Assembly (NCBI GenBank): GCA_018268035.1
Contig: JAFDXI010000161.1
Location: 1 to 64,000 of the forward strand
Reading direction: 5' to 3'
Source of the DNA: Bacteroidota bacterium
Lineage (GTDB): Bacteria > Bacteroidota > Bacteroidia > Chitinophagales > Chitinophagaceae
Length of the DNA: 64,000 nt
Shown piece after piece: positions 1 to 64,000 of this stretch (its first letter is position 1; every line of letters starts with the position of its first letter). The position numbers were made by a program, and so were the translations under genes. The notes beneath the pieces were generated by a model. That model had not been told where the DNA came from, did no database searches, and was given only the letters and a program-made list of their open reading frames with translations.

Positions 1-321
1 TCTTTCTTTTTTTTATTTTACCACCAAGACTCAAAGTTCACTAAGATTGTTGTTTCGCTTTAAGTATAATTTTTACGCTTTGTGACCTTCGTGACGTTGT
101 GGTAGAAAATCAAAACACAGTTTTTCTTTCCTTTTTTTTATTTTACCACCAAGACTCAAAGTTCACTAAGATTGTTGTTTCGCTTTAAGTATAATTTTTA
201 CGCTTTGTGACCTTCGTGACGTTGTGGTAAAAAATCAAAACACAGTTTTTCTTTTTTTTATTTTACCACTAAGACTCAAAGTTCACTAAGATTGTTGTTT
301 CGCTTTAAGAATAATTATTCA
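1..321. repeat. Left block of a ~120-bp tandem repeat (about 2.6 units)
   Basis: Two full units and one interrupted unit lie here in direct orientation. The landmark ACCACCAAGAC recurs at about 20, 145 and (as ACCACTAAGAC) 265, so the period is 120-125 bp. Each unit has two related arms facing each other: one built on ACCACCAAGACTCAAAG and, on the opposite strand, one built on ACCACAACGTCACGAAGG. A unit is therefore an imperfect long palindrome made of CACNAAG-like words. The third unit loses similarity at about 321, just before the GxxExxY gene. The array may continue beyond the left edge of the window. Confidence 0.9.
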
Positions 322-379
322 TCTTGTGTTACTCACTCCTCAATGGTACCGCTTCATTTATTTATTGTGTAGCATTCTT

Positions 380-772
380 TCAAATCACAAACCTTTTAAT
401 TCCATTTTTTATCAATGGTACATTAAAATTAATAAGGTACCCTAACTTTAATCCCATAAGCTTAAGGTGGCTAATAATTTGAGCATGCCAGACAGGGTTA
501 ATCTCAGTAACCGATTTTAATTCGCAAATAACTAATTCATCAACTAATACATCTGCGACAAAACCTTCAGTAAAAAATTTATCTTCATATCTAATGGGTA
601 TAGGAACCTGCCGGCCATTTGGAATCCCCTTTTTGTCTAACTCATAACAAAAACAAACCTCATAGACCTTTTCTAATAAACCAGGCCCCAATTCTTTATG
701 AACTTTGTATGCACAATCAACTATTTCTTTACCAAGGAACTCCTGATGCTGCATTGAAAAATTATTTGCCAT
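380..772 (-). CDS. GxxExxY protein, PD-(D/E)XK-like (PDDEXK_3 family)
   Basis: This 130-residue protein matches the GxxExxY family: the name-giving motif GLLEKVY is at residues 31-37. A nuclease-like core follows, with Asp74 in FVADVLVD and Glu84/Lys86 in CELKS, the D...ExK pattern of PD-(D/E)XK enzymes, then WHAQIISHLK with Gln98. Length is normal for the family (about 125) and no catalytic residue is missing, so the gene looks intact. The biological role of the family is not established; DNA or RNA cleavage is an inference from the fold. The start ATG (complement of 770-772) lies immediately next to repeat sequence, and the gene interrupts one repeat unit. Its 5' control region must therefore be repeat-derived. 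No partner gene is co-oriented within 150 bp. Confidence 0.9.
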   Translation of the reverse strand: MANNFSMQHQEFLGKEIVDCAYKVHKELGPGLLEKVYEVCFCYELDKKGIPNGRQVPIPIRYEDKFFTEGFVADVLVDELVICELKSVTEINPVWHAQIISHLKLMGLKLGYLINFNVPLIKNGIKRFVI

Positions 773-965
773 AAAAGTATTTTTACGCTTTGTGCCCTTC
801 GTGATTTTGAGGTAAAAAATATCAATACACAGTTTTTCTTTTTTTTATTTTAGTACTAAGATTCAAAGTTCACTAAGACTGTTGTTTCGATTTAATTATA
901 ATATTACGCTTTGTGACCTTCGTGACTTTGTGGTAAAAAATTAATACACTGTCTTTCTTTTTCCA
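773..965. repeat. Right block of the ~120-bp repeat (one half unit and one full unit)
   Basis: Repeat similarity resumes within a few bases of the GxxExxY start codon, at the point in the unit where it stopped on the left: AAGTAT..TTTACGCTTTGTG. One right half-unit (about 774-838) is followed by a more diverged full unit (about 840-965). The left remnant at 254-321 plus this right half would rebuild one unit. The distal end runs into the VWA gene. The unit's pyrimidine tract, read on the minus strand, supplies the last residues (KRKTVY) and the TAA stop of that protein. Confidence 0.88.
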
Positions 966-2038
966 CTTTCAAAATCACGAAAAATAAATGCTCCTAATTT
1001 ATCCAGCGATGCAAAGAAAGCTTTCCCATTATTTGTTTCTGTAAACTCTGTAATAAACCGTTGCAAATAGGGATCACTTGCAATCATAAATGTAGTGATA
1101 GGAATCTTTAATTTCTTGCACTGTGCTGCAAGATTTAAACAATGGCCTGTAATTTTCCTGTCAAGCCCAAATGCATTTTTATAATAACGGCCACCAATTT
1201 TTAAACAAGTTGGCTTACCATCAGTAATCATAAAAATTTGTTTATTGGGATTTTTTCTTCGTCTTAAAATATCCATTGCTAATTCAATACCTGCAACAGT
1301 ATTTGTATGATAAGGGCCCACCTGCAGATAGGGCAGGTCTTTAATTTCAACAGGCCAGGCATCGTTACCAAAGACCACAATATCGAGTGTATCTTTCGGG
1401 TACTTTGTAGTGATGAGTTCGCTCAATGCCATCGCCACTTTTTTAGCCGGCGTAATCCTGTCTTCACCATACAAAATCATGCTGTGTGAAATATCAATCA
1501 TCAAAACAGTAGAAGTCTGTGTTTTGAAATCTGTTTCCCTGATCTGCAAATCATCTTCATTCATCTGGAAGCTTTCAATGCCATGATTGATTTGTGCATT
1601 ACGGAGACTCTCAGTAAAATCAATTTGCTCCAACATATCACCAAAACGGAATGGTCTGTAATCAGGGCTTACTTCATCACCCTGACCAGGCTTATTGGTT
1701 GTATGATCGCCTTGCTTTGTTTTTTTAAGCTTTCCAAAAATTTCCTCCAGACTGTGTTTACGTATAGACTGTTCACTCTTGGCAGTGATCTGAATCGTAC
1801 CGGTTTCATTATTATCTTTTATATATCCATTACGTTTCAGGTCTTCAATAAAATCGCCCATACCATAATCATCATCTGTAAGCTGGTATTTTTTATCCAG
1901 TTCATTCATCCATTGCAATGCTTCAGCCACATCGCCATTGGTGTATGTCAAAAGCTGCAAGAACAAATCGAGCAGTTGCTCAAATTTGCTTTTACCATCA
2001 GCAGCGGGATCAAATTTTAAAAAACGATTTCCTATCAT
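941..2038 (-). CDS. VWA-domain protein (MIDAS metal-binding)
   Basis: This 365-residue protein has no visible signal peptide and is probably cytoplasmic. Residues 1-175 are charged and mostly helical. A von Willebrand A domain follows, with the MIDAS motif DISHS at 182-186 in the strand STVLMIDISHSM. A conserved Thr sits in HTNTVAG and the Asp loop is MITDGKPT. Such proteins usually work as adaptors for a MoxR or Mg-chelatase-like AAA ATPase, but no such ATPase is adjacent here, so the partner is unknown. The upstream co-oriented gene is a DUF3467 protein, 105 bp away. The stop codon and the last five or six residues come from the flanking repeat, which suggests the repeat landed in or replaced the original 3' end. 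Confidence 0.85.
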   Translation of the reverse strand: MIGNRFLKFDPAADGKSKFEQLLDLFLQLLTYTNGDVAEALQWMNELDKKYQLTDDDYGMGDFIEDLKRNGYIKDNNETGTIQITAKSEQSIRKHSLEEIFGKLKKTKQGDHTTNKPGQGDEVSPDYRPFRFGDMLEQIDFTESLRNAQINHGIESFQMNEDDLQIRETDFKTQTSTVLMIDISHSMILYGEDRITPAKKVAMALSELITTKYPKDTLDIVVFGNDAWPVEIKDLPYLQVGPYHTNTVAGIELAMDILRRRKNPNKQIFMITDGKPTCLKIGGRYYKNAFGLDRKITGHCLNLAAQCKKLKIPITTFMIASDPYLQRFITEFTETNNGKAFFASLDKLGAFIFRDFESGKRKTVY

Positions 2039-2143
2039 AGCTGTAAGCTACGTAATAATCAATAAAACAAAATGATAACAATTTTTGTGAAGGATAGTAT
2101 TTGCTTCACTATAAAAGAAAAGCAAATGATAAATTCGAAATCA

Positions 2144-2464
2144 TTAAGCCTGTGCAGTAGGGCCACCAAAATTGAGAGGAATCTCTACCTGTTCAATGTC
2201 CTGAATTTTTCCATGGACATTTTCATAACGTTCAATATTTTCCTGGAGTGCACGCATAAAACGTTTCGCATGCATAGGTGTAAATATAATCCTTGATTTC
2301 ACCTTGCTTTTAGGTGTTCCCGGCATTACATTTACAAAATCTATTACAAACTCTGCATGACTATGAGTGATGATGGCGAGGTTGGCATAAGTGCCTTCTG
2401 ACATTTCTTCACTAATCTCTATATTCAATTGGTTTGGTTGTTGTGGTTGTTGTTGGTCTGCCAT
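2144..2464 (-). CDS. DUF3467 protein
   Basis: A small soluble protein of 106 residues. A Gln/Pro-rich N-terminus (QQQPQQPNQ) is followed by the typical DUF3467 core: ISEEMSEGTYANLAIITHS, then FVIDFVNVMPG and a C-terminal helix with MHAKRFMRALQENI. The family is common in Bacteroidota and has no known function; the fold looks like a small beta-alpha protein. The gene starts 13 bp after the end of the DUF1735 gene upstream and precedes the VWA gene, so these three may be co-transcribed. Nothing in the sequence indicates its substrate or partner. Confidence 0.85.
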   Translation of the reverse strand: MADQQQPQQPNQLNIEISEEMSEGTYANLAIITHSHAEFVIDFVNVMPGTPKSKVKSRIIFTPMHAKRFMRALQENIERYENVHGKIQDIEQVEIPLNFGGPTAQA

Positions 2465-2477
2465 AAAATAAATTTAA

Positions 2478-3332
2478 TCAGTACAATGATAGTGATTCTT
2501 CTACAATACGCTCATTTCCGCCTGAGTTTTTATAACTGGATTTGATATAAAGATTCTTATTTGCCGGATCAAAAGAGGAAGCTATTATATGAAAAGAACT
2601 GTCCATAACAGAGGATAGAATGACAGCATTAGGCTCCACTAAAAGCCCACCGCCATCAGGGGCAAATGACAATTCATATTTCCATCCATTTGGCCCCAAA
2701 TCTGCATAGTCCAATTCTGAGACCCCACCAGTGGTTGGGATGAGACTTTTTATGATTGTTGAAGTATCAATTGAGTTAAGCGTTCCGGTAGCACTATCAC
2801 CGACATAAATATATTTTGAAAGTGCAGATGTATAAACACCTGCTAAATCATCATCTTTTGTATTCAAATAAAGAATTGAAGCAGCTGTATCAATTTTATA
2901 TTTACTAACGCTCTTGATGGAAATTGGAAGCATATAATTATTTGATAGCAGATATTGCTTATAAATTTTAATTGGTATTGTATCATAGACACTGCTTACA
3001 GAAGCAGTTATTGAAGTCTGAAGACTGTATGCTTCTGAAGGCATTGCTGAAAAATTAGTTCCGTTTGCAGCATTATAGTTTGTTCTATAGCTATCAGCAA
3101 TTTCAAGACTAATAGAAGTTGCTTCTGGCAATAGATAAGTAGAAGATATAACTAAATTATAGGTCATTGTATCCGCTGAAGAAAATAAAATCAAAACTTT
3201 ACTTGCTGAAGATGCCCCTCCATTAATGAAATAAAAATTGGGGGTAGTATCGAAAGTATCAGTATTCTTTTTACAAGATGAAAAAAGGCAGAGAAGCAAA
3301 TAGAAAACTCCAAGAGTTCTAAAAAATCGCAT
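2478..3332 (-). CDS. DUF1735-domain lipoprotein
   Basis: This 284-residue surface or periplasmic lipoprotein has a lipobox-like end of signal peptide (LFSSCKK, Cys about residue 20). The N-terminal domain resembles DUF1735 (BT_3987-like): a beta-sandwich with YNAANGTNFSAMPSEAY and the strand/linker VYDTIPIKIYKQYLLSNNYMLP. The remaining roughly 120 residues (GVYTSALSKYIYVGDSA onward) form a less conserved beta-rich domain. Such proteins often sit in the SusE/SusF position next to SusCD and may help bind glycans. Here a terminator hairpin at 3423-3452 separates it from the SusCD operon, so it is probably its own unit, perhaps with DUF3467 and VWA downstream. Confidence 0.75.
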   Translation of the reverse strand: MRFFRTLGVFYLLLCLFSSCKKNTDTFDTTPNFYFINGGASSASKVLILFSSADTMTYNLVISSTYLLPEATSISLEIADSYRTNYNAANGTNFSAMPSEAYSLQTSITASVSSVYDTIPIKIYKQYLLSNNYMLPISIKSVSKYKIDTAASILYLNTKDDDLAGVYTSALSKYIYVGDSATGTLNSIDTSTIIKSLIPTTGGVSELDYADLGPNGWKYELSFAPDGGGLLVEPNAVILSSVMDSSFHIIASSFDPANKNLYIKSSYKNSGGNERIVEESLSLY

Positions 3333-3422
3333 TCAAACTAATTTTTGGCAAATCTATACTTTTAAAAATATGGCCATTATAAGAATGTGTATAGTTAATG
3401 TTAATTACTGATTATAAAAAAC

Positions 3423-3452
3423 AAAATCCATCCTTTTGACAGGATGGATTTT
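3423..3452 (-). terminator. Terminator hairpin after the SusCD-DUF1735 operon
   Basis: An 11-bp perfect stem, AAAATCCATCC (3423-3433) with GGATGGATTTT (3442-3452), and an 8-nt loop. It lies 22 bp beyond the stop codon of the DUF1735 gene ending at 3475. On the minus strand it is preceded by A-rich and followed by T-rich sequence, as in an intrinsic terminator. Confidence 0.8.
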
Positions 3453-3474
3453 ATTTCAATTTAAGTATTTTGTA

Positions 3475-4467
3475 TTATGGTCTCGGTCCAATATATTCAA
3501 AATGTTCAGTAACCGATAATACAACGGGTCCTCCCTGGGTCATAAAATAGCTTACGTCCATTGTCTTAGGAACACCATTTTCAAACGTCATTTTATTTAC
3601 ACCAGATGGATCAAGAGCAGCATCACGATTCCTGGAATTAGGTAAATATGGAGGATAGTTTGTAACACTTGTAACATTTCCATCCGCGTCAAAATGGAAT
3701 ACCGGGTCAAAAGTACCGAAATAAGAGCCCGAACCATTTGCATTAAAAAGATATCCATAAAAACCACCATTCAAATTTGGATCAAAATATGCATTTGAAG
3801 TAGCATCTTGAGTTACCAAATAAATCGTTTTTGGATAAGAACCAGTATAAGATGGAGCCGGTGAATAATACATGGAGCCAGTAACAGCAAACATTCCATC
3901 ATAGCTGTTCCTGATATTGATTGAATACATTGCTGTACCAAAGTTGCCACTAATATCACCGACAGAAGTAGAGGTAATTTTTAAAGGTAAAGCATAAGAT
4001 GCGCTAAAGTTATAATCTGCTGTACGTTGCACATCTACAACTGCCTGTCCATAAGTCTGACCTTTTGGAATTGTTATTGTCATTGGAAAGTTTGTCAATA
4101 TAATACCGGCATCAGGCATTATATAATTAGCACCATCAACTGCATGCTCAGTATTATATGTGCTTAAAATTGTTGGATCAACATCAACTGTTACTGTGAT
4201 GTCTTTTGGAGCAGTTTCTGCTCCTGCATAATCAACATTTATATTAAATGATGTTTGATCACCTACAGCCAAAGAACCTAAGTCAATAGAATAGCGTGGA
4301 GCTGCTCCATTACTTGGATTAGTAGCTATAGAACCCGTATTAGCGAATTCAGTAACGCTGTTTGATAAACTTGTATTCAAAGTTAACGAGTCATCTTTTA
4401 AACAAGATGTAAAGATTAAACTCGAAACAATTGATAAATAACCTGTTATTTTTAATATTCTCTTCAT
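3475..4467 (-). CDS. DUF1735-domain lipoprotein, third gene of a SusCD operon
   Basis: This 330-residue lipoprotein has a signal peptide ending in a lipobox (LIFTSCLKD, Cys about residue 22). Residues about 40-185 look like a DUF1735 domain: FNINVDYAGAETAPKDITV, then STYNTEHAVDGANYIMP and the strand QTYGQAVVDVQR. A second beta-rich domain with many Tyr and Gly follows (GGFYGYLFNANGSGSYFG). It starts 50 bp after SusD in the order SusC-SusD-this gene, the usual place for a SusE/F-type binding protein. The likely role is an outer-membrane lipoprotein that helps capture the operon's ligand. The ligand cannot be read from the sequence. Confidence 0.8.
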   Translation of the reverse strand: MKRILKITGYLSIVSSLIFTSCLKDDSLTLNTSLSNSVTEFANTGSIATNPSNGAAPRYSIDLGSLAVGDQTSFNINVDYAGAETAPKDITVTVDVDPTILSTYNTEHAVDGANYIMPDAGIILTNFPMTITIPKGQTYGQAVVDVQRTADYNFSASYALPLKITSTSVGDISGNFGTAMYSINIRNSYDGMFAVTGSMYYSPAPSYTGSYPKTIYLVTQDATSNAYFDPNLNGGFYGYLFNANGSGSYFGTFDPVFHFDADGNVTSVTNYPPYLPNSRNRDAALDPSGVNKMTFENGVPKTMDVSYFMTQGGPVVLSVTEHFEYIGPRP

Positions 4468-4516
4468 ATAATTTTTATTATGGGATTATTCATTTTTAAT
4501 TTTTATACCCGTACTA

Positions 4517-6139
4517 TTAATTAGGGTCCCAGAAGATTAATGATTTAAATTCATCAATACCTTTTGGTAAATTCTTATTATTATAAGACACCTCACTAGT
4601 GGGATATAAAATCCTTGAAGGAAGCTTATCAGGTCTTGAACTTATTGATTGCAAAGAAGCAAATGACAAAGTACCATCACTTGATCCATTAACAATAGCA
4701 GGATAAGCTGTACGCCTGAAATCATTCCAGGCCTGATCAGAATTTACCATATTCAAAGCAATATATTTTTGAGTCATTATTGCTTCCATGCGCTCAGCAT
4801 CAGTAGCAGCCGCATTATAATCAACCAGGTAAAATCCTTCATTCGTTGCAAGATAATCCTCGAACAAAGCTTCATAATTATCATAAGGTGGAGCAAATAA
4901 TTCGGCAGCGCCATCACTTCCGTCATTTTCAGTGAAAAGATACCTGTAAGATGATTCAATACCGGCATAATAAAAATCTGATGGATCACCAGTAACTCCA
5001 AAACCACCTTCTAAAGCAGCTTCAGCCTGTAAGAAATCTGATTCAGCCTCTGAGAAAATAACCATCCCAGCAGAATAGCCTTTCAAAACACCCATGTTAT
5101 TGTTTGCAGCATCAGCAACATAAGAAGATAACCAACTACCTGAGCTGGGTGCTGAAGCTACACTGGTACTTTCATAACCCAATTGATTGGTGGGGAAAGA
5201 GCCTCCAAAACCATAAAATACAGCATAACCCCTGTTATCGCCCAAACCATTATAGAAAGATACAATCCAGTTTGTGGGTATCCATGCCCTGTTACCTGTT
5301 GCACCAGTATAAGTATAAGCCCATGTATTATATTTTGGATTTTGCTTACCACTGGCCTGTTGATAGCCTGGATTAACAATAGCATCCTGATCAAGGAATC
5401 CAACCGGATCATATTGATTATTAAATGTCAGACCGCCTGATTTTGCCCTAACAGCAACTCTTAGTTTCATACTATTAGCTAATTTCTTCCAGGCATTCAT
5501 GTCACCACCAAACATTACATCTTTTGAACCTAAATCCTGAACATTGCTTGCAGCATTGTTTGCCTGGTCATCCAGGCCGGCATTAATTGCAGTCAAAGCA
5601 TCATCTAATAATTGATAAATACTGTCATAAACAGTTTTTGCATCATCATAAGCAGGAGTCAGATTTTCAACTTCCTGGAATGCATTAGTGTATGGAACAT
5701 CATTATAATTATCAACTAATAACTGAAATTCCAAAGCTTTCATAATCTTAGCAGCACCATTATAAAAGCTATAATCCAAATCACCATTGGTATTGTTAAT
5801 TATCCATTGGTAATCTGTAAGATTATCATAAGTAGAATTCCAAAGCCCTGCAAAATCCCCATTACCAAAATCATAAGTTACAGATGAGCCAAAGCCACCA
5901 TAACCACCAGCGTTTGCCATAAAGCCACCTAATTGGGCACCCATAGAATTATACGAACTGACTACGTTTGCCGTAGCTGTTAAAGCTTGAGGTAACATTA
6001 ATTCAGGCGTGGAGCTGGTAGCTGAATTTGGGTTATCATTGATATCAAGATATTTTTTACATGATGTCAACCCAAAAACCAGCAACAATCCTAAACCGCC
6101 AATTTTTATTATTTTCTTCATCTCAGAATATTTTTTCAT
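4517..6139 (-). CDS. SusD/RagB-like lipoprotein (SusD-like_2 type)
   Basis: This 540-residue outer-membrane lipoprotein is the expected lid and binding partner of the SusC channel encoded 55 bp upstream. The signal peptide ends in LVFGLTSCKKYLDINDNPN, with the lipidated Cys about residue 27 from the first Met. The phrase KKYLDINDNPNSA is the SusD-like_2 signature, and TPR-like helices follow (DDAKTVYDSIYQLLDDALTA). Near the C-terminus YIALNMVNSDQAWNDFRR is typical of the family. A second in-frame ATG seven codons in (MKKIIKIGG) gives a more ordinary signal peptide and may be the real start. No glycoside hydrolase or peptidase gene is nearby, so the substrate is unknown. Confidence 0.9.
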   Translation of the reverse strand: MKKYSEMKKIIKIGGLGLLLVFGLTSCKKYLDINDNPNSATSSTPELMLPQALTATANVVSSYNSMGAQLGGFMANAGGYGGFGSSVTYDFGNGDFAGLWNSTYDNLTDYQWIINNTNGDLDYSFYNGAAKIMKALEFQLLVDNYNDVPYTNAFQEVENLTPAYDDAKTVYDSIYQLLDDALTAINAGLDDQANNAASNVQDLGSKDVMFGGDMNAWKKLANSMKLRVAVRAKSGGLTFNNQYDPVGFLDQDAIVNPGYQQASGKQNPKYNTWAYTYTGATGNRAWIPTNWIVSFYNGLGDNRGYAVFYGFGGSFPTNQLGYESTSVASAPSSGSWLSSYVADAANNNMGVLKGYSAGMVIFSEAESDFLQAEAALEGGFGVTGDPSDFYYAGIESSYRYLFTENDGSDGAAELFAPPYDNYEALFEDYLATNEGFYLVDYNAAATDAERMEAIMTQKYIALNMVNSDQAWNDFRRTAYPAIVNGSSDGTLSFASLQSISSRPDKLPSRILYPTSEVSYNNKNLPKGIDEFKSLIFWDPN

Positions 6140-6194
6140 TTTTTAGATTATTGTAAGAGGAAATAAATCCTCTTACAATAAGATTATGTTTCAA

Positions 6195-9100
6195 TTAGAA
6201 TGTGAGTGAAATTGTACCACCATAATACCTTGATGGAGGAGCAGAACTTATACCTGTTATCCCTACACCGTTGCTGGTACTGCTAACTTCACTGTATTCA
6301 GGATCTGTATAAAAGTTTGTTTTAGGCAACCAGTAAAACAGGTTACGTCCTTGCAAACTAATAGTCAGAGTCTTAATGAACTTAGTTTTTGACAATATTG
6401 ATTTTGGCAATTGGTAAGAAAGGCTTAATTCTCTTAATTTCCAAAACGCACCAGATGAGATATAATTTGAGGAAACACCTCTATTATCATCACTTGTCCA
6501 GAATCCGGCATTACCATTACCGTCTATTAATGTTATGTTGGTGTTTAAAACTGTATCACCGGTTTTATCTACATATACAGAATTAGGGAATACAAAACGA
6601 CCACGTTTAAACAGTGTAGTCCTGATACCTGTACCAGCCCAGTCATAACTTGAACCAGCGCCAAAGTACATATTGTAAGCACCCCTATATTCAAATGTAC
6701 CGGTCAGTTCAAATCCTTTCCAATTAATGTCAAAATCCAAGCCTATCCTGTCTTTTGCCACTGCATTACCAAATAATTTAAGTGTTGGATCTAATGATGG
6801 CTCACCAGTTGATGCATCAACTACAACATGACCTTTTGAATCTCTCACAAAATCTAAACCCATAATTACAGGGAATGGTTGCCCTGCAACAGCATAAGAA
6901 CCAGAACCATCTCCATAAGCAGCTAAAGATATTTTATCAACATCAGCGCTGATTGAATTAACCTTATTATCGAGGTAAGAATAATTACCACCAATTGTTA
7001 CTGTCAGATCACGGGTTCTGATTGGAGTATAATGCAATTCCAGTTCAAGACCCTGTCCCATTGTCTCACCAACATTGGTTAAATAACTGCTACCACCTGA
7101 AGTATAAGAAACACCAGTACTTACAGTCTGGTTATCTGTAACAGAATGCCACCAGGTAACTGCTGTTGTAATACGGTTTTTCAACAGGTTCATATCAAAA
7201 CCAAACTCATACTGTTTTGTGATTTCAGGTTGAAGCCCAGCTGCCACAATTGTATTGTTTAAAGCAAAACCAGGTAATGAGCCATAAGGGAAGCCACTTT
7301 GTTGAGAGTAAGTCCTTTGTAATTGATAAGCACCATAAGTACCAGGCAGGTTAACTTCACCCACTTTTGATACACCACCACGAATTTTCAGGTAATCAAT
7401 CACATTGCTGTTTTTCAGAAAATCTAAAGCCTGGCTGGCAACGAAAGAGATGTCAGCAGATGGATAGAAGAATGAACGGCTATCAGGCGCAAGTACCGAA
7501 GTCCAGTCATTTCTTCCGGTAACATTCAGGTAAACATAGTCTTTATATCCTAAAGTTACTTTACCATAAACACCCATAATACGTTGGAGATAATTGCTCT
7601 CACTTGCTCCCGGAATACCTACCAGATTACCTACATTATATAATTCTGGTACCACAAGAGGGCTGGCGGAAACACCTACACCTTTGTAAGCATTTTGGTT
7701 CCATTGGCCACCTGCAAGGAAATATATTGAAAAGTCGTTTACTTTTTTATTAACTTCCAAAAACAAGTCACTCAATAAATTCAGGCTATAACTTTCTCCA
7801 TCTGAAACTGAAGCAGAAATATCTGATTTAGAATTAGAGCTTGATGTTTTTGCATACTCAGTATATTGGAAACCGTTATTATATGATTTACTATATTGAT
7901 TAGTCTTTGTAATACCCTGTCGTGCCGTAAAACTCAACCAACTCAAAGGTGAATATTTCAACTGCACATTTCCAACCATATATTCGTTTCTAACATTCTG
8001 ACGATAGTTATCCAGTTCCCAATAAGGATTCAGATACCATGGATTATAATAACCATTCGGGTTGGCAAATTTATCAGTCTTCCAGTTAGCATACTTTGTG
8101 ATATCTATATTAGAAGGCATGTTCAACATGTTATTATATATATCTCCTGTCTGAGTAGTAATATCATAGTTATTTTGAGTATAACTAATTGAATAAGAAA
8201 CATTCAATTTATCACCATAAATTTTTCTTGTACCACCAAGACGTAAAGTTGCCCTGTTATATCTGTCTTTTGGAGTTGTACCAGTAACTGAAGCATACTG
8301 ACCAGATACATACATTGTAGAAAGTTTATCACCACTGCTAACAGAAAAGTCAGTCTGGTTGGTTAATCCCTGAGCCCAGAAATCTTTTCTGGTATCGTTA
8401 CCGGTATATAAAGTCGAGTCCTGTGATCCATCTTCAAGCGGAACACCCAGTTCAACTGTTTTTCCGTTGAAATGAGGGCCATAGCTTTGGTTTTCAATTG
8501 GAGAGAAATTTGGCTGACCATTAGCATCATAACCATAAGAGCTACCACCCTGACCATAAGAACTTTGCATTTTAGGAAAATAAGCAACGTGCTCAATAGT
8601 CTCAGTTTGTGCAACACGCACTGTAGTCTGGCCTATTGTTCCCTTTTTAGTAGTAATGATGATGGCACCGTTAGAAGCCTGGCTTCCATAAAGCGCTGCA
8701 GCACTTGCGCCCTGCAGGATGTTGTAAGACTGTATGTCTTCAGGATTCAGGTTGCCAAGCACAGAATTGGGCACGATAACGTTGTCCAATACGATCAAGG
8801 CTTCATTGTTACCTGTCAAAGAGCGGTTACCCCTTAAAACTATCCTGTAATTTGGATTTACACCACTCGTTGTTCCCTGAACCTGCAAACCTGCAACTTT
8901 AGCTACCAAACCGCCTGCGATGTTGATGGATTTACCTTTGGTAACAGCATTTCCGGAAAGCACGGTTTGAGCTGAACCAATTTCGCTTTTCCTTTTTACA
9001 ATACCACCGGCAGTTACAACAACTTCACTCAATTCTGAGTTGGTTCTTTGAACAACCACATTCACGGTAGCGCCATCCACTGTTACATCAGTTTTAGCAA

Positions 9101-9323
9101 TACCAACAGCCGAAATAGACAATACATCGCCTGCTTTTGCAGGGATGGAAAAAAATGCATCTGCATCAGCAGCAACAGACACATTTGTACCTTTAACGTT
9201 GACCGTTGCAAAGGGCACGGGATCACCGTTTTGATCTTTCACAGTACCAGTTATTTTATTCTGTGCCATGGCAGCAGATCCAATAAACAGTACTAGACTA
9301 AGAAGACTTAGAAATTTTCTCAT
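6195..9323 (-). CDS. SusC/RagA TonB-dependent outer-membrane transporter
   Basis: A 1042-residue transporter, first gene of the operon SusC-SusD-DUF1735. The signal peptide is residues 1-20. A carboxypeptidase-regulatory-like domain follows at about 22-95 (ITGTVKDQNGDPVPFATV), then the VVVTAGG segment at 101-107 and a plug domain with the SusC signature ASNGAIIITTKKG. The remainder is the beta-barrel, ending GGTISLTF. It should import a ligand using TonB energy, with the downstream SusD as lid. The N-terminal 100 residues and the leader are close to those of the second SusC at 11125-14370, while the barrels differ. The two pairs thus probably take up different ligands under related control. 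No dedicated sigma/anti-sigma pair adjoins it. Confidence 0.95.
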   Translation of the reverse strand: MRKFLSLLSLVLFIGSAAMAQNKITGTVKDQNGDPVPFATVNVKGTNVSVAADADAFFSIPAKAGDVLSISAVGIAKTDVTVDGATVNVVVQRTNSELSEVVVTAGGIVKRKSEIGSAQTVLSGNAVTKGKSINIAGGLVAKVAGLQVQGTTSGVNPNYRIVLRGNRSLTGNNEALIVLDNVIVPNSVLGNLNPEDIQSYNILQGASAAALYGSQASNGAIIITTKKGTIGQTTVRVAQTETIEHVAYFPKMQSSYGQGGSSYGYDANGQPNFSPIENQSYGPHFNGKTVELGVPLEDGSQDSTLYTGNDTRKDFWAQGLTNQTDFSVSSGDKLSTMYVSGQYASVTGTTPKDRYNRATLRLGGTRKIYGDKLNVSYSISYTQNNYDITTQTGDIYNNMLNMPSNIDITKYANWKTDKFANPNGYYNPWYLNPYWELDNYRQNVRNEYMVGNVQLKYSPLSWLSFTARQGITKTNQYSKSYNNGFQYTEYAKTSSSNSKSDISASVSDGESYSLNLLSDLFLEVNKKVNDFSIYFLAGGQWNQNAYKGVGVSASPLVVPELYNVGNLVGIPGASESNYLQRIMGVYGKVTLGYKDYVYLNVTGRNDWTSVLAPDSRSFFYPSADISFVASQALDFLKNSNVIDYLKIRGGVSKVGEVNLPGTYGAYQLQRTYSQQSGFPYGSLPGFALNNTIVAAGLQPEITKQYEFGFDMNLLKNRITTAVTWWHSVTDNQTVSTGVSYTSGGSSYLTNVGETMGQGLELELHYTPIRTRDLTVTIGGNYSYLDNKVNSISADVDKISLAAYGDGSGSYAVAGQPFPVIMGLDFVRDSKGHVVVDASTGEPSLDPTLKLFGNAVAKDRIGLDFDINWKGFELTGTFEYRGAYNMYFGAGSSYDWAGTGIRTTLFKRGRFVFPNSVYVDKTGDTVLNTNITLIDGNGNAGFWTSDDNRGVSSNYISSGAFWKLRELSLSYQLPKSILSKTKFIKTLTISLQGRNLFYWLPKTNFYTDPEYSEVSSTSNGVGITGISSAPPSRYYGGTISLTF

Positions 9324-9440
9324 GTTTAGAACTTTTTTAAAATGTGCTTTAATTGTAGAATAAACAAACAGTTAAAAAGCCGCAAATATAATGTTAATAT
9401 GGACAATTGATAAGACAGCTTAAAAATAAATTTTGCTGCT
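9324..9440 (-). promoter_or_regulatory. Leader of SusC operon 1, partly shared with SusC operon 2
   Basis: Upstream of this SusC the plus strand shows AACAAACAGT..AAAA.CCGC, then TTGATAAGACAG (9407-9418) and a GCTGC-TATTGT-poly(A) block. The same blocks occur in the same order upstream of SusC 2. A -7-like TATATTTG is present on the minus strand (complement of 9383-9390), but no TTG lies at the right distance. The start site is therefore uncertain. Confidence 0.4.
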
Positions 9441-9599
9441 TATTGTTAAAAAAAATTAACGTATTGAGACTAAGTGCCTTATGAACCAAAAATTTATTTT
9501 TTGGAAAATTGGAGAAATAAAAATTTTCATGATTACCGTATGGTCAAATTTATCCCAAACTAAAGGCTTAGAATTAAAAATCTGACAGATGCTTTAAAC

Positions 9600-9629
9600 G
9601 AAAACAGCCACCGTCAGGTAGCTGTTTTC
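9600..9629 (-). terminator. Terminator hairpin after SusCD operon 2
   Basis: Stem GAAAACAGC (9600-9608) with GCTGTTTTC (9621-9629), extended inside by ACC/GGT across one mismatch and closed by a GTCA loop. It lies about 30 bp past the stop of the SusD gene ending at 9660. It separates that operon from the leader of SusC 1. The rest of the 9324-9659 gap is AT-rich and holds no gene I can support. Confidence 0.75.
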
Positions 9630-9659
9630 TAAAACAAAACAATTTTTCTATCAATCTTT

Positions 9660-11114
9660 TTATGGTTCCCAGAATAATTTGGCACTTACCACATCATCAC
9701 CACCGGGCAGGGCAGAAACAGCAGCTTTCCAATTGGTTGGATTGGAACCAGACTCATTGGCAGGATAAGTCAATCGAAGTGGCAAATTACCATTGGCACC
9801 TACCGGTGGGCTCACCACATCAATATCAGGATAACCCAGTCGTCTGATATCAGTCCAGGAATCCCAATTCATATTATAGTCAGCTATCCATTCCTGGTAC
9901 CCTAATTTCCTTTGCCAGGGTCCGGTTGCTGTTGCATAGTTCACATCCGGCTCTGCAAGATATGCAGAAGCATCACTGCCTGAACCGCCCCAATATTCTA
10001 TAGAAGCAGTAATGGCATTGTCATAATGTGTTTCTGCAGTTCCTCCAACGTTAATACCGCTTTCTATAGCTTCAGCCAACCAAAATTCTACCTGCCAATA
10101 CCCTAAAAGAATACCAGGATAGTCTGCTGTCAACATTTGATCGGAAGGGTGGGAAAACAAACCCCATCCATTGGCATTCCCTGGTGTACCGCCACTATAA
10201 TTTCCGTTCTGATCTTTTGTAAAATATAATGGAACACGGGGATCATTTAAGCCAACCATTGTAGATACCAATAGATTGGCAGGTATAAAGTCATGCCTGC
10301 CACTATATACCAGTGCCTGCCAGATAGGATTTGAATTAGAGGGCGAACTTGGATCATACGTCATGGCTGCATTATCCGCATTTGAAGTAAAGACGCCTGT
10401 TGCAACTGCATTATTAACAGCCGATGTAGCAGTGGATGCATCCACTGCTGCAAGTCGTACACCCATTTTTAGTTCTAAAGATGCTGCAAATTTTATCCAG
10501 GCAGATATATCTGCGCCATAAATAAGGTCAGCACCTTCAGAGCCCACAAAAGCGCCTGCACTTGTGCTGCTTAATCCGGCAATACAAGTGTCAAGTCTGT
10601 GCAAAAGATCTGCATATATGGTTGGAGCATCATCATATTTAGGAAATGGGATGGTACTGTTTAATGACTCTGAATATGGGATATTGCCGTAAGTATTCAA
10701 TAATAAGTCATAGGCAAATACTTCCAGTATATCTGTAATTCTTGCGTTATTCTTAGCAATTTCAGGGTCTGATATATCTGTATAAAATTTTGTTTTAGCA
10801 GCCTGCAAATTTGCCAGGCAACCTTCATACAGGTTGTTCCACCAGCCATTTTGAGCCTGATAAGCTGAAAAATTATACTGAGCTTCATAAACGTAAGAAT
10901 TTTCTGTCCATACCTGGGATATTACTCTGAAAGGAGCCGATGAAACAGAGGTGCTTGTATAATAATCCACCAGTCTTTTTTCGCCGGTTGTAAACAATGT
11001 GGATGGAGGCACATTGGTAGCGGCTTTGGTATTAATATTAAGATCATTAAAATCTTTTGTACATGCTGACAAGAGCATGTAAAAGGCTATGATAACAAAA
11101 CTTATCTTTTTCAT
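9660..11114 (-). CDS. SusD/RagB-like lipoprotein (SusD-like_2 type), second pair
   Basis: This 484-residue lipoprotein has a lipobox (MLLSACTKDF, Cys about residue 18) followed by DLNINTKAATNVPPSTLF, the N-terminal SusD-like_2 pattern. Central helices include YADLLHRLDTCIAGL and the domain AWIKFAASLELKMGVRLA, where family members bind ligand around a TPR scaffold. The C-terminus has WDSWTDIRRLGYPDI and NLPLRLTYPANE, typical endings. It starts 10 bp after the end of the SusC gene, so translation is probably coupled. It should form the outer-membrane SusCD complex with that transporter. Unlike pair 1 there is no third lipoprotein; a terminator follows directly. Confidence 0.92.
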   Translation of the reverse strand: MKKISFVIIAFYMLLSACTKDFNDLNINTKAATNVPPSTLFTTGEKRLVDYYTSTSVSSAPFRVISQVWTENSYVYEAQYNFSAYQAQNGWWNNLYEGCLANLQAAKTKFYTDISDPEIAKNNARITDILEVFAYDLLLNTYGNIPYSESLNSTIPFPKYDDAPTIYADLLHRLDTCIAGLSSTSAGAFVGSEGADLIYGADISAWIKFAASLELKMGVRLAAVDASTATSAVNNAVATGVFTSNADNAAMTYDPSSPSNSNPIWQALVYSGRHDFIPANLLVSTMVGLNDPRVPLYFTKDQNGNYSGGTPGNANGWGLFSHPSDQMLTADYPGILLGYWQVEFWLAEAIESGINVGGTAETHYDNAITASIEYWGGSGSDASAYLAEPDVNYATATGPWQRKLGYQEWIADYNMNWDSWTDIRRLGYPDIDVVSPPVGANGNLPLRLTYPANESGSNPTNWKAAVSALPGGDDVVSAKLFWEP

Positions 11115-11124
11115 TTTTAGTCTT

Positions 11125-14100
11125 TTAAAAGTTAACTTTAAGAGCTGCTCCTAGTGTTCTGACTGTTGGATAGGCCCCATTTTGGAAACCCATAGAAGCA
11201 TTGCCGGAAGCCTGGCCCTGCTCAGGATCAGCATAAGGTAGATTTTTATGGATAATCCATAAATTTCTTCCTGATAAGGATATGTCAATACCTTTTATAA
11301 ACCTTGCGCCATTTTGAAATATTCTTGCCGGCAGGGAATAGGTAAGCACTACTTCTCTTAATTTGACAAAGCTGGCATCATATACAAATTGCTCATGGGC
11401 TTCAGCGCCTGCAGAACTAAATGTCCAATTGCCTGTATATAATCCTGATTCATCAACCATTTGAGTATTGGGCTTACCGGTTGATTCAACAACTCCTGTG
11501 TAAAGATATCCGTTACCATCTGCCAAATAACCCCTTACAGGTTTTCCATTACTGTTGTTTCCGGCAGTTTGAGGATACAATCCTGAGAATGAGCCATAAT
11601 CCATATCTAATGAATAGACTACACCTCCTTGTCTTACATCTATTAAGAAACTTAAAGCTAAATTTTTATATTTAAAGGTATTATTAATACCACCAATCCA
11701 GTCAGGATTGGGTGTACCCAAATCGCTGTATGGGTTATCTTCTAAAATTGGATAGCCATCATCATCAATTAATCTCTGGCCTTTGTCGTTGTATTTATAT
11801 TTTGTGCCCTGCAATTGATAAGATTTGCCTGGTTCTGCAACCAGCCGAACTGAATTTTGATAACCGGCAACAACATACGTGGGCTGATTATTATAAAGTG
11901 ATATAACCTTTTGGTTATTTTTACTCCAGTTGACATCTATATTCCAACTAAAGTTTTTCGAACGGATCGGCACTAAATTTAGGCTGGCTTCAACACCAGC
12001 GTTTTGAACAGTTCCCCCATTTACATAAAATGATGCAAATCCTGTAGAGGTGGAAACGTTAATCGGCATGATCTGGTTAATCTGGCGGGCATGATAATAA
12101 GTAACACTAAAACCAATTCTATCTTTCAAAAAGCTGGCCTCAATACCTGCTTCTGCAGATTTTTGTCTTTCCGGAACCAGGTTAGCATTATTGTTGGTAG
12201 TAGGTGTCGCAAACATTGATTCACCACTGATTGGCGTGAGTGCTGTATAAGTATTTATTGTAGCAAAAACAGGTGCATCGCCTCCAACTTCAGCATAATT
12301 GACCCAAGCTTTTGCATGTGACAACCAGGCTAAAGATTGCAACAATTGACCAAACTGAAAATTAAGGGATGCAGAGGGGTAATAATATGAATTATTGTCT
12401 TTTGGTAAAGTAGAAGACCGGTCTCTGCGTATGGTAGCATCCAAAGTCAAAATTTCTTTATAATCAAGAGTAGCTCCGGCAAAAACGCCATCTACTTCTT
12501 TTTTTGCAAAAGATTCACTTGGCGCTGCAGGTGTGCTCACTGAATTTGAAAGGGCGAATAAACCAGGTACCACCAATCCCCCGCTTGTTGCAGAGGCTAT
12601 ACTTTGTGTATTTGTTTGCCTGATGTTACTTCCCAATATTGCCCTTAAGGCAAAACTGTTACTCAATTTTTTATTAAGGTTCAACATGGCATCATAATTA
12701 GTTTCATCATACCAGTAATTGGTTCTGGAATAGTTCGGCGTGTAGGTGCTGCCAACATCTTGCCTTAACTCAAAAATTTGAGAATAATAATCTTTTGAAA
12801 CCCTTACCATTGCTGTCAACCAGGAATTAATAGTCCAGTCTAAATGAACATTCCCAAAGAAACGGGTACGGGCATCGCTTTCATAATTTTTATATACAAA
12901 CCAATATGGGTTATCATGATAAGCAGGCTTCACTATATTGGCAGAGGATGTATTATCCATATATGCATCCGTTGCCCAATTCCAGGTTATATTGGCATCG
13001 GAATTAAAGAAATCCTTTTTGAGCTGATATAAATCAACATTGGTAGGCCACCATTGGCGAAAATCTGCCATAGCACCCAATTGACCACCATAAGATCCAT
13101 AAGGATAGATATACCTGTTTCTGGCAGAATTGTCAGAGTATTCTATTGAACCGGTTAATGATAAGTTGTCAAGTAATTTATATGTTGAAGAAAAATCAAT
13201 AATGTTTTTCTTCAAAAGGCTATTGGGAATAAAATCTTTGTCTTCATCATGTGAGTAACCAAATTTAAAACTGGCTTTATCTCCGCCACCCTGAGCAAAA
13301 ACACTTACAGTGGATGTTACCGGCTTAACGAAGAAATCCTGGGGCTTATAATGCGCTGCAGGTTCCCAGGGTGTGGCTTTCCCATAATTAGGATCTCCGG
13401 GTGAGAACGCATCCCAGTTATAAACCAACTTACTTGGGTCATATATAGGACCAGTTGCAGCATCTGCATCTGTTTCAACTATATCAACAGGGTCATTGCT
13501 AAAAAATGTAGGCATATTGTAAACAAATCCCAAAGCACCTCCATAGCCTTCTCCATATTTAGTTTGGTAAGTGGGCAGAGTTGAATTATCAAAAGATCCG
13601 GTTGTAGCGCCAAAATTAACTGTTACTCCTATCCCTTTTCTTTTAACTCCTTTCTTTGTTGTTATCAATATCACACCATTGGAAGCCCGAGAACCATATA
13701 AAGCTGATGCCGCAGCACCTTTTAATACGCTCACAGAAGCAATATCATTTGGGTTCAAATCAAAGGATGAATTGCCCAAATCATAACCACCTGCACTGTA
13801 ATTGGAATTATCAAATGGAACACCATCCACTACAAAAAGAGCCTGATTGCTTTGAGTAAGGCTTTTCATACCACGCAGAATAACATTAGTAGAACCTCCC
13901 ATCGAGTTTTCCTGCGTTATGTGGAGACCCGCAATTTTGCCTGATAAATTACTGACAGGGTTCATTGAGACAGCAGACCTGTTCATTTCATCTCCTGAAA
14001 TTTGCTGGGCCGCATAAGGTAGGGTATTTCTGTTCCTTTTAATACCCAATGCTGTAGTTACCACCACATCATCAATACTTCCGGAAACCCTGTTTACAGT

Positions 14101-14370
14101 AATTGTTATTACCGGGTCAGAGCCGACAGTAACCTTTGTGTCTTCAATGCCTACAGCTGAAACATTCAAAACATCTCCGGTTTTTGCCTGAATGGTGAAA
14201 TTAGCGTTCGCATCGGCTGCGACTGTTACTTTTGAACCCACTACTTTCACCGTTGCATAAGGGACAAGATCACCATTTTGATCTCTTACAGTGCCGTTTA
14301 TTTTATTCTGTGCCTCCGCTACAGTTCCAATAAACAGCACGAGACTAAGAAGACTTAGAAATTTTCTCAT
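11125..14370 (-). CDS. SusC/RagA TonB-dependent outer-membrane transporter, second pair
   Basis: A 1081-residue SusC. The signal peptide MRKFLSLLSLVLFIG is shared letter for letter with SusC 1. A carboxypeptidase-regulatory-like domain follows (INGTVRDQNGDLVPYATV), then VVVTTALGIKR near residue 103, which is the common SusC linker. The plug has the signature ASALYGSRASNGVILITTKKG shortened at both ends, and a long beta-barrel ends LGAALKVNF. It is more typical of the family than SusC 1, which lacks the ALGIKR linker. The gene is followed by its SusD after 10 bp. Ligand and regulator are not evident; the nearest hybrid two-component regulator is about 9.5 kb away on the other strand. Confidence 0.95.
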   Translation of the reverse strand: MRKFLSLLSLVLFIGTVAEAQNKINGTVRDQNGDLVPYATVKVVGSKVTVAADANANFTIQAKTGDVLNVSAVGIEDTKVTVGSDPVITITVNRVSGSIDDVVVTTALGIKRNRNTLPYAAQQISGDEMNRSAVSMNPVSNLSGKIAGLHITQENSMGGSTNVILRGMKSLTQSNQALFVVDGVPFDNSNYSAGGYDLGNSSFDLNPNDIASVSVLKGAAASALYGSRASNGVILITTKKGVKRKGIGVTVNFGATTGSFDNSTLPTYQTKYGEGYGGALGFVYNMPTFFSNDPVDIVETDADAATGPIYDPSKLVYNWDAFSPGDPNYGKATPWEPAAHYKPQDFFVKPVTSTVSVFAQGGGDKASFKFGYSHDEDKDFIPNSLLKKNIIDFSSTYKLLDNLSLTGSIEYSDNSARNRYIYPYGSYGGQLGAMADFRQWWPTNVDLYQLKKDFFNSDANITWNWATDAYMDNTSSANIVKPAYHDNPYWFVYKNYESDARTRFFGNVHLDWTINSWLTAMVRVSKDYYSQIFELRQDVGSTYTPNYSRTNYWYDETNYDAMLNLNKKLSNSFALRAILGSNIRQTNTQSIASATSGGLVVPGLFALSNSVSTPAAPSESFAKKEVDGVFAGATLDYKEILTLDATIRRDRSSTLPKDNNSYYYPSASLNFQFGQLLQSLAWLSHAKAWVNYAEVGGDAPVFATINTYTALTPISGESMFATPTTNNNANLVPERQKSAEAGIEASFLKDRIGFSVTYYHARQINQIMPINVSTSTGFASFYVNGGTVQNAGVEASLNLVPIRSKNFSWNIDVNWSKNNQKVISLYNNQPTYVVAGYQNSVRLVAEPGKSYQLQGTKYKYNDKGQRLIDDDGYPILEDNPYSDLGTPNPDWIGGINNTFKYKNLALSFLIDVRQGGVVYSLDMDYGSFSGLYPQTAGNNSNGKPVRGYLADGNGYLYTGVVESTGKPNTQMVDESGLYTGNWTFSSAGAEAHEQFVYDASFVKLREVVLTYSLPARIFQNGARFIKGIDISLSGRNLWIIHKNLPYADPEQGQASGNASMGFQNGAYPTVRTLGAALKVNF

Positions 14371-14490
14371 GACTATAAATTTTTTTTAAATGGCTTGTGC
14401 AGCAGAGGGAACAAACAGTAAAAAACCGCCATTAATTGTTTATGGATATTTGATAAGACAGAGAAAGAATTAATGTAGCTGCATATTGTA
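14371..14490 (-). promoter_or_regulatory. Leader of SusC operon 2, partly shared with operon 1
   Basis: It contains the same ordered blocks as the operon 1 leader: ACAAACAGT..AAAAACCGCC, TTGATAAGACAG (14450-14461) and GCTGCATATTGT followed by poly(A). Sequence between the blocks differs, so the blocks look selected rather than merely recently copied. No clear TAnnTTTG box is visible. From here to 14650 I see no gene; the open frame covering this gap is uncharacteristic. Confidence 0.4.
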
Positions 14491-14654
14491 AAAAAAAAAC
14501 TAAAAGTAAAAAGATATACGATTTTTAGATGTAAGTATTGACAAACCAAATTAAAATAACATACTGTTTTCCTGTTGAAGCCACCTAAGATATTGCAGCA
14601 CCTGGCATATAAATTTTCAATTTTATAATATTGCCTTTGAGAAATATCCATAAA

Positions 14655-14682
14655 AAAAGCCATTCCTTCCGGAACAGCTTTT
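14655..14682 (-). terminator. Terminator hairpin after sat
   Basis: Stem AAAAGC (14655-14660) with GCTTTT (14677-14682), plus inner TTCC/GGAA around a short loop. It lies about 20 bp beyond the sat stop codon and is flanked by A and T runs on the expected sides. Confidence 0.65.
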
Positions 14683-14702
14683 ATAATATTCAAAAATATC
14701 AC

Positions 14703-15878
14703 CTATGCAGAAGCTTCTGCTGCTGCCTGTGCTTTTTTTGTAGCCCAGTCAATTAAAATATCTGCCACCAAAGGCCTTGAAAATTCATTAGGAGGACGTT
14801 GGCCATTAGCCAGCATTTCCCTAACCTTAGTTCCACTTAGAGAAACAATATCGGGATTTTTAGGGGCTGTTTTTGTACTGGCCATACTTTCGGTATTGTT
14901 ACACCAGAAAGTATGTTCAAACTTTAAAATTTCCATGCCCATCTTAGGGCCTATTTTTTCCATTAATTGTTGTGCTTCATAAGTACCATAATATCCGCCC
15001 ACACCTGCATGGTCACGCCCGATAATCATGTGTGTGCAACCATAATTTTTACGCAATAATGTGTGGTTGATAGCTTCCCTTGGACCACCATAACGCATAG
15101 CTGTCGGCAATACGCTGAGCATGGTATGGTCAGGGTTAAAATAATTTTCAATCAGTACTTCATAACATTTCATACGCACTGGTGCAGGAATGTCATCACT
15201 TTTTGTTTCACCAACCAATGGGTGGATTAAAGCGCCATCTACGATTTCCTGTGCACATTTTACCAAATATTCATGTGCCCTGTGTATGGGGTTACGTGTC
15301 TGGAATGCAACGATAGTTTTCCAGTTGCGTTTTTCAAATTCTGCCCTTGTTTCAGCAGGGTCAAGATAATATTGTTCTTTGATATCTTCTTTGCGCAATG
15401 GCCTGTTTATCATTTCCAGTGGACCTGAAATAAACTTATTTCCGTATTTATAAAATACTGCAACGCCAGGATGTTTTTCTTCAGTTGTTTTAAAACATTT
15501 CTGAGCGAGGTTTTGCAGGTCAAGCTCGAATTTTTCATCAACAGTCATTACACCCAGTACACGTCCTGTTTTATCAAGCAGTGCAACCTCTTCACCAGTC
15601 TTGATTTTATCATAATTGTCACCTGCTGGTAATAAGATTGGGATACCCCAGGGGAGCCCATTTGTTAACTCCATTTTTTCAATCACAGATTCACTGTCTG
15701 CTTTTCCCATAAATCCGGTTAGCGGGCTAAAGGCTCCGATAGCAATCATTTCTACGTCAGCTGCATATCGGTCATCAATTGTCAATTGAAAAATATTTTT
15801 TGCTTTTGCCTCTAATTCCTGTTTGCGGGAACCGGTAGCAATCCTGTTTACCAATGTTCCGCCATGTGGTTGGTTCAT
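14703..15878 (-). CDS. sat: Sulfate adenylyltransferase (ATP sulfurylase, Sat type)
   Basis: It catalyses ATP + sulfate to adenosine 5'-phosphosulfate (APS) in the cytoplasm. The 391-residue protein has the N-terminal PUA-like domain (about 1-165) and the catalytic nucleotidyltransferase domain. Active-site motifs are QTRNPIHRAHE at 193-203 and GRDHAGVGGYYG further on; both are intact. Length fits the single-chain Sat family rather than the CysD/CysN heterodimer. The APS kinase gene cysC lies 30 bp upstream, so the pair makes PAPS from sulfate. No PAPS reductase, sulfite reductase or sulfotransferase is in the window. The PAPS could therefore serve assimilation or sulfation. Confidence 0.95.
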   Translation of the reverse strand: MNQPHGGTLVNRIATGSRKQELEAKAKNIFQLTIDDRYAADVEMIAIGAFSPLTGFMGKADSESVIEKMELTNGLPWGIPILLPAGDNYDKIKTGEEVALLDKTGRVLGVMTVDEKFELDLQNLAQKCFKTTEEKHPGVAVFYKYGNKFISGPLEMINRPLRKEDIKEQYYLDPAETRAEFEKRNWKTIVAFQTRNPIHRAHEYLVKCAQEIVDGALIHPLVGETKSDDIPAPVRMKCYEVLIENYFNPDHTMLSVLPTAMRYGGPREAINHTLLRKNYGCTHMIIGRDHAGVGGYYGTYEAQQLMEKIGPKMGMEILKFEHTFWCNNTESMASTKTAPKNPDIVSLSGTKVREMLANGQRPPNEFSRPLVADILIDWATKKAQAAAEASA

Positions 15879-15908
15879 GTAAGATGTTTTTATTGTATTA
15901 AAAAATAA

Positions 15909-16517
15909 TTATGCCTTTTCTATATAACCTTTCTCTTCAAGATAATTAAGCACTACCTGGGCACTTTCATCCAATGTCTGGCTTCCTGTATCAACGGTTA
16001 ACTCAGGATGAACCGGTGCTTCATAAGGGTCACTAATTCCGGTAAAGTTTTTGATTTCTCCTGCTCTTGCCTTTTTATACAATCCTTTTGTATCACGGCC
16101 TTCACAAACTTCAAGAGATGCAGCTACAAATATTTCTATAAATTCTCCATCCTTCACCAGTTGGCGCACCATATCACGGTCTTCAATATAAGGAGATACG
16201 AATGCTGTGGAAACTATTACACCCGCATCTACAAACAATTTTGCCACTTCACCAATTCGACGGATATTTTCCTTACGGGAATCTGCATCAAAACCAAGGC
16301 CTTTATTCAAACCCATGCGGATGTTATCACCATCCAAAACATAAGTATGATAGCCTCTTTCAAAAAGTTTTTCTTCCACTTTGTTAGCAAGGGTTGATTT
16401 TCCGGCGCCGGAAAGACCGGTGTACCAGAGTATAGCAGATTTATGACCGTTCATGCGATGACGATCATCTTTAGTAATGGTGGCTGAGTGCCAGACGATG
16501 TTTTTTACAATTTCCAT
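15909..16517 (-). CDS. cysC: Adenylylsulfate kinase
   Basis: It phosphorylates APS to PAPS using ATP. The 202-residue protein is a standard single-domain CysC. The P-loop GLSGAGKST starts at residue 34, followed by DGDNIRMGLNKGLGF and SRKENIRRIGEVAKLF, the substrate-binding loops. The lid region carries FTGISDPYEAP. It is the first gene of the cysC-sat unit, with 30 bp between the two. Start choice is simple, because MEIVKNIVWH is the conserved N-terminus. On the coding strand a weak -7-like TACATTCG lies about 20 bp upstream, without a convincing -33 element. Confidence 0.95.
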   Translation of the reverse strand: MEIVKNIVWHSATITKDDRHRMNGHKSAILWYTGLSGAGKSTLANKVEEKLFERGYHTYVLDGDNIRMGLNKGLGFDADSRKENIRRIGEVAKLFVDAGVIVSTAFVSPYIEDRDMVRQLVKDGEFIEIFVAASLEVCEGRDTKGLYKKARAGEIKNFTGISDPYEAPVHPELTVDTGSQTLDESAQVVLNYLEEKGYIEKA

Positions 16518-16950
16518 GCGCTTGTTTTTTTAAAATTTTGCGCGAATGTAACACTGTAACATTGAATTTCCTATTAGAACCATAGAAATAACATTCATAA
16601 GAACCCCCTGATTGGACAGGTTTTAACTTTCTTTTCTAATCAAAATAATATGGGGGCAGGATAATTTTTTCAAATTCTCAATTAAATCCCTTTTTAAATT
16701 TTGCAAAGGAAATTGTGCTACCCGGGATTTTTTCAGACAAGCAATTATAAAAATAAATGAACATTGATTTAAGAAGCAATAATGAAAATAGTGTTTAAGT
16801 TAATGATAATGCAAACCAGTCATCCATTATGAACTATTCTCTGTTCAATCAATTTTTTAAACCAATTTTGGAGAATGAGTATCTCAATATCTGAACATAG
16901 GGATACTTTTTTCAAATAAACATTCGGCAATAAAGAATATTGATATAAAA
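16518..16950. other. Gene-free interval between cysC and an outer-membrane protein gene
   Basis: I looked on both strands and found no coding region, tRNA or clear riboswitch. The part next to cysC presumably holds its promoter. AATAACATTCATAAGAACCC resembles the nearby AACATTGAATTTCCTATTAG only loosely. Confidence 0.5.
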
Positions 16951-16954
16951 AAAA

Positions 16955-16980
16955 CAGGGTTGCTTTATGAAAGAACCCTG
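16955..16980 (-). terminator. Terminator hairpin after the outer-membrane barrel gene
   Basis: A 7-bp stem, CAGGGTT (16955-16961) with AACCCTG (16974-16980), and a 12-nt loop. On the minus strand it is followed by a T run. It lies 30 bp past the stop codon of the gene ending at 17010. Confidence 0.75.
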
Positions 16981-17009
16981 AAATCAAAATTTATTTCAAT
17001 TATAAATCA

Positions 17010-17648
17010 TCAAAAAATAATACCAAGCCCAACGCTAAAGCTTTTGGTTTTTACAGTTCCCGGATAACGGCTTGGATTGATATTAGTCAATCCGCCATCC
17101 CATTGAATAAATCCTCTCAATCCAACCTTACCGGCTTTAATATCTGTTCCTGCAACAATACTGTATCCAACATCCATTGGTTTGAAATCATCGTCATCAC
17201 CATTACCTATCTGCAATTTTGTTTTCATATTATCTTCCAGTCTATACAATGTATAATGTCCACTCACAGCATAAGCCAAATATGGCCCGGCACCGGCATA
17301 AATCCTAAATTCATCTCCCGGGACTATATGAAAAGTGATAGGCATTGATATACCTGCATAATCAAATGTCGTTTTTGATTTAATTTCATCTATGTCTTCA
17401 AAATCATAATTCTGCTCACCTTTGCGTATGTAAAAAACAGAGGGCTGTAATGATATCCATTTCCCAAGATCAATATCTCTGGTAATGCCAAAGTGCATGC
17501 CAATCACACTACTCCTATCCTGCTTTTCACCATTTAAAATATATTTTACATTGGAGATATCAATACCTCCGAAAACAATAGTCCGGCTTTGTGACATAGC
17601 TACACTTGCACCTGCACAAAGCAATACTGTGAATAGAATACTTCTCAT
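17010..17648 (-). CDS. Outer-membrane beta-barrel protein (OMP_b-brl_2 / PorT-like)
   Basis: This 212-residue exported protein has a signal peptide at 1-20 (LCAGASVAMSQS). The rest alternates short amphipathic strands and turns: FGITRDIDLGKWISLQPSV, FYIRKGEQNYDF, YAGISMPITFH, FRIYAGAGPYLAYAV and a final SFSVGLGIIF ending in Phe, the usual outer-membrane barrel signal. The motif GKWISLQPSVFY followed by KG is typical of the porin-like OMP_b-brl_2 family. An acidic run, GDDDD, sits in an outer loop and could bind cations. The gene stands alone, with a terminator behind it and a 400-bp gap upstream. The function is unknown beyond outer-membrane location. Confidence 0.75.
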   Translation of the reverse strand: MRSILFTVLLCAGASVAMSQSRTIVFGGIDISNVKYILNGEKQDRSSVIGMHFGITRDIDLGKWISLQPSVFYIRKGEQNYDFEDIDEIKSKTTFDYAGISMPITFHIVPGDEFRIYAGAGPYLAYAVSGHYTLYRLEDNMKTKLQIGNGDDDDFKPMDVGYSIVAGTDIKAGKVGLRGFIQWDGGLTNINPSRYPGTVKTKSFSVGLGIIF

Positions 17649-18057
17649 AGTTTTTGTTTGGTTTTTTATGAATAAAGAATTTTTACTAAATTGTATACAC
17701 TTGTTGATGTTACATTACATATAATAAAGTTCTTATTGTTGAAAAAAATTATCTCTTTTCTCAAAAGAAATAAATCCTAATTTTTCATAAACATCTTGTC
17801 CTAAAATTATTACTGAGAATTTTCTTGTTCCTTAATTTAAGATACAAGGCTGAGGAAAATGCTTTTTGTTTTGGTTAATAATATTTATGTTCTGCCTGGT
17901 CTAAATCGTCAATTATTCAAAATAATATCAAACCCCGACAATACGATTAACTGCATATTTTTTTATATCAATATTTATTAAATTACACCAAACAATTATT
18001 TAAAAAACAGCACACATATTTTCCCATATTCCTTACTAAAAAAATCTATTCTTTGTT
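17649..18057. other. AT-rich interval with one copy of a dispersed motif
   Basis: There is no coding region I can support. At 17939-17965 there is an imperfect 26-bp motif (CAATACGAT, then TGC and TATTTTTTT). It recurs at 19196-19221 in the same orientation, so the pair brackets the next two genes. Confidence 0.5.
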
Positions 18058-18510
18058 TTAAAATACTATAAAAAACTGCAATGCCACTGCGGCACATAAA
18101 GAAAACACCCAACTCCAAAACCAAATGGCAGACAGTCCTGTTTTTGATATTGCCTGATAATATAAAAATACCATTACCCAAACACTGATAGTGATTGACA
18201 ACACAAATTGAACTAAACCTCCGATAGGTAAAGGCAAATAATTAAAAATAAAATATACATACAACACCAACGAACCAATAAAACATATCTTCCCTATGCT
18301 CCGGATAAATGACCATTTATTTTCATTCAAAAACATCAGCGCACCTATTATCTGTAATACCCATTTGCCTGAAGCAATACATATTGATAAAATCATAAAG
18401 CCAACACTGCGATATAGCCAATAGTTTTGCCCTATAAAAAATCCTGTAAGCAACATAGACAGGCTAAACCATAATAACGAAAATTGTATATCTTTTTTAT
18501 GTGAGTCCAA
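18058..18510 (-). CDS. Small polytopic membrane protein, unknown function
   Basis: The protein has 150 residues with about five predicted membrane helices: SLSMLLTGFFIG, VGFMILSICIASG, ICFIGSLVLYVYFIF, FVLSITISVWVMVFLYY and FWSWVFSLCAAVALQFF. I do not recognise the family. The only start in frame upstream of the first helix is a TTG (complement of 18508-18510). It lies 5 bp after the stop codon of the ricin-like gene, which suggests translational coupling. The two genes probably form one unit: an exported lectin-like protein and an inner-membrane protein. No catalytic residues are visible. Confidence 0.6.
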   Translation of the reverse strand: MDSHKKDIQFSLLWFSLSMLLTGFFIGQNYWLYRSVGFMILSICIASGKWVLQIIGALMFLNENKWSFIRSIGKICFIGSLVLYVYFIFNYLPLPIGGLVQFVLSITISVWVMVFLYYQAISKTGLSAIWFWSWVFSLCAAVALQFFIVF

Positions 18511-18515
18511 CAGTG

Positions 18516-19115
18516 TTATTCATGTTTTATTTTTTCATTGAATTGTTTTGCATCTTCAGGTGTAAGCTTTGAAACTTTATCGGAATTCAGGATATTTTTT
18601 AAAACATCATCCTGCACAGGAATAAATAGCCAGGACTCTTTCACAACAGGAATACCATCTTCGGATGCCAGGCGCAATTTTTTTCCATTAGGTTGCAAAG
18701 TTGTATTAACAACAGCAAGGCTATCGCTTAAACCAACATAAGCACTTCCAAAAAGCACATAAGCCCCATCTTTTGTTTTTGCGGGTTTCAGATAATTAGT
18801 ACCGGTTGGAAAAAGCGACATATTCATCCATACTGAATCGTTATCGGCACAAATGATCCTGCCGGCAGCAACATTTGCAATTGTAATAAAACCTTGCTTT
18901 TCTGTTATGCGCCACAGTTGCGAACGTCTCCCTGATTTAGGCGCCAAGACTATTTCACAAACATTGCTATGCCCATTATAACCAGAGTCCATATCCCATA
19001 CCAAACCATTATCAGCATTTACAATAAGAAAGGTTTGTGTATTTTCCTGCGATTGTGCAGTAAAGGATATTGTTGAAAATAAAAATAGCAGCAGGCTTAA
19101 TAAAGTTGACTTCAT
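18516..19115 (-). CDS. Exported ricin-B-like (beta-trefoil) protein
   Basis: The 199-residue protein has a clear signal peptide (LLLFLFSTISFTAQSQ). The mature part shows a beta-trefoil pattern of about 40-residue repeats: TFLIVNADNGLVWDMDSG, then a QxW-like SQLWRI, ITIANVAAGRIICADND and a final KESWLFIPV. This suggests a RICIN-type carbohydrate-binding fold, although the QxW motifs are incomplete and the assignment is tentative. The last 30 residues are charged (KLTPEDAKQFNEKIKHE) and may be a separate helix. It precedes a small membrane protein by 5 bp. The substrate is unknown. Confidence 0.6.
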   Translation of the reverse strand: MKSTLLSLLLFLFSTISFTAQSQENTQTFLIVNADNGLVWDMDSGYNGHSNVCEIVLAPKSGRRSQLWRITEKQGFITIANVAAGRIICADNDSVWMNMSLFPTGTNYLKPAKTKDGAYVLFGSAYVGLSDSLAVVNTTLQPNGKKLRLASEDGIPVVKESWLFIPVQDDVLKNILNSDKVSKLTPEDAKQFNEKIKHE

Positions 19116-19579
19116 TTGTTTAAGTTGTTGAATAGTCTTGTTTGAATAAGATATTGTTATTTAAATATAAAATTCAGTGATATTTCAATCTTATACAATA
19201 CGATAAAATGCGTATTTTTTTTACACCCAGGTTATATGAATTACCTCTACAATTTTATGAATAGCTAAAAAATCAATCATTAACCTATTTCCTATTGGCG
19301 CAGTAAACAAATGTTTATCAATGGCTGTTCCAAATATCATTAACTCAAATCAGCAATAGATCAACATCCTGTTGAATAAAATGCAGCAGGTAAATTGGAA
19401 ATGTAGTTTTACTATTTTGGAATTTTTGACAAAAAACAAATGGAAGATTGAATTGATATTTAAAAATGAATCAAAACTTTTCACTTCAATATTTGAAGAA
19501 GAAAACCTGCATGCAATTGATACTCAGACAAAGCGTATATGATAGCATTCACGCTCCTGTCTGCAGTGTATCATAAACA
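19116..19579. other. First part of a 1.1-kb gene-poor gap, with the second copy of a dispersed motif
   Basis: The motif at 19196-19221 matches 17939-17964 at about 23 of 26 positions and lies about 80 bp upstream of the ricin-like gene start. The remaining sequence has no intact gene on either strand. Together with the possible relic at 19580-19938 and the upstream region of the osmC-like gene, the gap runs to 20218. Confidence 0.5.
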
Positions 19580-19938
19580 TCATTCAAGTATGGCTTTCAG
19601 TTTTACAAGGCAGGCTTTTTTACTTTTTTTCAGGTAATAACGATTTAGAATAACAAATGCCTTCGCATCTATATATTTATTGGCAATGCTTTTATTGCAA
19701 ACCGGATGCGCTTGAAAACCTTATTATTCAATTTTACCGTTAAAATAGTACCTGAAACTTTTTGATATTGAGACATAATTTTAGAATGAGAAGAAATTTC
19801 ATCTGACTTAATGCCAATCAATTTGTTTGTAGCGTTGAATCTAAAAAATAACCAAATCCATAAGGCCAATTTAGCTCATTATCACAGCGACAAATCCAAC
19901 AGTCTGTTTCTCAAAAAATCAATTATCGCTTTATCCAT
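19580..19938 (-). pseudogene. Possible small gene relic with several frameshifts
   Basis: No single frame is open throughout, but protein-like segments follow one another in shifting frames on the minus strand. MDKAIIDFLRN starts at 19938. It is followed by DCWICRCDNELNWPYGFGYF in another frame, by NKLIGIKSDEISSHSKIMSQ and ILTVKLNNKVFKRIRFAIK back in the first, and by YIDAKAFVILNRYYLKKSKK ending KAILE at 19580 in the third. Joined, they would make a protein of about 115 residues with a CxCx-type cysteine pair. I do not recognise a family. The alternative is chance open stretches in AT-rich DNA, or sequencing errors in a real gene. Confidence 0.3.
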
Positions 19939-20218
19939 ACAAATATCTTAAATGGTTAAACTAAAATTTCGATGCAGACAATAAAAGATATTTTTATCTT
20001 TTTCTATCTTTATGTAACATAAGTAACAAAACAAGTGATTTATTACATGCATTTTTGCATTATGAAAAAGAGAAAATGAAGAAAACAAGCTGGAAAGGAT
20101 TGAGTGAAATCAACTCCGTCAGCATTAATAAGTATTGCAGGTAAATCCATGTTTTGAAAGCGTTTCATTTGACGGGTTTTCATTTTAAAAGGCTTCTAAA
20201 AAATTAAAAATAAAAACT

Positions 20219-20686
20219 ATGACACACGAAATTGATGTACAATGGATGGGCAAAATGCAGTTTAATGCATTGGTAAATGGTCATACCATTATCATGGATG
20301 GCCCCGAGAAAGTGGGAGGTGAAAATAACGGCCCGATTCCCAAACCATTTGTTCTTACAGCACTTGCAGGATGCACAGGTATGGATATAGCATCCATCTT
20401 AAGAAAGGCTGGCAAAAACCCGCAGGATTTTAATATGAAAGTACTGGGCGAAATCAGCACAAGGGTTCCCATCGAATATGTTGCCATTCATATCATCTAT
20501 GAATTTTTTGGCAATGAAGACAACAAAGAAGCTGCTCTCTCAGCAGTTACTGATTCACAGGAAAAATATTGTGGCGTAAGTAATATGCTTAAAAAAGCAT
20601 TACCAGTTACGTGGGAAGTCCGTTACAATAATGTGACAATTTTTAATAACAAGAAAGAAACAGAAATGGCAGAAATTGAATTATAA
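20219..20686 (+). CDS. OsmC-family protein
   Basis: This 155-residue cytoplasmic protein of the OsmC/Ohr fold has both redox cysteines: Cys52 in ALAGCTGMD and Cys118 in EKYCGVSNMLKKA. Members reduce organic hydroperoxides through this Cys pair, or act in sulfur handling; the sequence alone does not tell which. It is the first gene of a compact plus-strand group with DUF6132, a rhodanese and a small membrane protein. That points to sulfur or thiol stress rather than simple peroxide defence. The start ATG follows an A-rich stretch and no better upstream start exists. Upstream, about 280 bp to the possible relic contains no other gene. Confidence 0.9.
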   Translation: MTHEIDVQWMGKMQFNALVNGHTIIMDGPEKVGGENNGPIPKPFVLTALAGCTGMDIASILRKAGKNPQDFNMKVLGEISTRVPIEYVAIHIIYEFFGNEDNKEAALSAVTDSQEKYCGVSNMLKKALPVTWEVRYNNVTIFNNKKETEMAEIEL

Positions 20687-20702
20687 AAATCTGTAGAAGA
20701 GG

Positions 20703-20912
20703 ATGAATAATATTTTAATCAGATACAAGTTGCTGATCATTGGATGCATCATTGGAGCTATTGGTGGATATCTGTATTATTTTTTTATCGGCTGTCATTC
20801 AGGTACCTGCCTTATTACTTCAAAACCTGTGAACAGTACATTATATGGCTGCTTGATGGGTGGAGTATTATTTAATATTTTTAAAAACGAAAAAAAACAA
20901 AACAATGTTTGA
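20703..20912 (+). CDS. DUF6132-like small membrane protein
   Basis: The protein has 69 residues with two hydrophobic segments, LLIIGCIIGAIGGYLYYFF and the C-terminal STLYGCLMGGVLFNIF. Between them is the conserved cysteine pair of the family, GCHSGTCLITSKPVNSTLYG. The GxCxITSxP motif with two Cys in the loop suggests redox or metal binding at the membrane. DUF6132 genes often travel with rhodaneses, as here. The gene starts 16 bp after the OsmC gene, and its end overlaps the start of the rhodanese gene by 8 bp, so the two are translated together. Confidence 0.8.
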   Translation: MNNILIRYKLLIIGCIIGAIGGYLYYFFIGCHSGTCLITSKPVNSTLYGCLMGGVLFNIFKNEKKQNNV

Positions 20913-21219
20913 AGCAATTAAAAATTTATTCGGAACTGGGAACAAGACTGATTATAGTGAACTTATTAAAAAGGGAGCTATTATAGTAGATGTCAGGAGT
21001 AAAGGAGAATTTGCAGGTGGCCACATCAAAAATTCAATCAATATACCAGTGGATCAGTTGAGCACCAACTTATCTAAATTAAAAGATAAAAATCAGTATA
21101 TTATTTGTTGTTGCGCATCAGGGATGAGAAGTGGTACTGCAAAAAAAATTTTGGAATCCAATGGTTATACAGCTGTATTTAATGGAGGTGGCTGGGCAGG
21201 TTTGCAAAACAAACTCTAA
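20905..21219 (+). CDS. Single-domain rhodanese (sulfurtransferase)
   Basis: The 104-residue protein is a small rhodanese: IIVDVRSKGEFAGGHIKNS is the N-terminal half, and the active-site loop CASGMRSGTA has its catalytic Cys at about residue 70. The loop is preceded by two further Cys (CCC at 68-70), which is unusual. It should carry a persulfide on Cys70 and pass sulfur to an acceptor. An earlier in-frame ATG exists at 20860, but it lies deep in the DUF6132 gene. The start at 20905 gives the normal family length, and its ATG overlaps the preceding stop. It is an operon member with OsmC and DUF6132. Confidence 0.9.
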   Translation: MFEAIKNLFGTGNKTDYSELIKKGAIIVDVRSKGEFAGGHIKNSINIPVDQLSTNLSKLKDKNQYIICCCASGMRSGTAKKILESNGYTAVFNGGGWAGLQNKL

Positions 21220-21250
21220 CTGATGATAGCACATTTTAAATTGGAATAGA

Positions 21251-21466
21251 ATGAACAGGATAAAACAACTAATTTTCACAGGCTGGAGTTTTCGCAGATT
21301 ACTTTATCTCGTAATGGGGATCCTCTTAACTGTGCAAGCTTTCAGGGAACATGATCCAATTGTTGGTATGTTAGCTGCATTTATATTATTAATGGCTATT
21401 GGCAATCTGGGTTGTTGTGGGCCATTGGGTTGCCAGTTGCTATCAAATAAAAATAAAAGTGAATAA
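21251..21466 (+). CDS. Small membrane protein, YgaP/DUF2892-like
   Basis: The 71-residue protein has two membrane segments (LLYLVMGILLTVQAF and GMLAAFILLMAIGNL) and a cysteine cluster, GCCGPLGC, after the second. The arrangement resembles the membrane half of YgaP-type rhodaneses (DUF2892). Placed 31 bp after a soluble rhodanese, it may be the separate membrane partner of that enzyme. The three Cys at the membrane face could accept sulfane sulfur or bind metal; this is inference. It is probably the last gene of the group, as the next gene is 325 bp away. Confidence 0.7.
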   Translation: MNRIKQLIFTGWSFRRLLYLVMGILLTVQAFREHDPIVGMLAAFILLMAIGNLGCCGPLGCQLLSNKNKSE

Positions 21467-21791
21467 TACAATTATCAGGTTGCAAGTAATTGGACAACCC
21501 TACACCCAAAAAACAAGGCCTCAAATGAAAGATGCCATATCATTATAATTTGAAGAATATTTATGCAAATTATAGTAGTGTTGATTTAATCTTTTATCCT
21601 TATATCTCACTCTTAAAATTTTTTATTATTAACAACACTATTCTTCTTACATTTTTTTGATCCTCGTAGTATTCTCTATGCCACAAATAATCTTCTGCAT
21701 TATCATAGTGAAAAAATAATTTAAATTTTTTGTAACCTTTCATTTACCTGTGCACTCTATTTTGTGTTAGTTCATAATAAAACATTTAAAA
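21467..21791. other. Intergenic region before DUF4142 gene
   Basis: There is no gene, clear hairpin or strong promoter box. It ends with an A-rich leader in front of the ATG at 21792. A weak -7-like CTATTTTGTG lies near 21757. Confidence 0.45.
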
Positions 21792-22334
21792 ATGATGTAC
21801 ACAATTAGAAGTTTAGGCAAATGGATGGGAGGCATTGCCGGTTTATTGATTTTATCTGCTCCCGTAACAATGGCGCAAACAAGCAACAAACTTACTGATC
21901 CTGAAATAGCTTCAGTAGCAGTTACAGCCAACCAGATTGATGTTAACTATGGCAAAATAGCATTGAAGAAAACAAAGAATGCTGATATCCTCAAGTTCGC
22001 CAATACAATGATAAAAGATCATAACAATATCATCAGCCAGGCGGTAGCTCTTGCTACAAAACTGAAAGTAACACCTAAGACAAATGCAACCACACAGAGT
22101 CTTCTTGATGGTGAAAAGACAACTACCACCATGCTGAACAGCAAGAAAGGCAGTGCATTTAACAAGGCTTATATTGATAATGAAGTTGCCTATCATCAGG
22201 CTGTTATCAATGCAGTAAAGACAGTTTTAATACCCGATGCACAAAATGCAGAATTAAAAGGTTTGTTACAAAGCGTGATGCCTTTGTTGGAATCACATCT
22301 CGAAATGGCAAAGAATATGGCAGCTAAATTTTAA
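21792..22334 (+). CDS. Exported DUF4142 protein (ferritin-like helix bundle)
   Basis: This 180-residue exported protein has a signal peptide ending VTMAQTSN. The mature part is a four-helix bundle of the DUF4142 family: DPEIASVAVTANQIDVNYGK, then KFANTMIKDHNNIISQAVAL, then KAYIDNEVAYHQAVINAV and a last helix ESHLEMAKNMA. The His and Glu positions (MIKDHN, EVAYHQ, ESHLEMA) are where ferritin-like bundles bind metal, but binding is not proven for the family. It is followed after about 110 bp by a cupredoxin lipoprotein and then by an ECF sigma factor. An envelope stress or metal role for this set is plausible. Confidence 0.88.
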   Translation: MMYTIRSLGKWMGGIAGLLILSAPVTMAQTSNKLTDPEIASVAVTANQIDVNYGKIALKKTKNADILKFANTMIKDHNNIISQAVALATKLKVTPKTNATTQSLLDGEKTTTTMLNSKKGSAFNKAYIDNEVAYHQAVINAVKTVLIPDAQNAELKGLLQSVMPLLESHLEMAKNMAAKF

Positions 22335-22445
22335 GACCAACAGATAGGAAGTTTTGAACTAACCTGGATAGTATGATATGCACACGATATGATTGATGTG
22401 AAAACTGATTGCAACGTGTCATATCATTTATCCGGGTAATCTTTA

Positions 22446-22799
22446 ATGACAATGAAAAATCTAAAAAATATATTTCGCATTGCAATAATGGTATTACTTG
22501 CATCATCGTGTTCAACCAATAATAATAGCAAAGTACAACCTGAACAAAGTAAAAGAGATACAGTTATAATTCAGGCAATGAAATTTCAACCGGATACAAT
22601 AATGATAAATGAAGGAGATACTATTGTTTGGATCAATAAAGGAATTGTTGCTCATGATATTTCAAAGTATCCTGATAAAACATGGCACTCTGATACTATT
22701 GAACCGCAGCAAACGTTTGAAAAAGTTTTTGACGACAGCACAAGTTATTTCTGTAGCATACATCCCACTATGAAAGGGCTTATTATGATAAATAAATAG
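22446..22799 (+). CDS. Cupredoxin (plastocyanin-like) lipoprotein
   Basis: The 117-residue protein has a lipobox (LLASSCST, Cys22) and a single cupredoxin domain. The type-1 copper ligands are complete: His70 in GIVAHDIS, then Cys103, His106 and Met109 in YFCSIHPTMKGLI. The short CxxHxxM loop is like plastocyanin and small electron carriers. It likely shuttles electrons or binds copper in the periplasm, tethered to a membrane. A second ATG two codons in (22452) is an equally good start. It lies 110 bp after DUF4142 and 115 bp before the sigma factor; no oxidase or reductase partner is adjacent. Confidence 0.88.
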   Translation: MTMKNLKNIFRIAIMVLLASSCSTNNNSKVQPEQSKRDTVIIQAMKFQPDTIMINEGDTIVWINKGIVAHDISKYPDKTWHSDTIEPQQTFEKVFDDSTSYFCSIHPTMKGLIMINK

Positions 22800-22914
22800 T
22801 TGTATCAGCTAATAAAATAATTAATGAATTTTCAGGAATATTTTATAAATTGTAATCACTCTGGATTGTCTTTTTTGAGAAGAAAAAAACAACTTAATTT
22901 AAATTGGAAATGAT

Positions 22915-23607
22915 ATGCCACTTGTAGAAAAACCGGACAACACCGGGATAGAAGATGTGATCGATTGTATATTGAAGGGAGAAAGTTCTTTATATGAAAC
23001 TATAGTCCGCAGGTATGATAAATATTTATACAAGATAGGCAGGTCTTATGGTTTTGATCACCAGGCCACTGAGGATTTAATGCAGGAGTGTTTTGTCAAT
23101 GCTTACATCCACTTAAAAGATTTTGAAAAAAGATCAACATTCAAAACCTGGCTCACAAGAATCATGGTGCATCAATGTTATCATAAAAAGCACCAGTCTA
23201 AATACAAAAATGAAACTTATGAAATAGATGAAGTTTATGAAGACACTCCTCCTGCATTTTTTTCATCACAGAAAGAACCTGATGAATTTGTGAGCAACAA
23301 TGAACTGAAATATAATTTAGAAGAGGCCTTACTACATATCCCTGAAGACTACAGAATGGTTTTTACTCTGAGAGAACTGAATGGTATGAGTATCCATGAT
23401 ACTGCTGAAGCTTTAAGTATCAGTGAGAATAATGTAAAAGTAAGACTCAATCGTGCTCACACGATGTTGAGGCATGAAATAGAAAAAACTTATACCAGTG
23501 AAGAAATTTTTGAGTTCAATTTAATTTATTGCGATGCATTGGTAGCAAGGGTAATGTCCACAATTCATGCGCTCGAAAATCCCCACATTAGAGATCAGTT
23601 ATTGTAA
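22915..23607 (+). CDS. ECF-type RNA polymerase sigma factor
   Basis: The protein has 230 residues. Region 2 is at about 25-95 (FDHQATEDLMQECFVNAYIH, with the -10 recognition helix FKTWLTRIMVHQCYH). Region 4 is at about 130-185 (ALLHIPEDYRMVFTLRELNG, then the helix-turn-helix SIHDTAEALSISENNVKVRL). The C-terminal tail of about 35 residues after the last helix is longer than usual. No anti-sigma gene follows; the next gene is a hybrid sensor 200 bp downstream. It probably controls envelope genes, perhaps the DUF4142 and cupredoxin genes just upstream. Confidence 0.92.
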   Translation: MPLVEKPDNTGIEDVIDCILKGESSLYETIVRRYDKYLYKIGRSYGFDHQATEDLMQECFVNAYIHLKDFEKRSTFKTWLTRIMVHQCYHKKHQSKYKNETYEIDEVYEDTPPAFFSSQKEPDEFVSNNELKYNLEEALLHIPEDYRMVFTLRELNGMSIHDTAEALSISENNVKVRLNRAHTMLRHEIEKTYTSEEIFEFNLIYCDALVARVMSTIHALENPHIRDQLL

Positions 23608-23614
23608 TTGTTAT

Positions 23615-23668
23615 CAAAATATTCCCTGATACTGTTTTAGATTATGTATTGCAAAATATTGCCTGATA
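23615..23668. promoter_or_regulatory. Direct repeat pair upstream of the hybrid sensor gene
   Basis: CAAAATATTCCCTGATA (23615-23631) and CAAAATATTGCCTGATA (23652-23668) differ at one position of 17 and are 37 bp apart, about 3.5 helix turns. They lie between the sigma factor stop and the hybrid sensor start, about 140 bp before the latter. This is a candidate binding site for a dimeric regulator. Confidence 0.4.
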
Positions 23669-23809
23669 TATTACCTTTTGCTCAAACATTATACACCCAT
23701 TTATAAACCAGAGCTAATAAAATATTTGTAAGTTTGAAGCATGTAACGAAAAGATAGTGGCAATATTTAGAGTATTTCGATAGTATCCGGAAACGTTACA
23801 ACTCAGTAC

Positions 23810-26800
23810 ATGAGAATCAGAAAATTAATCCGCCTGGTTCGTCTCCAAATTCCAAAAGAGATACTTGCATTTTTATTTTCGATTGCAACTTTTTCACTGA
23901 ATGCGCAACATTTCCTTAATCCACGCTTCACGCATTATACAATCAACAATGGTCTTTCACAAAACCTGATTTACAGTATTATACAAGACCACACCGGATT
24001 TATGTGGTTTGGTACCAAGGATGGGCTCAACCGTTTTGATGGTTATGATTTCAAAGTTTTTCATCATGATCCATTTGACTCTGCTTCTATTTCAGACAAT
24101 GCAGTTTCCTCTTTATTTATAGATTCAAAAGGCAGGCTATGGATTGGGACTATGAATGGCCAGGTAGATCTTTATGATAATAAAAAGAACAAATTCAAGC
24201 ATTTTTTATCAGACAATATCAACAAGGGAAATATAAAAGCAATCACTGAAGACCCAACCGGAAATATTTGGGTTGGCACTTACGGAAATGGTATATTCAA
24301 ATTAGTATTCAATCGGGAAAACAAATCTAATATACCGGATGTTGTTCTGCATTATTTAAATACACCCGGAGATAGTACTACAATCAACAAAAATTTTGTG
24401 ACTGATGTTTTTGCTGATCATAATGGTGGTATTTGGGCTTCAACCATTGAAGGTATTTTTCAGTATGCAATGCCTCATGGCTCAAAACTGCAATTTTCTT
24501 CCGAAATAAATTCAGTAGTAAAAGCGGGGACGAAATTTATTCCTCAGGGAATTCAATTCGATTTGTCTTCAACAAAGCAGGTTCCTTTAGAAGGATTCCA
24601 GTCCGGAGGGTCAAGATTCCTTGAAGATAAGCAACACCGGATATGGATGGGTTCTACCGAAGGAATGTTCTTGTTTGATCAAAAAGCTCACAAGCTTATT
24701 TATTTTGATCCGTTAATGCCCGGGCTTACAATGGGGAACATAAAATCAATTTGTAATACATCATTTTCAATCGGCGGAGAAAAAACCAATAATATCCTGA
24801 TGGGCTTTCTCACAGGGGCAGGAATATTGAATACCCAAAACCTCACATTACAATACCTGAAAAATGATCCCGGAAATGCAAACAGCCTGGCACCGGGTAG
24901 TACACTCTGTGTGTACCAGGATAGATCCGGATGTCTATGGCTGGGCAGTAGCGGGTCAGGGTTGAGCAAATTTGATACACGTGCTAACTTATTTCCAATG
25001 CCAGGATATCATTCTACTGATGGAAAGTTCAGAACCGAAAACCTGAGTGTCCGTGCTTTTTTGAATACTAAAAAATACTTGTTCATTGGTACACAAAGTA
25101 AGTTAATGATAGCTGATAAAGCCACATTAATCATGAAGCCTGTATTACTTGAAAATAATGCTTTAGTTTCAAACCTTATCTTTAGTATAGCACCGGCAGA
25201 TTCTGAAAGTTGCTGGCTGGCTACTAATTCCGGACTATTTCTGTACAATTATAAAAAGAATACTTCAAAACTCTATTTAACAGGTATAGAGAAAGAAGGT
25301 CAAGTAGATAATCGTATTTTTAAAATCTACAGGGATAAACACGAAAATCTATGGTGCCTGACTCTTTACTCACTTAGTTTTTTTGACACAAAAAGCAAAA
25401 AGTTTACTCATTACTTTTTTAACAACAAACCAGTCACCGGATATTCTGAACCAACTTATGGGGATATTTACCAGGACTCGTCCGGAAATTTCTGGCTCGG
25501 CACAGGCATTGGATTGATCTATTTTAATATCAAAACAAAAAAATATTTTCAATATGTAACAAACCCTTCCGACACCAGCAGCCTGAGTTTTGATGAAGTT
25601 AGAAGCATTGTGCCAGACCCTAAAAATCCCACAAAATATCTATGGATTGCAACAGCCGGAGGTGGACTGAACAGATTGAATATTCAAACAAAAAAGTTTA
25701 ATCATTTTACTGAAAAAAATGGCCTGCCCAATAATGTTGTTTATGGAATTTTAGCCGATACCGATGGTAACCTTTGGATGAGTACCAATAATGGTATTTC
25801 CATGTTTAATCCTTCAATCCAAAGTTTTACAAACTACGATGTCAATGCAGGATTACAAAGCAATGAATTCAATTCGGGTGCATTTTATAAAGACAATGAG
25901 GGTAAACTTTATTTTGGTGGCATTAACGGATTTAATGTTTTTTCATCTGATGATATCATTGGAGATAACTTTATACCACAACTGGCATTCACAGGTTTCA
26001 GTATATTCAATCGTCCTGTATCCATTAACGAGAAAGGTTCGCCCCTCACCAACAGTATTACTGAAACGAAAAAGATTGTTTTGCCATTTAGTGATAATAT
26101 CATCAGTTTCCAGGTTGCAGCATTAGATTTTTCTGATCCGGAAAAAAAAGAATACGCATACAAACTCGCTCCATCCAATAAAAGCTGGGTACAAATGGGA
26201 AGCAACCGTTTAATCACTTTCAGTAACCTGGAACCTGGCAATTATATACTTCAGGTAAGAGCACGAAACCATAATGGCACCTGGAATGAAAAAGGCATTT
26301 CACTTAATCTCATTATCCTACCTCCATGGTGGAGAACATGGTGGGCATACCTCATCTATATTTTTATTTTTTTGGGGATTCTATACCTCCTTCGTAAAGA
26401 CGGTAAAAGAAAATTAAAATTAAAAAACAGGATGCAGGTTGAACATCTCGAAGCTCAGAAACTAAAAGAACTGGATCATCTGAAATCCCGCTTTTTTGCC
26501 AATATCTCACATGAGTTCAGAACGCCGCTTACACTCATCATGGGCCCCTTAGAAGATCTTATGCAAAACGGAAATGCAGCACAGTTTAAGGAAATTTTAC
26601 CCGAAGTTCATCGCAACTCAAAAAGGTTGTTGCAACTAATTAACCAACTGCTTGATTTATCAAAACTGGATGCAAATAAATACCGGATCAATACAACAAG
26701 AGAAGATATCATTCCTTTTATTAAACAGCTAATTTCTTCATTTAATTCGATGGCACAGATGAAGAAAATCGACTTGCAATTTGAAGTGGACCCTGCTTTG

Positions 26801-28048
26801 AAAAGTGAGCTCAGGGAAGGAAAAACTAAGTTTTACTTTGATGAAGATATGATAGAAAAAATCGTGGATAATTTATTGTCCAATGCTTTCAAATTCACAG
26901 GCGAATCCGGATGTATTACTGTTGGTTTGAAAATGCCAGCAACAAAAAAAGGTTTTCTAGAATTATCAGTAAAAGACAATGGAATTGGAATCCCATCCGA
27001 AAAGATTCCGCATGTTTTCGACAGGTTTTTCCAGGCTGAAAATGCAGATGAAAATCACTTTGAAGGTAGTGGTGTTGGATTGGCTTTGCTGAAAGAGTTA
27101 GTTGATCTGCTGGAAGGTAATGTAGTTGTAGAAAGTGAAGTGGATCAGGGAACCTGCTTTTATTGCTATCTGCCTTTTAACAGAAAGATTGTTAATCAAA
27201 ATCTTTTGAATACAGAGCAAAAAAATCAAATTTCATTAACGGGTTATAAAAAATCAGAACCAGACAATCATACACCAATATCAGTTGACGAAAACAAGGA
27301 TCTTATTCTTATTGTAGAAGATCATCCCGATGTCAGAAAATACATCAGGGGCAAGTTAGAAGATTCTTTTTCAATAATAGAAGCATGCAATGGCATTGAA
27401 GGTTTAAAATTAGCACAAAGAGAAATTCCCGATCTTGTTATCAGTGATGTAATGATGCCGGGGATGAATGGATTTCAACTTTGTGAAAAACTAAAAACAG
27501 ATAATCTCACCAGTCATATTCCTGTAATAATTCTTACCGCAAGAGCTGAGGATAGTGATAGAATGACAGGGCTTGAAACCGGCGCTGACGCATACCTTAT
27601 CAAACCTTTCAATTCGCATGAGTTAAATATCCGGGTTAAGAAACTGATAGAACTAAGGAAAAAACTGAGAGCTAAATTCAGCGATAAATTAATAATAAAA
27701 CCTGGAGATATTACTATCACTTCCCTCGATCAGGAGTTTATCAAAAAACTTATGGCTACTGTTGAAAACCATATCAGTGATGCAAAATTTTCAGTGACAC
27801 AATTGAGTAGTGAAATGAATATGAGTATATCACAACTTAGCCGTAAACTGAAAGCGCTCATTGATCAATCACCACAGAAATTTATCCGTTCAGTACGGAT
27901 GCAAAGAGCTTTGGATTTATTGAAACATGGCGCAGGGAATATATCCGAAATTTCATGGGATATTGGGTTTGAAGACCCCTCCTATTTCACAAGAGTTTTT
28001 AAAAACTACTTCGGTTGCCTTCCTACTGAAAAAGAAAAATTCCCATGA
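23810..28048 (+). CDS. Hybrid two-component system sensor/regulator (Reg_prop, Y_Y_Y, HK, receiver, AraC HTH)
   Basis: This 1412-residue protein is a one-polypeptide signalling system. A signal anchor near 15-32 is followed by about a dozen Reg_prop propeller blades (GLSQNLIYSIIQDHTGFMWF; DSKGRLWIGT and similar). Next is a Y_Y_Y domain (SFQVAALDFSDPEKKEYAYK), then one membrane helix at about 845-865 (WWAYLIYIFIFLGILYLL). The kinase has the H-box SHEFRTPL with His901, the N-box DNLLSNAFKF and the glycine-rich GSGVGLALL. A receiver domain with Asp1213 (DLVISDVMMPG) and a C-terminal AraC-type HTH (ISEISWDIGFEDPSYFTRVF) complete it. It should sense a periplasmic ligand and switch nearby genes. 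The plus-strand exported-protein genes after 28419 are the natural targets. Confidence 0.95.
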   Translation: MRIRKLIRLVRLQIPKEILAFLFSIATFSLNAQHFLNPRFTHYTINNGLSQNLIYSIIQDHTGFMWFGTKDGLNRFDGYDFKVFHHDPFDSASISDNAVSSLFIDSKGRLWIGTMNGQVDLYDNKKNKFKHFLSDNINKGNIKAITEDPTGNIWVGTYGNGIFKLVFNRENKSNIPDVVLHYLNTPGDSTTINKNFVTDVFADHNGGIWASTIEGIFQYAMPHGSKLQFSSEINSVVKAGTKFIPQGIQFDLSSTKQVPLEGFQSGGSRFLEDKQHRIWMGSTEGMFLFDQKAHKLIYFDPLMPGLTMGNIKSICNTSFSIGGEKTNNILMGFLTGAGILNTQNLTLQYLKNDPGNANSLAPGSTLCVYQDRSGCLWLGSSGSGLSKFDTRANLFPMPGYHSTDGKFRTENLSVRAFLNTKKYLFIGTQSKLMIADKATLIMKPVLLENNALVSNLIFSIAPADSESCWLATNSGLFLYNYKKNTSKLYLTGIEKEGQVDNRIFKIYRDKHENLWCLTLYSLSFFDTKSKKFTHYFFNNKPVTGYSEPTYGDIYQDSSGNFWLGTGIGLIYFNIKTKKYFQYVTNPSDTSSLSFDEVRSIVPDPKNPTKYLWIATAGGGLNRLNIQTKKFNHFTEKNGLPNNVVYGILADTDGNLWMSTNNGISMFNPSIQSFTNYDVNAGLQSNEFNSGAFYKDNEGKLYFGGINGFNVFSSDDIIGDNFIPQLAFTGFSIFNRPVSINEKGSPLTNSITETKKIVLPFSDNIISFQVAALDFSDPEKKEYAYKLAPSNKSWVQMGSNRLITFSNLEPGNYILQVRARNHNGTWNEKGISLNLIILPPWWRTWWAYLIYIFIFLGILYLLRKDGKRKLKLKNRMQVEHLEAQKLKELDHLKSRFFANISHEFRTPLTLIMGPLEDLMQNGNAAQFKEILPEVHRNSKRLLQLINQLLDLSKLDANKYRINTTREDIIPFIKQLISSFNSMAQMKKIDLQFEVDPALKSELREGKTKFYFDEDMIEKIVDNLLSNAFKFTGESGCITVGLKMPATKKGFLELSVKDNGIGIPSEKIPHVFDRFFQAENADENHFEGSGVGLALLKELVDLLEGNVVVESEVDQGTCFYCYLPFNRKIVNQNLLNTEQKNQISLTGYKKSEPDNHTPISVDENKDLILIVEDHPDVRKYIRGKLEDSFSIIEACNGIEGLKLAQREIPDLVISDVMMPGMNGFQLCEKLKTDNLTSHIPVIILTARAEDSDRMTGLETGADAYLIKPFNSHELNIRVKKLIELRKKLRAKFSDKLIIKPGDITITSLDQEFIKKLMATVENHISDAKFSVTQLSSEMNMSISQLSRKLKALIDQSPQKFIRSVRMQRALDLLKHGAGNISEISWDIGFEDPSYFTRVFKNYFGCLPTEKEKFP

Positions 28049-28418
28049 TAATTGTTTCTTTATTTAAAGGTTTGGCAGTAAATTCAGGGAATAGTTCTGT
28101 CTGCGGAATCCTGGGTACCGTAAATAAAGTATTCCGATGAAATGATATGCAATGCATCCACCACTTATTAAAAAAAGTATTCTATTACAGAATTGAAATT
28201 CCCCTAATCTGTAAAATTTTCCAGCGACTCCCGGATCACCATCCTGAATTAAAACCTGAAGTGATTCACCAGCAAGAATATCAACGGGATGTACTTTTCC
28301 TTTTCAGATAAAACAAAATGCTCGAAAATTCAGGTTTTTTGACCGAAAAGTCCTACAACCCTGCCTCAATCAACGGGTAATTTCACCATAAAAATTATTC
28401 CATTAAAATTTAAAAAAA
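28049..28418. other. Intergenic region between the hybrid sensor and its probable target genes
   Basis: I find no gene in these 370 bp and no clear TAnnTTTG promoter. It is the likely place for an AraC-type binding site in front of the gene at 28419, but I cannot point to a convincing repeat. Confidence 0.4.
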
Positions 28419-29369
28419 ATGAAAAAGTTTATGCTTATCAGGGCAGGTATGATTTTTACTGCTTGTTTCACTTTGTCTGCTACACAAATGTTTGCCCAGA
28501 ATTCAGATGAAGCAGCCATTAAAAAAGTTTTAAATGAAGAAACCAGTAATTATTTTCATAAAAACTATGACGGTTGGGCCGACACCTGGGTACATGACAC
28601 GGCTGCCAGTGTACTCCGTGCCGGCACTGGCAACTACGAACAACTCCTCGGATGGAATGCTATTTCAGCAGAATATAAGAATGATATTAAAGGATTACGA
28701 AGCCGTACCGACGCAGAAATTGCTCCCTTTCTAAACAAAACCGATTACAATATTTATATTAATGGCAATGTAGCTACTGTAAGCTTTAAGGAAGGCGGCA
28801 ATACACCCAATACAGAAATGCGCACTCTTGTGAAGCAAAATGGCGCATGGAAAATTCTAAATTTCACCTTAATAAATAATGGCACTTATGCAATGAATAA
28901 TATAATTGGAAACATGAGATCATTTTTGGGCAAATGGGTGATGGATGGAAAAGCTACCATGGAGCCTTCCAATGGTGGTGAACTAAATTCAGCAGAATTT
29001 GTTTTGAAAGAAACACCGATCGGTTTTGAGCAACTTTCAAATTTCATGGTTACAACAAATAAAGGACAATCTTTTGCACCACCCGCTGATTATGAATATT
29101 TCATTCCCGATTATAATACCAACACTGTTTCTTATATGTCCGTTCGTAAAAACCGTTTTGGAGAAACGTTCACTAATACCGGTAAAATCACATCGGAAGG
29201 CATCAATTCATTTACTGTAACCGTGATGTATCCTTACAAACCCACAGCTATACAAAATGAATACACAGTTTCTCTCGTAAACGGCAAATGGCATCAGGTA
29301 GCTAAAAATTATGATATTAACGGGGCACTGACCAGCACAAACACAATTGATCTACGGCGACTGCAATAA
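28419..29369 (+). CDS. Exported SnoaL/NTF2-like protein with C-terminal lipocalin-like domain
   Basis: The 316-residue protein has a signal peptide ending TQMFAQNS. Residues about 28-165 look like a SnoaL/DUF4440-type NTF2 fold: EAAIKKVLNEETSNYFHKNY, DGWADTWVHDTAASVLRAG, then VATVSFKEGG and WKILNFTLIN. The C-terminal 150 residues (MRSFLGKWVMDGKATMEPS onward) resemble a DUF1579-type beta-barrel used for small ligands. It is the first of three exported proteins behind the hybrid sensor. The function is unknown; enzymes and binding proteins both occur in the NTF2 fold. The pairing with two alpha-beta-barrel proteins suggests uptake or conversion of a small compound. Confidence 0.65.
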   Translation: MKKFMLIRAGMIFTACFTLSATQMFAQNSDEAAIKKVLNEETSNYFHKNYDGWADTWVHDTAASVLRAGTGNYEQLLGWNAISAEYKNDIKGLRSRTDAEIAPFLNKTDYNIYINGNVATVSFKEGGNTPNTEMRTLVKQNGAWKILNFTLINNGTYAMNNIIGNMRSFLGKWVMDGKATMEPSNGGELNSAEFVLKETPIGFEQLSNFMVTTNKGQSFAPPADYEYFIPDYNTNTVSYMSVRKNRFGETFTNTGKITSEGINSFTVTVMYPYKPTAIQNEYTVSLVNGKWHQVAKNYDINGALTSTNTIDLRRLQ

Positions 29370-29465
29370 ATATCCGGTCTTCTGGAGGTAATCAGTATAG
29401 TTCACAATTTTAAAATGTGTGAACAATGATTCAAAGTATTCTATAACAACAAAAATAAAAAGCAC

Positions 29466-30260
29466 ATGAAAAAAATCTCATTCATTATTGCACTTGGGAT
29501 TATAGCTGCATTGTTTTTGCCACACAAAGCAGTTGCCCAGGAAAATCCATTTATTGTACTCGAATACATGCATGTAAAACCAGGCAATGCAAATGAATAC
29601 CTGCAGATAGAAAATTTCTGGAGGCAAATACACATTGCCCGGCAAAAAAAAGGTGATATCATCGGATGGTCTGTCTGGCAGGTGGAGGCTCCTTATAAGA
29701 TGGATGATCCTTACCAGTATGTTGTATTAACGGTATATCCTCATTTCAGCAATATCCTTCATCCATTTGAAGGAATAGATATTTCCAAAGTCTTTCCGAA
29801 TGCTTCTAAAGATTCTTTAAACAAAATGTTCGCATTGACAGAAAAAGCACGCGATCTTATTCAACAGGATATTTTCGCTGCGGACGACCATGTGGGCAAT
29901 ACAAATGGAGATTCCATTAATTATTTAATGGCTACTTATGTTAAAGTGATACCTGAAAAAGAGCAGGCATTTCATGCCTTTGAAAAAGATCACTGGAAAC
30001 CGGTAGTAACCAAAGTAATAAAAGGCGGTTTTGCAAATTTCTGGTGGTATGGCAGTCTGATGTTTAATGATGGCATCAATGCACCTTACAATCACATCAT
30101 GGTTGTTAATTGGGCCAGGGACAACATGTTTGATAATGAACCTCCATTCGACCAATATAGAAAAGAAGATCCTGCCGCATTTGAAGGTTACAATTTTTTC
30201 ACAAGGACACACAGGATATTACTTCATAAAGTGGCTTCATTAAAATCCCCTGCTAAATAA
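29466..30260 (+). CDS. Exported protein, duplicated dimeric alpha-beta-barrel-like
   Basis: The 264-residue protein has a signal peptide ending HKAVAQEN. Two similar halves follow: FIVLEYMHVKPGNANEYLQI with IGWSVWQVEAPYKMDDPYQY, and LMATYVKVIPEKEQAFHAFE with FANFWWYGSLMFNDGINAPY. The pattern (strand, xVKPGNxxEY, helix, then WxxW strand) resembles dimeric alpha-beta-barrel monooxygenase-like proteins. The family is not one I can name with certainty. It lies about 95 bp after the SnoaL-like gene and before a shorter homologue at 30373, so the two are probably paralogues. No cofactor-binding motif is evident. Confidence 0.6.
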   Translation: MKKISFIIALGIIAALFLPHKAVAQENPFIVLEYMHVKPGNANEYLQIENFWRQIHIARQKKGDIIGWSVWQVEAPYKMDDPYQYVVLTVYPHFSNILHPFEGIDISKVFPNASKDSLNKMFALTEKARDLIQQDIFAADDHVGNTNGDSINYLMATYVKVIPEKEQAFHAFEKDHWKPVVTKVIKGGFANFWWYGSLMFNDGINAPYNHIMVVNWARDNMFDNEPPFDQYRKEDPAAFEGYNFFTRTHRILLHKVASLKSPAK

Positions 30261-30372
30261 GAATTGCTATCAACTTTTTTTATCGTCATGATCCAGGATA
30301 TGACCTGTACTAAAATTGTATGTGACGACAATAACCAGTTTTAAAATATTATTCAACACAAAAACAAACATT

Positions 30373-31107
30373 ATGAAAATTCTAAAAAATCTTATCTGTG
30401 CCCTGTTATTACTACCATTGGTTTCTTCTGCCCAGGAAAAACCCGGTCGCCTGCTAAACATTACAGAAATAACTGTCAAACCAGGGCATGATGCACAATT
30501 TGTGCAGGCGGTAAAACTCTGGAAAGAATGTTACCTGAAAAATAAAGGTACAGACCATTTGTCAGTTTGGCACCGTGTTCAGGGTAAAGGAAATGTTTAC
30601 GTCCTTACTGGGTCAATGGCCAACTGGGCAGAAATGGATAAAGCTGATCCCGCCGGTAAGGCATGCCGTGACATTGCAATCAACCTTATTAATCCAAATA
30701 TAGAAAGTACTGAAAATAGCATTGCCAGGGATATGCCCGATTTCAGTGGACCGGCAATGGATAGTATTAAACTTATATGGGTAACTTTTTTCAAGGTCAG
30801 TAATAACCAGGACTTCATGGATATTTTAAAAGATATGTCAGCAGCAATCAAAACCGCTAATGGTAATCTCAAAGGTTATTGGCATCATATTTTGGGAGGT
30901 GACCCGGAATCCCCTAATTATTTTGTAACTGACCCATACAAAAGCTTTGCTGACCTGGATAATGATAATGATAATGATAGTCCCTGGGAAATTTATGAAA
31001 AAGTAAATGGTAAAAAAGCTGCTGATGAGATCAGGGCAAAATTCAGGAGTGCAACAGAAAATGTGTGGTCGTATTTATATACTCTGGAAAAAGATCTTTC
31101 AAACTAA
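30373..31107 (+). CDS. Exported alpha-beta-barrel-like protein, paralogue of the preceding gene
   Basis: The 244-residue protein has a signal peptide (ICALLLLPLVSSAQEK). The first half reads LLNITEITVKPGHDAQFVQA, matching the xVKPGxxxxF motif of the gene before it; the second has IKLIWVTFFKVSNNQDFMDI. A short asparagine-aspartate repeat (DNDNDND, from a repeated GATAAT) sits at about 196-202. An upstream in-frame ATG at 30316 would add 19 unlikely residues ahead of the signal peptide, so I start at 30373. It is the last of three exported proteins. It is followed by a strong hairpin at 31191. Confidence 0.6.
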   Translation: MKILKNLICALLLLPLVSSAQEKPGRLLNITEITVKPGHDAQFVQAVKLWKECYLKNKGTDHLSVWHRVQGKGNVYVLTGSMANWAEMDKADPAGKACRDIAINLINPNIESTENSIARDMPDFSGPAMDSIKLIWVTFFKVSNNQDFMDILKDMSAAIKTANGNLKGYWHHILGGDPESPNYFVTDPYKSFADLDNDNDNDSPWEIYEKVNGKKAADEIRAKFRSATENVWSYLYTLEKDLSN

Positions 31108-31190
31108 CCTTTATCAATTTTGAAAAAAGAATGCATGAACTATGCAATCATAATTTTTTAATCAACTGGTATTTTGATCACCCTTGACAA

Positions 31191-31226
31191 ACTTTTGGAA
31201 AGTTGTTTTCACAACTTTCCAAAAGT
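31191..31226 (+). terminator. Perfect 16-bp inverted repeat, probable terminator or operator
   Basis: ACTTTTGGAAAGTTGT (31191-31206) and its exact complement (31211-31226) enclose a TTTC loop. It lies 84 bp after the exported-protein gene and 40 bp before the next ATG. No long T run follows (CATTTATTCC), so an operator is possible. Confidence 0.6.
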
Positions 31227-31265
31227 CATTTATTCCAATTGACAACGATGTAAAAATCATCCAAC

Positions 31266-31796
31266 ATGATGAAAATGTTATTACAGAAAAACGAAAAGAT
31301 GAAAAAAGAAAACCTGGTAAAACATGATGACCTGAAATCAATTTCACCTCATATAAAAAACCGGAAAATAAGGTTGCTGCCAAACGTATTTTATCTCAGG
31401 TGGGAGTTGGAATTAATTTCAGCTTTTGTTATGATAATACTTTTATCATGGGTGCCTGCCCGTACACATTATACATTACAAACATTTTTTTCCGGGGAGG
31501 ACAATGATTTATTTACTTACTCGATTTCTGTTTTCTCCAATATATTAATTGTTGGTTTTTGCATTTACATTTTTCTCCGACTTCTTTGGATTTATCTTAT
31601 CTCATCACATCAAAATTCTTCCAACAGAAGGAATCTATATACCAAAGAAATAGACCAGGTTGCAGAATTTCTTATTTCAATCTGCATCATTCTTTTGGTT
31701 ACATGTTTTTTTACTTATATAATCTATTTCATGATCAGTTATTTTAAAAATGATATGACTGGTAATATAGGAAGCCCTTTTAAGATGAATCAATAG
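31266..31796 (+). CDS. Membrane protein, unknown function
   Basis: The protein has 176 residues with a charged N-terminus (about 45 residues) and three membrane helices: ISAFVMIILLSWVPA, YSISVFSNILIVGFCIYIFL and FLISICIILLVTCFFTYIIY. A long soluble loop with Asn/Ser/Arg (SSHQNSSNRRNLYTKEID) joins the second and third. I do not recognise the family. It begins 40 bp after the perfect inverted repeat and precedes two small basic proteins. Function cannot be assigned; it may be part of the group behind the hybrid sensor or a separate unit. Confidence 0.55.
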   Translation: MMKMLLQKNEKMKKENLVKHDDLKSISPHIKNRKIRLLPNVFYLRWELELISAFVMIILLSWVPARTHYTLQTFFSGEDNDLFTYSISVFSNILIVGFCIYIFLRLLWIYLISSHQNSSNRRNLYTKEIDQVAEFLISICIILLVTCFFTYIIYFMISYFKNDMTGNIGSPFKMNQ

Positions 31797-31833
31797 AATG
31801 AAATTACCAGGCATCAAAATATCATAATAAAAT

Positions 31834-32091
31834 ATGGAAGTACATCATCACCCACATTTACAACATAGTGAAATGGAAAAACAAATAAAATATCTTTTTA
31901 AATTCTTAATGTTTATTCCTGTTGTAATACATGGCTTTAAAACCTTAGTAACAACAGTTGTAAATCTGAAGCCAACCTTATTACATTATTTCAAAAACAG
32001 AATAGGGCTATACATGGTAATAAGATCAATGAATCATGTTTCTTTTTCTGCTAAGGTTAGAGTAAAGAAGGAATATGGTTTTAATCAATAA
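31834..32091 (+). CDS. Small protein with MEVHHHPH N-terminus
   Basis: The 85-residue protein starts MEVHHHPHLQHSEMEKQ, a His-rich opening also seen at the N-terminus of larger Bacteroidota membrane proteins of unknown function. It continues with one weakly hydrophobic stretch (FKFLMFIPVVIHGFKTLV) and ends basic (SFSAKVRVKKEYGF). The 3' third shares two short stretches with the repeat-like DNA at 40385-40584, including the word TLLHYF in translation. The end of this gene may therefore derive from such a repeat. Whether it is expressed is uncertain. Confidence 0.45.
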   Translation: MEVHHHPHLQHSEMEKQIKYLFKFLMFIPVVIHGFKTLVTTVVNLKPTLLHYFKNRIGLYMVIRSMNHVSFSAKVRVKKEYGFNQ

Positions 32092-32148
32092 TAATAAAAA
32101 GTAAATCATAAGTGAAGACAAAGATTATTCAACATCAAAAAGACAAAC

Positions 32149-32283
32149 ATGAGTATTAATCATCACCCGCCTCCTGTCAGTATAAGATTCAAAAAACTTT
32201 CGGAAAAGTTTAAAAAAAATTTCACCATGAGAAAACAAAAAAATCGGGTAAATGAATCCGCATGGTTTTATCACAACCAATAA
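32149..32283 (+). CDS. Small basic protein, 44 residues
   Basis: A short open frame with an A-rich leader: MSINHHPPPVSIRFKKLSE, then KFKKNFTMRKQKNRVNES and a WFYHNQ end. The composition is strongly basic with an HHPPP opening, similar in style to the preceding MEVHHHPH gene. It lies 57 bp after that gene and 26 bp before the dehydrogenase. Length and lack of family recognition keep confidence low. It could be a translated leader of the next gene. Confidence 0.35.
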   Translation: MSINHHPPPVSIRFKKLSEKFKKNFTMRKQKNRVNESAWFYHNQ

Positions 32284-32309
32284 TTCTCAAACTAAAAAAT
32301 TAAACAATC

Positions 32310-33182
32310 ATGTCAAATATTATCATCACAGGTTGCAGTTCAGGAATCGGGTTTGCAACTGCACTTCTTCTCGCAAAAAATAAACATGTAGTTTTTGCCA
32401 CTATGAGACAACCATCACGAAATACGGAGTTGCAAGACATTGCCGATAATAAGAACCTACCTATAAACATTCTTCCACTTGATGTAACCGATAATAATTC
32501 CATTAAAAATGCAATTGCACAGGTGCTTTATCACACAGATAAAATTGATGTGCTCATCAACAATGCAGGTATTGGCACCCTGGGCAGTGTAGAGGAATTA
32601 CCGATTGAAGATTTTATCCATCAGATGGATACTAATTTTATAGGGACAGTAAGGTGCACCAAAGTAGTGCTGCCCCACATGCGCCAAAACAGAAGCGGGT
32701 GCATCATCAACATATCTTCTGTTGGTGGAAAAATCTTTAATTATTTTAATGCACCTTATTGTGCTTCAAAAGCTGCTGTTGAAGCTTTTAGTGAATGTCT
32801 TGCAATGGAAATGTTACCCTTTGGTATTCGTGTTGCAGTAGTTGAGCCCGGTGTCACCGATACGCCGTTACAGGATAAATGCAAAAGCCGGATTAAAGAA
32901 ACCCGTTATCCAAATCTTGAGCGTTGTGTTGCCTTCTTCTCTGCATCGAGGGCTCATCATATTCCACCTGATGTAGTGGCGGAAACCATCCTGCATATTG
33001 TAAATAGAGAAAGTATAAAGTTTCGTAACCCCACCGGCCCGGACAGTGAGCCTATACTTGGCTTAAGGGCATCAATGAGTGACGAAGACTGGATTGCAGG
33101 AGCAGGTGTAGATGAAGAGACCTGGATACACATAATGGAGGAAATGCATTTGGATGTGAGGAAGTACCTGACAAGAATTTAG
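32310..33182 (+). CDS. Short-chain dehydrogenase/reductase
   Basis: This 290-residue cytoplasmic SDR has the cofactor loop TGCSSGIG near residue 7, NNAG at about 88-91, the catalytic Ser in INISSVGGK and the Tyr/Lys pair in APYCASKAA. It is complete, with the usual C-terminal substrate region after VVEPGVTDTPL. The lack of an acidic residue after the second strand (ATMRQPSR) suggests NADP(H) use. Substrate cannot be told. It lies 127 bp upstream of nothing on its own strand except the kinase gene starting 32 bp later, so it may share a transcript with that histidine kinase. Confidence 0.92.
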   Translation: MSNIIITGCSSGIGFATALLLAKNKHVVFATMRQPSRNTELQDIADNKNLPINILPLDVTDNNSIKNAIAQVLYHTDKIDVLINNAGIGTLGSVEELPIEDFIHQMDTNFIGTVRCTKVVLPHMRQNRSGCIINISSVGGKIFNYFNAPYCASKAAVEAFSECLAMEMLPFGIRVAVVEPGVTDTPLQDKCKSRIKETRYPNLERCVAFFSASRAHHIPPDVVAETILHIVNRESIKFRNPTGPDSEPILGLRASMSDEDWIAGAGVDEETWIHIMEEMHLDVRKYLTRI

Positions 33183-33214
33183 AAGAAAGTTTTTGCATGA
33201 TTAAAATTATTTCA

Positions 33215-35209
33215 ATGAAAAAAATTGTCGCTATTATCCTTTTCATTTTTGTTACATCAAATGTTTTTGCTCAGGACAATACTATTGATAGCCTGAAGTT
33301 GGTGCTCAGTAAAGAAAAGACAGATACAGGCAAGATAAAATTGTTGAATAATATCGGAGGAAGATTCGGCATGGGGAGAACAAAAAATGACTCTGCCCTA
33401 TGGTATGCCCGGCAGGCGCTTAACCTATCACAAAAAATAAAAGATATAAAGGGCGAGTTGAATGCCAGGTTTAACATGTCACACTATTTCAGGCAAACCG
33501 GAAATTACCCTGAAGCGTTGAAACTGTCATTATATAATCTAACGATGGCGAGGGAGTTTCATGAAATGGAAATCCTTTTTCTCCAAACAAGAGAGACAGG
33601 TTGGATATACAAGGGGATGGGCGATTACAGGAAAGAATTGGAATATGAGAAAAAATTATTCCCGTTGGCTGACTCTTTCAATTGGGATTTTCCCGGCTAT
33701 TCTATGGAGATAGCAAATCAATGTGTGTCTATTGCTTACTCAGACATGAATATGCCGGACTCGGCACTATCTTACAGCCGGGTTGTCTATCAGTTTGGAG
33801 TTGAAAATAATGATCCCGTATGGCTTATGCTGGGTACCTGGGAGATGGGAAGAATTCATGCTGCAAAAGAAAATCCGGACTCGGCATTTTTCTATTATAA
33901 GATCAGTCTTCATAATGCAATAAAGAGGAATCGTCGTGATCTCATTTCAATGACTGCAAATAATATCTCCAGCTTGTTTTTTAAGCAAGGAAAAATAGAT
34001 TCTGCTTTTTTTTATGTAAGAAAATCACAGAAGGAACTTCAGTTGACAAACGATCCCGGTGATCTTGCAAATACCGATTCCCTGCTTGCTGCCTTGTTTC
34101 AAAGCAACCATCAATACGACAGTGCCTACAGCTATTTGAAAAATTATTTGGTGTTGAATGACAGTCTGAACAATCAAAATAAAATAGCACAGGCACAAAA
34201 TTTATCATTCAACGAAACGATGCATCAACAACAGTTGGAGCAGACAAGAAAAGAGGCAAAGCAACAATATGATAATGAATTGAAAATTTATATCCTTGCT
34301 GCAATCATTATAATTTTCTTAATCATTGCATTCTTATTATTCAGAAACAACCGCAACAAACGAAAAGCAAATATTCTGCTAAGCAAACAAAAGGAAGAAA
34401 TACAAAATACCTTATCCGAATTAAAATCCACCCAGGCGCAACTCATCCAATCAGAGAAAATGGCTTCCCTTGGCGAACTCACCGCTGGCATTGCGCATGA
34501 GATACAAAACCCTTTAAACTTCGTGAATAATTTTTCTGATATCAATAAGGAATTGATTAACGAATTAAAAATTACGAATTACGAATTAAAAATTGAAAAC
34601 CATGAAATAAATGAGTTATTGGATGACTTAGAACAAAACTCTGAAAAAATAAATCATCATGGACAAAGAGCGGCTGCAATTGTCAAAGGAATGTTGCAAC
34701 ATTCAAGAGCATCATCAGGGAAAAAGGAACTTACAGATATCAATGCATTATTCGATGAATATTTACGATTGAGTTATCACGGCATGAGAGCAAAAGATAA
34801 AAATTTCATTTGTGAAATGAAAACAGATTTTGATCACAGCATTCCGAAAATAAATATCATTCCACAGGATATCGGAAGAGTGATTCTGAATCTTATCAAC
34901 AATGCATTTTATGCTGTGAATGAAAAGAAAAAGCAATCAGCTAACAGCTATCAGCCAACAGCTAAAATAATCACACGAAGAATAAGTGATACAGTTGAAA
35001 TAAGAGTTATTGATAACGGCAACGGCATTCCATCAACAATCAGAGACAAAATCTTCCAACCCTTTTTCACTACAAAACCAACAGGACAGGGAACCGGATT
35101 GGGATTGAGTTTAAGCTATGATATTGTGAAGGCTCATGGAGGAGAATTGAAAATTGAAACCAATGAAAGTGAAGGTTCGGAGTTTATTATTCTTCTTCCC
35201 GTCATTTAG
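33215..35209 (+). CDS. TPR sensor histidine kinase 1
   Basis: This 664-residue sensor kinase has a signal peptide (IFVTSNVFAQDN) and a TPR-type sensor of about 300 residues (LNLSQKIKDIKGELNARF and similar). One membrane helix follows (YILAAIIIIFLIIAFLLF, about 360-380), then a coiled linker, the H-box IAHEIQNPLNF with His428, the N-box NLINNAFYAVN, G1 DNGNGIPS and G2 GTGLGLSLS. All catalytic motifs are present. The start at 33215 (MKKIVAII) is chosen over 33197 because it gives a normal signal peptide. Between H- and N-boxes the peptide ELKITNYELKIENHEINELL reflects a short AT-rich DNA repeat. The kinase half is nearly identical to kinase 2. Confidence 0.92.
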   Translation: MKKIVAIILFIFVTSNVFAQDNTIDSLKLVLSKEKTDTGKIKLLNNIGGRFGMGRTKNDSALWYARQALNLSQKIKDIKGELNARFNMSHYFRQTGNYPEALKLSLYNLTMAREFHEMEILFLQTRETGWIYKGMGDYRKELEYEKKLFPLADSFNWDFPGYSMEIANQCVSIAYSDMNMPDSALSYSRVVYQFGVENNDPVWLMLGTWEMGRIHAAKENPDSAFFYYKISLHNAIKRNRRDLISMTANNISSLFFKQGKIDSAFFYVRKSQKELQLTNDPGDLANTDSLLAALFQSNHQYDSAYSYLKNYLVLNDSLNNQNKIAQAQNLSFNETMHQQQLEQTRKEAKQQYDNELKIYILAAIIIIFLIIAFLLFRNNRNKRKANILLSKQKEEIQNTLSELKSTQAQLIQSEKMASLGELTAGIAHEIQNPLNFVNNFSDINKELINELKITNYELKIENHEINELLDDLEQNSEKINHHGQRAAAIVKGMLQHSRASSGKKELTDINALFDEYLRLSYHGMRAKDKNFICEMKTDFDHSIPKINIIPQDIGRVILNLINNAFYAVNEKKKQSANSYQPTAKIITRRISDTVEIRVIDNGNGIPSTIRDKIFQPFFTTKPTGQGTGLGLSLSYDIVKAHGGELKIETNESEGSEFIILLPVI

Positions 35210-35224
35210 CTAAAAATTAGTAAT

Positions 35225-37447
35225 ATGAAAAAAACTTTTATCGCCATCTTGCTGTCAGCAGTTACCTTGACTGCACCTGCACAACTCATCACGTATCAGC
35301 AATTTCAGAAACAACTCATCAATCATCCGCAACAGGATACTTTTTATGTAAATTATATTAATTATTTTCTTTCGCAAGATAATATTACGAATATTATTTC
35401 ACCCCTTCATGCAGACAGCCTCGCTTTCCTTGCACTTACAGTTGCCAAAAAACTAAACTACATACGTGGGATTGTCAGATCTACCATGAATGTTGCTGCA
35501 ATCAAATTTTATCTCGGTGAAACTCAGCAATCTTTTAATTGGGCACAACAGGCAGATAGCATGGTAATAAAAAATGGCTACACAGACATGAAGGCTAATA
35601 TATTTATGTTGATGGGAACTATAGAGTCTGATATAAACCCTTCCGAATCTTTAAATTATTTTCTTAAGGCAGATTCAATAGCCGAAAATTTGCAGAATAA
35701 ATTTTTGTTGGCATTATGTCAGAGACACCTGGGTTTTATATATGTTTATAGATTAGCTAATTATCCAAAAGCAATAGACTGGCTGCATAAAGCAATAGAA
35801 AATGCTCAACAGGCAAATAATATTACTTTCCTTAAAACGGCATGGGGTTACATGGGGTATGCTTACTCACAGGTAGGTGACCATGAAACAGCATTAACTT
35901 ATTACATAAAAGCACAGCAGGCAGCAGATAGCCTCGGCTTTGTTGATGGCAATTTAGAAAATAATATTGGTGAAGATTATCGCCTTTCAGGCAAATATCC
36001 ACAAGCCATCGCCGCATACTGGAAGGCATTGGCTATCGAGAAAAATCCTGGAAACACTGCGATTTTCAAAAGCAATTTGGCAGATGTATATGTAAAAATA
36101 AATGACCTGTCTAATGCATTCAGTTATGCTTTTGCCGCTCTGCCGTTTTTCCAAAAATATAATGTAGTAGATGGTGTAGCGTGGGCTGAAAATATTCTTG
36201 CCCGTGCTTATCTTAAAAAAGATATGATAGATAGCGCTTTGTTTTATAGTAGTCATGGACTACAGGCAGCACAACAAAGTAACACCCTTGAGTATCTCCG
36301 GGATAATACTCAAACACTTTCCGATGCCTACGCACAAAAAAAAGATTTTGGAAACGCGTATCATTATTATCTCCAATACATCATATACCGCGACAGCATG
36401 AATAATGCGGAGATTAGAAATAAGGCCGGACTGATGCAATATCAATTCCACAAGGAAAAAACAGATGCACAGATTGCAGCATTGAATGTTGAGAAAAAAA
36501 ACCAGCATAACATGCTGATGATTGTATTAGGAGTTTTAGGATTAATTGTAATTGGCTCGATTTTACTGCTGCGCAATATCAGGCAAAAACAAAAGGCTAA
36601 TAGCCAATTGCAAAAAACGCTGGTAGATTTAAAATCCACCCAGGCGCAACTCATTCAATCAGAGAAAATGGCTTCGCTCGGTGAACTCACTGCAGGCATT
36701 GCGCATGAAATTCAAAACCCGTTAAACTTCGTGAATAATTTTTCTGAGGTAAATAAAGAAATGCTGGAAGAGTTAAAAGCAGAACGCGTAAAGTCAAATA
36801 CCGAGAGAGATGAAGCTTTGCAGGACGAATTAATAAATGATGTTATTGAAAACTCTGAAAAAATAAATCATCATGGACAAAGAGCGGCTGCAATCGTAAA
36901 AGGCATGCTGCAACATTCAAGAGCATCTTCAGGTAAAAAAGAACCGACAGATATCAATGCATTATGCAATGAATATTTACGATTGAGTTATCATGGCATG
37001 AGGGCGAAAGACAAAGATTTCAATTGTGAAATGAAAACAGATTTTGATAATTCAATTGGAAAAATAAATATCGCGCCACAGGATATTGGCAGAGTAATTC
37101 TTAATCTTATCAATAATGCATTTTATGCTGTGAATGAAAAGAAAAAGCAATCAAGTAACAGCTATCAGCCAACAGCTAAAATAATCACACGAAGAATAAG
37201 TGATACTGTTGAAATAAGAGTTATTGATAACGGCAACGGCATTCCCGAAAAAATAAAAGACAAAATCTTCCAGCCATTTTTCACTACAAAACCCACGGGT
37301 AGTGGAACCGGACTGGGATTGAGTTTGAGTTATGATATTGTAAAGGCGCATGGTGGAGAGATAAATGTAAACACTGAAGAAAATGAAGCTCTCCCGGACG
37401 ACACGGTTGGATGGGGAACGGAGTTTATCATTCAATTACCTTTGTAA
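35225..37447 (+). CDS. TPR sensor histidine kinase 2
   Basis: This 740-residue kinase has the same layout as kinase 1: signal peptide (LLSAVTLTAPAQ), TPR sensor to about 410 (EAALTYYIKAQQAADS-like helices), membrane helix (MLMIVLGVLGLIVIGSILLL) and catalytic core. The core has the H-box IAHEIQNPLNF (His494), N-box NLINNAFYAVN, G1 DNGNGIPEK and G2 GTGLGLSLS. It starts 15 bp after kinase 1, so they are co-transcribed. The DNA of both kinase cores, from about 34430 and 36637, is almost the same over several hundred bases, whereas the sensors have diverged. That pattern fits recent duplication or gene conversion. Its cognate response regulator may be the one at 38886. Confidence 0.92.
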   Translation: MKKTFIAILLSAVTLTAPAQLITYQQFQKQLINHPQQDTFYVNYINYFLSQDNITNIISPLHADSLAFLALTVAKKLNYIRGIVRSTMNVAAIKFYLGETQQSFNWAQQADSMVIKNGYTDMKANIFMLMGTIESDINPSESLNYFLKADSIAENLQNKFLLALCQRHLGFIYVYRLANYPKAIDWLHKAIENAQQANNITFLKTAWGYMGYAYSQVGDHETALTYYIKAQQAADSLGFVDGNLENNIGEDYRLSGKYPQAIAAYWKALAIEKNPGNTAIFKSNLADVYVKINDLSNAFSYAFAALPFFQKYNVVDGVAWAENILARAYLKKDMIDSALFYSSHGLQAAQQSNTLEYLRDNTQTLSDAYAQKKDFGNAYHYYLQYIIYRDSMNNAEIRNKAGLMQYQFHKEKTDAQIAALNVEKKNQHNMLMIVLGVLGLIVIGSILLLRNIRQKQKANSQLQKTLVDLKSTQAQLIQSEKMASLGELTAGIAHEIQNPLNFVNNFSEVNKEMLEELKAERVKSNTERDEALQDELINDVIENSEKINHHGQRAAAIVKGMLQHSRASSGKKEPTDINALCNEYLRLSYHGMRAKDKDFNCEMKTDFDNSIGKINIAPQDIGRVILNLINNAFYAVNEKKKQSSNSYQPTAKIITRRISDTVEIRVIDNGNGIPEKIKDKIFQPFFTTKPTGSGTGLGLSLSYDIVKAHGGEINVNTEENEALPDDTVGWGTEFIIQLPL

Positions 37448-37473
37448 ATTAAAATAGTGTTTATCAAATAGTA

Positions 37474-37506
37474 TTACTATAAGATGAATATTTTATCATA
37501 TAGTAA
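37474..37506. promoter_or_regulatory. Dyad upstream of the AAA/DUF4143 ATPase
   Basis: TTACTATA (37474-37481) pairs with TATAGTAA (37499-37506), with a further GAT/ATC inside. It lies between the kinase 2 stop and the ATPase start, and could be a weak terminator, an operator or an insertion scar. Confidence 0.35.
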
Positions 37507-37532
37507 CACCAATTTATTATATTTACCAAAAA

Positions 37533-38720
37533 ATGATTGTTCGTTCCTGTTATCAGCCAATGCTTCAACACCTGCAGGTAAAGCAGGTGACAGTTATTAC
37601 CGGTATGCGCCGGGTGGGGAAAAGTACTGCAGTGCAATACCTGCTTGAACAGGTAAAACACCATAATACTATCTACATGGATTGTGAAAGAGTGGAGGTG
37701 AGAACTTTATTTAACAGGCCCGATTACGAAAATATTGTAGATGAACTGAAGCTAATTGGCCTTATTTTTACAAAGCCCTGCGTTATCGCCCTTGATGAAA
37801 TACAACTGGTTGAAAACCTGCCCAGCTTTATAAAATATGTTTATGACACCTATAAAGTTAAATTCATTGTAACCGGTTCTAGTTCTTATTACATGAAAAA
37901 TCAATTTTCTGAAAGCCTTGCAGGGCGAAAGAAGATATTTGAAATGTATCCTCTTGGGTTTACGGATTTTTTACACTTCAAAAAGAAAATGCCCCCTGAT
38001 TCGGAAAAATATACATGGCAGTTATACAATAAAGCATGGTACAACAACTATAAGAAATTGTATGAAGAATATGTTCAGTTTGGCGGATTTCCGGAAGTAG
38101 TATTGCAGCAAAAGAATTCAGACAAAGAAGATTTGCTCAGGGATATTATTAATTCTTATGTAGAACTGGATGTAAAACTGCTTTCGGATTATTCTGTAAG
38201 TGAGGAGCTATATAAATTGGTGAAGTTGTTGGCTGCAAGAGCAGGAAATAAAATAGATTATAGCAAGATTAGCAGCGTGGCAGGTATTAACCGTCAAAAG
38301 ATTGCCTCCTATATCCATTTGCTGGAATATACCTATCTCATTTATCTCGTAAGGCCCTACACCCGAAATATTGATAAAGAAATTTCCCAACAGCCGAAAT
38401 TATACTTTGCTGATACGGGGATACTAAATGTGCTCACAGGCACACAAATATCCGGTGGGCAATTGTTTGAAAATTGTATTGCTGCGCAACTAAAGCCATT
38501 AGGTGAATTGCAGTATTATCAGAAGAAAACCGGGCAGGAAATTGATTTTATTTTCAATGGTAAAATGGCTATTGAAGTGAAAGAGACGGCAATCATACAG
38601 GATCTCCAGGTGCTGAAGCAGCGAGCCTCGTCTATTGGGATTAAAAAGGAAGTACTGATAAGTCGGTACGTTCCCCGCAATGGCTTTGAAGATTTTGTGT
38701 GGGGAGGAAATATTTTTTAA
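37533..38720 (+). CDS. AAA ATPase with DUF4143 and nuclease-like C-terminus
   Basis: The 395-residue protein belongs to the AAA_14/DUF4143 family. Walker A is GMRRVGKST at 24-32 and Walker B is [11 protein letters not shown] sensor region [10 protein letters not shown] follows, then the DUF4143 domain from about 190. Near the C-terminus EIDFIFNGK and AIEVKE resemble the D...ExK core of a PD-(D/E)XK nuclease fold. The role of the family is not established and the genes are often mobile or strain-specific. Here it interrupts a kinase/response-regulator locus: kinase 2 ends 85 bp before it and a 150-bp kinase 3' stub begins 30 bp after it. This suggests insertion or recombination in which most of a third kinase was lost. 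Confidence 0.9.
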
Positions 38721-38752
38721 ACTTAAAAATAAAGGAACTTGTGGTTAATTGG

Positions 38753-38905
38753 AAACGAACTGGTTTGGGATTGAGTTTGAGTTATGATATTGTAAAGGCG
38801 CATGGTGGTGAAATCACCATTCAATCCATACCTGGTGAATCCAGCATTTTTACAATTGTATTACCAACCAATAAAAATAAAACCAATGAAAATATTAGTC
38901 GTTGA
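38753..38905 (+). pseudogene. 3' stub of a histidine kinase
   Basis: The segment reads [19 protein letters not shown] and ends [16 protein letters not shown] with a stop at 38905. It matches the last 50 residues of kinases 1 and 2, starting abruptly inside the G2 box. Nothing kinase-like precedes it: the ATPase gene ends 32 bp upstream. Its reading frame opens at 38699 inside the ATPase gene and overlaps the response-regulator start by 20 bp. It may keep that regulator translationally coupled. It is a broken third kinase. Confidence 0.85.
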
Positions 38906-39278
38906 TGACGAACATGATGTTCGTTATTTATTTGAACAGAAGTTCAAAAGTGAGATAAAGAGTGGAGAATTGAGTTTTTCATTTGCCTATTCAGGAATGG
39001 AAGCATTAGATTTTTTTCATAGCCTCACGCAGGAGGCTGTGCTTATTTTATCAGACATTAATATGCCGGGTATGAGCGGCCTTGATTTGTTAAAAAGGAT
39101 AAAGGACGAAGCGCCTCAACCTCCTCCCGTAGTGATGATGATAACTGCGTATGGCGACCAGCAAAACAGGGAAAATGCCTTGCAATTAGGCGCTGACGAC
39201 TTTTTGACAAAGCCTTTGAATTTTCATACCCTGAAGGATAAATTAAAGGCAATTATTTTAAAAAATTCAAGTGTTTGA
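38886..39278 (+). CDS. Single-domain response regulator
   Basis: The 130-residue protein is a CheY-like receiver only: [14 protein letters not shown] with the acidic pair, phospho-acceptor Asp in [13 protein letters not shown] (about residue 57), Thr in MMITAYGD and Lys in DDFLTKPLN. There is no output domain, so it probably acts by protein contact or as a phosphotransfer node. The ATG at 38886 sits 20 bp inside the kinase stub. This is the usual overlap for a kinase-regulator pair, so its original kinase was the gene now reduced to that stub. Kinases 1 and 2 could substitute. Confidence 0.92.
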
Positions 39279-39419
39279 ACGTGGATAGTATTTGTGTTGA
39301 TGTAATGTTTTATTAAAAAGAATTCTGCATGGCAAAAAGAATCACAAGCAGCAAAAAAGGTGGGTTGAAGGAATGAATCATTCTTTATCATGCATAAAAA
39401 ATTTGAAATAATAAGAACA

Positions 39420-40339
39420 ATGAAGAAAGCAATCACTTTTATATCCTTTATTTTTTGTGTGACAAGATTGTTTACGCAGAACATGATAAACACAGGGTTA
39501 CTTTGCCGCAAGTATTGATTATTTCTGCGAATACTGCAACAAATAATTTTTTATTTACCTGGCTCCTGCCAGCAGGTCATAGCAGACTGTTGCGGGAAAA
39601 AAGCTTCGCCGGGAAATCACCATCGGCATTGCACATGAAATTCTAAACCCAATAAGCTTTGTGAATAATTTTTCTGATATCAATAAGGAATTGATTAACG
39701 AATTAAAAATTGAAAACCAAGAAATAAATGAGTTATTGGATGATTTAGAACAAAACTCTGAAAAAATAAATCATCATGGACAAAGAGCGGCTGCAATTGT
39801 AAAAGGCATGTTGCAACATTCAAGAGCATCATCATGTAAAAAAGATCTCACAGATATCAATGCATTATGAGATGAATATTTACGATTGAGTTATCATAGC
39901 ATGAGAGCGAAAGACAAAGATTTCAATGCAGAAATGAAAACTGATTTTGATAACACGATTCCAAAAATAAATATTGTGCCGCAGGATATTGACAGAGTGA
40001 TTCTTAATCTTATCAACAATGCTTTTTATGCAGTGAATGAAAAAGAAAACTGCTGCTGAAAATTATAAACCAACAGTTACTGTAACCACAAAAAAAGAAA
40101 CAGATAAAATTTCAATTTCAGTAAAAGACAATGGTATTCCTTCAACAATCAAAGTCAAAATATCTCAATCATTTTTTACAACAAAACCAACAGGACAGGT
40201 AACAGAACTGGAATTGAGTTTAAGTTATGATATAGTAATGGCGCAAGGCGGCGAGATAAAAGTAAGTTCTATGGAAGGTGAAGGCATAACTGTCGGTGAG
40301 TCATGAACAGAGTTTATCATTCAATTACCTGTAGCATAA
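39420..40339 (+). pseudogene. Histidine kinase pseudogene, eroded copy of kinases 1/2
   Basis: A signal-peptide start remains (MKKAITFISFIFCVTRLF, then TQN), but the TPR sensor and membrane helix are gone. Kinase-like sequence resumes near 39607 as ITIGIAHEILNPISFVNNF (His codon 39634). It continues with HGQRAAAIVKGMLQHSRASS to an in-frame TGA at 39868-39870. There is a frameshift near 40042 (VNEKE, then KTAAENYKPTV in another frame), a two-codon loss turning DNGNGIPS into DNGIPS, GTGLGL changed to VTELEL and another TGA at 40303. Both ATP-binding glycine boxes are thus destroyed. It ends FIIQLPVA at 40339. It is not functional as a kinase. Confidence 0.93.
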
Positions 40340-40384
40340 ATGAAGCGTGTGTATAACAATAGTAACACCCTGAGGCAATGGTTG

Positions 40385-40584
40385 ACAAACCTTATTATTT
40401 TATTGAAGAGAAACCTGTGAAATAATGTAATAAGGTTGAATTATTTCTCTGCAATTTTTTTTCTACTAAGGTTAGAGAAAAAATAAAATAAAATTGTTTT
40501 GAAAAAGTTCCTGTTGATTTAAAAACCATAATAGCTTCATGATTCTCACAAGTAACAAACCTTATTGGTTTATCGAAGAGAAAC
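40385..40584. repeat. Repeat-like block with internal palindrome and two direct copies
   Basis: ACAAACCTTATTATTTTATT at 40385 and ACAAACCTTATTGGTTTATC at 40555 start a 30-bp direct repeat, each ending GAAGAGAAAC. The first is followed by its own inverted copy (TAATAAGGTT). A 21-bp stretch at 40418-40438 recurs inverted at 31973-31993, and a TTTTTCTACTAAGGTTAGAG word at 40458 recurs at 32043 with one change. The 340-bp gap from the pseudogene to the next gene holds no other feature I can see. Confidence 0.55.
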
Positions 40585-40678
40585 ATTGAATTAATCAAAC
40601 TGAGTTGAACAAAAAAAGAGTGACCGATAAATTTCAGGTAAATTGAGCTATATTACTGATCAGAAAAACTCCATTGAT

Positions 40679-41755
40679 ATGATACTTTCAAAAAATAATA
40701 TCCTGTATGTTGCAATGTTAATTTGCTTTATGTTCCCGGTTGCAGGTTTTACACAATCAACAGAACAAACTACATCACTATTTGAAAATGATTCAACACT
40801 ACAACTCACATTAAGTACCAATATGCACGAGTTGTTTAACGACAGGGGTGATCAGCCTAAATATCATCCTCTGGTTGTTTCCTATTTTGATGAAGCAGGA
40901 AAAAAAATTTTAATTCCTGCAGAAGCTAAAACGCGGGGTCATTTTCGCAAACTGAAAGAGAATTGTTTATATCCTCCATTGTTATTGCATTTTTTTAAAA
41001 ACGACACTTTACAATCTTCAGTTTTTAAAGACCAGGAGAAATTGAAACTGGTAATGCCCTGCCGTAGTGATGACTATGTCATATACGAATGGCTGGTATA
41101 TCAGTTATACAATATTATCACACCAAAAAGTTTCAAAGCAAGACTGGTAAGTGTAACAGTTGCAGACAATAAAGAAAATAAAACAGCCGGCCCTTTTTAT
41201 GCTATTTTGCTGGAAGATGCAAACAAAATGGCTGCAAGAAATAATGAAATAATTGTTGACAGGAAGATGAGGCCACAGGATGTGCAACAAACTGATTTTT
41301 TAATGATGTCAGTTTTTCAATACATGATTGGAAATACTGACTGGTCAATACAATACCTTCAAAACATAAAATTAATTGCACTCGATTTTACTCAATATCC
41401 TACAGCGGTTCCTTATGACTTTGATCATGCAGGTATTGTTAATGCACCTTATGCCAAACCTGCTGAAGAGCTCGAGATGAGTTCAGTCAGGCAACGCCGC
41501 TACCGTGGCTATTGCATCCAGGACATGAAAAAATTCGATTCAACAATCGCATTATTTAACAAAGTAAAAACTGCCATCTATTCACTTTATACAAACTGCA
41601 CTTTATTGAACAGCCATTATGTAAAGACAACAATAAAATACCTTGATGAATTTTATAATACAATCAATAACCCGGCTTCAGTTAAAAAAGAATTCAGTTA
41701 TCCTTGCGATAAAAATGGTACAGGCGATGTGATCATTAAAGGCTTAAAAGACTAA
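40679..41755 (+). CDS. Exported protein resembling a divergent CotH-type kinase (copy 1)
   Basis: The 358-residue protein has a signal peptide (LICFMFPVAGFTQS). Conserved segments shared with the gene at 41824 are RGHFRK followed by YPPLLLHF, MPCRSDDYVIYEWLVYQLYN, FQYMIGNTDWSIQYLQNIKL and AVPYDFDHAGIVNAPYA. The order (RG near the N-terminus, a basic substrate strand, N-x-D in the middle, then PYDFD) is like the CotH kinase fold, where the last Asp pair binds metal. This is an inference from motif order, as I cannot test the fold. The start at 40679 gives the signal peptide; the 12 residues upstream are unlikely. It converges on its paralogue with 68 bp between. Confidence 0.6.
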   Translation: MILSKNNILYVAMLICFMFPVAGFTQSTEQTTSLFENDSTLQLTLSTNMHELFNDRGDQPKYHPLVVSYFDEAGKKILIPAEAKTRGHFRKLKENCLYPPLLLHFFKNDTLQSSVFKDQEKLKLVMPCRSDDYVIYEWLVYQLYNIITPKSFKARLVSVTVADNKENKTAGPFYAILLEDANKMAARNNEIIVDRKMRPQDVQQTDFLMMSVFQYMIGNTDWSIQYLQNIKLIALDFTQYPTAVPYDFDHAGIVNAPYAKPAEELEMSSVRQRRYRGYCIQDMKKFDSTIALFNKVKTAIYSLYTNCTLLNSHYVKTTIKYLDEFYNTINNPASVKKEFSYPCDKNGTGDVIIKGLKD

Positions 41756-41823
41756 TGAAGTATCAACCAGGATATAAATGCAATCATTTTTTATCATACC
41801 AAATAGATTTTAGTAAAGGAATA

Positions 41824-42858
41824 CTACCTGGTCCTTGCTCCATTAATAAAAATTGATTTCACCCATGATGGGTTTTTAATCTGGTCATAAAAACCTTCGA
41901 GATAACCAGTCATTTCTCTTTTAGATTTACTTGTCAGCAAATTAAATCCATTGACAGCAGCATAAATTGCATCTTTCTTCTGTTTAAAAATATCAAGTGT
42001 TGCATTGATTTCATCTTCAGTTCTTGGGAAGCCTCTATATACTCTTTCCAAAACTGTTTGCGTGCCGAGATTTTCATCCGGAACAGAATAGTCGGTATTA
42101 ACCAAACCTGAATAATCAAAATCATAAGGCACTGCAAATGGTCTTGAATTTGAATCTGTTTTTGATTGTATCAACCTGATATTATGCTCAACAGTAACAG
42201 ACCAATCTGTATTACCAATCATGTATTCAAATATTGCAACCATCGTCATTTGATTACGGTCTGTTAACTCTGTTGGGACGTCTGGTTTTTCCCATTCAAC
42301 ACAATCATTCCGTTTTGCCATTTCTTTTTCTCCTTCAATCAGAAAAGCATGTTCAGTTATTGTATTTTTCTTACCACTGCTATCCACATATTGCAGGTTC
42401 AACAACCTTACATGAAAGCTTTTGTCACAAAGAATATTATAAATCCTGTACACCATAAATTCTTTGAGCAGGTATTGGTCAAAGGTTTCAGCAGGCCTGC
42501 ATGCACTAACGAGCTTAAGTGAATGTAACGGGTATAAATAAGTATTTTTCTGAAAATCAAAATTTAGTTTTAACGGAGGCATGTAACAGATTTCCCTTCT
42601 TGAGTGCCCCCTTACTTCAATTTCAATTGGGTTTTTTATTTCAATACTATCATTGAGCCTGCAACTAAATGTACCAAAATATTTATTTCCGACTTTTCTC
42701 TTCTGTTGAATTATCTTTTTAAAATCAGATGTTAGTGTTGCATTGATTGTGGTGGTATCATTAAAAAACTTCACCCTGTCCACAGATGTCTGTTGGCTAT
42801 AAACAACATGACCTGTTGTTATGAAATAAAAAAATAATGATGTTAAAATGATTTTCAT
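41824..42858 (-). CDS. Exported protein resembling a divergent CotH-type kinase (copy 2)
   Basis: The 344-residue protein has a signal peptide (LFFYFITTGHVVYSQQ). It shares with the gene at 40679: RGHSRRE with YMPPLKLNF, SACRPAETFDQYLLKEFMVY, FEYMIGNTDWSVTVEHNIRL and AVPYDFDYSGLVNTDYS. The two are clear paralogues of similar length facing each other. The start at 42858 (MKIILTS) gives a normal signal peptide; an upstream ATG at 42888 adds ten residues. The stop lies 68 bp from that of its partner. Downstream of nothing else on its strand, it starts 34 bp after the phosphatase gene ends and may be co-transcribed with it. Confidence 0.6.
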   Translation of the reverse strand: MKIILTSLFFYFITTGHVVYSQQTSVDRVKFFNDTTTINATLTSDFKKIIQQKRKVGNKYFGTFSCRLNDSIEIKNPIEIEVRGHSRREICYMPPLKLNFDFQKNTYLYPLHSLKLVSACRPAETFDQYLLKEFMVYRIYNILCDKSFHVRLLNLQYVDSSGKKNTITEHAFLIEGEKEMAKRNDCVEWEKPDVPTELTDRNQMTMVAIFEYMIGNTDWSVTVEHNIRLIQSKTDSNSRPFAVPYDFDYSGLVNTDYSVPDENLGTQTVLERVYRGFPRTEDEINATLDIFKQKKDAIYAAVNGFNLLTSKSKREMTGYLEGFYDQIKNPSWVKSIFINGARTR

Positions 42859-42891
42859 TTTTGTACGAATTATTAATATTGAAATCACTTA

Positions 42892-44553
42892 TTATTTACC
42901 GGAAACTTCAGTAATAACTTTTCCTATTGAGCCACTGGGCATTTGTATATGAAGCATCGCTGCAATGGTTGGTGCAATGTCCGTCATATCAACTTCCCTG
43001 TTTGTTTTCCCGGGAGTAATATTCCAACCATACCAAACCAATGGTATATGTGCATCATAAGGATTCCATTCCCCATGAGTAGTGCCGGCAATTAAAAAAC
43101 CGTCTATCCATTGGGGTTGAAAAATAATCTGAATATCTCCACTCCTTGAAGGATAATAACCATTAGCCACTTTATTTTTAATCGTGCTATTTAATGTTAC
43201 TTCATTCAATGCATCAATTGCAAATGCTCTTGCAATACCGGACTGATGAATTAAAAAATCAATAACTGCATCATACACTTTTTGCTTATCAATTTTTTTG
43301 GATGATGACAAAGCATTGTGGTCGAGAAAAACCTGGTTGTTAACAATACCAATAACCAAATTGTCTGTACTAAATTTATCTTTTAATAATGCATTGAGTT
43401 GATCACTGATTTTTTCATCATCTACATTTCCCGCAGGGATAGAATGTTGTTTTAAAAATGCAGGCACATGAGCAACACCATGATCGGCAGTAAGAAAAAC
43501 AAGGTATTGACCTTTACCAATCTGTTGATCTAAAAAATTTAAAAAGTCGCCGATATCTTTATCCAGCCTCAGAAAATTATCTTCAGCTTCAACTGAATTT
43601 GGTCCAAACGTATGCCCTATATAATCTGTCGTTGATATACTGATAGCCAGCATATCTGTATTAGAGCTTTTACCTAATTGTTCACCCGTGATAGCAGCCT
43701 TTGCCATATCGAATGTAAAAGTGTTACCTGCAGGAATCACATGAATGATTCCATACGCTTTGCCAATATAAGGCTGCAGGCTATATGGAAAACTTTCTTT
43801 ACCACCGAATGGCCTGTATTCATAAGGTTCAACATCTGGTGCGCTTTGTGTATATTCACTTAAGGGATATAAAGTATTCCAATCTTTAGCATAAAATGAA
43901 TCCACCAATTTTCTTGAATTGATATCTTTTACCCATCCTGGTAAATCTTTCATGTAATAAGTAGATGTGATCCAGTTGCCGGTAGTGTCATCATACCAAT
44001 ATGCTGCATTAGCACTATGCCCTGCAGGCAAAATAGCAGCTCTGTCTTTAAGAGCGATACCAATTACTTTGCTATTAAAATTGGTTGCAAGACGAAGTTC
44101 ATCGCCAATCGTTGTAACCAGCATATTGTGTGGGCTCATCTTACCTTCAGTATTACTGCTACCAACTGTTTGCTCATTAACATCTTCTGTACAATAAACC
44201 AATTTTGAAACATCATAATCCCACCAATCATTTCCTGTGATGCCATCAATAGCAGGCACTGATCCTGTATAGATACTTGTGTGCCCACATGCAGTAAAAG
44301 ATGGAATATAGGGAATCATTGTATTCTCACAGGAGAAGCCCTGACTGAGTAATCGTTTAAAACCGCCATCGGGTTGATAAAGATTATAATAACGATAAAG
44401 ATAATCCCAACGCATCTGGTCTATCACAATCCCGACAACTAACTTTGGTCGTTTGATCTCATTGTCATTTGCATTGGCTGCTGTATTTGCACTTTGTGAC
44501 GAAGCAGCATAGTTATAAAAAATAACTATCAATATCAACATTAGTTTACGCAT
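42892..44553 (-). CDS. pafA: Alkaline phosphatase, PafA type
   Basis: The 553-residue periplasmic phosphomonoesterase has a signal peptide (FYNYAASSQSAN). The active site matches PafA of Elizabethkingia: metal Asp45 in GIVIDQMRWD, nucleophile Thr87 in SFTACGHTS, Asn108 in GNDWWD, and the Lys169/Arg171 pair in ALKDRAAILPAGH. The second metal site is seen in LTADHGVAHVPAF and TTHGEWNPYDAH. Lys and Arg in place of the classical Arg166 define the PafA group, which works without strong phosphate repression. It should release phosphate from many organic esters. It lies just upstream of one CotH-like gene. Confidence 0.9.
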   Translation of the reverse strand: MRKLMLILIVIFYNYAASSQSANTAANANDNEIKRPKLVVGIVIDQMRWDYLYRYYNLYQPDGGFKRLLSQGFSCENTMIPYIPSFTACGHTSIYTGSVPAIDGITGNDWWDYDVSKLVYCTEDVNEQTVGSSNTEGKMSPHNMLVTTIGDELRLATNFNSKVIGIALKDRAAILPAGHSANAAYWYDDTTGNWITSTYYMKDLPGWVKDINSRKLVDSFYAKDWNTLYPLSEYTQSAPDVEPYEYRPFGGKESFPYSLQPYIGKAYGIIHVIPAGNTFTFDMAKAAITGEQLGKSSNTDMLAISISTTDYIGHTFGPNSVEAEDNFLRLDKDIGDFLNFLDQQIGKGQYLVFLTADHGVAHVPAFLKQHSIPAGNVDDEKISDQLNALLKDKFSTDNLVIGIVNNQVFLDHNALSSSKKIDKQKVYDAVIDFLIHQSGIARAFAIDALNEVTLNSTIKNKVANGYYPSRSGDIQIIFQPQWIDGFLIAGTTHGEWNPYDAHIPLVWYGWNITPGKTNREVDMTDIAPTIAAMLHIQMPSGSIGKVITEVSGK

Positions 44554-44709
44554 GATAAATTTCTTTTAATGATGAAAAAAACTGAATGCGGGATTACGAT
44601 AAATCAAAGAATCTTATTCCTGTGCAGCTAACAGAAATATTTATAAAGCACTCAAATCAAAATCGGAAATCAAAAAAAATAATCGAAACAATATAACATG
44701 TTTTGAAAA

Positions 44710-45741
44710 TTACTTTTGATGTTTATGATGATGTTTTTTATGATGCCCGGATTTATCTTCATAAAGAACTAATTTTTCAATTCCTACTTCACTGATATTT
44801 TCAAGGTCATCCAAAAGACCGTGATCAGAAAGATCAAGTGGATGTGAATTTTTCCAATCGTAATGTGCAATTTTTTTAAGCCTTTCTATGACTTCTGTAT
44901 CATGTACTTCGATAGCAAGTTCCCGGCGATGATCAAAACTACCCGGAGTCAGGTTGATAGAACCAATGATGGCACGGCAACCGTCAGCCAGCAACATTTT
45001 TCCATGAAGCCTAAGAAGTTTCAACTTATGAATCCTGATGCCTATATCATCCATAATTCGTAGCCCACCCACTCCTTCCACAAGCTTTTCTACTTTCAGG
45101 TTATGCGGAGGCCTTACCATCACATGCACTTTTACTCCACGGGTTGCTGCATGCACTAATCTTTCAATAATCACCAAATCCTGAAACCGCTCATTTTGAA
45201 TAAACAAAGAATGTTTTGCTTCATCAATAAATTTTGCAATCCTTGATCGCCCATTATTACTACACCAAATTAATTTTAATTCTTCACCTGGTTCAAAACC
45301 ACTCCTGTTCCAATCTGCTTCAAAACATAAAATGATTTCTTTCACTTCATGCGGATGATTGGTAATAACAGCATAATCCCTTGTTTTAATAAAATTTCTC
45401 GGTTCCCAGTTCAGCGATTTTATAAATGCAACTTTATCATCTATCACCATAGATTTTTCATGTGTTATCGAAAACTCAGGACTACTATCTCTCACTTCAA
45501 TACCGGCATCTTCCAGCATCTTTCGTGTTCCCACATTTTCTACCACACCATTGTTACGAACAGGATTGAGCATTACCTTAATATCAACTCCTCTTTTCTT
45601 TGCAGCTATTACAGCATTGATAAGTACAATATCTGAAAACAAAAACATCTTTATCAGTATTTTCTCACGGGCATTATCAATAGCATCAATAATTTCTTTT
45701 GCAGTATCGTCGGGTAAAACGATGAGAGATCTATGGGGCAT
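44710..45741 (-). CDS. Phospholipase D-family protein (two HKD motifs)
   Basis: The 343-residue protein has two catalytic HKD motifs: HEKSMVID (His94, Lys96, Asp101) and HGKMLLAD about 150 residues later, followed by GSINLTPGSFDHRREL. It lacks a signal peptide or membrane anchor, so it is more like a soluble PLD or nuclease than cardiolipin synthase. The C-terminus is a His/Lys-rich tail (HHKKHHHKHQ), unusual and possibly metal-binding. It stands alone between the phosphatase and an ABC exporter. The substrate could be phospholipid or nucleic acid. Confidence 0.85.
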   Translation of the reverse strand: MPHRSLIVLPDDTAKEIIDAIDNAREKILIKMFLFSDIVLINAVIAAKKRGVDIKVMLNPVRNNGVVENVGTRKMLEDAGIEVRDSSPEFSITHEKSMVIDDKVAFIKSLNWEPRNFIKTRDYAVITNHPHEVKEIILCFEADWNRSGFEPGEELKLIWCSNNGRSRIAKFIDEAKHSLFIQNERFQDLVIIERLVHAATRGVKVHVMVRPPHNLKVEKLVEGVGGLRIMDDIGIRIHKLKLLRLHGKMLLADGCRAIIGSINLTPGSFDHRRELAIEVHDTEVIERLKKIAHYDWKNSHPLDLSDHGLLDDLENISEVGIEKLVLYEDKSGHHKKHHHKHQK

Positions 45742-45822
45742 CTGGTATGGAATTTAATTTTTCTCTTAATAAATTTAGCTCATTATTATTTATGTAAATA
45801 TTTTTTGAAATGAAAAAAAATA

Positions 45823-47688
45823 CTACATCTGGGCATTATACATTTCCGCATATATTTTTTCATTCCTGATCAGTTCATCATGAGTGCCTTCTTCAGCAAT
45901 GACACCATTATTAACGACTATGATCTTATCTGCATTTTTTATTGTTGCCAATCTGTGTGCAATGATAATAACAGTGCGGCCAGTCATTAAATTTTCCATA
46001 CCTTCCATGACCATTTTTTCTGATTCTGCATCGAGTGAAGATGTGGGTTCATCAAGAATAAGAATAGGTGAATTACGAATGACAGCTCTTGCAATAGCAA
46101 TCCTTTGTCGCTGACCACCTGAAAGTGTTACTCCTCTCTCACCAACAATTGTGTCAAGTCCACAAGGTAGTTTATCAATAAACTCCATTGCATTTGCCAA
46201 TGTTGCAGCTTCAATAATTTCAGCTTCTGTTGAATCAGGTTTACCATAAGCAATATTTTCACGGATAGTGCCATAGAATAAAACTGTATCCTGTAATACA
46301 AACCCAATCTGTTCTCTTAACCCTTCAATAGTAAAATCTGAGATATCTGACCCATCAATCAAAATGCGCCCGGAAACAGGGTCATAAAAGCGGGCGATTA
46401 AACTTACAATAGTTGATTTACCACATCCTGTCGGGCCGCATATTCCAACACGCTCTCCACAACGAATACCCAGACTAAAGTTTCTGATTATGGGTATTTC
46501 CGGGTTATATGAAAAACTTACCTTATCAAAAACAATATCACCTATTAACTTTCCCGGGTGAAATGCATTTGATTTTTGGGGTATCACCGCATCGGTTTTT
46601 AATATAGCTTCAACACGCTCCAAAGCAACAGTAACCTGAGCAATGGTACTTGTCATTTTTGCGAGGTCTTTTACTGGGCTAAAAAATTTTGCTATATATG
46701 AAATGAAAATTGTGAGCGCGCCGATAGTCATTACACCACGCAGCACCAGGTCTGCACCTCGCCAAAGAACAAATGCAGTGCAAACAGAAATGATGATTGA
46801 CACAACTGGTGATATAGATGATTTAACCCTTCTTGCTTTCATCGCAGCATTCAATGTATCAATGCTTACTTTTTTTAACCTGTCTTCTTCAAAATCTTCT
46901 CTCCCATAAGCATTAACAGCCCTGATAGATTCCAATCCTTTTTGCATTACAATCAACATATTGCTTTGATCTTTTCTCACTTCACGCGTTGCCCTTTTCA
47001 TTGCTTTCTTAAAATAAGAAATAAAGAATAGTAAGAAAGGTGTTACTGCTAATGCAACCAATGTGAATTCAGGATCGAGATAAAACATAATTCCAATCAT
47101 CCCTAAAATAGTCAGGCAATCAATGAGGATACTCAGTAGTGTGGTGGAGGCAAAATCCTGGATGGTAGAAACATCACCGGTAAGTGTACTCAATAAATTT
47201 CCTGTCTGATGAGAATCATAATAAGCAAGAGATAAATGCTGAAGATGATGATACATTTTTCTGCGAAGATCATTTGCAATATACTGGGCAACTTTTTCAT
47301 TATAATAATTATCAAGGAAACTGCCGAGTGCACCAATTGCGGTAATGATTATATAGCTGATCGCTGCAATGGCTGCTAATTGATACAAGTTTTCGCCCGG
47401 AAAAAATTTGTTCAACCATCCCAGCATTTTGGGTAACGGCTGATGATCCACCACATTGTCTAAAATTATTTTCAAAGGCCACGGCAACGCCAGCCCCATC
47501 AATGTTTCCAGCATCATGCCGAGGATTATCACAACGACATATTTCTTATAAGGGCGGGAAAGGCTTATAGCCCAGGATATAAGACTGGTAAAGGATTTCC
47601 TCTTTGCAGCAATATCAAATAATGATTTTATTTTTTTTCTAAAAACATTTCTCGTGTTTTCATCATGGGAGACAACAGAATTGTTCAT
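45823..47688 (-). CDS. ABC transporter, fused permease and ATPase (MsbA-like exporter half)
   Basis: This 621-residue half transporter has six membrane helices in the first 340 residues (VVVIILGMMLETLMGLALPW and similar). The ATPase follows: Walker A GPTGCGKST near residue 410, Q-loop GFVLQD, signature LSGGQRQR, Walker B ILILDEPTSSLD and H-loop IAHRLAT. All motifs are intact, so it should work as a homodimer exporting lipids, drugs or peptides. The N-terminal 40 residues are charged and cytoplasmic. It is a single gene, with about 80 bp to the PLD gene downstream and 590 bp of non-coding DNA upstream. The substrate is not deducible. Confidence 0.93.
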   Translation of the reverse strand: MNNSVVSHDENTRNVFRKKIKSLFDIAAKRKSFTSLISWAISLSRPYKKYVVVIILGMMLETLMGLALPWPLKIILDNVVDHQPLPKMLGWLNKFFPGENLYQLAAIAAISYIIITAIGALGSFLDNYYNEKVAQYIANDLRRKMYHHLQHLSLAYYDSHQTGNLLSTLTGDVSTIQDFASTTLLSILIDCLTILGMIGIMFYLDPEFTLVALAVTPFLLFFISYFKKAMKRATREVRKDQSNMLIVMQKGLESIRAVNAYGREDFEEDRLKKVSIDTLNAAMKARRVKSSISPVVSIIISVCTAFVLWRGADLVLRGVMTIGALTIFISYIAKFFSPVKDLAKMTSTIAQVTVALERVEAILKTDAVIPQKSNAFHPGKLIGDIVFDKVSFSYNPEIPIIRNFSLGIRCGERVGICGPTGCGKSTIVSLIARFYDPVSGRILIDGSDISDFTIEGLREQIGFVLQDTVLFYGTIRENIAYGKPDSTEAEIIEAATLANAMEFIDKLPCGLDTIVGERGVTLSGGQRQRIAIARAVIRNSPILILDEPTSSLDAESEKMVMEGMENLMTGRTVIIIAHRLATIKNADKIIVVNNGVIAEEGTHDELIRNEKIYAEMYNAQM

Positions 47689-48110
47689 AAGAATAAAAAA
47701 TAATGATTGGAAAATTATTAAAGTTCAAGCATATAATATAGAAAATTGTTGCGGTTAACTAATAGAAAGCAGTGCATGGTTAATATCAAATCTCTTCACT
47801 CTATTCCTGAAGTTTAAAATTCAAGATATGATTTTTTTCAGATAAATCATTCATTCCATTAACCAGCCTTGGCGGAATCAATCAAACAGGTTTATCTAAA
47901 AACTGATTGAGAAATATTCTCAACTTCGTTAATAACATATTGTTTATTTTTTAAAAAAATCTCTGACACAATAAAGCCACATTTTCATTTTTATGTCAAA
48001 TGCCAGTAATCACCTAATACCCGATACAAAAAAGACTAACTTTGTTATTGTTAATTTCTACTCTATTGTATCATTATCATTACTCCTGGAATATTTTAAA
48101 AAAAATCATA
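47689..48110. other. Non-coding interval upstream of the ABC exporter
   Basis: There is no gene I can support in these 420 bp. The exporter promoter must lie here on the minus strand, but I see no clear TAnnTTTG box. An open frame at 47993-48202 runs into the adjacent inverted-repeat element and looks spurious. Confidence 0.45.
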
Positions 48111-48227
48111 GTTGTCCGACTAAATATAATAACCCTTTGCTTTTCAAGACCTCATCCGCCTATGGTGGACCTAGAACCCTTGCTGGCAAAGGGTTTCAGT
48201 AATTTTGAATAATTTTAATCGAACAAC
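48111..48227. mobile_element. Possible MITE or IS relic, 117 bp with inverted ends
   Basis: The left end GTTGTCCGACTAAA (48111-48124) matches the complement of the right end TTTAATCGAACAAC (48214-48227) at 12 of 14 positions. Inside them AACCCTTTGC (48131-48140) pairs with GCAAAGGGTT (48186-48195). The interior is more GC-rich than its surroundings. There is no transposase and no obvious target duplication. It ends one base before an ATG that opens a 22-codon frame overlapping the deaminase gene. Confidence 0.45.
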
Positions 48228-48280
48228 AATGAAAAAAATATCAAATATTTCATTCAGTTCGGGAGACGAAATAGAAAATA

Positions 48281-48721
48281 ATGGAAGACAGGCATGAACA
48301 ATTTATGAAGCGATGTATTGATTTAGGTATGAAAGCAAAATCAAATGGTGTGTCGCCGGTAGGATCTGTGGTAGTGAAAAATGGCAATATCATTGCAGAA
48401 GGGTATGAAGGAGAAAAAGAAATTCCTCAGCCGGTAGCACATGCAGAAATGATAGCTTTGATAAAAGCTATTCAACATCTTGGAACAAAAGACCTGGGCC
48501 ATTGCATTTTATATACCACAAAAGAACCCTGCTTTATGTGTTCCTATTTAATAAGGCAAACAGGAATTAAAGAAGTGGTCTTTGCGATGCGTACAGAAGA
48601 TAAGGGTGGCATTAGTTCTAGATATCCCATCCTCTCTGCAGTTGATATCAATAAATGGCCTGCTCCACCAAATATTGTTGAAGGAATATTGAAAGAAACA
48701 TGTGAACAAAATTTAAAATAA
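48281..48721 (+). CDS. Nucleoside/nucleotide deaminase (CDA fold, zinc)
   Basis: The 146-residue protein of the cytidine-deaminase superfamily has the zinc ligands complete: His and Glu in VAHAEMIAL and the Cys pair in EPCFMCSYLI. The fold and length resemble guanine deaminases and tRNA adenosine deaminases, and the actual substrate is uncertain. It is the first of a two-gene unit with an AhpD-like gene 7 bp downstream. A short frame (48229-48297, starting MKKISNISFS) overlaps its start and may be a leader peptide. Confidence 0.85.
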   Translation: MEDRHEQFMKRCIDLGMKAKSNGVSPVGSVVVKNGNIIAEGYEGEKEIPQPVAHAEMIALIKAIQHLGTKDLGHCILYTTKEPCFMCSYLIRQTGIKEVVFAMRTEDKGGISSRYPILSAVDINKWPAPPNIVEGILKETCEQNLK

Positions 48722-48728
48722 AAAAATC

Positions 48729-49199
48729 ATGAGATTAGACGGATCAAAAACATTTCCACAAGGCTACCAGGCAATGATGGCATTGCAACAAGTGGTAAAT
48801 GAAAGCAGTTTAGAACACAAATTACTCGAACTGGTAAAGACAAGGGCATCGCAAATTAATGGATGTGCTTATTGTCTTGACATGCATACAAAGGATGCAA
48901 TTGCCATTGGTGAAAGTGAACAAAGGTTGCATGTGCTGGCAGCCTGGCACGAAGCCCCTTTTTATTCTGAAAAAGAAAGAGCAGCATTGGCATGGTGTGA
49001 AGCATTGACAAAGCTCCCTGAAAGCGGGGCGCCAGATGCAGTTTATAACCAGGTTACAAAAGTCTTTTCTCCAAAAGAAATCATGGAACTGACTTTTGCA
49101 ATCGTAACAATCAACAGTTGGAACCGTTTGGCAGTTGGGTTAAGGTCAGATGTAGGTGGTTATGTGTCCCATCTGAAACAGGAAGCAATAACTGTATAG
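48729..49199 (+). CDS. AhpD-like carboxymuconolactone decarboxylase-family protein
   Basis: This 156-residue cytoplasmic protein has the AhpD redox motif CAYCLDMHTKDA (CxxCxxxH, near residues 47-54). Members reduce peroxides or thiols, and many are annotated as alkylhydroperoxidases. A conserved second helix (ERAALAWCEALTKLPESGAP) is also typical. It follows the deaminase by 7 bp and is probably co-translated. Substrate and partner are not given by context. It ends convergently with dsdA, with about 230 bp of non-coding sequence between. Confidence 0.9.
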   Translation: MRLDGSKTFPQGYQAMMALQQVVNESSLEHKLLELVKTRASQINGCAYCLDMHTKDAIAIGESEQRLHVLAAWHEAPFYSEKERAALAWCEALTKLPESGAPDAVYNQVTKVFSPKEIMELTFAIVTINSWNRLAVGLRSDVGGYVSHLKQEAITV

Positions 49200-49432
49200 C
49201 ATTTGCGCATATCTTAATCCTTAATTACAAGCACTTGCATGTATTAAAAAAGGTAAAGTCAGAAACAGGGATTGATGAATTTGCCTTGTTAATACAGGAC
49301 GTTCTTGTTTTTAAAATGGTTATCTGCAAACCGTATTGCATGCAGGAAATATTTTTTAGTAAATATTTTCTTTCAACTTTTAATTGGAAATGATCAGGCT
49401 GTTGCCCCTACCGGTTCATGGTATAACATCTC

Positions 49433-50740
49433 TCACTTTTGATAAAACCTTTTCATTTCTTCATCAGGCACCAATGCCCCGCCCGTTGCCCAGGCAATAT
49501 GAGTAATCTGTGATGGATTGATTTGATATTTCTGTATATAACCAGTGTGGTCAATCACATGCGGGCCAGCCAGTCCTGCTGTAGCAGAGGGCTCAACAAA
49601 AATGTGCTCACTTTGCCCCAACATATACAACATCCTGAAAAGTGCATCATCTTCCACAGTATAAATACCACTAATCAATAATTTGTTAATAGCAGTTGCA
49701 AATGCAGAAGGCCTACCCACTGCAAGACCATCAGCTTCGGTGCGGTTATCAATACCAAAATCATGGACACTCACTTTCCGCATTTTCCCGGTTAACAAAC
49801 CTATAAGCACACAGGGAGAATGTGTAGGTTCAACAAAAAAGCAATGTGCATTGTCACCAAAAACCTGTCGCAAACCAAATGCAACACCACCCGGCGATCC
49901 ACCTACACCACAAGGCGAATACACAAATAAAGGATGCGCATCATCAACCGGAATTTTCATTTTTTCCAGTTGTTTTTTTAGCCGCATCGCAGCAACACTA
50001 TACCCAAGAAATAAATACTTCGAATTTTCATCATCAACAAAATACCCTTTGGGATCAGCAATAGTAGTCCTTCTGCCTGCATTAATGGCTTCACCAAAAT
50101 CACCTGCAAACTCAATAACTTTGGCGCCTCTTGTTCGCAATAAATTTTTCTTCCATTCTTTTGCATCTGCTGACATATATACCGATACATTAAAACCCAG
50201 TTTTGCACTAATGATACCAATGCTCAATCCAAGATTGCCTGTAGAACCTACACCTATTGAATATTGACTGAAAAAATTTCTGAACGTTTCGCTGTCCAGC
50301 ACTTCATAATTATCATCAATATTCAACAAACCACTTTCAAGGGCAAGCTCTTCAGCATAATGTAAAACTTCGAATATGCCGCCTCTAGCCTTAATGGAAC
50401 CTGCAACAGGTAATTCATTATCACATTTTAAAAACAGCCTGCCTGTAATCGGTTGATGCCGGTCTTTGTCGAGCATTTCTTTCATCGCAGGAATTTCCTT
50501 GAGCGGTGACTCAATAATACCCTGCGTTTTCCCCAATTCGGGGAAAGCTTTAGCCAGGTAAGGTGCAAATCTTTTCCATAGAAATGCTGCATCACGCATA
50601 TCCCGCTTATTCACCGGAAGTGAAGTAATATCCCGCATTTTTTTTCTGTATGGATTAATCCATGACACAGGTTGCAGCTTTATAATTTCATCTAATAACG
50701 GATATTGCAGGGTCCATTTATTTAAATCAGTAAAAACCAT
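49433..50740 (-). CDS. dsdA: D-serine dehydratase (D-serine ammonia-lyase)
   Basis: It converts D-serine to pyruvate and ammonia with PLP. The 435-residue protein aligns well with E. coli DsdA from its start: the PLP lysine is Lys117 in GSIKARGGIFEV, the phosphate-binding loops are GSTGNLGLSIGI and CGVGGSPGGVAFGL, and WATGGALVPDEEM is near the end. I chose the ATG at 50740 (MVFTDLNKW). Two upstream in-frame ATGs (50767 and 50812) give extensions unlike the family. It is a single gene divergent from the glycosyltransferase. No DsdC-type regulator or D-serine transporter is nearby, so the role is probably detoxification or use of D-serine. Confidence 0.92.
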   Translation of the reverse strand: MVFTDLNKWTLQYPLLDEIIKLQPVSWINPYRKKMRDITSLPVNKRDMRDAAFLWKRFAPYLAKAFPELGKTQGIIESPLKEIPAMKEMLDKDRHQPITGRLFLKCDNELPVAGSIKARGGIFEVLHYAEELALESGLLNIDDNYEVLDSETFRNFFSQYSIGVGSTGNLGLSIGIISAKLGFNVSVYMSADAKEWKKNLLRTRGAKVIEFAGDFGEAINAGRRTTIADPKGYFVDDENSKYLFLGYSVAAMRLKKQLEKMKIPVDDAHPLFVYSPCGVGGSPGGVAFGLRQVFGDNAHCFFVEPTHSPCVLIGLLTGKMRKVSVHDFGIDNRTEADGLAVGRPSAFATAINKLLISGIYTVEDDALFRMLYMLGQSEHIFVEPSATAGLAGPHVIDHTGYIQKYQINPSQITHIAWATGGALVPDEEMKRFYQK

Positions 50741-50990
50741 TCTGTTTAATTTTTTAAAAAAAATCATTCCATAACACAAGCAATAGGTGTGTTGCTGCAA
50801 AATTGCTGCCATTCATAACCAGGCATCAATTTACCGTTATCAGGATGAAGGAAATAATAAAGGATTTAAATATCTTTTTTAATTTTTTCGCAATCGGGAA
50901 TTTAACTACGCAATTTTTTGCCGCATATAATTTAATGCTTAATTTGTAGTAAATGTGTTATGTGGATCAGATCATAGCAGGTAGTAAAAG

Positions 50991-51632
50991 ATGATAGACA
51001 TTTACAAGGGCGAAAACCCGATTGTATCAGTGATAATGGTTACGTATAACCGCTCAGCCTACCTGAGCAGGAGCATCCCTTCTTTTTTAGAACAAACTTA
51101 CCGGAATACCGAACTTATTGTTGTTGATGATGGTAGTGAAGACAATACTTTTAATGTGGTGAATGAATTTATGAAATCACATACAAACATTCGCTACATG
51201 AAACACAGCAACAGGAATATTTCACTTTCAAAAAATGTTGGTATCAGAGCGGCAATTGGAAAATATATTTCTTTCCTCGATAGCGATGATGCTTACCAGG
51301 ATGATTATTTAGAAATGCGGGTGCAGTATATGGAAGCCAATCCCCGTATTGATTTAATTGAAGGCGGTGCTATCGTTATCGGCGACCCGGATGTAAAAAA
51401 CAAAAACAACCTTTCAGAGAAAATACATTTATCTGATTGCCATATAGGCGCCACATTTTTTGGCAAAACAGAAATGTTTATAGCCATGGGTGGGTTTAAC
51501 AAGAACATTCCATATAGCGAGGACAGTGAGTTTTGGGAAAAGGCAGAAAAGAAATTTACACTAAGAAAATTTGATACACCCGGGTATTTTTATTATCGCT
51601 CTACACCCGGAAGCATCTGCAACACTGTATAA
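50991..51632 (+). CDS. Glycosyltransferase family 2
   Basis: The 213-residue GT-A fold enzyme begins VSVIMVTYNRSAYLSRSI and has ELIVVDDGSEDNTFNVV and a metal-binding DxD, FLDSDDAYQ. It contains only the catalytic domain (about 200 residues), without a membrane helix. It should transfer a sugar from a nucleotide donor. No other glycan genes are around it, so the acceptor is unknown. The downstream interval (51633-51883, 250 bp) holds no gene I can see. Confidence 0.9.
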   Translation: MIDIYKGENPIVSVIMVTYNRSAYLSRSIPSFLEQTYRNTELIVVDDGSEDNTFNVVNEFMKSHTNIRYMKHSNRNISLSKNVGIRAAIGKYISFLDSDDAYQDDYLEMRVQYMEANPRIDLIEGGAIVIGDPDVKNKNNLSEKIHLSDCHIGATFFGKTEMFIAMGGFNKNIPYSEDSEFWEKAEKKFTLRKFDTPGYFYYRSTPGSICNTV

Positions 51633-51883
51633 ATTTAAAAATTAATTGGCCTGCCAAAGGATTTTCTTCAATCAATATAAATTATCATAGTACAGTGTAA
51701 TAAAACTGTAATAAAGTATTAGAATACTTTTTTTATTTTTTTAAATGTGTGAATTTTGTCCGGACAAAAGGCAATTCTGTTGTTCAGTGAATATTAATAG
51801 ATTGTTGAGCAGATACAGTTTTTATCACTTCTTTAAAAAATCAGAAGTATTTATACAAACAACAGTGAACTAAATTCTATAAA

Positions 51884-52642
51884 ATGAATACAATCAGACA
51901 AACAGGAGAGGAATTGGATGTAAGGGAATTAGTGCCAATCAAGCGTCATGAAAAATTATTAAAGATTTTCAAAGAGCTGCCGGCGGGCGAAAGTTTTATT
52001 TTCATCAACGACCACGACCCCATACCGTTGTATTATGAATTCAAATCCATTTATGGAGATGTGGTAGGTTGGGAATACCTGAACCGTGGCGGGAGGGAAT
52101 GGAAAGTAAAAGTGACCCGTACAGAAGCATCACAAGGCAGGGACTTTACGGACATTGCTACACTCTTAGACCTGAGAAGGGCTGATCAAAAAGACTGGAA
52201 ACAAATCGTGTTTCACCGTTATGGTATGATGGAAGCAGGGACGACAATGGAATTGATCTCAAAAGACAACCCTGACGAAATACAGGAAATTTTTAAAAAT
52301 AAATTCAATGGCCAGCATACATGGTCGTATAAAAAAGAAGTGCCCGGTGAATATGTCATCCATATCAGGAAAGAAATAAAAAGCGGGTTAGGCGATGAAG
52401 GCTTTTCTGTTGTGAATGAATATGACCTGAGGCCATATCCACCAACACAAAGACATGAAATGTTTTACCAGGCATTTGCAGAAATAAAACCAGGCGAAGC
52501 ATTCGAGTTTATCAATGATCATGATCCCAAACCACTCTATTACCAGATGGAAGCAGAAAGCAATGAACCTTTCAGGTGGGAATATCTTGAGAAGGGGCCG
52601 GATGCATGGAAAGTAAGAGTTGTAAAAGTAAAAGAGCTTTGA
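51884..52642 (+). CDS. DUF2249 protein, three tandem domains
   Basis: The 252-residue cytoplasmic protein has three copies of the DUF2249 fold. Copies 1 (about 14-80) and 3 (about 182-248) each have FINDHDPxPLYY and a WEYL strand. The middle copy (about 90-160) keeps the fold's spacing (LDLRRADQKDWKQIVFHRYG) but has lost the HDP motif. Copies 1 and 3 could bind metal or sulfur compounds; the family has no firm function but occurs in redox and nitrite pathways. The gene stands alone on the plus strand. Confidence 0.85.
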   Translation: MNTIRQTGEELDVRELVPIKRHEKLLKIFKELPAGESFIFINDHDPIPLYYEFKSIYGDVVGWEYLNRGGREWKVKVTRTEASQGRDFTDIATLLDLRRADQKDWKQIVFHRYGMMEAGTTMELISKDNPDEIQEIFKNKFNGQHTWSYKKEVPGEYVIHIRKEIKSGLGDEGFSVVNEYDLRPYPPTQRHEMFYQAFAEIKPGEAFEFINDHDPKPLYYQMEAESNEPFRWEYLEKGPDAWKVRVVKVKEL

Positions 52643-52822
52643 TCCAAAGTTCCAATCATGCAAACTGGTTAAGGTTGTGGATTCTTTGTAATATTTTGAT
52701 ACCACACCAATTGATTGAAGGATTATATTTCAAATTCCATGTTTGCAAATTCTGTACATTCACCTGCATTGAAAATTTTTTTTCATTCTAACAAGATTCT
52801 TTCCATTCATCCATTAATAGTG

Positions 52823-52854
52823 TTGAATGCATAAATATTTTTTTATATCTTTCG
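52823..52854 (+). promoter_or_regulatory. Bacteroidota-type promoter for the 38-residue protein
   Basis: TTG (52823-52825) and a -7 box TATCTTTC (52846-52853, one mismatch to TAnnTTTG) are 20 bp apart. The ATG is 15 bp downstream, so the leader is very short. Confidence 0.5.
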
Positions 52855-52867
52855 AAAAAACAAATCT

Positions 52868-52984
52868 ATGCGTGATTGGTTAAGAGCTTTAATCGCTGGC
52901 TATGGCGCTTATAAATGGGGAGGCGGCTGCCTGGGAACTATTGTTGTTTTCCTGTTTATTTACTGGGCTTTAGGACACTGCTGA
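52868..52984 (+). CDS. Small membrane protein, 38 residues
   Basis: A complete small protein: MRDWLRALIAGYGAYKWGGG, then CLGTIVVFLFIYWALGHC. One membrane helix with a glycine-rich start and a Cys at each end of the helix. Similar tiny proteins with this GYGAxKxGGGC pattern occur in many Bacteroidota, with no known role. A matching promoter lies just upstream, which supports expression. Confidence 0.75.
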   Translation: MRDWLRALIAGYGAYKWGGGCLGTIVVFLFIYWALGHC

Positions 52985-53013
52985 TTCATTTCTAATTTAC
53001 AAGAACGCTTTTA

Positions 53014-53970
53014 TTAATTTTTGGACGAAGCATTGAGAAAATTCCCAACGCTTGTTTTCCAGAGTGAAGGATTCTTTAAATAAAGATTTTCATGCCCGCA
53101 ATTTGGATAAACCACTAATTTTTTATTGTGTGATGAAAGATTTTTAAAGATATGCTCAGTCTCGGCACTTGACACATTTTCATCTTTATCCCCCCACTGC
53201 ACCAATACCGGGCAGGTTATTGACTTTACAAACTTATCAGGTTTCATACTGAACATAAAAATTCCCTGTTCCACAGATCCCCAGAATGTAAGCAATGCTC
53301 CAAAAATTCCTGCAGGTTCATGCATATTATTCCTCGCCATTGATCCTGCTGCATCTGTTACTTTACCAAAACACTTTTCTAAAATAACCTTTGATGGTTG
53401 AATGGAATCATCATCGTGCATGGCTTTGGTAATAGATGCCGCCCCCATTGAACCACCCCAAAGAATGATATTTTTCTCACCTGTGTTTTTAATAAAATTA
53501 TAAGCAGCCCGCACATCATGCGATTCAAAATACCCCATTGAACACACATCGCCATCACTGTTGCCATGCGCCCTGAAATCTGTAAGCAAAACATTATATC
53601 CCATTTTATAAAATGCTGTTGCTTCAGGGATAATATCACTGCGGCTGCTGCCAAAACCATGAAACATTACAACAGTTCCATTTGATGAATCAGCATCATG
53701 TATGGCATACCATGCTGCCAGTTTTAAACTGTCTGAATGAATAATCACAGATTGGTGAGGTACACTGAAAGAGTCAACCACTAATTGTCGCGGATGCTCT
53801 TCTCCAATTATCTTTTCTAGCTTTTTTGCAATAAACCCTTTTTCCTGCTCCTTTTTTATTTTCTTGTCAGAGAAATGGGTAAAGATGTATGCCTGCCAGG
53901 CGCAAAGTGCATTCAATAAAACAAAAACTATCAGCAGTATTATTCCGACCCAGCGTAGAAATTTTTTCAT
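53014..53970 (-). CDS. Alpha/beta hydrolase with N-terminal membrane anchor
   Basis: The 318-residue protein has one membrane helix at the start (VGIILLIVFVLLNALCAW) and a periplasmic alpha/beta-hydrolase domain. The oxyanion region is VVMFHGFGSSRSD and the nucleophile Ser is in ILWGGSMGAAS; Asp and His follow in WGDKDENV and CGHENLYL. It likely cleaves an ester or acyl bond; the substrate is unknown. It is separated from crtZ by about 90 bp and is probably not part of the carotenoid operon. Confidence 0.88.
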   Translation of the reverse strand: MKKFLRWVGIILLIVFVLLNALCAWQAYIFTHFSDKKIKKEQEKGFIAKKLEKIIGEEHPRQLVVDSFSVPHQSVIIHSDSLKLAAWYAIHDADSSNGTVVMFHGFGSSRSDIIPEATAFYKMGYNVLLTDFRAHGNSDGDVCSMGYFESHDVRAAYNFIKNTGEKNIILWGGSMGAASITKAMHDDDSIQPSKVILEKCFGKVTDAAGSMARNNMHEPAGIFGALLTFWGSVEQGIFMFSMKPDKFVKSITCPVLVQWGDKDENVSSAETEHIFKNLSSHNKKLVVYPNCGHENLYLKNPSLWKTSVGNFLNASSKN

Positions 53971-54057
53971 GCCGCAAAATTGGAAGCTTTCAATAACATC
54001 CGGAAAACAACAAAGAATAATTCCAGCGAATTATAAAATGATTAGGTTAAAATTTTA

Positions 54058-54567
54058 TTAACGGGCAATTGGCTGAACCTTTGATCTTGCATTTTGCTGT
54101 TGCAATGCATTATCTTTTCTTATTTTATCCCGGTATTTTTTATTGATAAATAAAAACCCGAAACATTCACCATCTTCTTTATCCAGATGTTTATGATGCA
54201 TTTTATGAGCATACCTCAATGATTTAATATACACATTGTTGCTACGGGAAAAGAATTTAAATCGTTGATGAATGATGATATCATGTACCAGAAAATAAGC
54301 TATGCCATATAAAGTAATACCGGCACCAACACTCACTACCGGCCAGTTTTTATACATACATCCCAACATGATCAATAACCAACTCGGTATGGCAAATATG
54401 ACGAAGAACCAATCATTTTTTTCAAAAAAACCAGGGCTATGCCTGTGATGATCTTTATGCAAAAACCATAGTGAGCCATGCATGATATATTTATGAGTGA
54501 ACCATGCAACTCCCTCCATCATCACAAATGCTGCAACAGCAATAAGTACATAGAAAATCCAGTTCAT
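54058..54567 (-). CDS. crtZ: Beta-carotene hydroxylase
   Basis: The 169-residue membrane di-iron hydroxylase has the histidine boxes HKYIMH (His25/His30), HKDHH (His37, His40, His41) and, after the second half, IIIHQRF and HKMHHKHLD. It adds 3-hydroxyls to carotenoid rings. Four hydrophobic segments alternate with the boxes. It is the last gene of an overlapping operon idi-crtD/crtI-cruF-crtZ: its ATG overlaps the stop of the preceding gene by 4 bp. Its presence implies a ring-bearing carotenoid, so a cyclase must be encoded elsewhere. Confidence 0.92.
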   Translation of the reverse strand: MNWIFYVLIAVAAFVMMEGVAWFTHKYIMHGSLWFLHKDHHRHSPGFFEKNDWFFVIFAIPSWLLIMLGCMYKNWPVVSVGAGITLYGIAYFLVHDIIIHQRFKFFSRSNNVYIKSLRYAHKMHHKHLDKEDGECFGFLFINKKYRDKIRKDNALQQQNARSKVQPIAR

Positions 54568-55253
54568 AAAAACGTTCTTAGCACCAGGAAAAATAATAAC
54601 TGAATGATCAGCAAATGTACCGAGAATACGTTTCGTTTGTTATAATTCAGTTTCCTGAAAACCCATAACAACATAGTGCTGATAATCATCCAGCTTATAT
54701 AATTGTAAACAGGAATATCGCCATTTTGCCATTTCCAGTAACCGAGTTTTACTGCAATAGGCTCCATCAGCCAATCAAAAAAAACGGAGAGAAATGCCGC
54801 ATCCACCAGGAAGGAAAGCATCTGCATTTTGGTATTGAGGTTAAGGCCTTGTTCCTGTATTTTTTTCAACATATAGTTTTCATAAGCCTGCGTAATCATT
54901 CCTGTGCAGTAGATAATTATAAACCAGTTGAAACCAATAATTAAAGGCACATTTAGAATTTTAATACCTAAAACATTTCCATATTCATATTTACCAAAAA
55001 TGGTTTGTGTGTTCACGCCAATTGCTTCTATACAAAACCCGCCAACAACTGTAAGCAATAAGAATAAATAAAAATTTTTGTTTTTGGACGGATGTGTTAT
55101 TATCAAAAGCGCTGACATGATTAAAAGATGAAGAGGTGTATTTTGAATAATCCAGTCTTTGTACGAAGTAAAAAGGATGCCAATAATGCCACAGGTATGA
55201 AAAATCAAAGCTAATGCCAAAGCAATATGATTCAATGTTTTTCTATTCTTCAT
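54564..55253 (-). CDS. Carotenoid biosynthesis protein, CruF-like (DUF422)
   Basis: The 229-residue membrane protein has about seven helices. The family motif is FCIEAIGVNTQTIFGKYEYG followed by VPLIIGFNWFIIIYCTGM. Members include CruF, which hydrates the 1',2' double bond of carotenoids in some bacteria. Ring formation has also been ascribed to related proteins, so the exact step is inferred. It overlaps crtZ by 4 bp and the crtI/crtD-type gene by 11 bp, so translation is coupled. Confidence 0.85.
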   Translation of the reverse strand: MKNRKTLNHIALALALIFHTCGIIGILFTSYKDWIIQNTPLHLLIMSALLIITHPSKNKNFYLFLLLTVVGGFCIEAIGVNTQTIFGKYEYGNVLGIKILNVPLIIGFNWFIIIYCTGMITQAYENYMLKKIQEQGLNLNTKMQMLSFLVDAAFLSVFFDWLMEPIAVKLGYWKWQNGDIPVYNYISWMIISTMLLWVFRKLNYNKRNVFSVHLLIIQLLFFLVLRTFL

Positions 55254-56757
55254 ACTTCCATTTTTTTCTGTCCTGAATAATCATCTCTGCAGTGATAGCA
55301 GCACTCTTCAAACATAAGGGGATACCTCCTCCGGGATGTACACTTCCGCCTGCAAAATAAAGCCTGTTGATATTTTTTGAAAAATTTGAATGCCTCAAAA
55401 AAGCTGCAGTTCGGCTGTTGGAACAGGTGCCATATAATGCCCCGCCATAACTGCCGGTGCCTGTTTCAATTTTTTGCGGATCCAAAATTTCTTCTGTTTC
55501 TATTAATGGTTCAATTTCAGAATGCAAAATACGGCTAAGCTTTATAAGAATATTTTGTTTATATGATTGAATAGTTGAGGGCTGGCTAAAATTAATATCC
55601 GCAGGGACATTCGCCATCACAAACCAGTTTTCTTTTTCACCTGTCGCATGCAACCCGGGCTCTATTTTTGAAGTGATATTGATATAAATTGTAGGATCAT
55701 TATATGGTAGCTTTTTATCAAATAAATACTTGAACTCTTCTTCATAATTTTTGCTGAAAAAAATATTGTGCAGTTCCAGTTGCGGAAATGATTTACTGAT
55801 GCCCCAGTAAAAAACCAATGCACTGCTACTGCGTTCCTGCTTTAAAAATTTTGTAGCCACAGCTACATCATTTAATAAATTCTGATAAGTGCAAAACACA
55901 TCAACATTACTTATGACCACATCTGCTAAAAATTTTTTCTGATTGCTGATGATCCCTGTTGCTTTTTTATTTGTTACAATTATTTTTTCCACACCAGTAT
56001 TAAAATGAAACCTTGCTCCTTTTTTTATTGCAAGATTAAACAAAGCCCGATTGACAGACATCATGCCCCCTTTAGGGTAATAACTACCCAGATTCAATTC
56101 AAGATGACAGATGAGTTGCAACATGCCCGGTGCTTCGTATGGATTGCTGCCACAATATGTAGCAAACCTGTCAAACAACTGAACCAGTTTTGGGTTTTTA
56201 AAATATTTTTTATTAACAGCATGCAAGGAAGAAAAAAGATAACGGTACCGTGTTGACGACAGTGTTTGTATTATTTCAGATAAACGCCATCCATTTTTTT
56301 TATGCAGTGAATGGTTGAGAAAAATTTTACCAATATCATCATAAATCCTGCGAGCTTCATCCAGGTAATTTTCAATAGAATGAATTGGTTCATTCAATTT
56401 CTGATATAGCTCCTGTTGCAGTTTTTTCCTGTCGGCAAAAGCATTTATTACAGTAGCATCCTCATAGAAATACCTGCAGGTTATATCCAGTTTTTTAAAT
56501 TCCAGATGTTGGTTTATATCTTCTCCAGCAAGCTCAAAAAGTAATTCAATATTTTCAGGTTGCACAAAAACACTTGGCCCTGAATCAAAACAAAAACCAT
56601 TTTTTTTAATCTCATACAACTTGCCACCAGGATGATCATTTTTTTCAAAAACATCCACAGTAAAACCATGTACTGCAAGCCGTATAGCAGTTGCTATACC
56701 AGCAATACCAGCGCCAATAATTATTGCTTTGGGTGATGGCTGCATGACATTAAGCAA
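55243..56757 (-). CDS. CrtI-family carotenoid desaturase, probably CrtD type
   Basis: The 504-residue FAD enzyme has the dinucleotide loop IIIGAGIAGIATAIRL near residue 11 and the C-terminal FAD motif FAGGSVHPGGGIPLCLKSA. That C-terminal motif is closer to CrtD (3,4-desaturase acting on hydroxylated carotenoids) than to CrtI, whose ending usually reads GASTHPG. With a CruF-like hydratase next to it, a CruF-CrtD pair making a monocyclic, hydroxylated product is the simplest reading. Its start overlaps the end of idi by 8 bp. I cannot exclude an ordinary phytoene desaturase. Confidence 0.85.
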   Translation of the reverse strand: MLNVMQPSPKAIIIGAGIAGIATAIRLAVHGFTVDVFEKNDHPGGKLYEIKKNGFCFDSGPSVFVQPENIELLFELAGEDINQHLEFKKLDITCRYFYEDATVINAFADRKKLQQELYQKLNEPIHSIENYLDEARRIYDDIGKIFLNHSLHKKNGWRLSEIIQTLSSTRYRYLFSSLHAVNKKYFKNPKLVQLFDRFATYCGSNPYEAPGMLQLICHLELNLGSYYPKGGMMSVNRALFNLAIKKGARFHFNTGVEKIIVTNKKATGIISNQKKFLADVVISNVDVFCTYQNLLNDVAVATKFLKQERSSSALVFYWGISKSFPQLELHNIFFSKNYEEEFKYLFDKKLPYNDPTIYINITSKIEPGLHATGEKENWFVMANVPADINFSQPSTIQSYKQNILIKLSRILHSEIEPLIETEEILDPQKIETGTGSYGGALYGTCSNSRTAAFLRHSNFSKNINRLYFAGGSVHPGGGIPLCLKSAAITAEMIIQDRKKWKYEE

Positions 56758-57283
56758 CAGCGGCAGCCACTGATGCCTGTTGCCATTTTTTTATCATGGG
56801 AAAAGCAATTGAAAACCATGCAGTGAATTTGGAAGGATGTGTCTGCAGGTTTGATTCAATTTCCTGCATTGGGCGGAAACAAATATCTTTTACTTCATGT
56901 TTATTAAAATTTATTTCGCCATTATGATAGCCCACAAAAACATGATCAAATTCGTTTTCAGTTAGCCCATTTTCGAAGCTTGCATAATAAACAAACTCAA
57001 AAGCTTTTTCAAGTGATGTTTCAAAACCAAGTTCTTCTTTTAACCTTCTTGCTGCAGCCACTTCTGTTATTTCTCCTGGTTTTGGATGACTACAGCAGGC
57101 ATTGGTCCACAAACCACCACTGTGATATTTTTGAAATGCCCTTTGTTGCAACAACATTTCATTCTTTTTATTAAAAATAAAAACACTGAAAGCCCTGTGC
57201 AGTATGCCTTTTCGGTGTGCTTCCATTTTTTCCATTGCCCCTGTTTCTTCGTCCAGCTCATTTATCAGAATAACTTGTTCCAT
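56750..57283 (-). CDS. idi: Isopentenyl-diphosphate delta-isomerase, type 1
   Basis: The 177-residue Nudix-fold enzyme makes DMAPP from IPP for terpenoid synthesis. Key parts are present: LHRAFSVFIF, the Cys motif TNACCSHPKPGE (Cys63/64) and the catalytic Glu region ENGLTENEFDHVF. It heads the carotenoid operon; the next gene overlaps it by 8 bp. On the coding strand a weak -7-like TATATTTA lies about 10 bp upstream. Phytoene synthase (crtB) is absent from the window. Confidence 0.92.
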   Translation of the reverse strand: MEQVILINELDEETGAMEKMEAHRKGILHRAFSVFIFNKKNEMLLQQRAFQKYHSGGLWTNACCSHPKPGEITEVAAARRLKEELGFETSLEKAFEFVYYASFENGLTENEFDHVFVGYHNGEINFNKHEVKDICFRPMQEIESNLQTHPSKFTAWFSIAFPMIKKWQQASVAAAVA

Positions 57284-57371
57284 AGATTAAATATAAGGTT
57301 TGTAAGGTTTTCTGCTGCATAAATCATGCATGTTTTTTTGCGATGTGTATAAATTTAAAATGCCGAATTCA

Positions 57372-59402
57372 TTACCTGATTAGAACCACTGTACCTTTTA
57401 AAATAACAGGTGTTGCATCATTATCTTCAAAATATTGCAACATCCATACATAGGTACCTGCAGGCTGTGGATTACCATTAATTCTACCATCCCATTTTTT
57501 TGTCCAATCCTTAGATTCAAAGACTAATTGGCCCCAACGGTTATACACCCTAAACACAAGATTTTTTGCTTTATATGCATTCAATGGATATAGATAATCG
57601 TTCAAGCCATCACCATTAGGTGTAAATGCTGATGGCACTGCTATATGACAACTGTAAAAAACTTTTACCATCGCCTGTGATGTATCATAACACCCAATAT
57701 CATTTTTTACTGTCAATGAAACAGGGAATGACCTTCCATCTCTTGTCAGTGGATTTGCATAATATTTTGGTAATGGTATTTGTAAATTGCTGGTTGTTCC
57801 ATCGCCGAAGGTCCAAAACCAGCTAATAATTTTTCCAGTACTGGAATCAATAAATTGAGCAGCATCTTCAGGACATAATTGTTTAGAAGGAGTTACAACA
57901 AATCTGGATACCAGTTCATTATCCAAAATAATATCAGCAGCAGCGCTATCGGTACAAACACCATTACTCACATTTAACTGAATATGCTTATTACCATAAT
58001 CATTAAAATTAAAAATAGAATCTTCTGTAGTACTCGCACCATTTGTATCAAAAACCCAGTTCCATTGGTTCACACCATTCCTTCCATCATGCGAATAAAA
58101 CAATGTATCAAACACACAACCTAAATGCACACTATAATCAAACACCGCAGAAACTGTATCCGCAGTAACAAAACCAATAAATGACCCTGCGGGTGTTTCC
58201 TGTGCACATTCATCGAGGACAGTGTTGCCATCTGAACCTTTTTGCAATGTAATGGTAAAGTTGCCTGCAGTTTGAATGGGTTTATTGAGCTTTACTTTAA
58301 TGATGGGTGATAAACCGTTGGCACAACTATCAGCCATTGCGCTTGTAACCTGAATAGAAGGATTTCCTGTAACTACAAAATCAGAACCATCTGAAGCAAC
58401 AGTACTACACAACATTTTTTTTCTAAATACCAACCTGATTTCGTTTGGTGAGCAGGCAATTGGTGTCATACTATCCATAGGTGTTGGCGCCAGTGGATTA
58501 ATAGTAAACGGAACAGTTGATCCTGGTGGGATATTATTATCACAATTATCTAACAAAGAATTCTGATCTGATCCGTTTTGTATCACAAGGGAATATTGAC
58601 CTGGTGGTAATGGTTTGTCCAATGTAATCGAAAATGAATCCATATCAAAAGCATTACTGCAATTCAGGCTACTGGCAGCAACAACATTTGCAGATGAAGG
58701 TGAAAGAGTAAAATCAGTACCATCTATTGCTAAACTTGTACATTTTACTTTTTTGTTGAGGGTAACTGTTATTACTTGTCCTGCACAATCAGCCGTTGCA
58801 GATAACAATGCAGGTTTGGTAGTATCTGTAATACTTGCAGTGCCACCTTTAAAAGAAAGAGCATAACCACTCTGACCACTACCCGAGAAATGGCTAATCA
58901 GTAAAAGATATGTGTGACCAGCGGTGATGTTGGGCATCTTGCTGAAAGTGGTTACACCTGTAGTGGGGTCTGAAGCACAACTAACAGAATTTGAATTATT
59001 CGCAGCAGTACCGGTTACACCATAAGAGCCGCTCCAATTACCTACGACAAATATTGATGCATCTGTATAAACATCTTTTGGGTCATGGCCTGTAATATCA
59101 AAAAGCTGCCAGTCATAATCATCACCCAAATCTTCTGGTGTAATGGTCAAACCCAATGTCCCGGATTGATAACAGGTGAATCTGTACCAGAAAGGGTTAA
59201 GATCACCATAAGCAGCATTACTGCAACCCGGCACAGGTATTGTTTTACCGCCACATGTCGGCACACTTGCCTGTTTGAAAGTATCTGTACCACAAACCGG
59301 GAATGCTGTAGAAGGATTCTGTCCCAGCGTTATGCAGGCAGTTTGGCTTTGGGCTGCAAACGCAATAAACAATAAAAGAACAGGTAGAATTTTTCTCAGC
59401 AT
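57372..59402 (-). CDS. T9SS type B (gliding-motility C-terminal domain) surface protein
   Basis: The 676-residue exported protein has a signal peptide (LLLFIAFAAQSQTAC). A Cys-rich N-terminal domain (about 20-190) is followed by two Ig-like repeats of about 105 residues with paired Cys. A PKD domain comes next (RNGVNQWNWVFDTNGAS, then WFWTFGDGT). The last 85 residues are the type B C-terminal domain: AVPSAFTPNGDGLNDYLYP, FRVYNRWGQLVFES, then PAGTYVWMLQY. Such domains direct secretion by the type IX system and attachment to the surface. A start at 59414 would use TTG and add four residues, so I use the ATG at 59402. The ligand or adhesion target is unknown. Confidence 0.9.
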   Translation of the reverse strand: MLRKILPVLLLFIAFAAQSQTACITLGQNPSTAFPVCGTDTFKQASVPTCGGKTIPVPGCSNAAYGDLNPFWYRFTCYQSGTLGLTITPEDLGDDYDWQLFDITGHDPKDVYTDASIFVVGNWSGSYGVTGTAANNSNSVSCASDPTTGVTTFSKMPNITAGHTYLLLISHFSGSGQSGYALSFKGGTASITDTTKPALLSATADCAGQVITVTLNKKVKCTSLAIDGTDFTLSPSSANVVAASSLNCSNAFDMDSFSITLDKPLPPGQYSLVIQNGSDQNSLLDNCDNNIPPGSTVPFTINPLAPTPMDSMTPIACSPNEIRLVFRKKMLCSTVASDGSDFVVTGNPSIQVTSAMADSCANGLSPIIKVKLNKPIQTAGNFTITLQKGSDGNTVLDECAQETPAGSFIGFVTADTVSAVFDYSVHLGCVFDTLFYSHDGRNGVNQWNWVFDTNGASTTEDSIFNFNDYGNKHIQLNVSNGVCTDSAAADIILDNELVSRFVVTPSKQLCPEDAAQFIDSSTGKIISWFWTFGDGTTSNLQIPLPKYYANPLTRDGRSFPVSLTVKNDIGCYDTSQAMVKVFYSCHIAVPSAFTPNGDGLNDYLYPLNAYKAKNLVFRVYNRWGQLVFESKDWTKKWDGRINGNPQPAGTYVWMLQYFEDNDATPVILKGTVVLIR

Positions 59403-59464
59403 AATATCTAACAAATAAAGACAATTACAACCATGATTGCGTTGCTGACATTAACTAATTAGTT

Positions 59465-59881
59465 TTAAACAGCAGTATCCAGAAACAAACTTTTCAGTTC
59501 GGGTGTTGGCAACCAGCAGGCATCCCGTTTACCAAACCATTTATAACGGTTTTTTGCAATAAAATTGTACACTCCATCCCGTATGAATTTTGGAACAATA
59601 ATAAAAACCCACAAAATTTTTGCCCACCCATTCAGTCTTTTGGCTACCCTTAATGCAGCAGTTGACCTTGTATAAACAATATTATTTTCAAATAAAACAA
59701 AAGAATTAAAATCATTCACAGGCAGGTCAAAATCAACTAATATTTTTTGTGCAAAAGATGATTGTAATGATGCAAACCTGAATATATTTTTGGGATCATG
59801 ACTGATAACATACTGCACACTGTTATTGCACAAATTGCAAACGCCATCAAACAAAATAACCGGGTGCATTACATCATTCAT
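59465..59881 (-). CDS. DCC-family thiol-disulfide oxidoreductase-like protein
   Basis: The 138-residue protein has the family motif ILFDGVCNLCNNS (DGVCxLC, Cys near 15 and 18), followed by HDPKNIFRFASLQS and a C-terminal helix. DCC proteins resemble thioredoxin folds and may reduce or swap disulfides, but their substrates are not known. It lies 12 bp downstream of purH on the same strand and is likely co-transcribed with it. A single weak hydrophobic segment (ILWVFIIVP) suggests loose membrane contact. Confidence 0.88.
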   Translation of the reverse strand: MNDVMHPVILFDGVCNLCNNSVQYVISHDPKNIFRFASLQSSFAQKILVDFDLPVNDFNSFVLFENNIVYTRSTAALRVAKRLNGWAKILWVFIIVPKFIRDGVYNFIAKNRYKWFGKRDACWLPTPELKSLFLDTAV

Positions 59882-59893
59882 GTTGCAAAAATA

Positions 59894-61459
59894 CTAATGT
59901 CTGAAATGTCGCAGACCGGTAAACACCATTGCAAGTTGATGTTTCACACAATACTCTATACTTTCTTTATCCCGCATAGAACCGCCAGGCTGAATGAAAG
60001 CTTCAATCCCGTTTTCATGTGCCAATTGCACAGAATCACTGAATGGAAAGAATGCATCACTTGCTAAAACTGCACCTTTGAGATCAAAACTAAACTGCTT
60101 CGATTTTTCAATAGCCTGACGCAATGCATCCACACGGCTTGTTTGTCCACAACCTTTTCCAATCAATTGTTTATTCTTTGTTAGCGCAATGGCGTTACTT
60201 TTCAAATGTTTGCAGATGATATTGGCAAATGCTAGTTCATCTTTTTCTGCATCACTGGTATTTCTTCCACCCACTTCATTCCAATCAGCATAATTGCCTT
60301 TATCAAAATCCTGTGCAAGAGTTCCATTGAGAATAGATTTATATTGAACAGGTGATTTTGATGGATCTGTTTGTAGTTGTAGTAATATCCTGTTCTTTTT
60401 TGATTGCAAAATTCGCAATGCAGCTTCTTCAAAAGCAGGTGCTATCAACACTTCAAAAAATATTTCATTAATAGCAGAAGCTGTATTTTCATCAATAGCA
60501 TTGTTGGTAACCAATACTCCACCAAATGCACTTTCAGGATCACATTGTAATGCGGCATCCCAACTTTCTTTGACAGAAGTGCGTTGTGCAACACCACAAA
60601 CATTAGTGTGTTTGATCACAGCGAATACCGGATCAGTTTTCTGAGTTGGATTGCTTGAAAATGATTTTGGAAATTCTGATATCAATTGAATGGCTGCATC
60701 AATATCAACGAGGTTGTTATAAGAAATTTCTTTGCCATGTAACTGAGTAAATACTTCGGATAAATCACCATAAAACATTGCCTGCTGATGAGGGTTTTCA
60801 CCATAGCGCAATGATTGTTTTTTGTGATAAGGATTGAATAATGAAGGATTAAAATAATTACTGATAGCAATATCATAATTCATTACTATATCAAAAGCTT
60901 TGGCAGCATATTGTTTACGTTGTTCAAGCGTACTTTCACCTTTTTGGGCTTGTAATAATTCAACCAATGATTGATAATCTTCTTTTGCAGCCACTACCAA
61001 CACATCTTTAAAGTTTTTTGCAGCAGCCCTGATCATAGACGGCCCGCCAATATCTATTTTTTCAATAATAGATTTTTCAACTGTACTGGAATCACCGCTG
61101 AATAAAGGAGAAGCAAACTGTGTGACCGTTTCTTCAAAAGGATAAAGGTCAACAATCACAAGATCTATTTCAGGAATTTTATATTGTGCCATTTCACTAA
61201 TATCCTGCTCCATATCGCGTCTTCCCAAAATACCACCAAAAATTATTGGATGCAATGTTTTTACACGGCCACCTAAAATTGACGGATAACTGGTCAATGA
61301 TTCAACAGGGATACATTTTATACCGAGGCCTTCAATAAACTTTTGTGTGCCACCGGTAGTATAAATTTTTATTCCAAGCTGATCTAAGCTTTTAACTATT
61401 GGCTCCAACCCGTCTTTATAAAAAACAGAAATTAATGCGCCTGCAATTTTCTTTTGCAT
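59894..61459 (-). CDS. purH: Bifunctional AICAR transformylase/IMP cyclohydrolase
   Basis: It performs the last two steps of purine synthesis, from AICAR to IMP. The 521-residue protein has both domains: the cyclohydrolase in the first 190 residues (ALISVFYKDGLEPIV; TYPSILGGRVKTLHP-like) and the transformylase with SLRYGENPHQQAMF and IKHTNVCGVAQ. The C-terminal VLASDAFFPFSDSVQLA is conserved. It is complete and of normal length. Upstream, comEC ends 7 bp before its start; downstream is the DCC gene. These three are probably one transcription unit. Confidence 0.95.
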   Translation of the reverse strand: MQKKIAGALISVFYKDGLEPIVKSLDQLGIKIYTTGGTQKFIEGLGIKCIPVESLTSYPSILGGRVKTLHPIIFGGILGRRDMEQDISEMAQYKIPEIDLVIVDLYPFEETVTQFASPLFSGDSSTVEKSIIEKIDIGGPSMIRAAAKNFKDVLVVAAKEDYQSLVELLQAQKGESTLEQRKQYAAKAFDIVMNYDIAISNYFNPSLFNPYHKKQSLRYGENPHQQAMFYGDLSEVFTQLHGKEISYNNLVDIDAAIQLISEFPKSFSSNPTQKTDPVFAVIKHTNVCGVAQRTSVKESWDAALQCDPESAFGGVLVTNNAIDENTASAINEIFFEVLIAPAFEEAALRILQSKKNRILLQLQTDPSKSPVQYKSILNGTLAQDFDKGNYADWNEVGGRNTSDAEKDELAFANIICKHLKSNAIALTKNKQLIGKGCGQTSRVDALRQAIEKSKQFSFDLKGAVLASDAFFPFSDSVQLAHENGIEAFIQPGGSMRDKESIEYCVKHQLAMVFTGLRHFRH

Positions 61460-61466
61460 AATAGAA

Positions 61467-63533
61467 TTACAATTTTAAAGTGAATGCACCATCTTGTGCA
61501 GTTGAAAAGAAGCGCAAATGTAACTGCTCAAATTGTTTTTTCCATTGCTGCGATTTCCACACAGGCACACTGCCATCGGCAACAATATAACCGCAATTAA
61601 AAATTTTACTGATTTCTAACGGGGTTAAAACGGTATTCTTTGTCAGAATTAAAACATGTAAAGGGATTTTTTTATCAGGAAAATTTAGCTTGCTACAATT
61701 TCCTAATAATAAAATATTTTTTGAGTGAATGTTGAGTACCCTGTTTTCAATGCAGGGCAGTAAAATATTTTCCCTGTTATACACCCGGTGTTTTATCCGG
61801 GATGGTTTTATATTAAAATTTCTGAGAAGAGTATTGGTGACAACAGTTGTATCGCCGGCAAATTTTACAGTTCTACCTGCAATAAAATCTATAGCTGATA
61901 ATTTGGGAACATGATAAACAATCAATTTTTTTTGTTGTTGATGGCGAATAAAAACAACATCACGAAAAACGAAAAATATACAAAAACAAAACAGCGCTTT
62001 TAATAAATAGTTTGTACGCCTGTTGAATATCCATGCACAAACAAAACATGTAGCAATCGTAAGAATGATTAGCTGGATGAGTGAGAAGTGAAGGCCATCC
62101 CATGTTGAGAAAGGTAGTTTATCAATGTGTTCAATAAAATCATTCATCAGTTTGATACACCATTCAGTAACCCATCCGATAAATGATGCAAGCAAGTGCC
62201 ACCATGAAAAACAAAACAATAACAACTCTTCAAATAAAATAATACCAGACAGTGGCACAGCAAATAAATTAGACAATAAAAATAAAATTGGCAACTGATG
62301 AAAATGATAAATAACAATAGGCAGCGTAAACACCTGTGCTGACAAACTAATAGCGCATAATTGCCATATACTCCTTATCATTTTATTTTTAAAATACAAC
62401 TGGTTACTTATGCTTTTATTACATAGAACAATACTAAAGACTGCACTGTATGAAAGCTGGAAGCCAACGTCCCACAAATAAAAAGGGTTGATTAAAAGTA
62501 ACACAAATGCTGAAGCAGCAAGAGTATTGTACATGTTCCCTCTTTTATTCATAGTCCTGCCTATCAACAAAAAACTAAACATCACAGATGCACGCAAAAC
62601 AGATGGTGCGGCACCTGCAATTAACGTAAACAACCAGATCACTAATAATACGATTAGAGGCTCAACCCACTTCCTGATTTTTTTTGATTTAAACAAACTA
62701 AAGAAAGATAATAATGCGCCATAAATCACACCGATATGTAAGCCGCTGATTGCAATGATGTGTACTACACCGGTATTGCTGTAAGCCTGTACCAGGTCTT
62801 TATCAAGATCGTTTCTATACCCCAACAATAATGCTTCTGCAATGCCTAATGCCTTTGATGATTGTATATTTATTTTCAAAACATTCAATGCCCAATCCCT
62901 TATTGCAAATAACAATTGATGAATTTTATTAACATTGTCAACTTCAAGCATTTTAAAATCCTTTTTTGAAAGAAAAATCTGCCCGGTTATATTTTGAAAT
63001 AAACAATACCTTTTATAATCCAGCGCAGCAGGGTTGCCATTGTTATTGATTGCCTGAATAGATTTTCTGAAAAAAATTTGCTTACCATATTTCAGTTGTG
63101 TTGTAACAGCATCATTTTTAAAATAAATAAGGATATTACCTTTTGTATTTATCAGTTTTTCATTTTTCACCACAAAAGATACTTCAGCTAAAGCTTTATA
63201 AGAATTTGTTTTTTGAACCAAAGGTTCCTGTATGGTAGCAATAACAAAATCGTCAGGCTGATAAAACTTACCATACCAATTGCTGTTATGCTGAATATTT
63301 TGCAACCAGGTAATTACAATACCGGCACTTACAAACAAGAGTAAAATAAAACAACCTCTCACCCAGCCATAAACAAACTTTTTAAAAGAAGACAGCTTAC
63401 TAAATATAAACAAACCAATAGCAGCAATAGCTATAATTGCAATTGCCACAAATATGTTAAGGTGAAAATACCATTGCAAAATGATGCCGGCATTGAATGC
63501 CATAAGAATCCGGGTAAAGGGTATCTTTTTCAC
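61467..63533 (-). CDS. comEC: ComEC/Rec2-family DNA-uptake channel protein
   Basis: The 688-residue inner-membrane protein has a DUF4131-like N-terminus with helices (ILQWYFHLNIFVAIAIIAIAA) and the competence domain with many helices (HIIAISGLHIGVIYGALLSF). In natural transformation it moves single-stranded DNA into the cytoplasm. The C-terminal 150 residues lack the metallo-beta-lactamase HxHxDH metal motif found in longer ComEC proteins, so this domain is degenerate or absent, as in many Bacteroidota. It ends 7 bp before the purH start on the same strand. Other competence genes are not in the window. Confidence 0.9.
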   Translation of the reverse strand: MKKIPFTRILMAFNAGIILQWYFHLNIFVAIAIIAIAAIGLFIFSKLSSFKKFVYGWVRGCFILLLFVSAGIVITWLQNIQHNSNWYGKFYQPDDFVIATIQEPLVQKTNSYKALAEVSFVVKNEKLINTKGNILIYFKNDAVTTQLKYGKQIFFRKSIQAINNNGNPAALDYKRYCLFQNITGQIFLSKKDFKMLEVDNVNKIHQLLFAIRDWALNVLKINIQSSKALGIAEALLLGYRNDLDKDLVQAYSNTGVVHIIAISGLHIGVIYGALLSFFSLFKSKKIRKWVEPLIVLLVIWLFTLIAGAAPSVLRASVMFSFLLIGRTMNKRGNMYNTLAASAFVLLLINPFYLWDVGFQLSYSAVFSIVLCNKSISNQLYFKNKMIRSIWQLCAISLSAQVFTLPIVIYHFHQLPILFLLSNLFAVPLSGIILFEELLLFCFSWWHLLASFIGWVTEWCIKLMNDFIEHIDKLPFSTWDGLHFSLIQLIILTIATCFVCAWIFNRRTNYLLKALFCFCIFFVFRDVVFIRHQQQKKLIVYHVPKLSAIDFIAGRTVKFAGDTTVVTNTLLRNFNIKPSRIKHRVYNRENILLPCIENRVLNIHSKNILLLGNCSKLNFPDKKIPLHVLILTKNTVLTPLEISKIFNCGYIVADGSVPVWKSQQWKKQFEQLHLRFFSTAQDGAFTLKL

Positions 63534-63650
63534 AGGTAATAATTAAGAAAAAACGTTAGCATAAATATAAAACATTCCGACATCAGCTACATTAAAATAT
63601 TCAAAATCAAAGTGTATTTCGATAAAAAAAGTTGTTTTTACAATTTTTAC

Positions 63651-63680
63651 TTGTAACAAGCCAAAATTTGTTTACCTTTG
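63651..63680 (+). promoter_or_regulatory. Bacteroidota-type sigma factor promoter
   Basis: A -33 TTG (63651-63653) and a perfect -7 TACCTTTG (63673-63680, TAnnTTTG) are separated by 19 bp, inside the usual range. The ATG of the next gene follows after 40 bp. It is the clearest promoter in the window and supports the start at 63721. Confidence 0.75.
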
Positions 63681-63720
63681 CAGTCCCGTCGTTTTATTAA
63701 TACAAAATTTCAATTACAGA

Positions 63721-64000
63721 ATGTTATCTAACAGTTTGTTTGATAAGTTGGATTTAAGTGATGACAAGAATTTATTAATTCAAGGACTTCCATCCTCCAT
63801 CGAAAAGCAATTTGCAAAGTTATCTTACGCAAAAAATGTTACCCCTCTGTTGAGGTCAAGGAAAATTGATTTTGCATTGGTATTTGCAGTCAACAGGAAC
63901 CAGTTATCCAATATTTTAAAAGATGTGTTTCCTGCATTGCATTGTGATAGTAAGTTATGGATTGCATATCCAAAAGTAACCAGCAAAATAGCCAGCGACT
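63721..64000 (+). CDS. DUF3052-like protein, truncated by the window end
   Basis: Only the first 93 codons are present; the frame is still open at the edge. The sequence has a DUF3052-like pattern: LDLSDDKNLLIQGLPSSIE near the start, a middle FALVFAVNRNQLSNILKD, and LWIAYPKVTSKIASD at the visible end. The LWxxxPKxxSK segment is the most characteristic part. The family is small and cytoplasmic with no established role. It is transcribed divergently from comEC, under a clear promoter at 63651-63680. Confidence 0.55.
   Translation, partial: MLSNSLFDKLDLSDDKNLLIQGLPSSIEKQFAKLSYAKNVTPLLRSRKIDFALVFAVNRNQLSNILKDVFPALHCDSKLWIAYPKVTSKIASD

Follow-up and report, generated by a model that had tools for sequence, protein, structure and literature searches.

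REP palindromes are hairpins with a GTAG foot, and integron attC arrays consist of palindromic repeats, each about 120 bp long and arranged in tandem, that enclose an ORF. The family of GxxExxY proteins (TIGR04256/PF13366) is annotated merely as a domain, and to our knowledge no function has been assigned to it. The intervening sequences (IVSs) of 23S rRNA genes are sporadically distributed and are suspected to be mobile; the IVS of Coxiella has a 28-bp stem that is cut by RNase III (PMC4990558). The TIGR02436 family (S23p/IVP, PF05635) is known from rRNA intervening sequences (PMC4990558) and is also found in CPR rRNA insertions (PMC11270868).

The DNA analysed here (the window) is a stretch of 64,000 nucleotides from a genome of Chitinophagaceae (Bacteroidota) that comprises 181 contigs and 4.47 Mb, and its first base is also the first base of contig C68. 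Positions 1–958 are occupied by a tandem array of a palindromic unit of ~120–125 bp, and a GxxExxY gene lies between the two parts of one unit (Table 1). The palindromic tandem repeat of about 120 bp proposed in an earlier sequence-only reading was confirmed by unit comparison, with units 98% (3–127 versus 128–252) and 88% (the diverged unit) identical to the reference. The end of the diverged unit overlaps the 3′ end of a gene for a VWA-domain protein. The split unit is broken in the AT-rich loop between its arms, where the halves share ~6 nt; since unit positions 1–72 are located to the left of the gene and 67–125 to its right, the halves rebuild one unit. By eye, a weak echo of the right arm can be followed after position 319, and the left side may therefore carry a complete but decayed unit.

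Table 1. Coordinates of the repeat units and genes at the left end of the window
Feature	Position	Strand or arms	Basis
Palindromic tandem unit, copy 1	3..127	no strand	Unit comparison; array goes on leftward on contig C132:68283-68503
Palindromic tandem unit, copy 2 (reference unit)	128..252	left arm 145-170, right arm 203-229	Arms read from sequence
Left part of split unit (unit positions 1-72)	248..319	left arm 265-290	94%, E 5e-26
GxxExxY gene, 130 aa, PD-(D/E)XK nuclease fold	380..772	-	Profile matches, conserved residues, AlphaFold2 model
Right part of split unit (unit positions 67-125)	779..839	right arm 788-814	89%, E 4e-15
Diverged complete unit	835..958	left arm 852-877, right arm 909-935	88%, E 1e-38
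Flanking VWA-domain gene	941..2038	-	Domain scan and relatives' loci

Two further units were found at the end of contig C132 (68283–68503), where they stop at the contig end. Because C68 starts and C132 ends in the same array, the array is longer than the window shows and is split by an assembly gap. A search of the contigs of this genome revealed no second array. The exact window unit was also sought in 100 relatives by nucleotide search, and of the 101 genomes searched only its own gave matches, since the letters of the repeat change faster than its architecture. An Rfam search of the locus returned nothing significant, and no rRNA match was found at positions 1–1200 of the window.

The product of the gene was compared with domain profiles and found to be a clear member by sequence of TIGR04256 (E 1.1e-39, 135 bits at a cut-off of 35) and of PF13366, PDDEXK_3 (E 4e-38, 131 bits at a cut-off of 22). 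The GxxExxY residues together with D74, E84 and K86, which the sequence-only reading had named, are indeed retained; they are conserved in 11 sequences of the window's family and in 75 sequences from many phyla, the invariance of GPGLLE in the latter set being partly a matter of choice because this stretch served as the selection peptide. Modeling using AlphaFold2 led to a confident structure (pLDDT 95.4), and the nearest folds in a Foldseek search, weak matches with a best E of 0.05, were lambda exonuclease, the Cas4-family protein SSO0001 and PspGI, all of them PD-(D/E)XK enzymes. Judged by residues and model, the protein has a predicted nuclease fold with an intact PD-(D/E)XK active site. 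A Pfam scan up to E 1 yielded PDDEXK_3 only and no Y1/HUH domain, a PDB sequence search gave no match and the PADLOC defence models gave none either. GxxExxY proteins are present in 94 of the 149 genomes of the window's family; among the phages searched no relative was found, and the plasmids searched contained seven distant ones. Truncated or stop-interrupted copies of the gene are common, for instance at locus L016 on contig C152 of the same genome and in several relatives, which suggests gene turnover.

The locus is similar to REP/RAYT systems in that a palindrome stands in inverted copies on both sides of the gene, gene-free palindromes are dispersed in the genomes of relatives and the letters are lineage-specific. 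This anatomy bears out one half of the comparison with RAYT transposases made in the sequence-only reading. The other half, the enzyme, does not hold: the GxxExxY protein is of the PD-(D/E)XK type (PF13366) with no Y1/HUH domain found, and its arms are runs of heptamers and not REP hairpins with a GTAG foot. The assignment of the window element to REP/RAYT was therefore rejected for want of a Y1 domain. With the 23S rRNA IVSs it shares a small ORF enclosed in terminal inverted repeats, but the protein fold is different, the neighbours of the element are protein genes and the arms gave no sign of a bias towards sense-RNA pairing; since it is not located in an rRNA gene, its assignment to this group was rejected too. 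Unlike integron attC arrays, elements of the window type carry cargo of almost one family, and their arms follow a different grammar.

At its end, contig C132 contains the start of an AAA-ATPase gene (named by resemblance) on the minus strand. In relatives such a gene directly follows the VWA gene, which makes C132 and C68 neighbours, so that the array and the GxxExxY gene fill the VWA–ATPase spacer. The window genome (G000) groups with Parafilimonas terrae, and in the two genes that were compared, VWA and GxxExxY, the same-genus genome G005 has the same sequence as the P. terrae record. The spacer contains array and gene in the window genome and in P. terrae, with different repeat letters, and neither repeats nor gene in the same-genus genomes G002, G003, G004 and G007. 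Thus the search for the repeat with and without the gene, suggested in the sequence-only reading, revealed both parts or neither at this site. In P. terrae, the closest relative, three complete units are followed by the GxxExxY gene and then by a lone right arm, so conservation does not extend to the exact position within the unit. The earlier claim that the gene sits exactly inside one unit stands insofar as the halves rebuild a unit in the window, but not as regards its exact position, which differs in P. terrae.

Between the window genome and P. terrae, the GxxExxY proteins are 67% identical and the VWA proteins 93%, and this points either to two insertions of related elements or to a single old one that changed fast and was lost several times. 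Synonymous sites of the GxxExxY gene are saturated, and its dN is 0.27 versus 0.04 for the VWA gene. At the empty sites the spacer is replaced rather than cleanly interrupted; in a comparison with insertion sequences (IS), arms are present at the filled site, and the only overlap is the ~6 nt shared by the unit halves. None of the insertions found showed a clear target duplication. In another genome of the family (G010, locus L182), the spacer after the VWA gene contains a different small gene pair, by eye antitoxin–toxin-like with a PIN-type protein.

In the window's family, the 200-nt flanks of 25 of 32 GxxExxY genes contained inverted arms that scored beyond the 95th percentile of controls from the neighbourhood. 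A wider set of 80 loci was then compiled from the nearest relatives with the peptide GPGL[LM]E, with no random draw from the family; 79 were analysable, from Bacteroidota, Chloroflexota, Planctomycetota, Verrucomicrobiota, Pseudomonadota and others. Of these 79 loci, 62 had inverted arms within 200 nt of the gene that exceeded the 95th percentile of 135 offset controls, and 53 surpassed the maximum of those controls (Mann–Whitney p 3e-23). Against 128 neighbouring genes, 53/79 loci were above the 95th percentile (p 1e-21). Detectable arms were absent from about a fifth of the sampled genes. The sequence-only reading had staked its case on the existence of other genomes with split repeats around GxxExxY genes, and split palindromes border most of the genes sampled.

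The arms usually consist of about three heptamers, typically CACnnAG, with spacers of 1–3 nt; the heptamers seen include CACAGAG, CACGAAG, CACAACG and CGCAAAG, and the arms often start with AACCAC or AACCGC. Their letters vary from element to element, but within an element both arms match, with a median match score of 18 for own pairs and 10 for arms swapped between loci. Protein identity was correlated with the sharing of arm 6-mers (Mantel r 0.26, 0/500 permutations), a correlation that joint inheritance alone could produce.

Starting from the repeat, the pattern ACCACRRAG-N(1-3)-CACRRAG-N(1-3)-CACRRAG and its CGC form were found in 35/247 and 44/395 genomes, and the reversed arm patterns were almost lacking. 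Among 173 seed arms from Bacteroidota, 80 belonged to gene-free palindromes and 73 were without a recognisable partner; the partner was 150–700 nt away in 15 cases and farther in 5. TIGR04256 accounted for 10 of the 11 distinct compact ORFs between arms 150–700 nt apart, window included, arms without a near partner having been fetched preferentially, which enriches for cargo but for no particular cargo. A GxxExxY gene was present in 19/20 genomes with these arms and in 27/40 same-class genomes that lack the exact pattern (Fisher p 0.02). A gene-free palindrome in the same heptamer style was seen in another Bacteroidota family directly after a gene that, by eye, resembles glutamate dehydrogenase (locus L063, ~1495–1530).

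The GxxExxY gene tree mixes phyla, with 25 changes where the minimum is 13 and shuffled trees give 34.7, and proteins from Ignavibacteria and Deltaproteobacteria (56–57% identity) are among those closest to the window protein. In two copy-rich genomes, the paralogues share ~35% identity and are flanked by heptamers that differ from copy to copy, so recent transposition bursts, which were sought in these two genomes, were not seen. Taken together with the mixing of phyla in the tree, this low identity is more easily explained by different elements that arrived horizontally than by bursts within a genome.

A similar arrangement was revealed for TIGR02436, whose four-helix-bundle fold is unrelated to GxxExxY: 25 of 34 of these genes lie between inverted arms. 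At loci L067–L096 the arms mostly consist of other heptamers, e.g., nnnTAAG, TTTTAAG/TTGTAAG or AGTATTT, and none of the 20 loci checked for rRNA location lay in rRNA.

With split palindromes found elsewhere, GxxExxY as nearly the sole compact cargo and orthologous sites holding both parts or neither, the idea that gene and repeat form one system is supported: the two look like one genetic unit, which is probably mobile. Our preferred reading, with a probability of roughly 0.55, is a composite repeat element in which a PD-(D/E)XK nuclease gene lies between inverted arms and which would be horizontally mobile, its protein recognising and cutting its own arms. This reading builds on the observed arrangement, its recurrence across phyla, the matched arms, the joint presence or absence at one orthologous site, the co-divergence of protein and arms and the dispersed gene-free forms. 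The nuclease would recognise the heptamers of its own arms, probably at the DNA level, and may nick or cut the arms; cutting and host repair could then help the element and its gene-free derivatives to move or rearrange. The gene-free palindromes of the same type would be shorter derivatives of the element, dispersed or in tandem arrays.

The same anatomy could also be read at the RNA level, as in the 23S rRNA intervening sequences, with arms that pair in the transcript, an insert that RNase III removes or trims and a protein that is a passenger or a maintenance factor. An ORF within terminal inverted repeats does match the Coxiella IVS (PMC4990558), and the IVS protein family TIGR02436 occurs in palindromes outside rRNA as well. 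Folding of a single unit gave a moderate sense RNA structure (z −1.9) and a DNA hairpin that is not unusually stable (z −0.6). However, arm mismatches showed no sense-strand excess of G·U over A·C (138 vs. 155, p 0.35), and the insertion is located in intergenic DNA between protein genes rather than in rRNA, which makes an RNA-level element unlikely, if the least so of the rivals. Given the missing G·U excess, the modest RNA fold and the unremarkable DNA fold, inverted arrays of protein-binding heptamers on DNA explain the arms no less well than a selected hairpin does.

At many loci the arms are only tens of nt away from the start and the stop of the gene, and the array fills an operon spacer; both would also suit regulatory sites (an operator, a terminator or an mRNA-stabilising hairpin) of an ordinary gene that does not move. 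Such flanks are rare at other genes, though, the same palindrome is scattered through many genomes in copies that lack a gene, and gene and array are jointly present or jointly absent; we regard regulation as somewhat more doubtful than the RNA-level account. Little weight is given to the view that the repeats are hot spots of recombination or insertion, with GxxExxY as one passenger cassette among several, in the manner of integron arrays. Palindromes that are arranged in tandem and enclose an ORF do resemble integron cassette arrays, and a different small gene pair occupies the same spacer in another genome of the family; but the cargo is almost exclusively GxxExxY (10/11 compact ORFs) and arm sequence co-varies with the protein. 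That an unrelated gene was inserted by chance into a local repeat is hardly credible: the exact window unit is unique to its own genome among the 101 searched, yet the arrangement recurs in many phyla, with p values of about 1e-21 to 1e-23, and this contradicts chance, as does the repeat-first survey.

In the open-access literature searched, no description of the pairing of palindromes with GxxExxY or TIGR02436 was found, and the novelty of the gene–repeat pairing is provisional. Beyond the composite element itself, we suggest tentatively, at somewhat less than even odds, that GxxExxY genes and their arms constitute an unrecognised class of selfish elements, a nuclease-based counterpart of REP/RAYT, with the IVS-protein elements as a parallel class. 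A PD-(D/E)XK enzyme that is specific for heptamers of its own would then move or copy itself and gene-free palindromes. The position of GxxExxY genes inside their own palindromic repeats provides a concrete substrate for tests of function. The TIGR02436 parallel may bear on how rRNA intervening sequences spread, and the pairing of gene and repeat would explain the widespread CACnnAG-type palindromes in environmental genomes.
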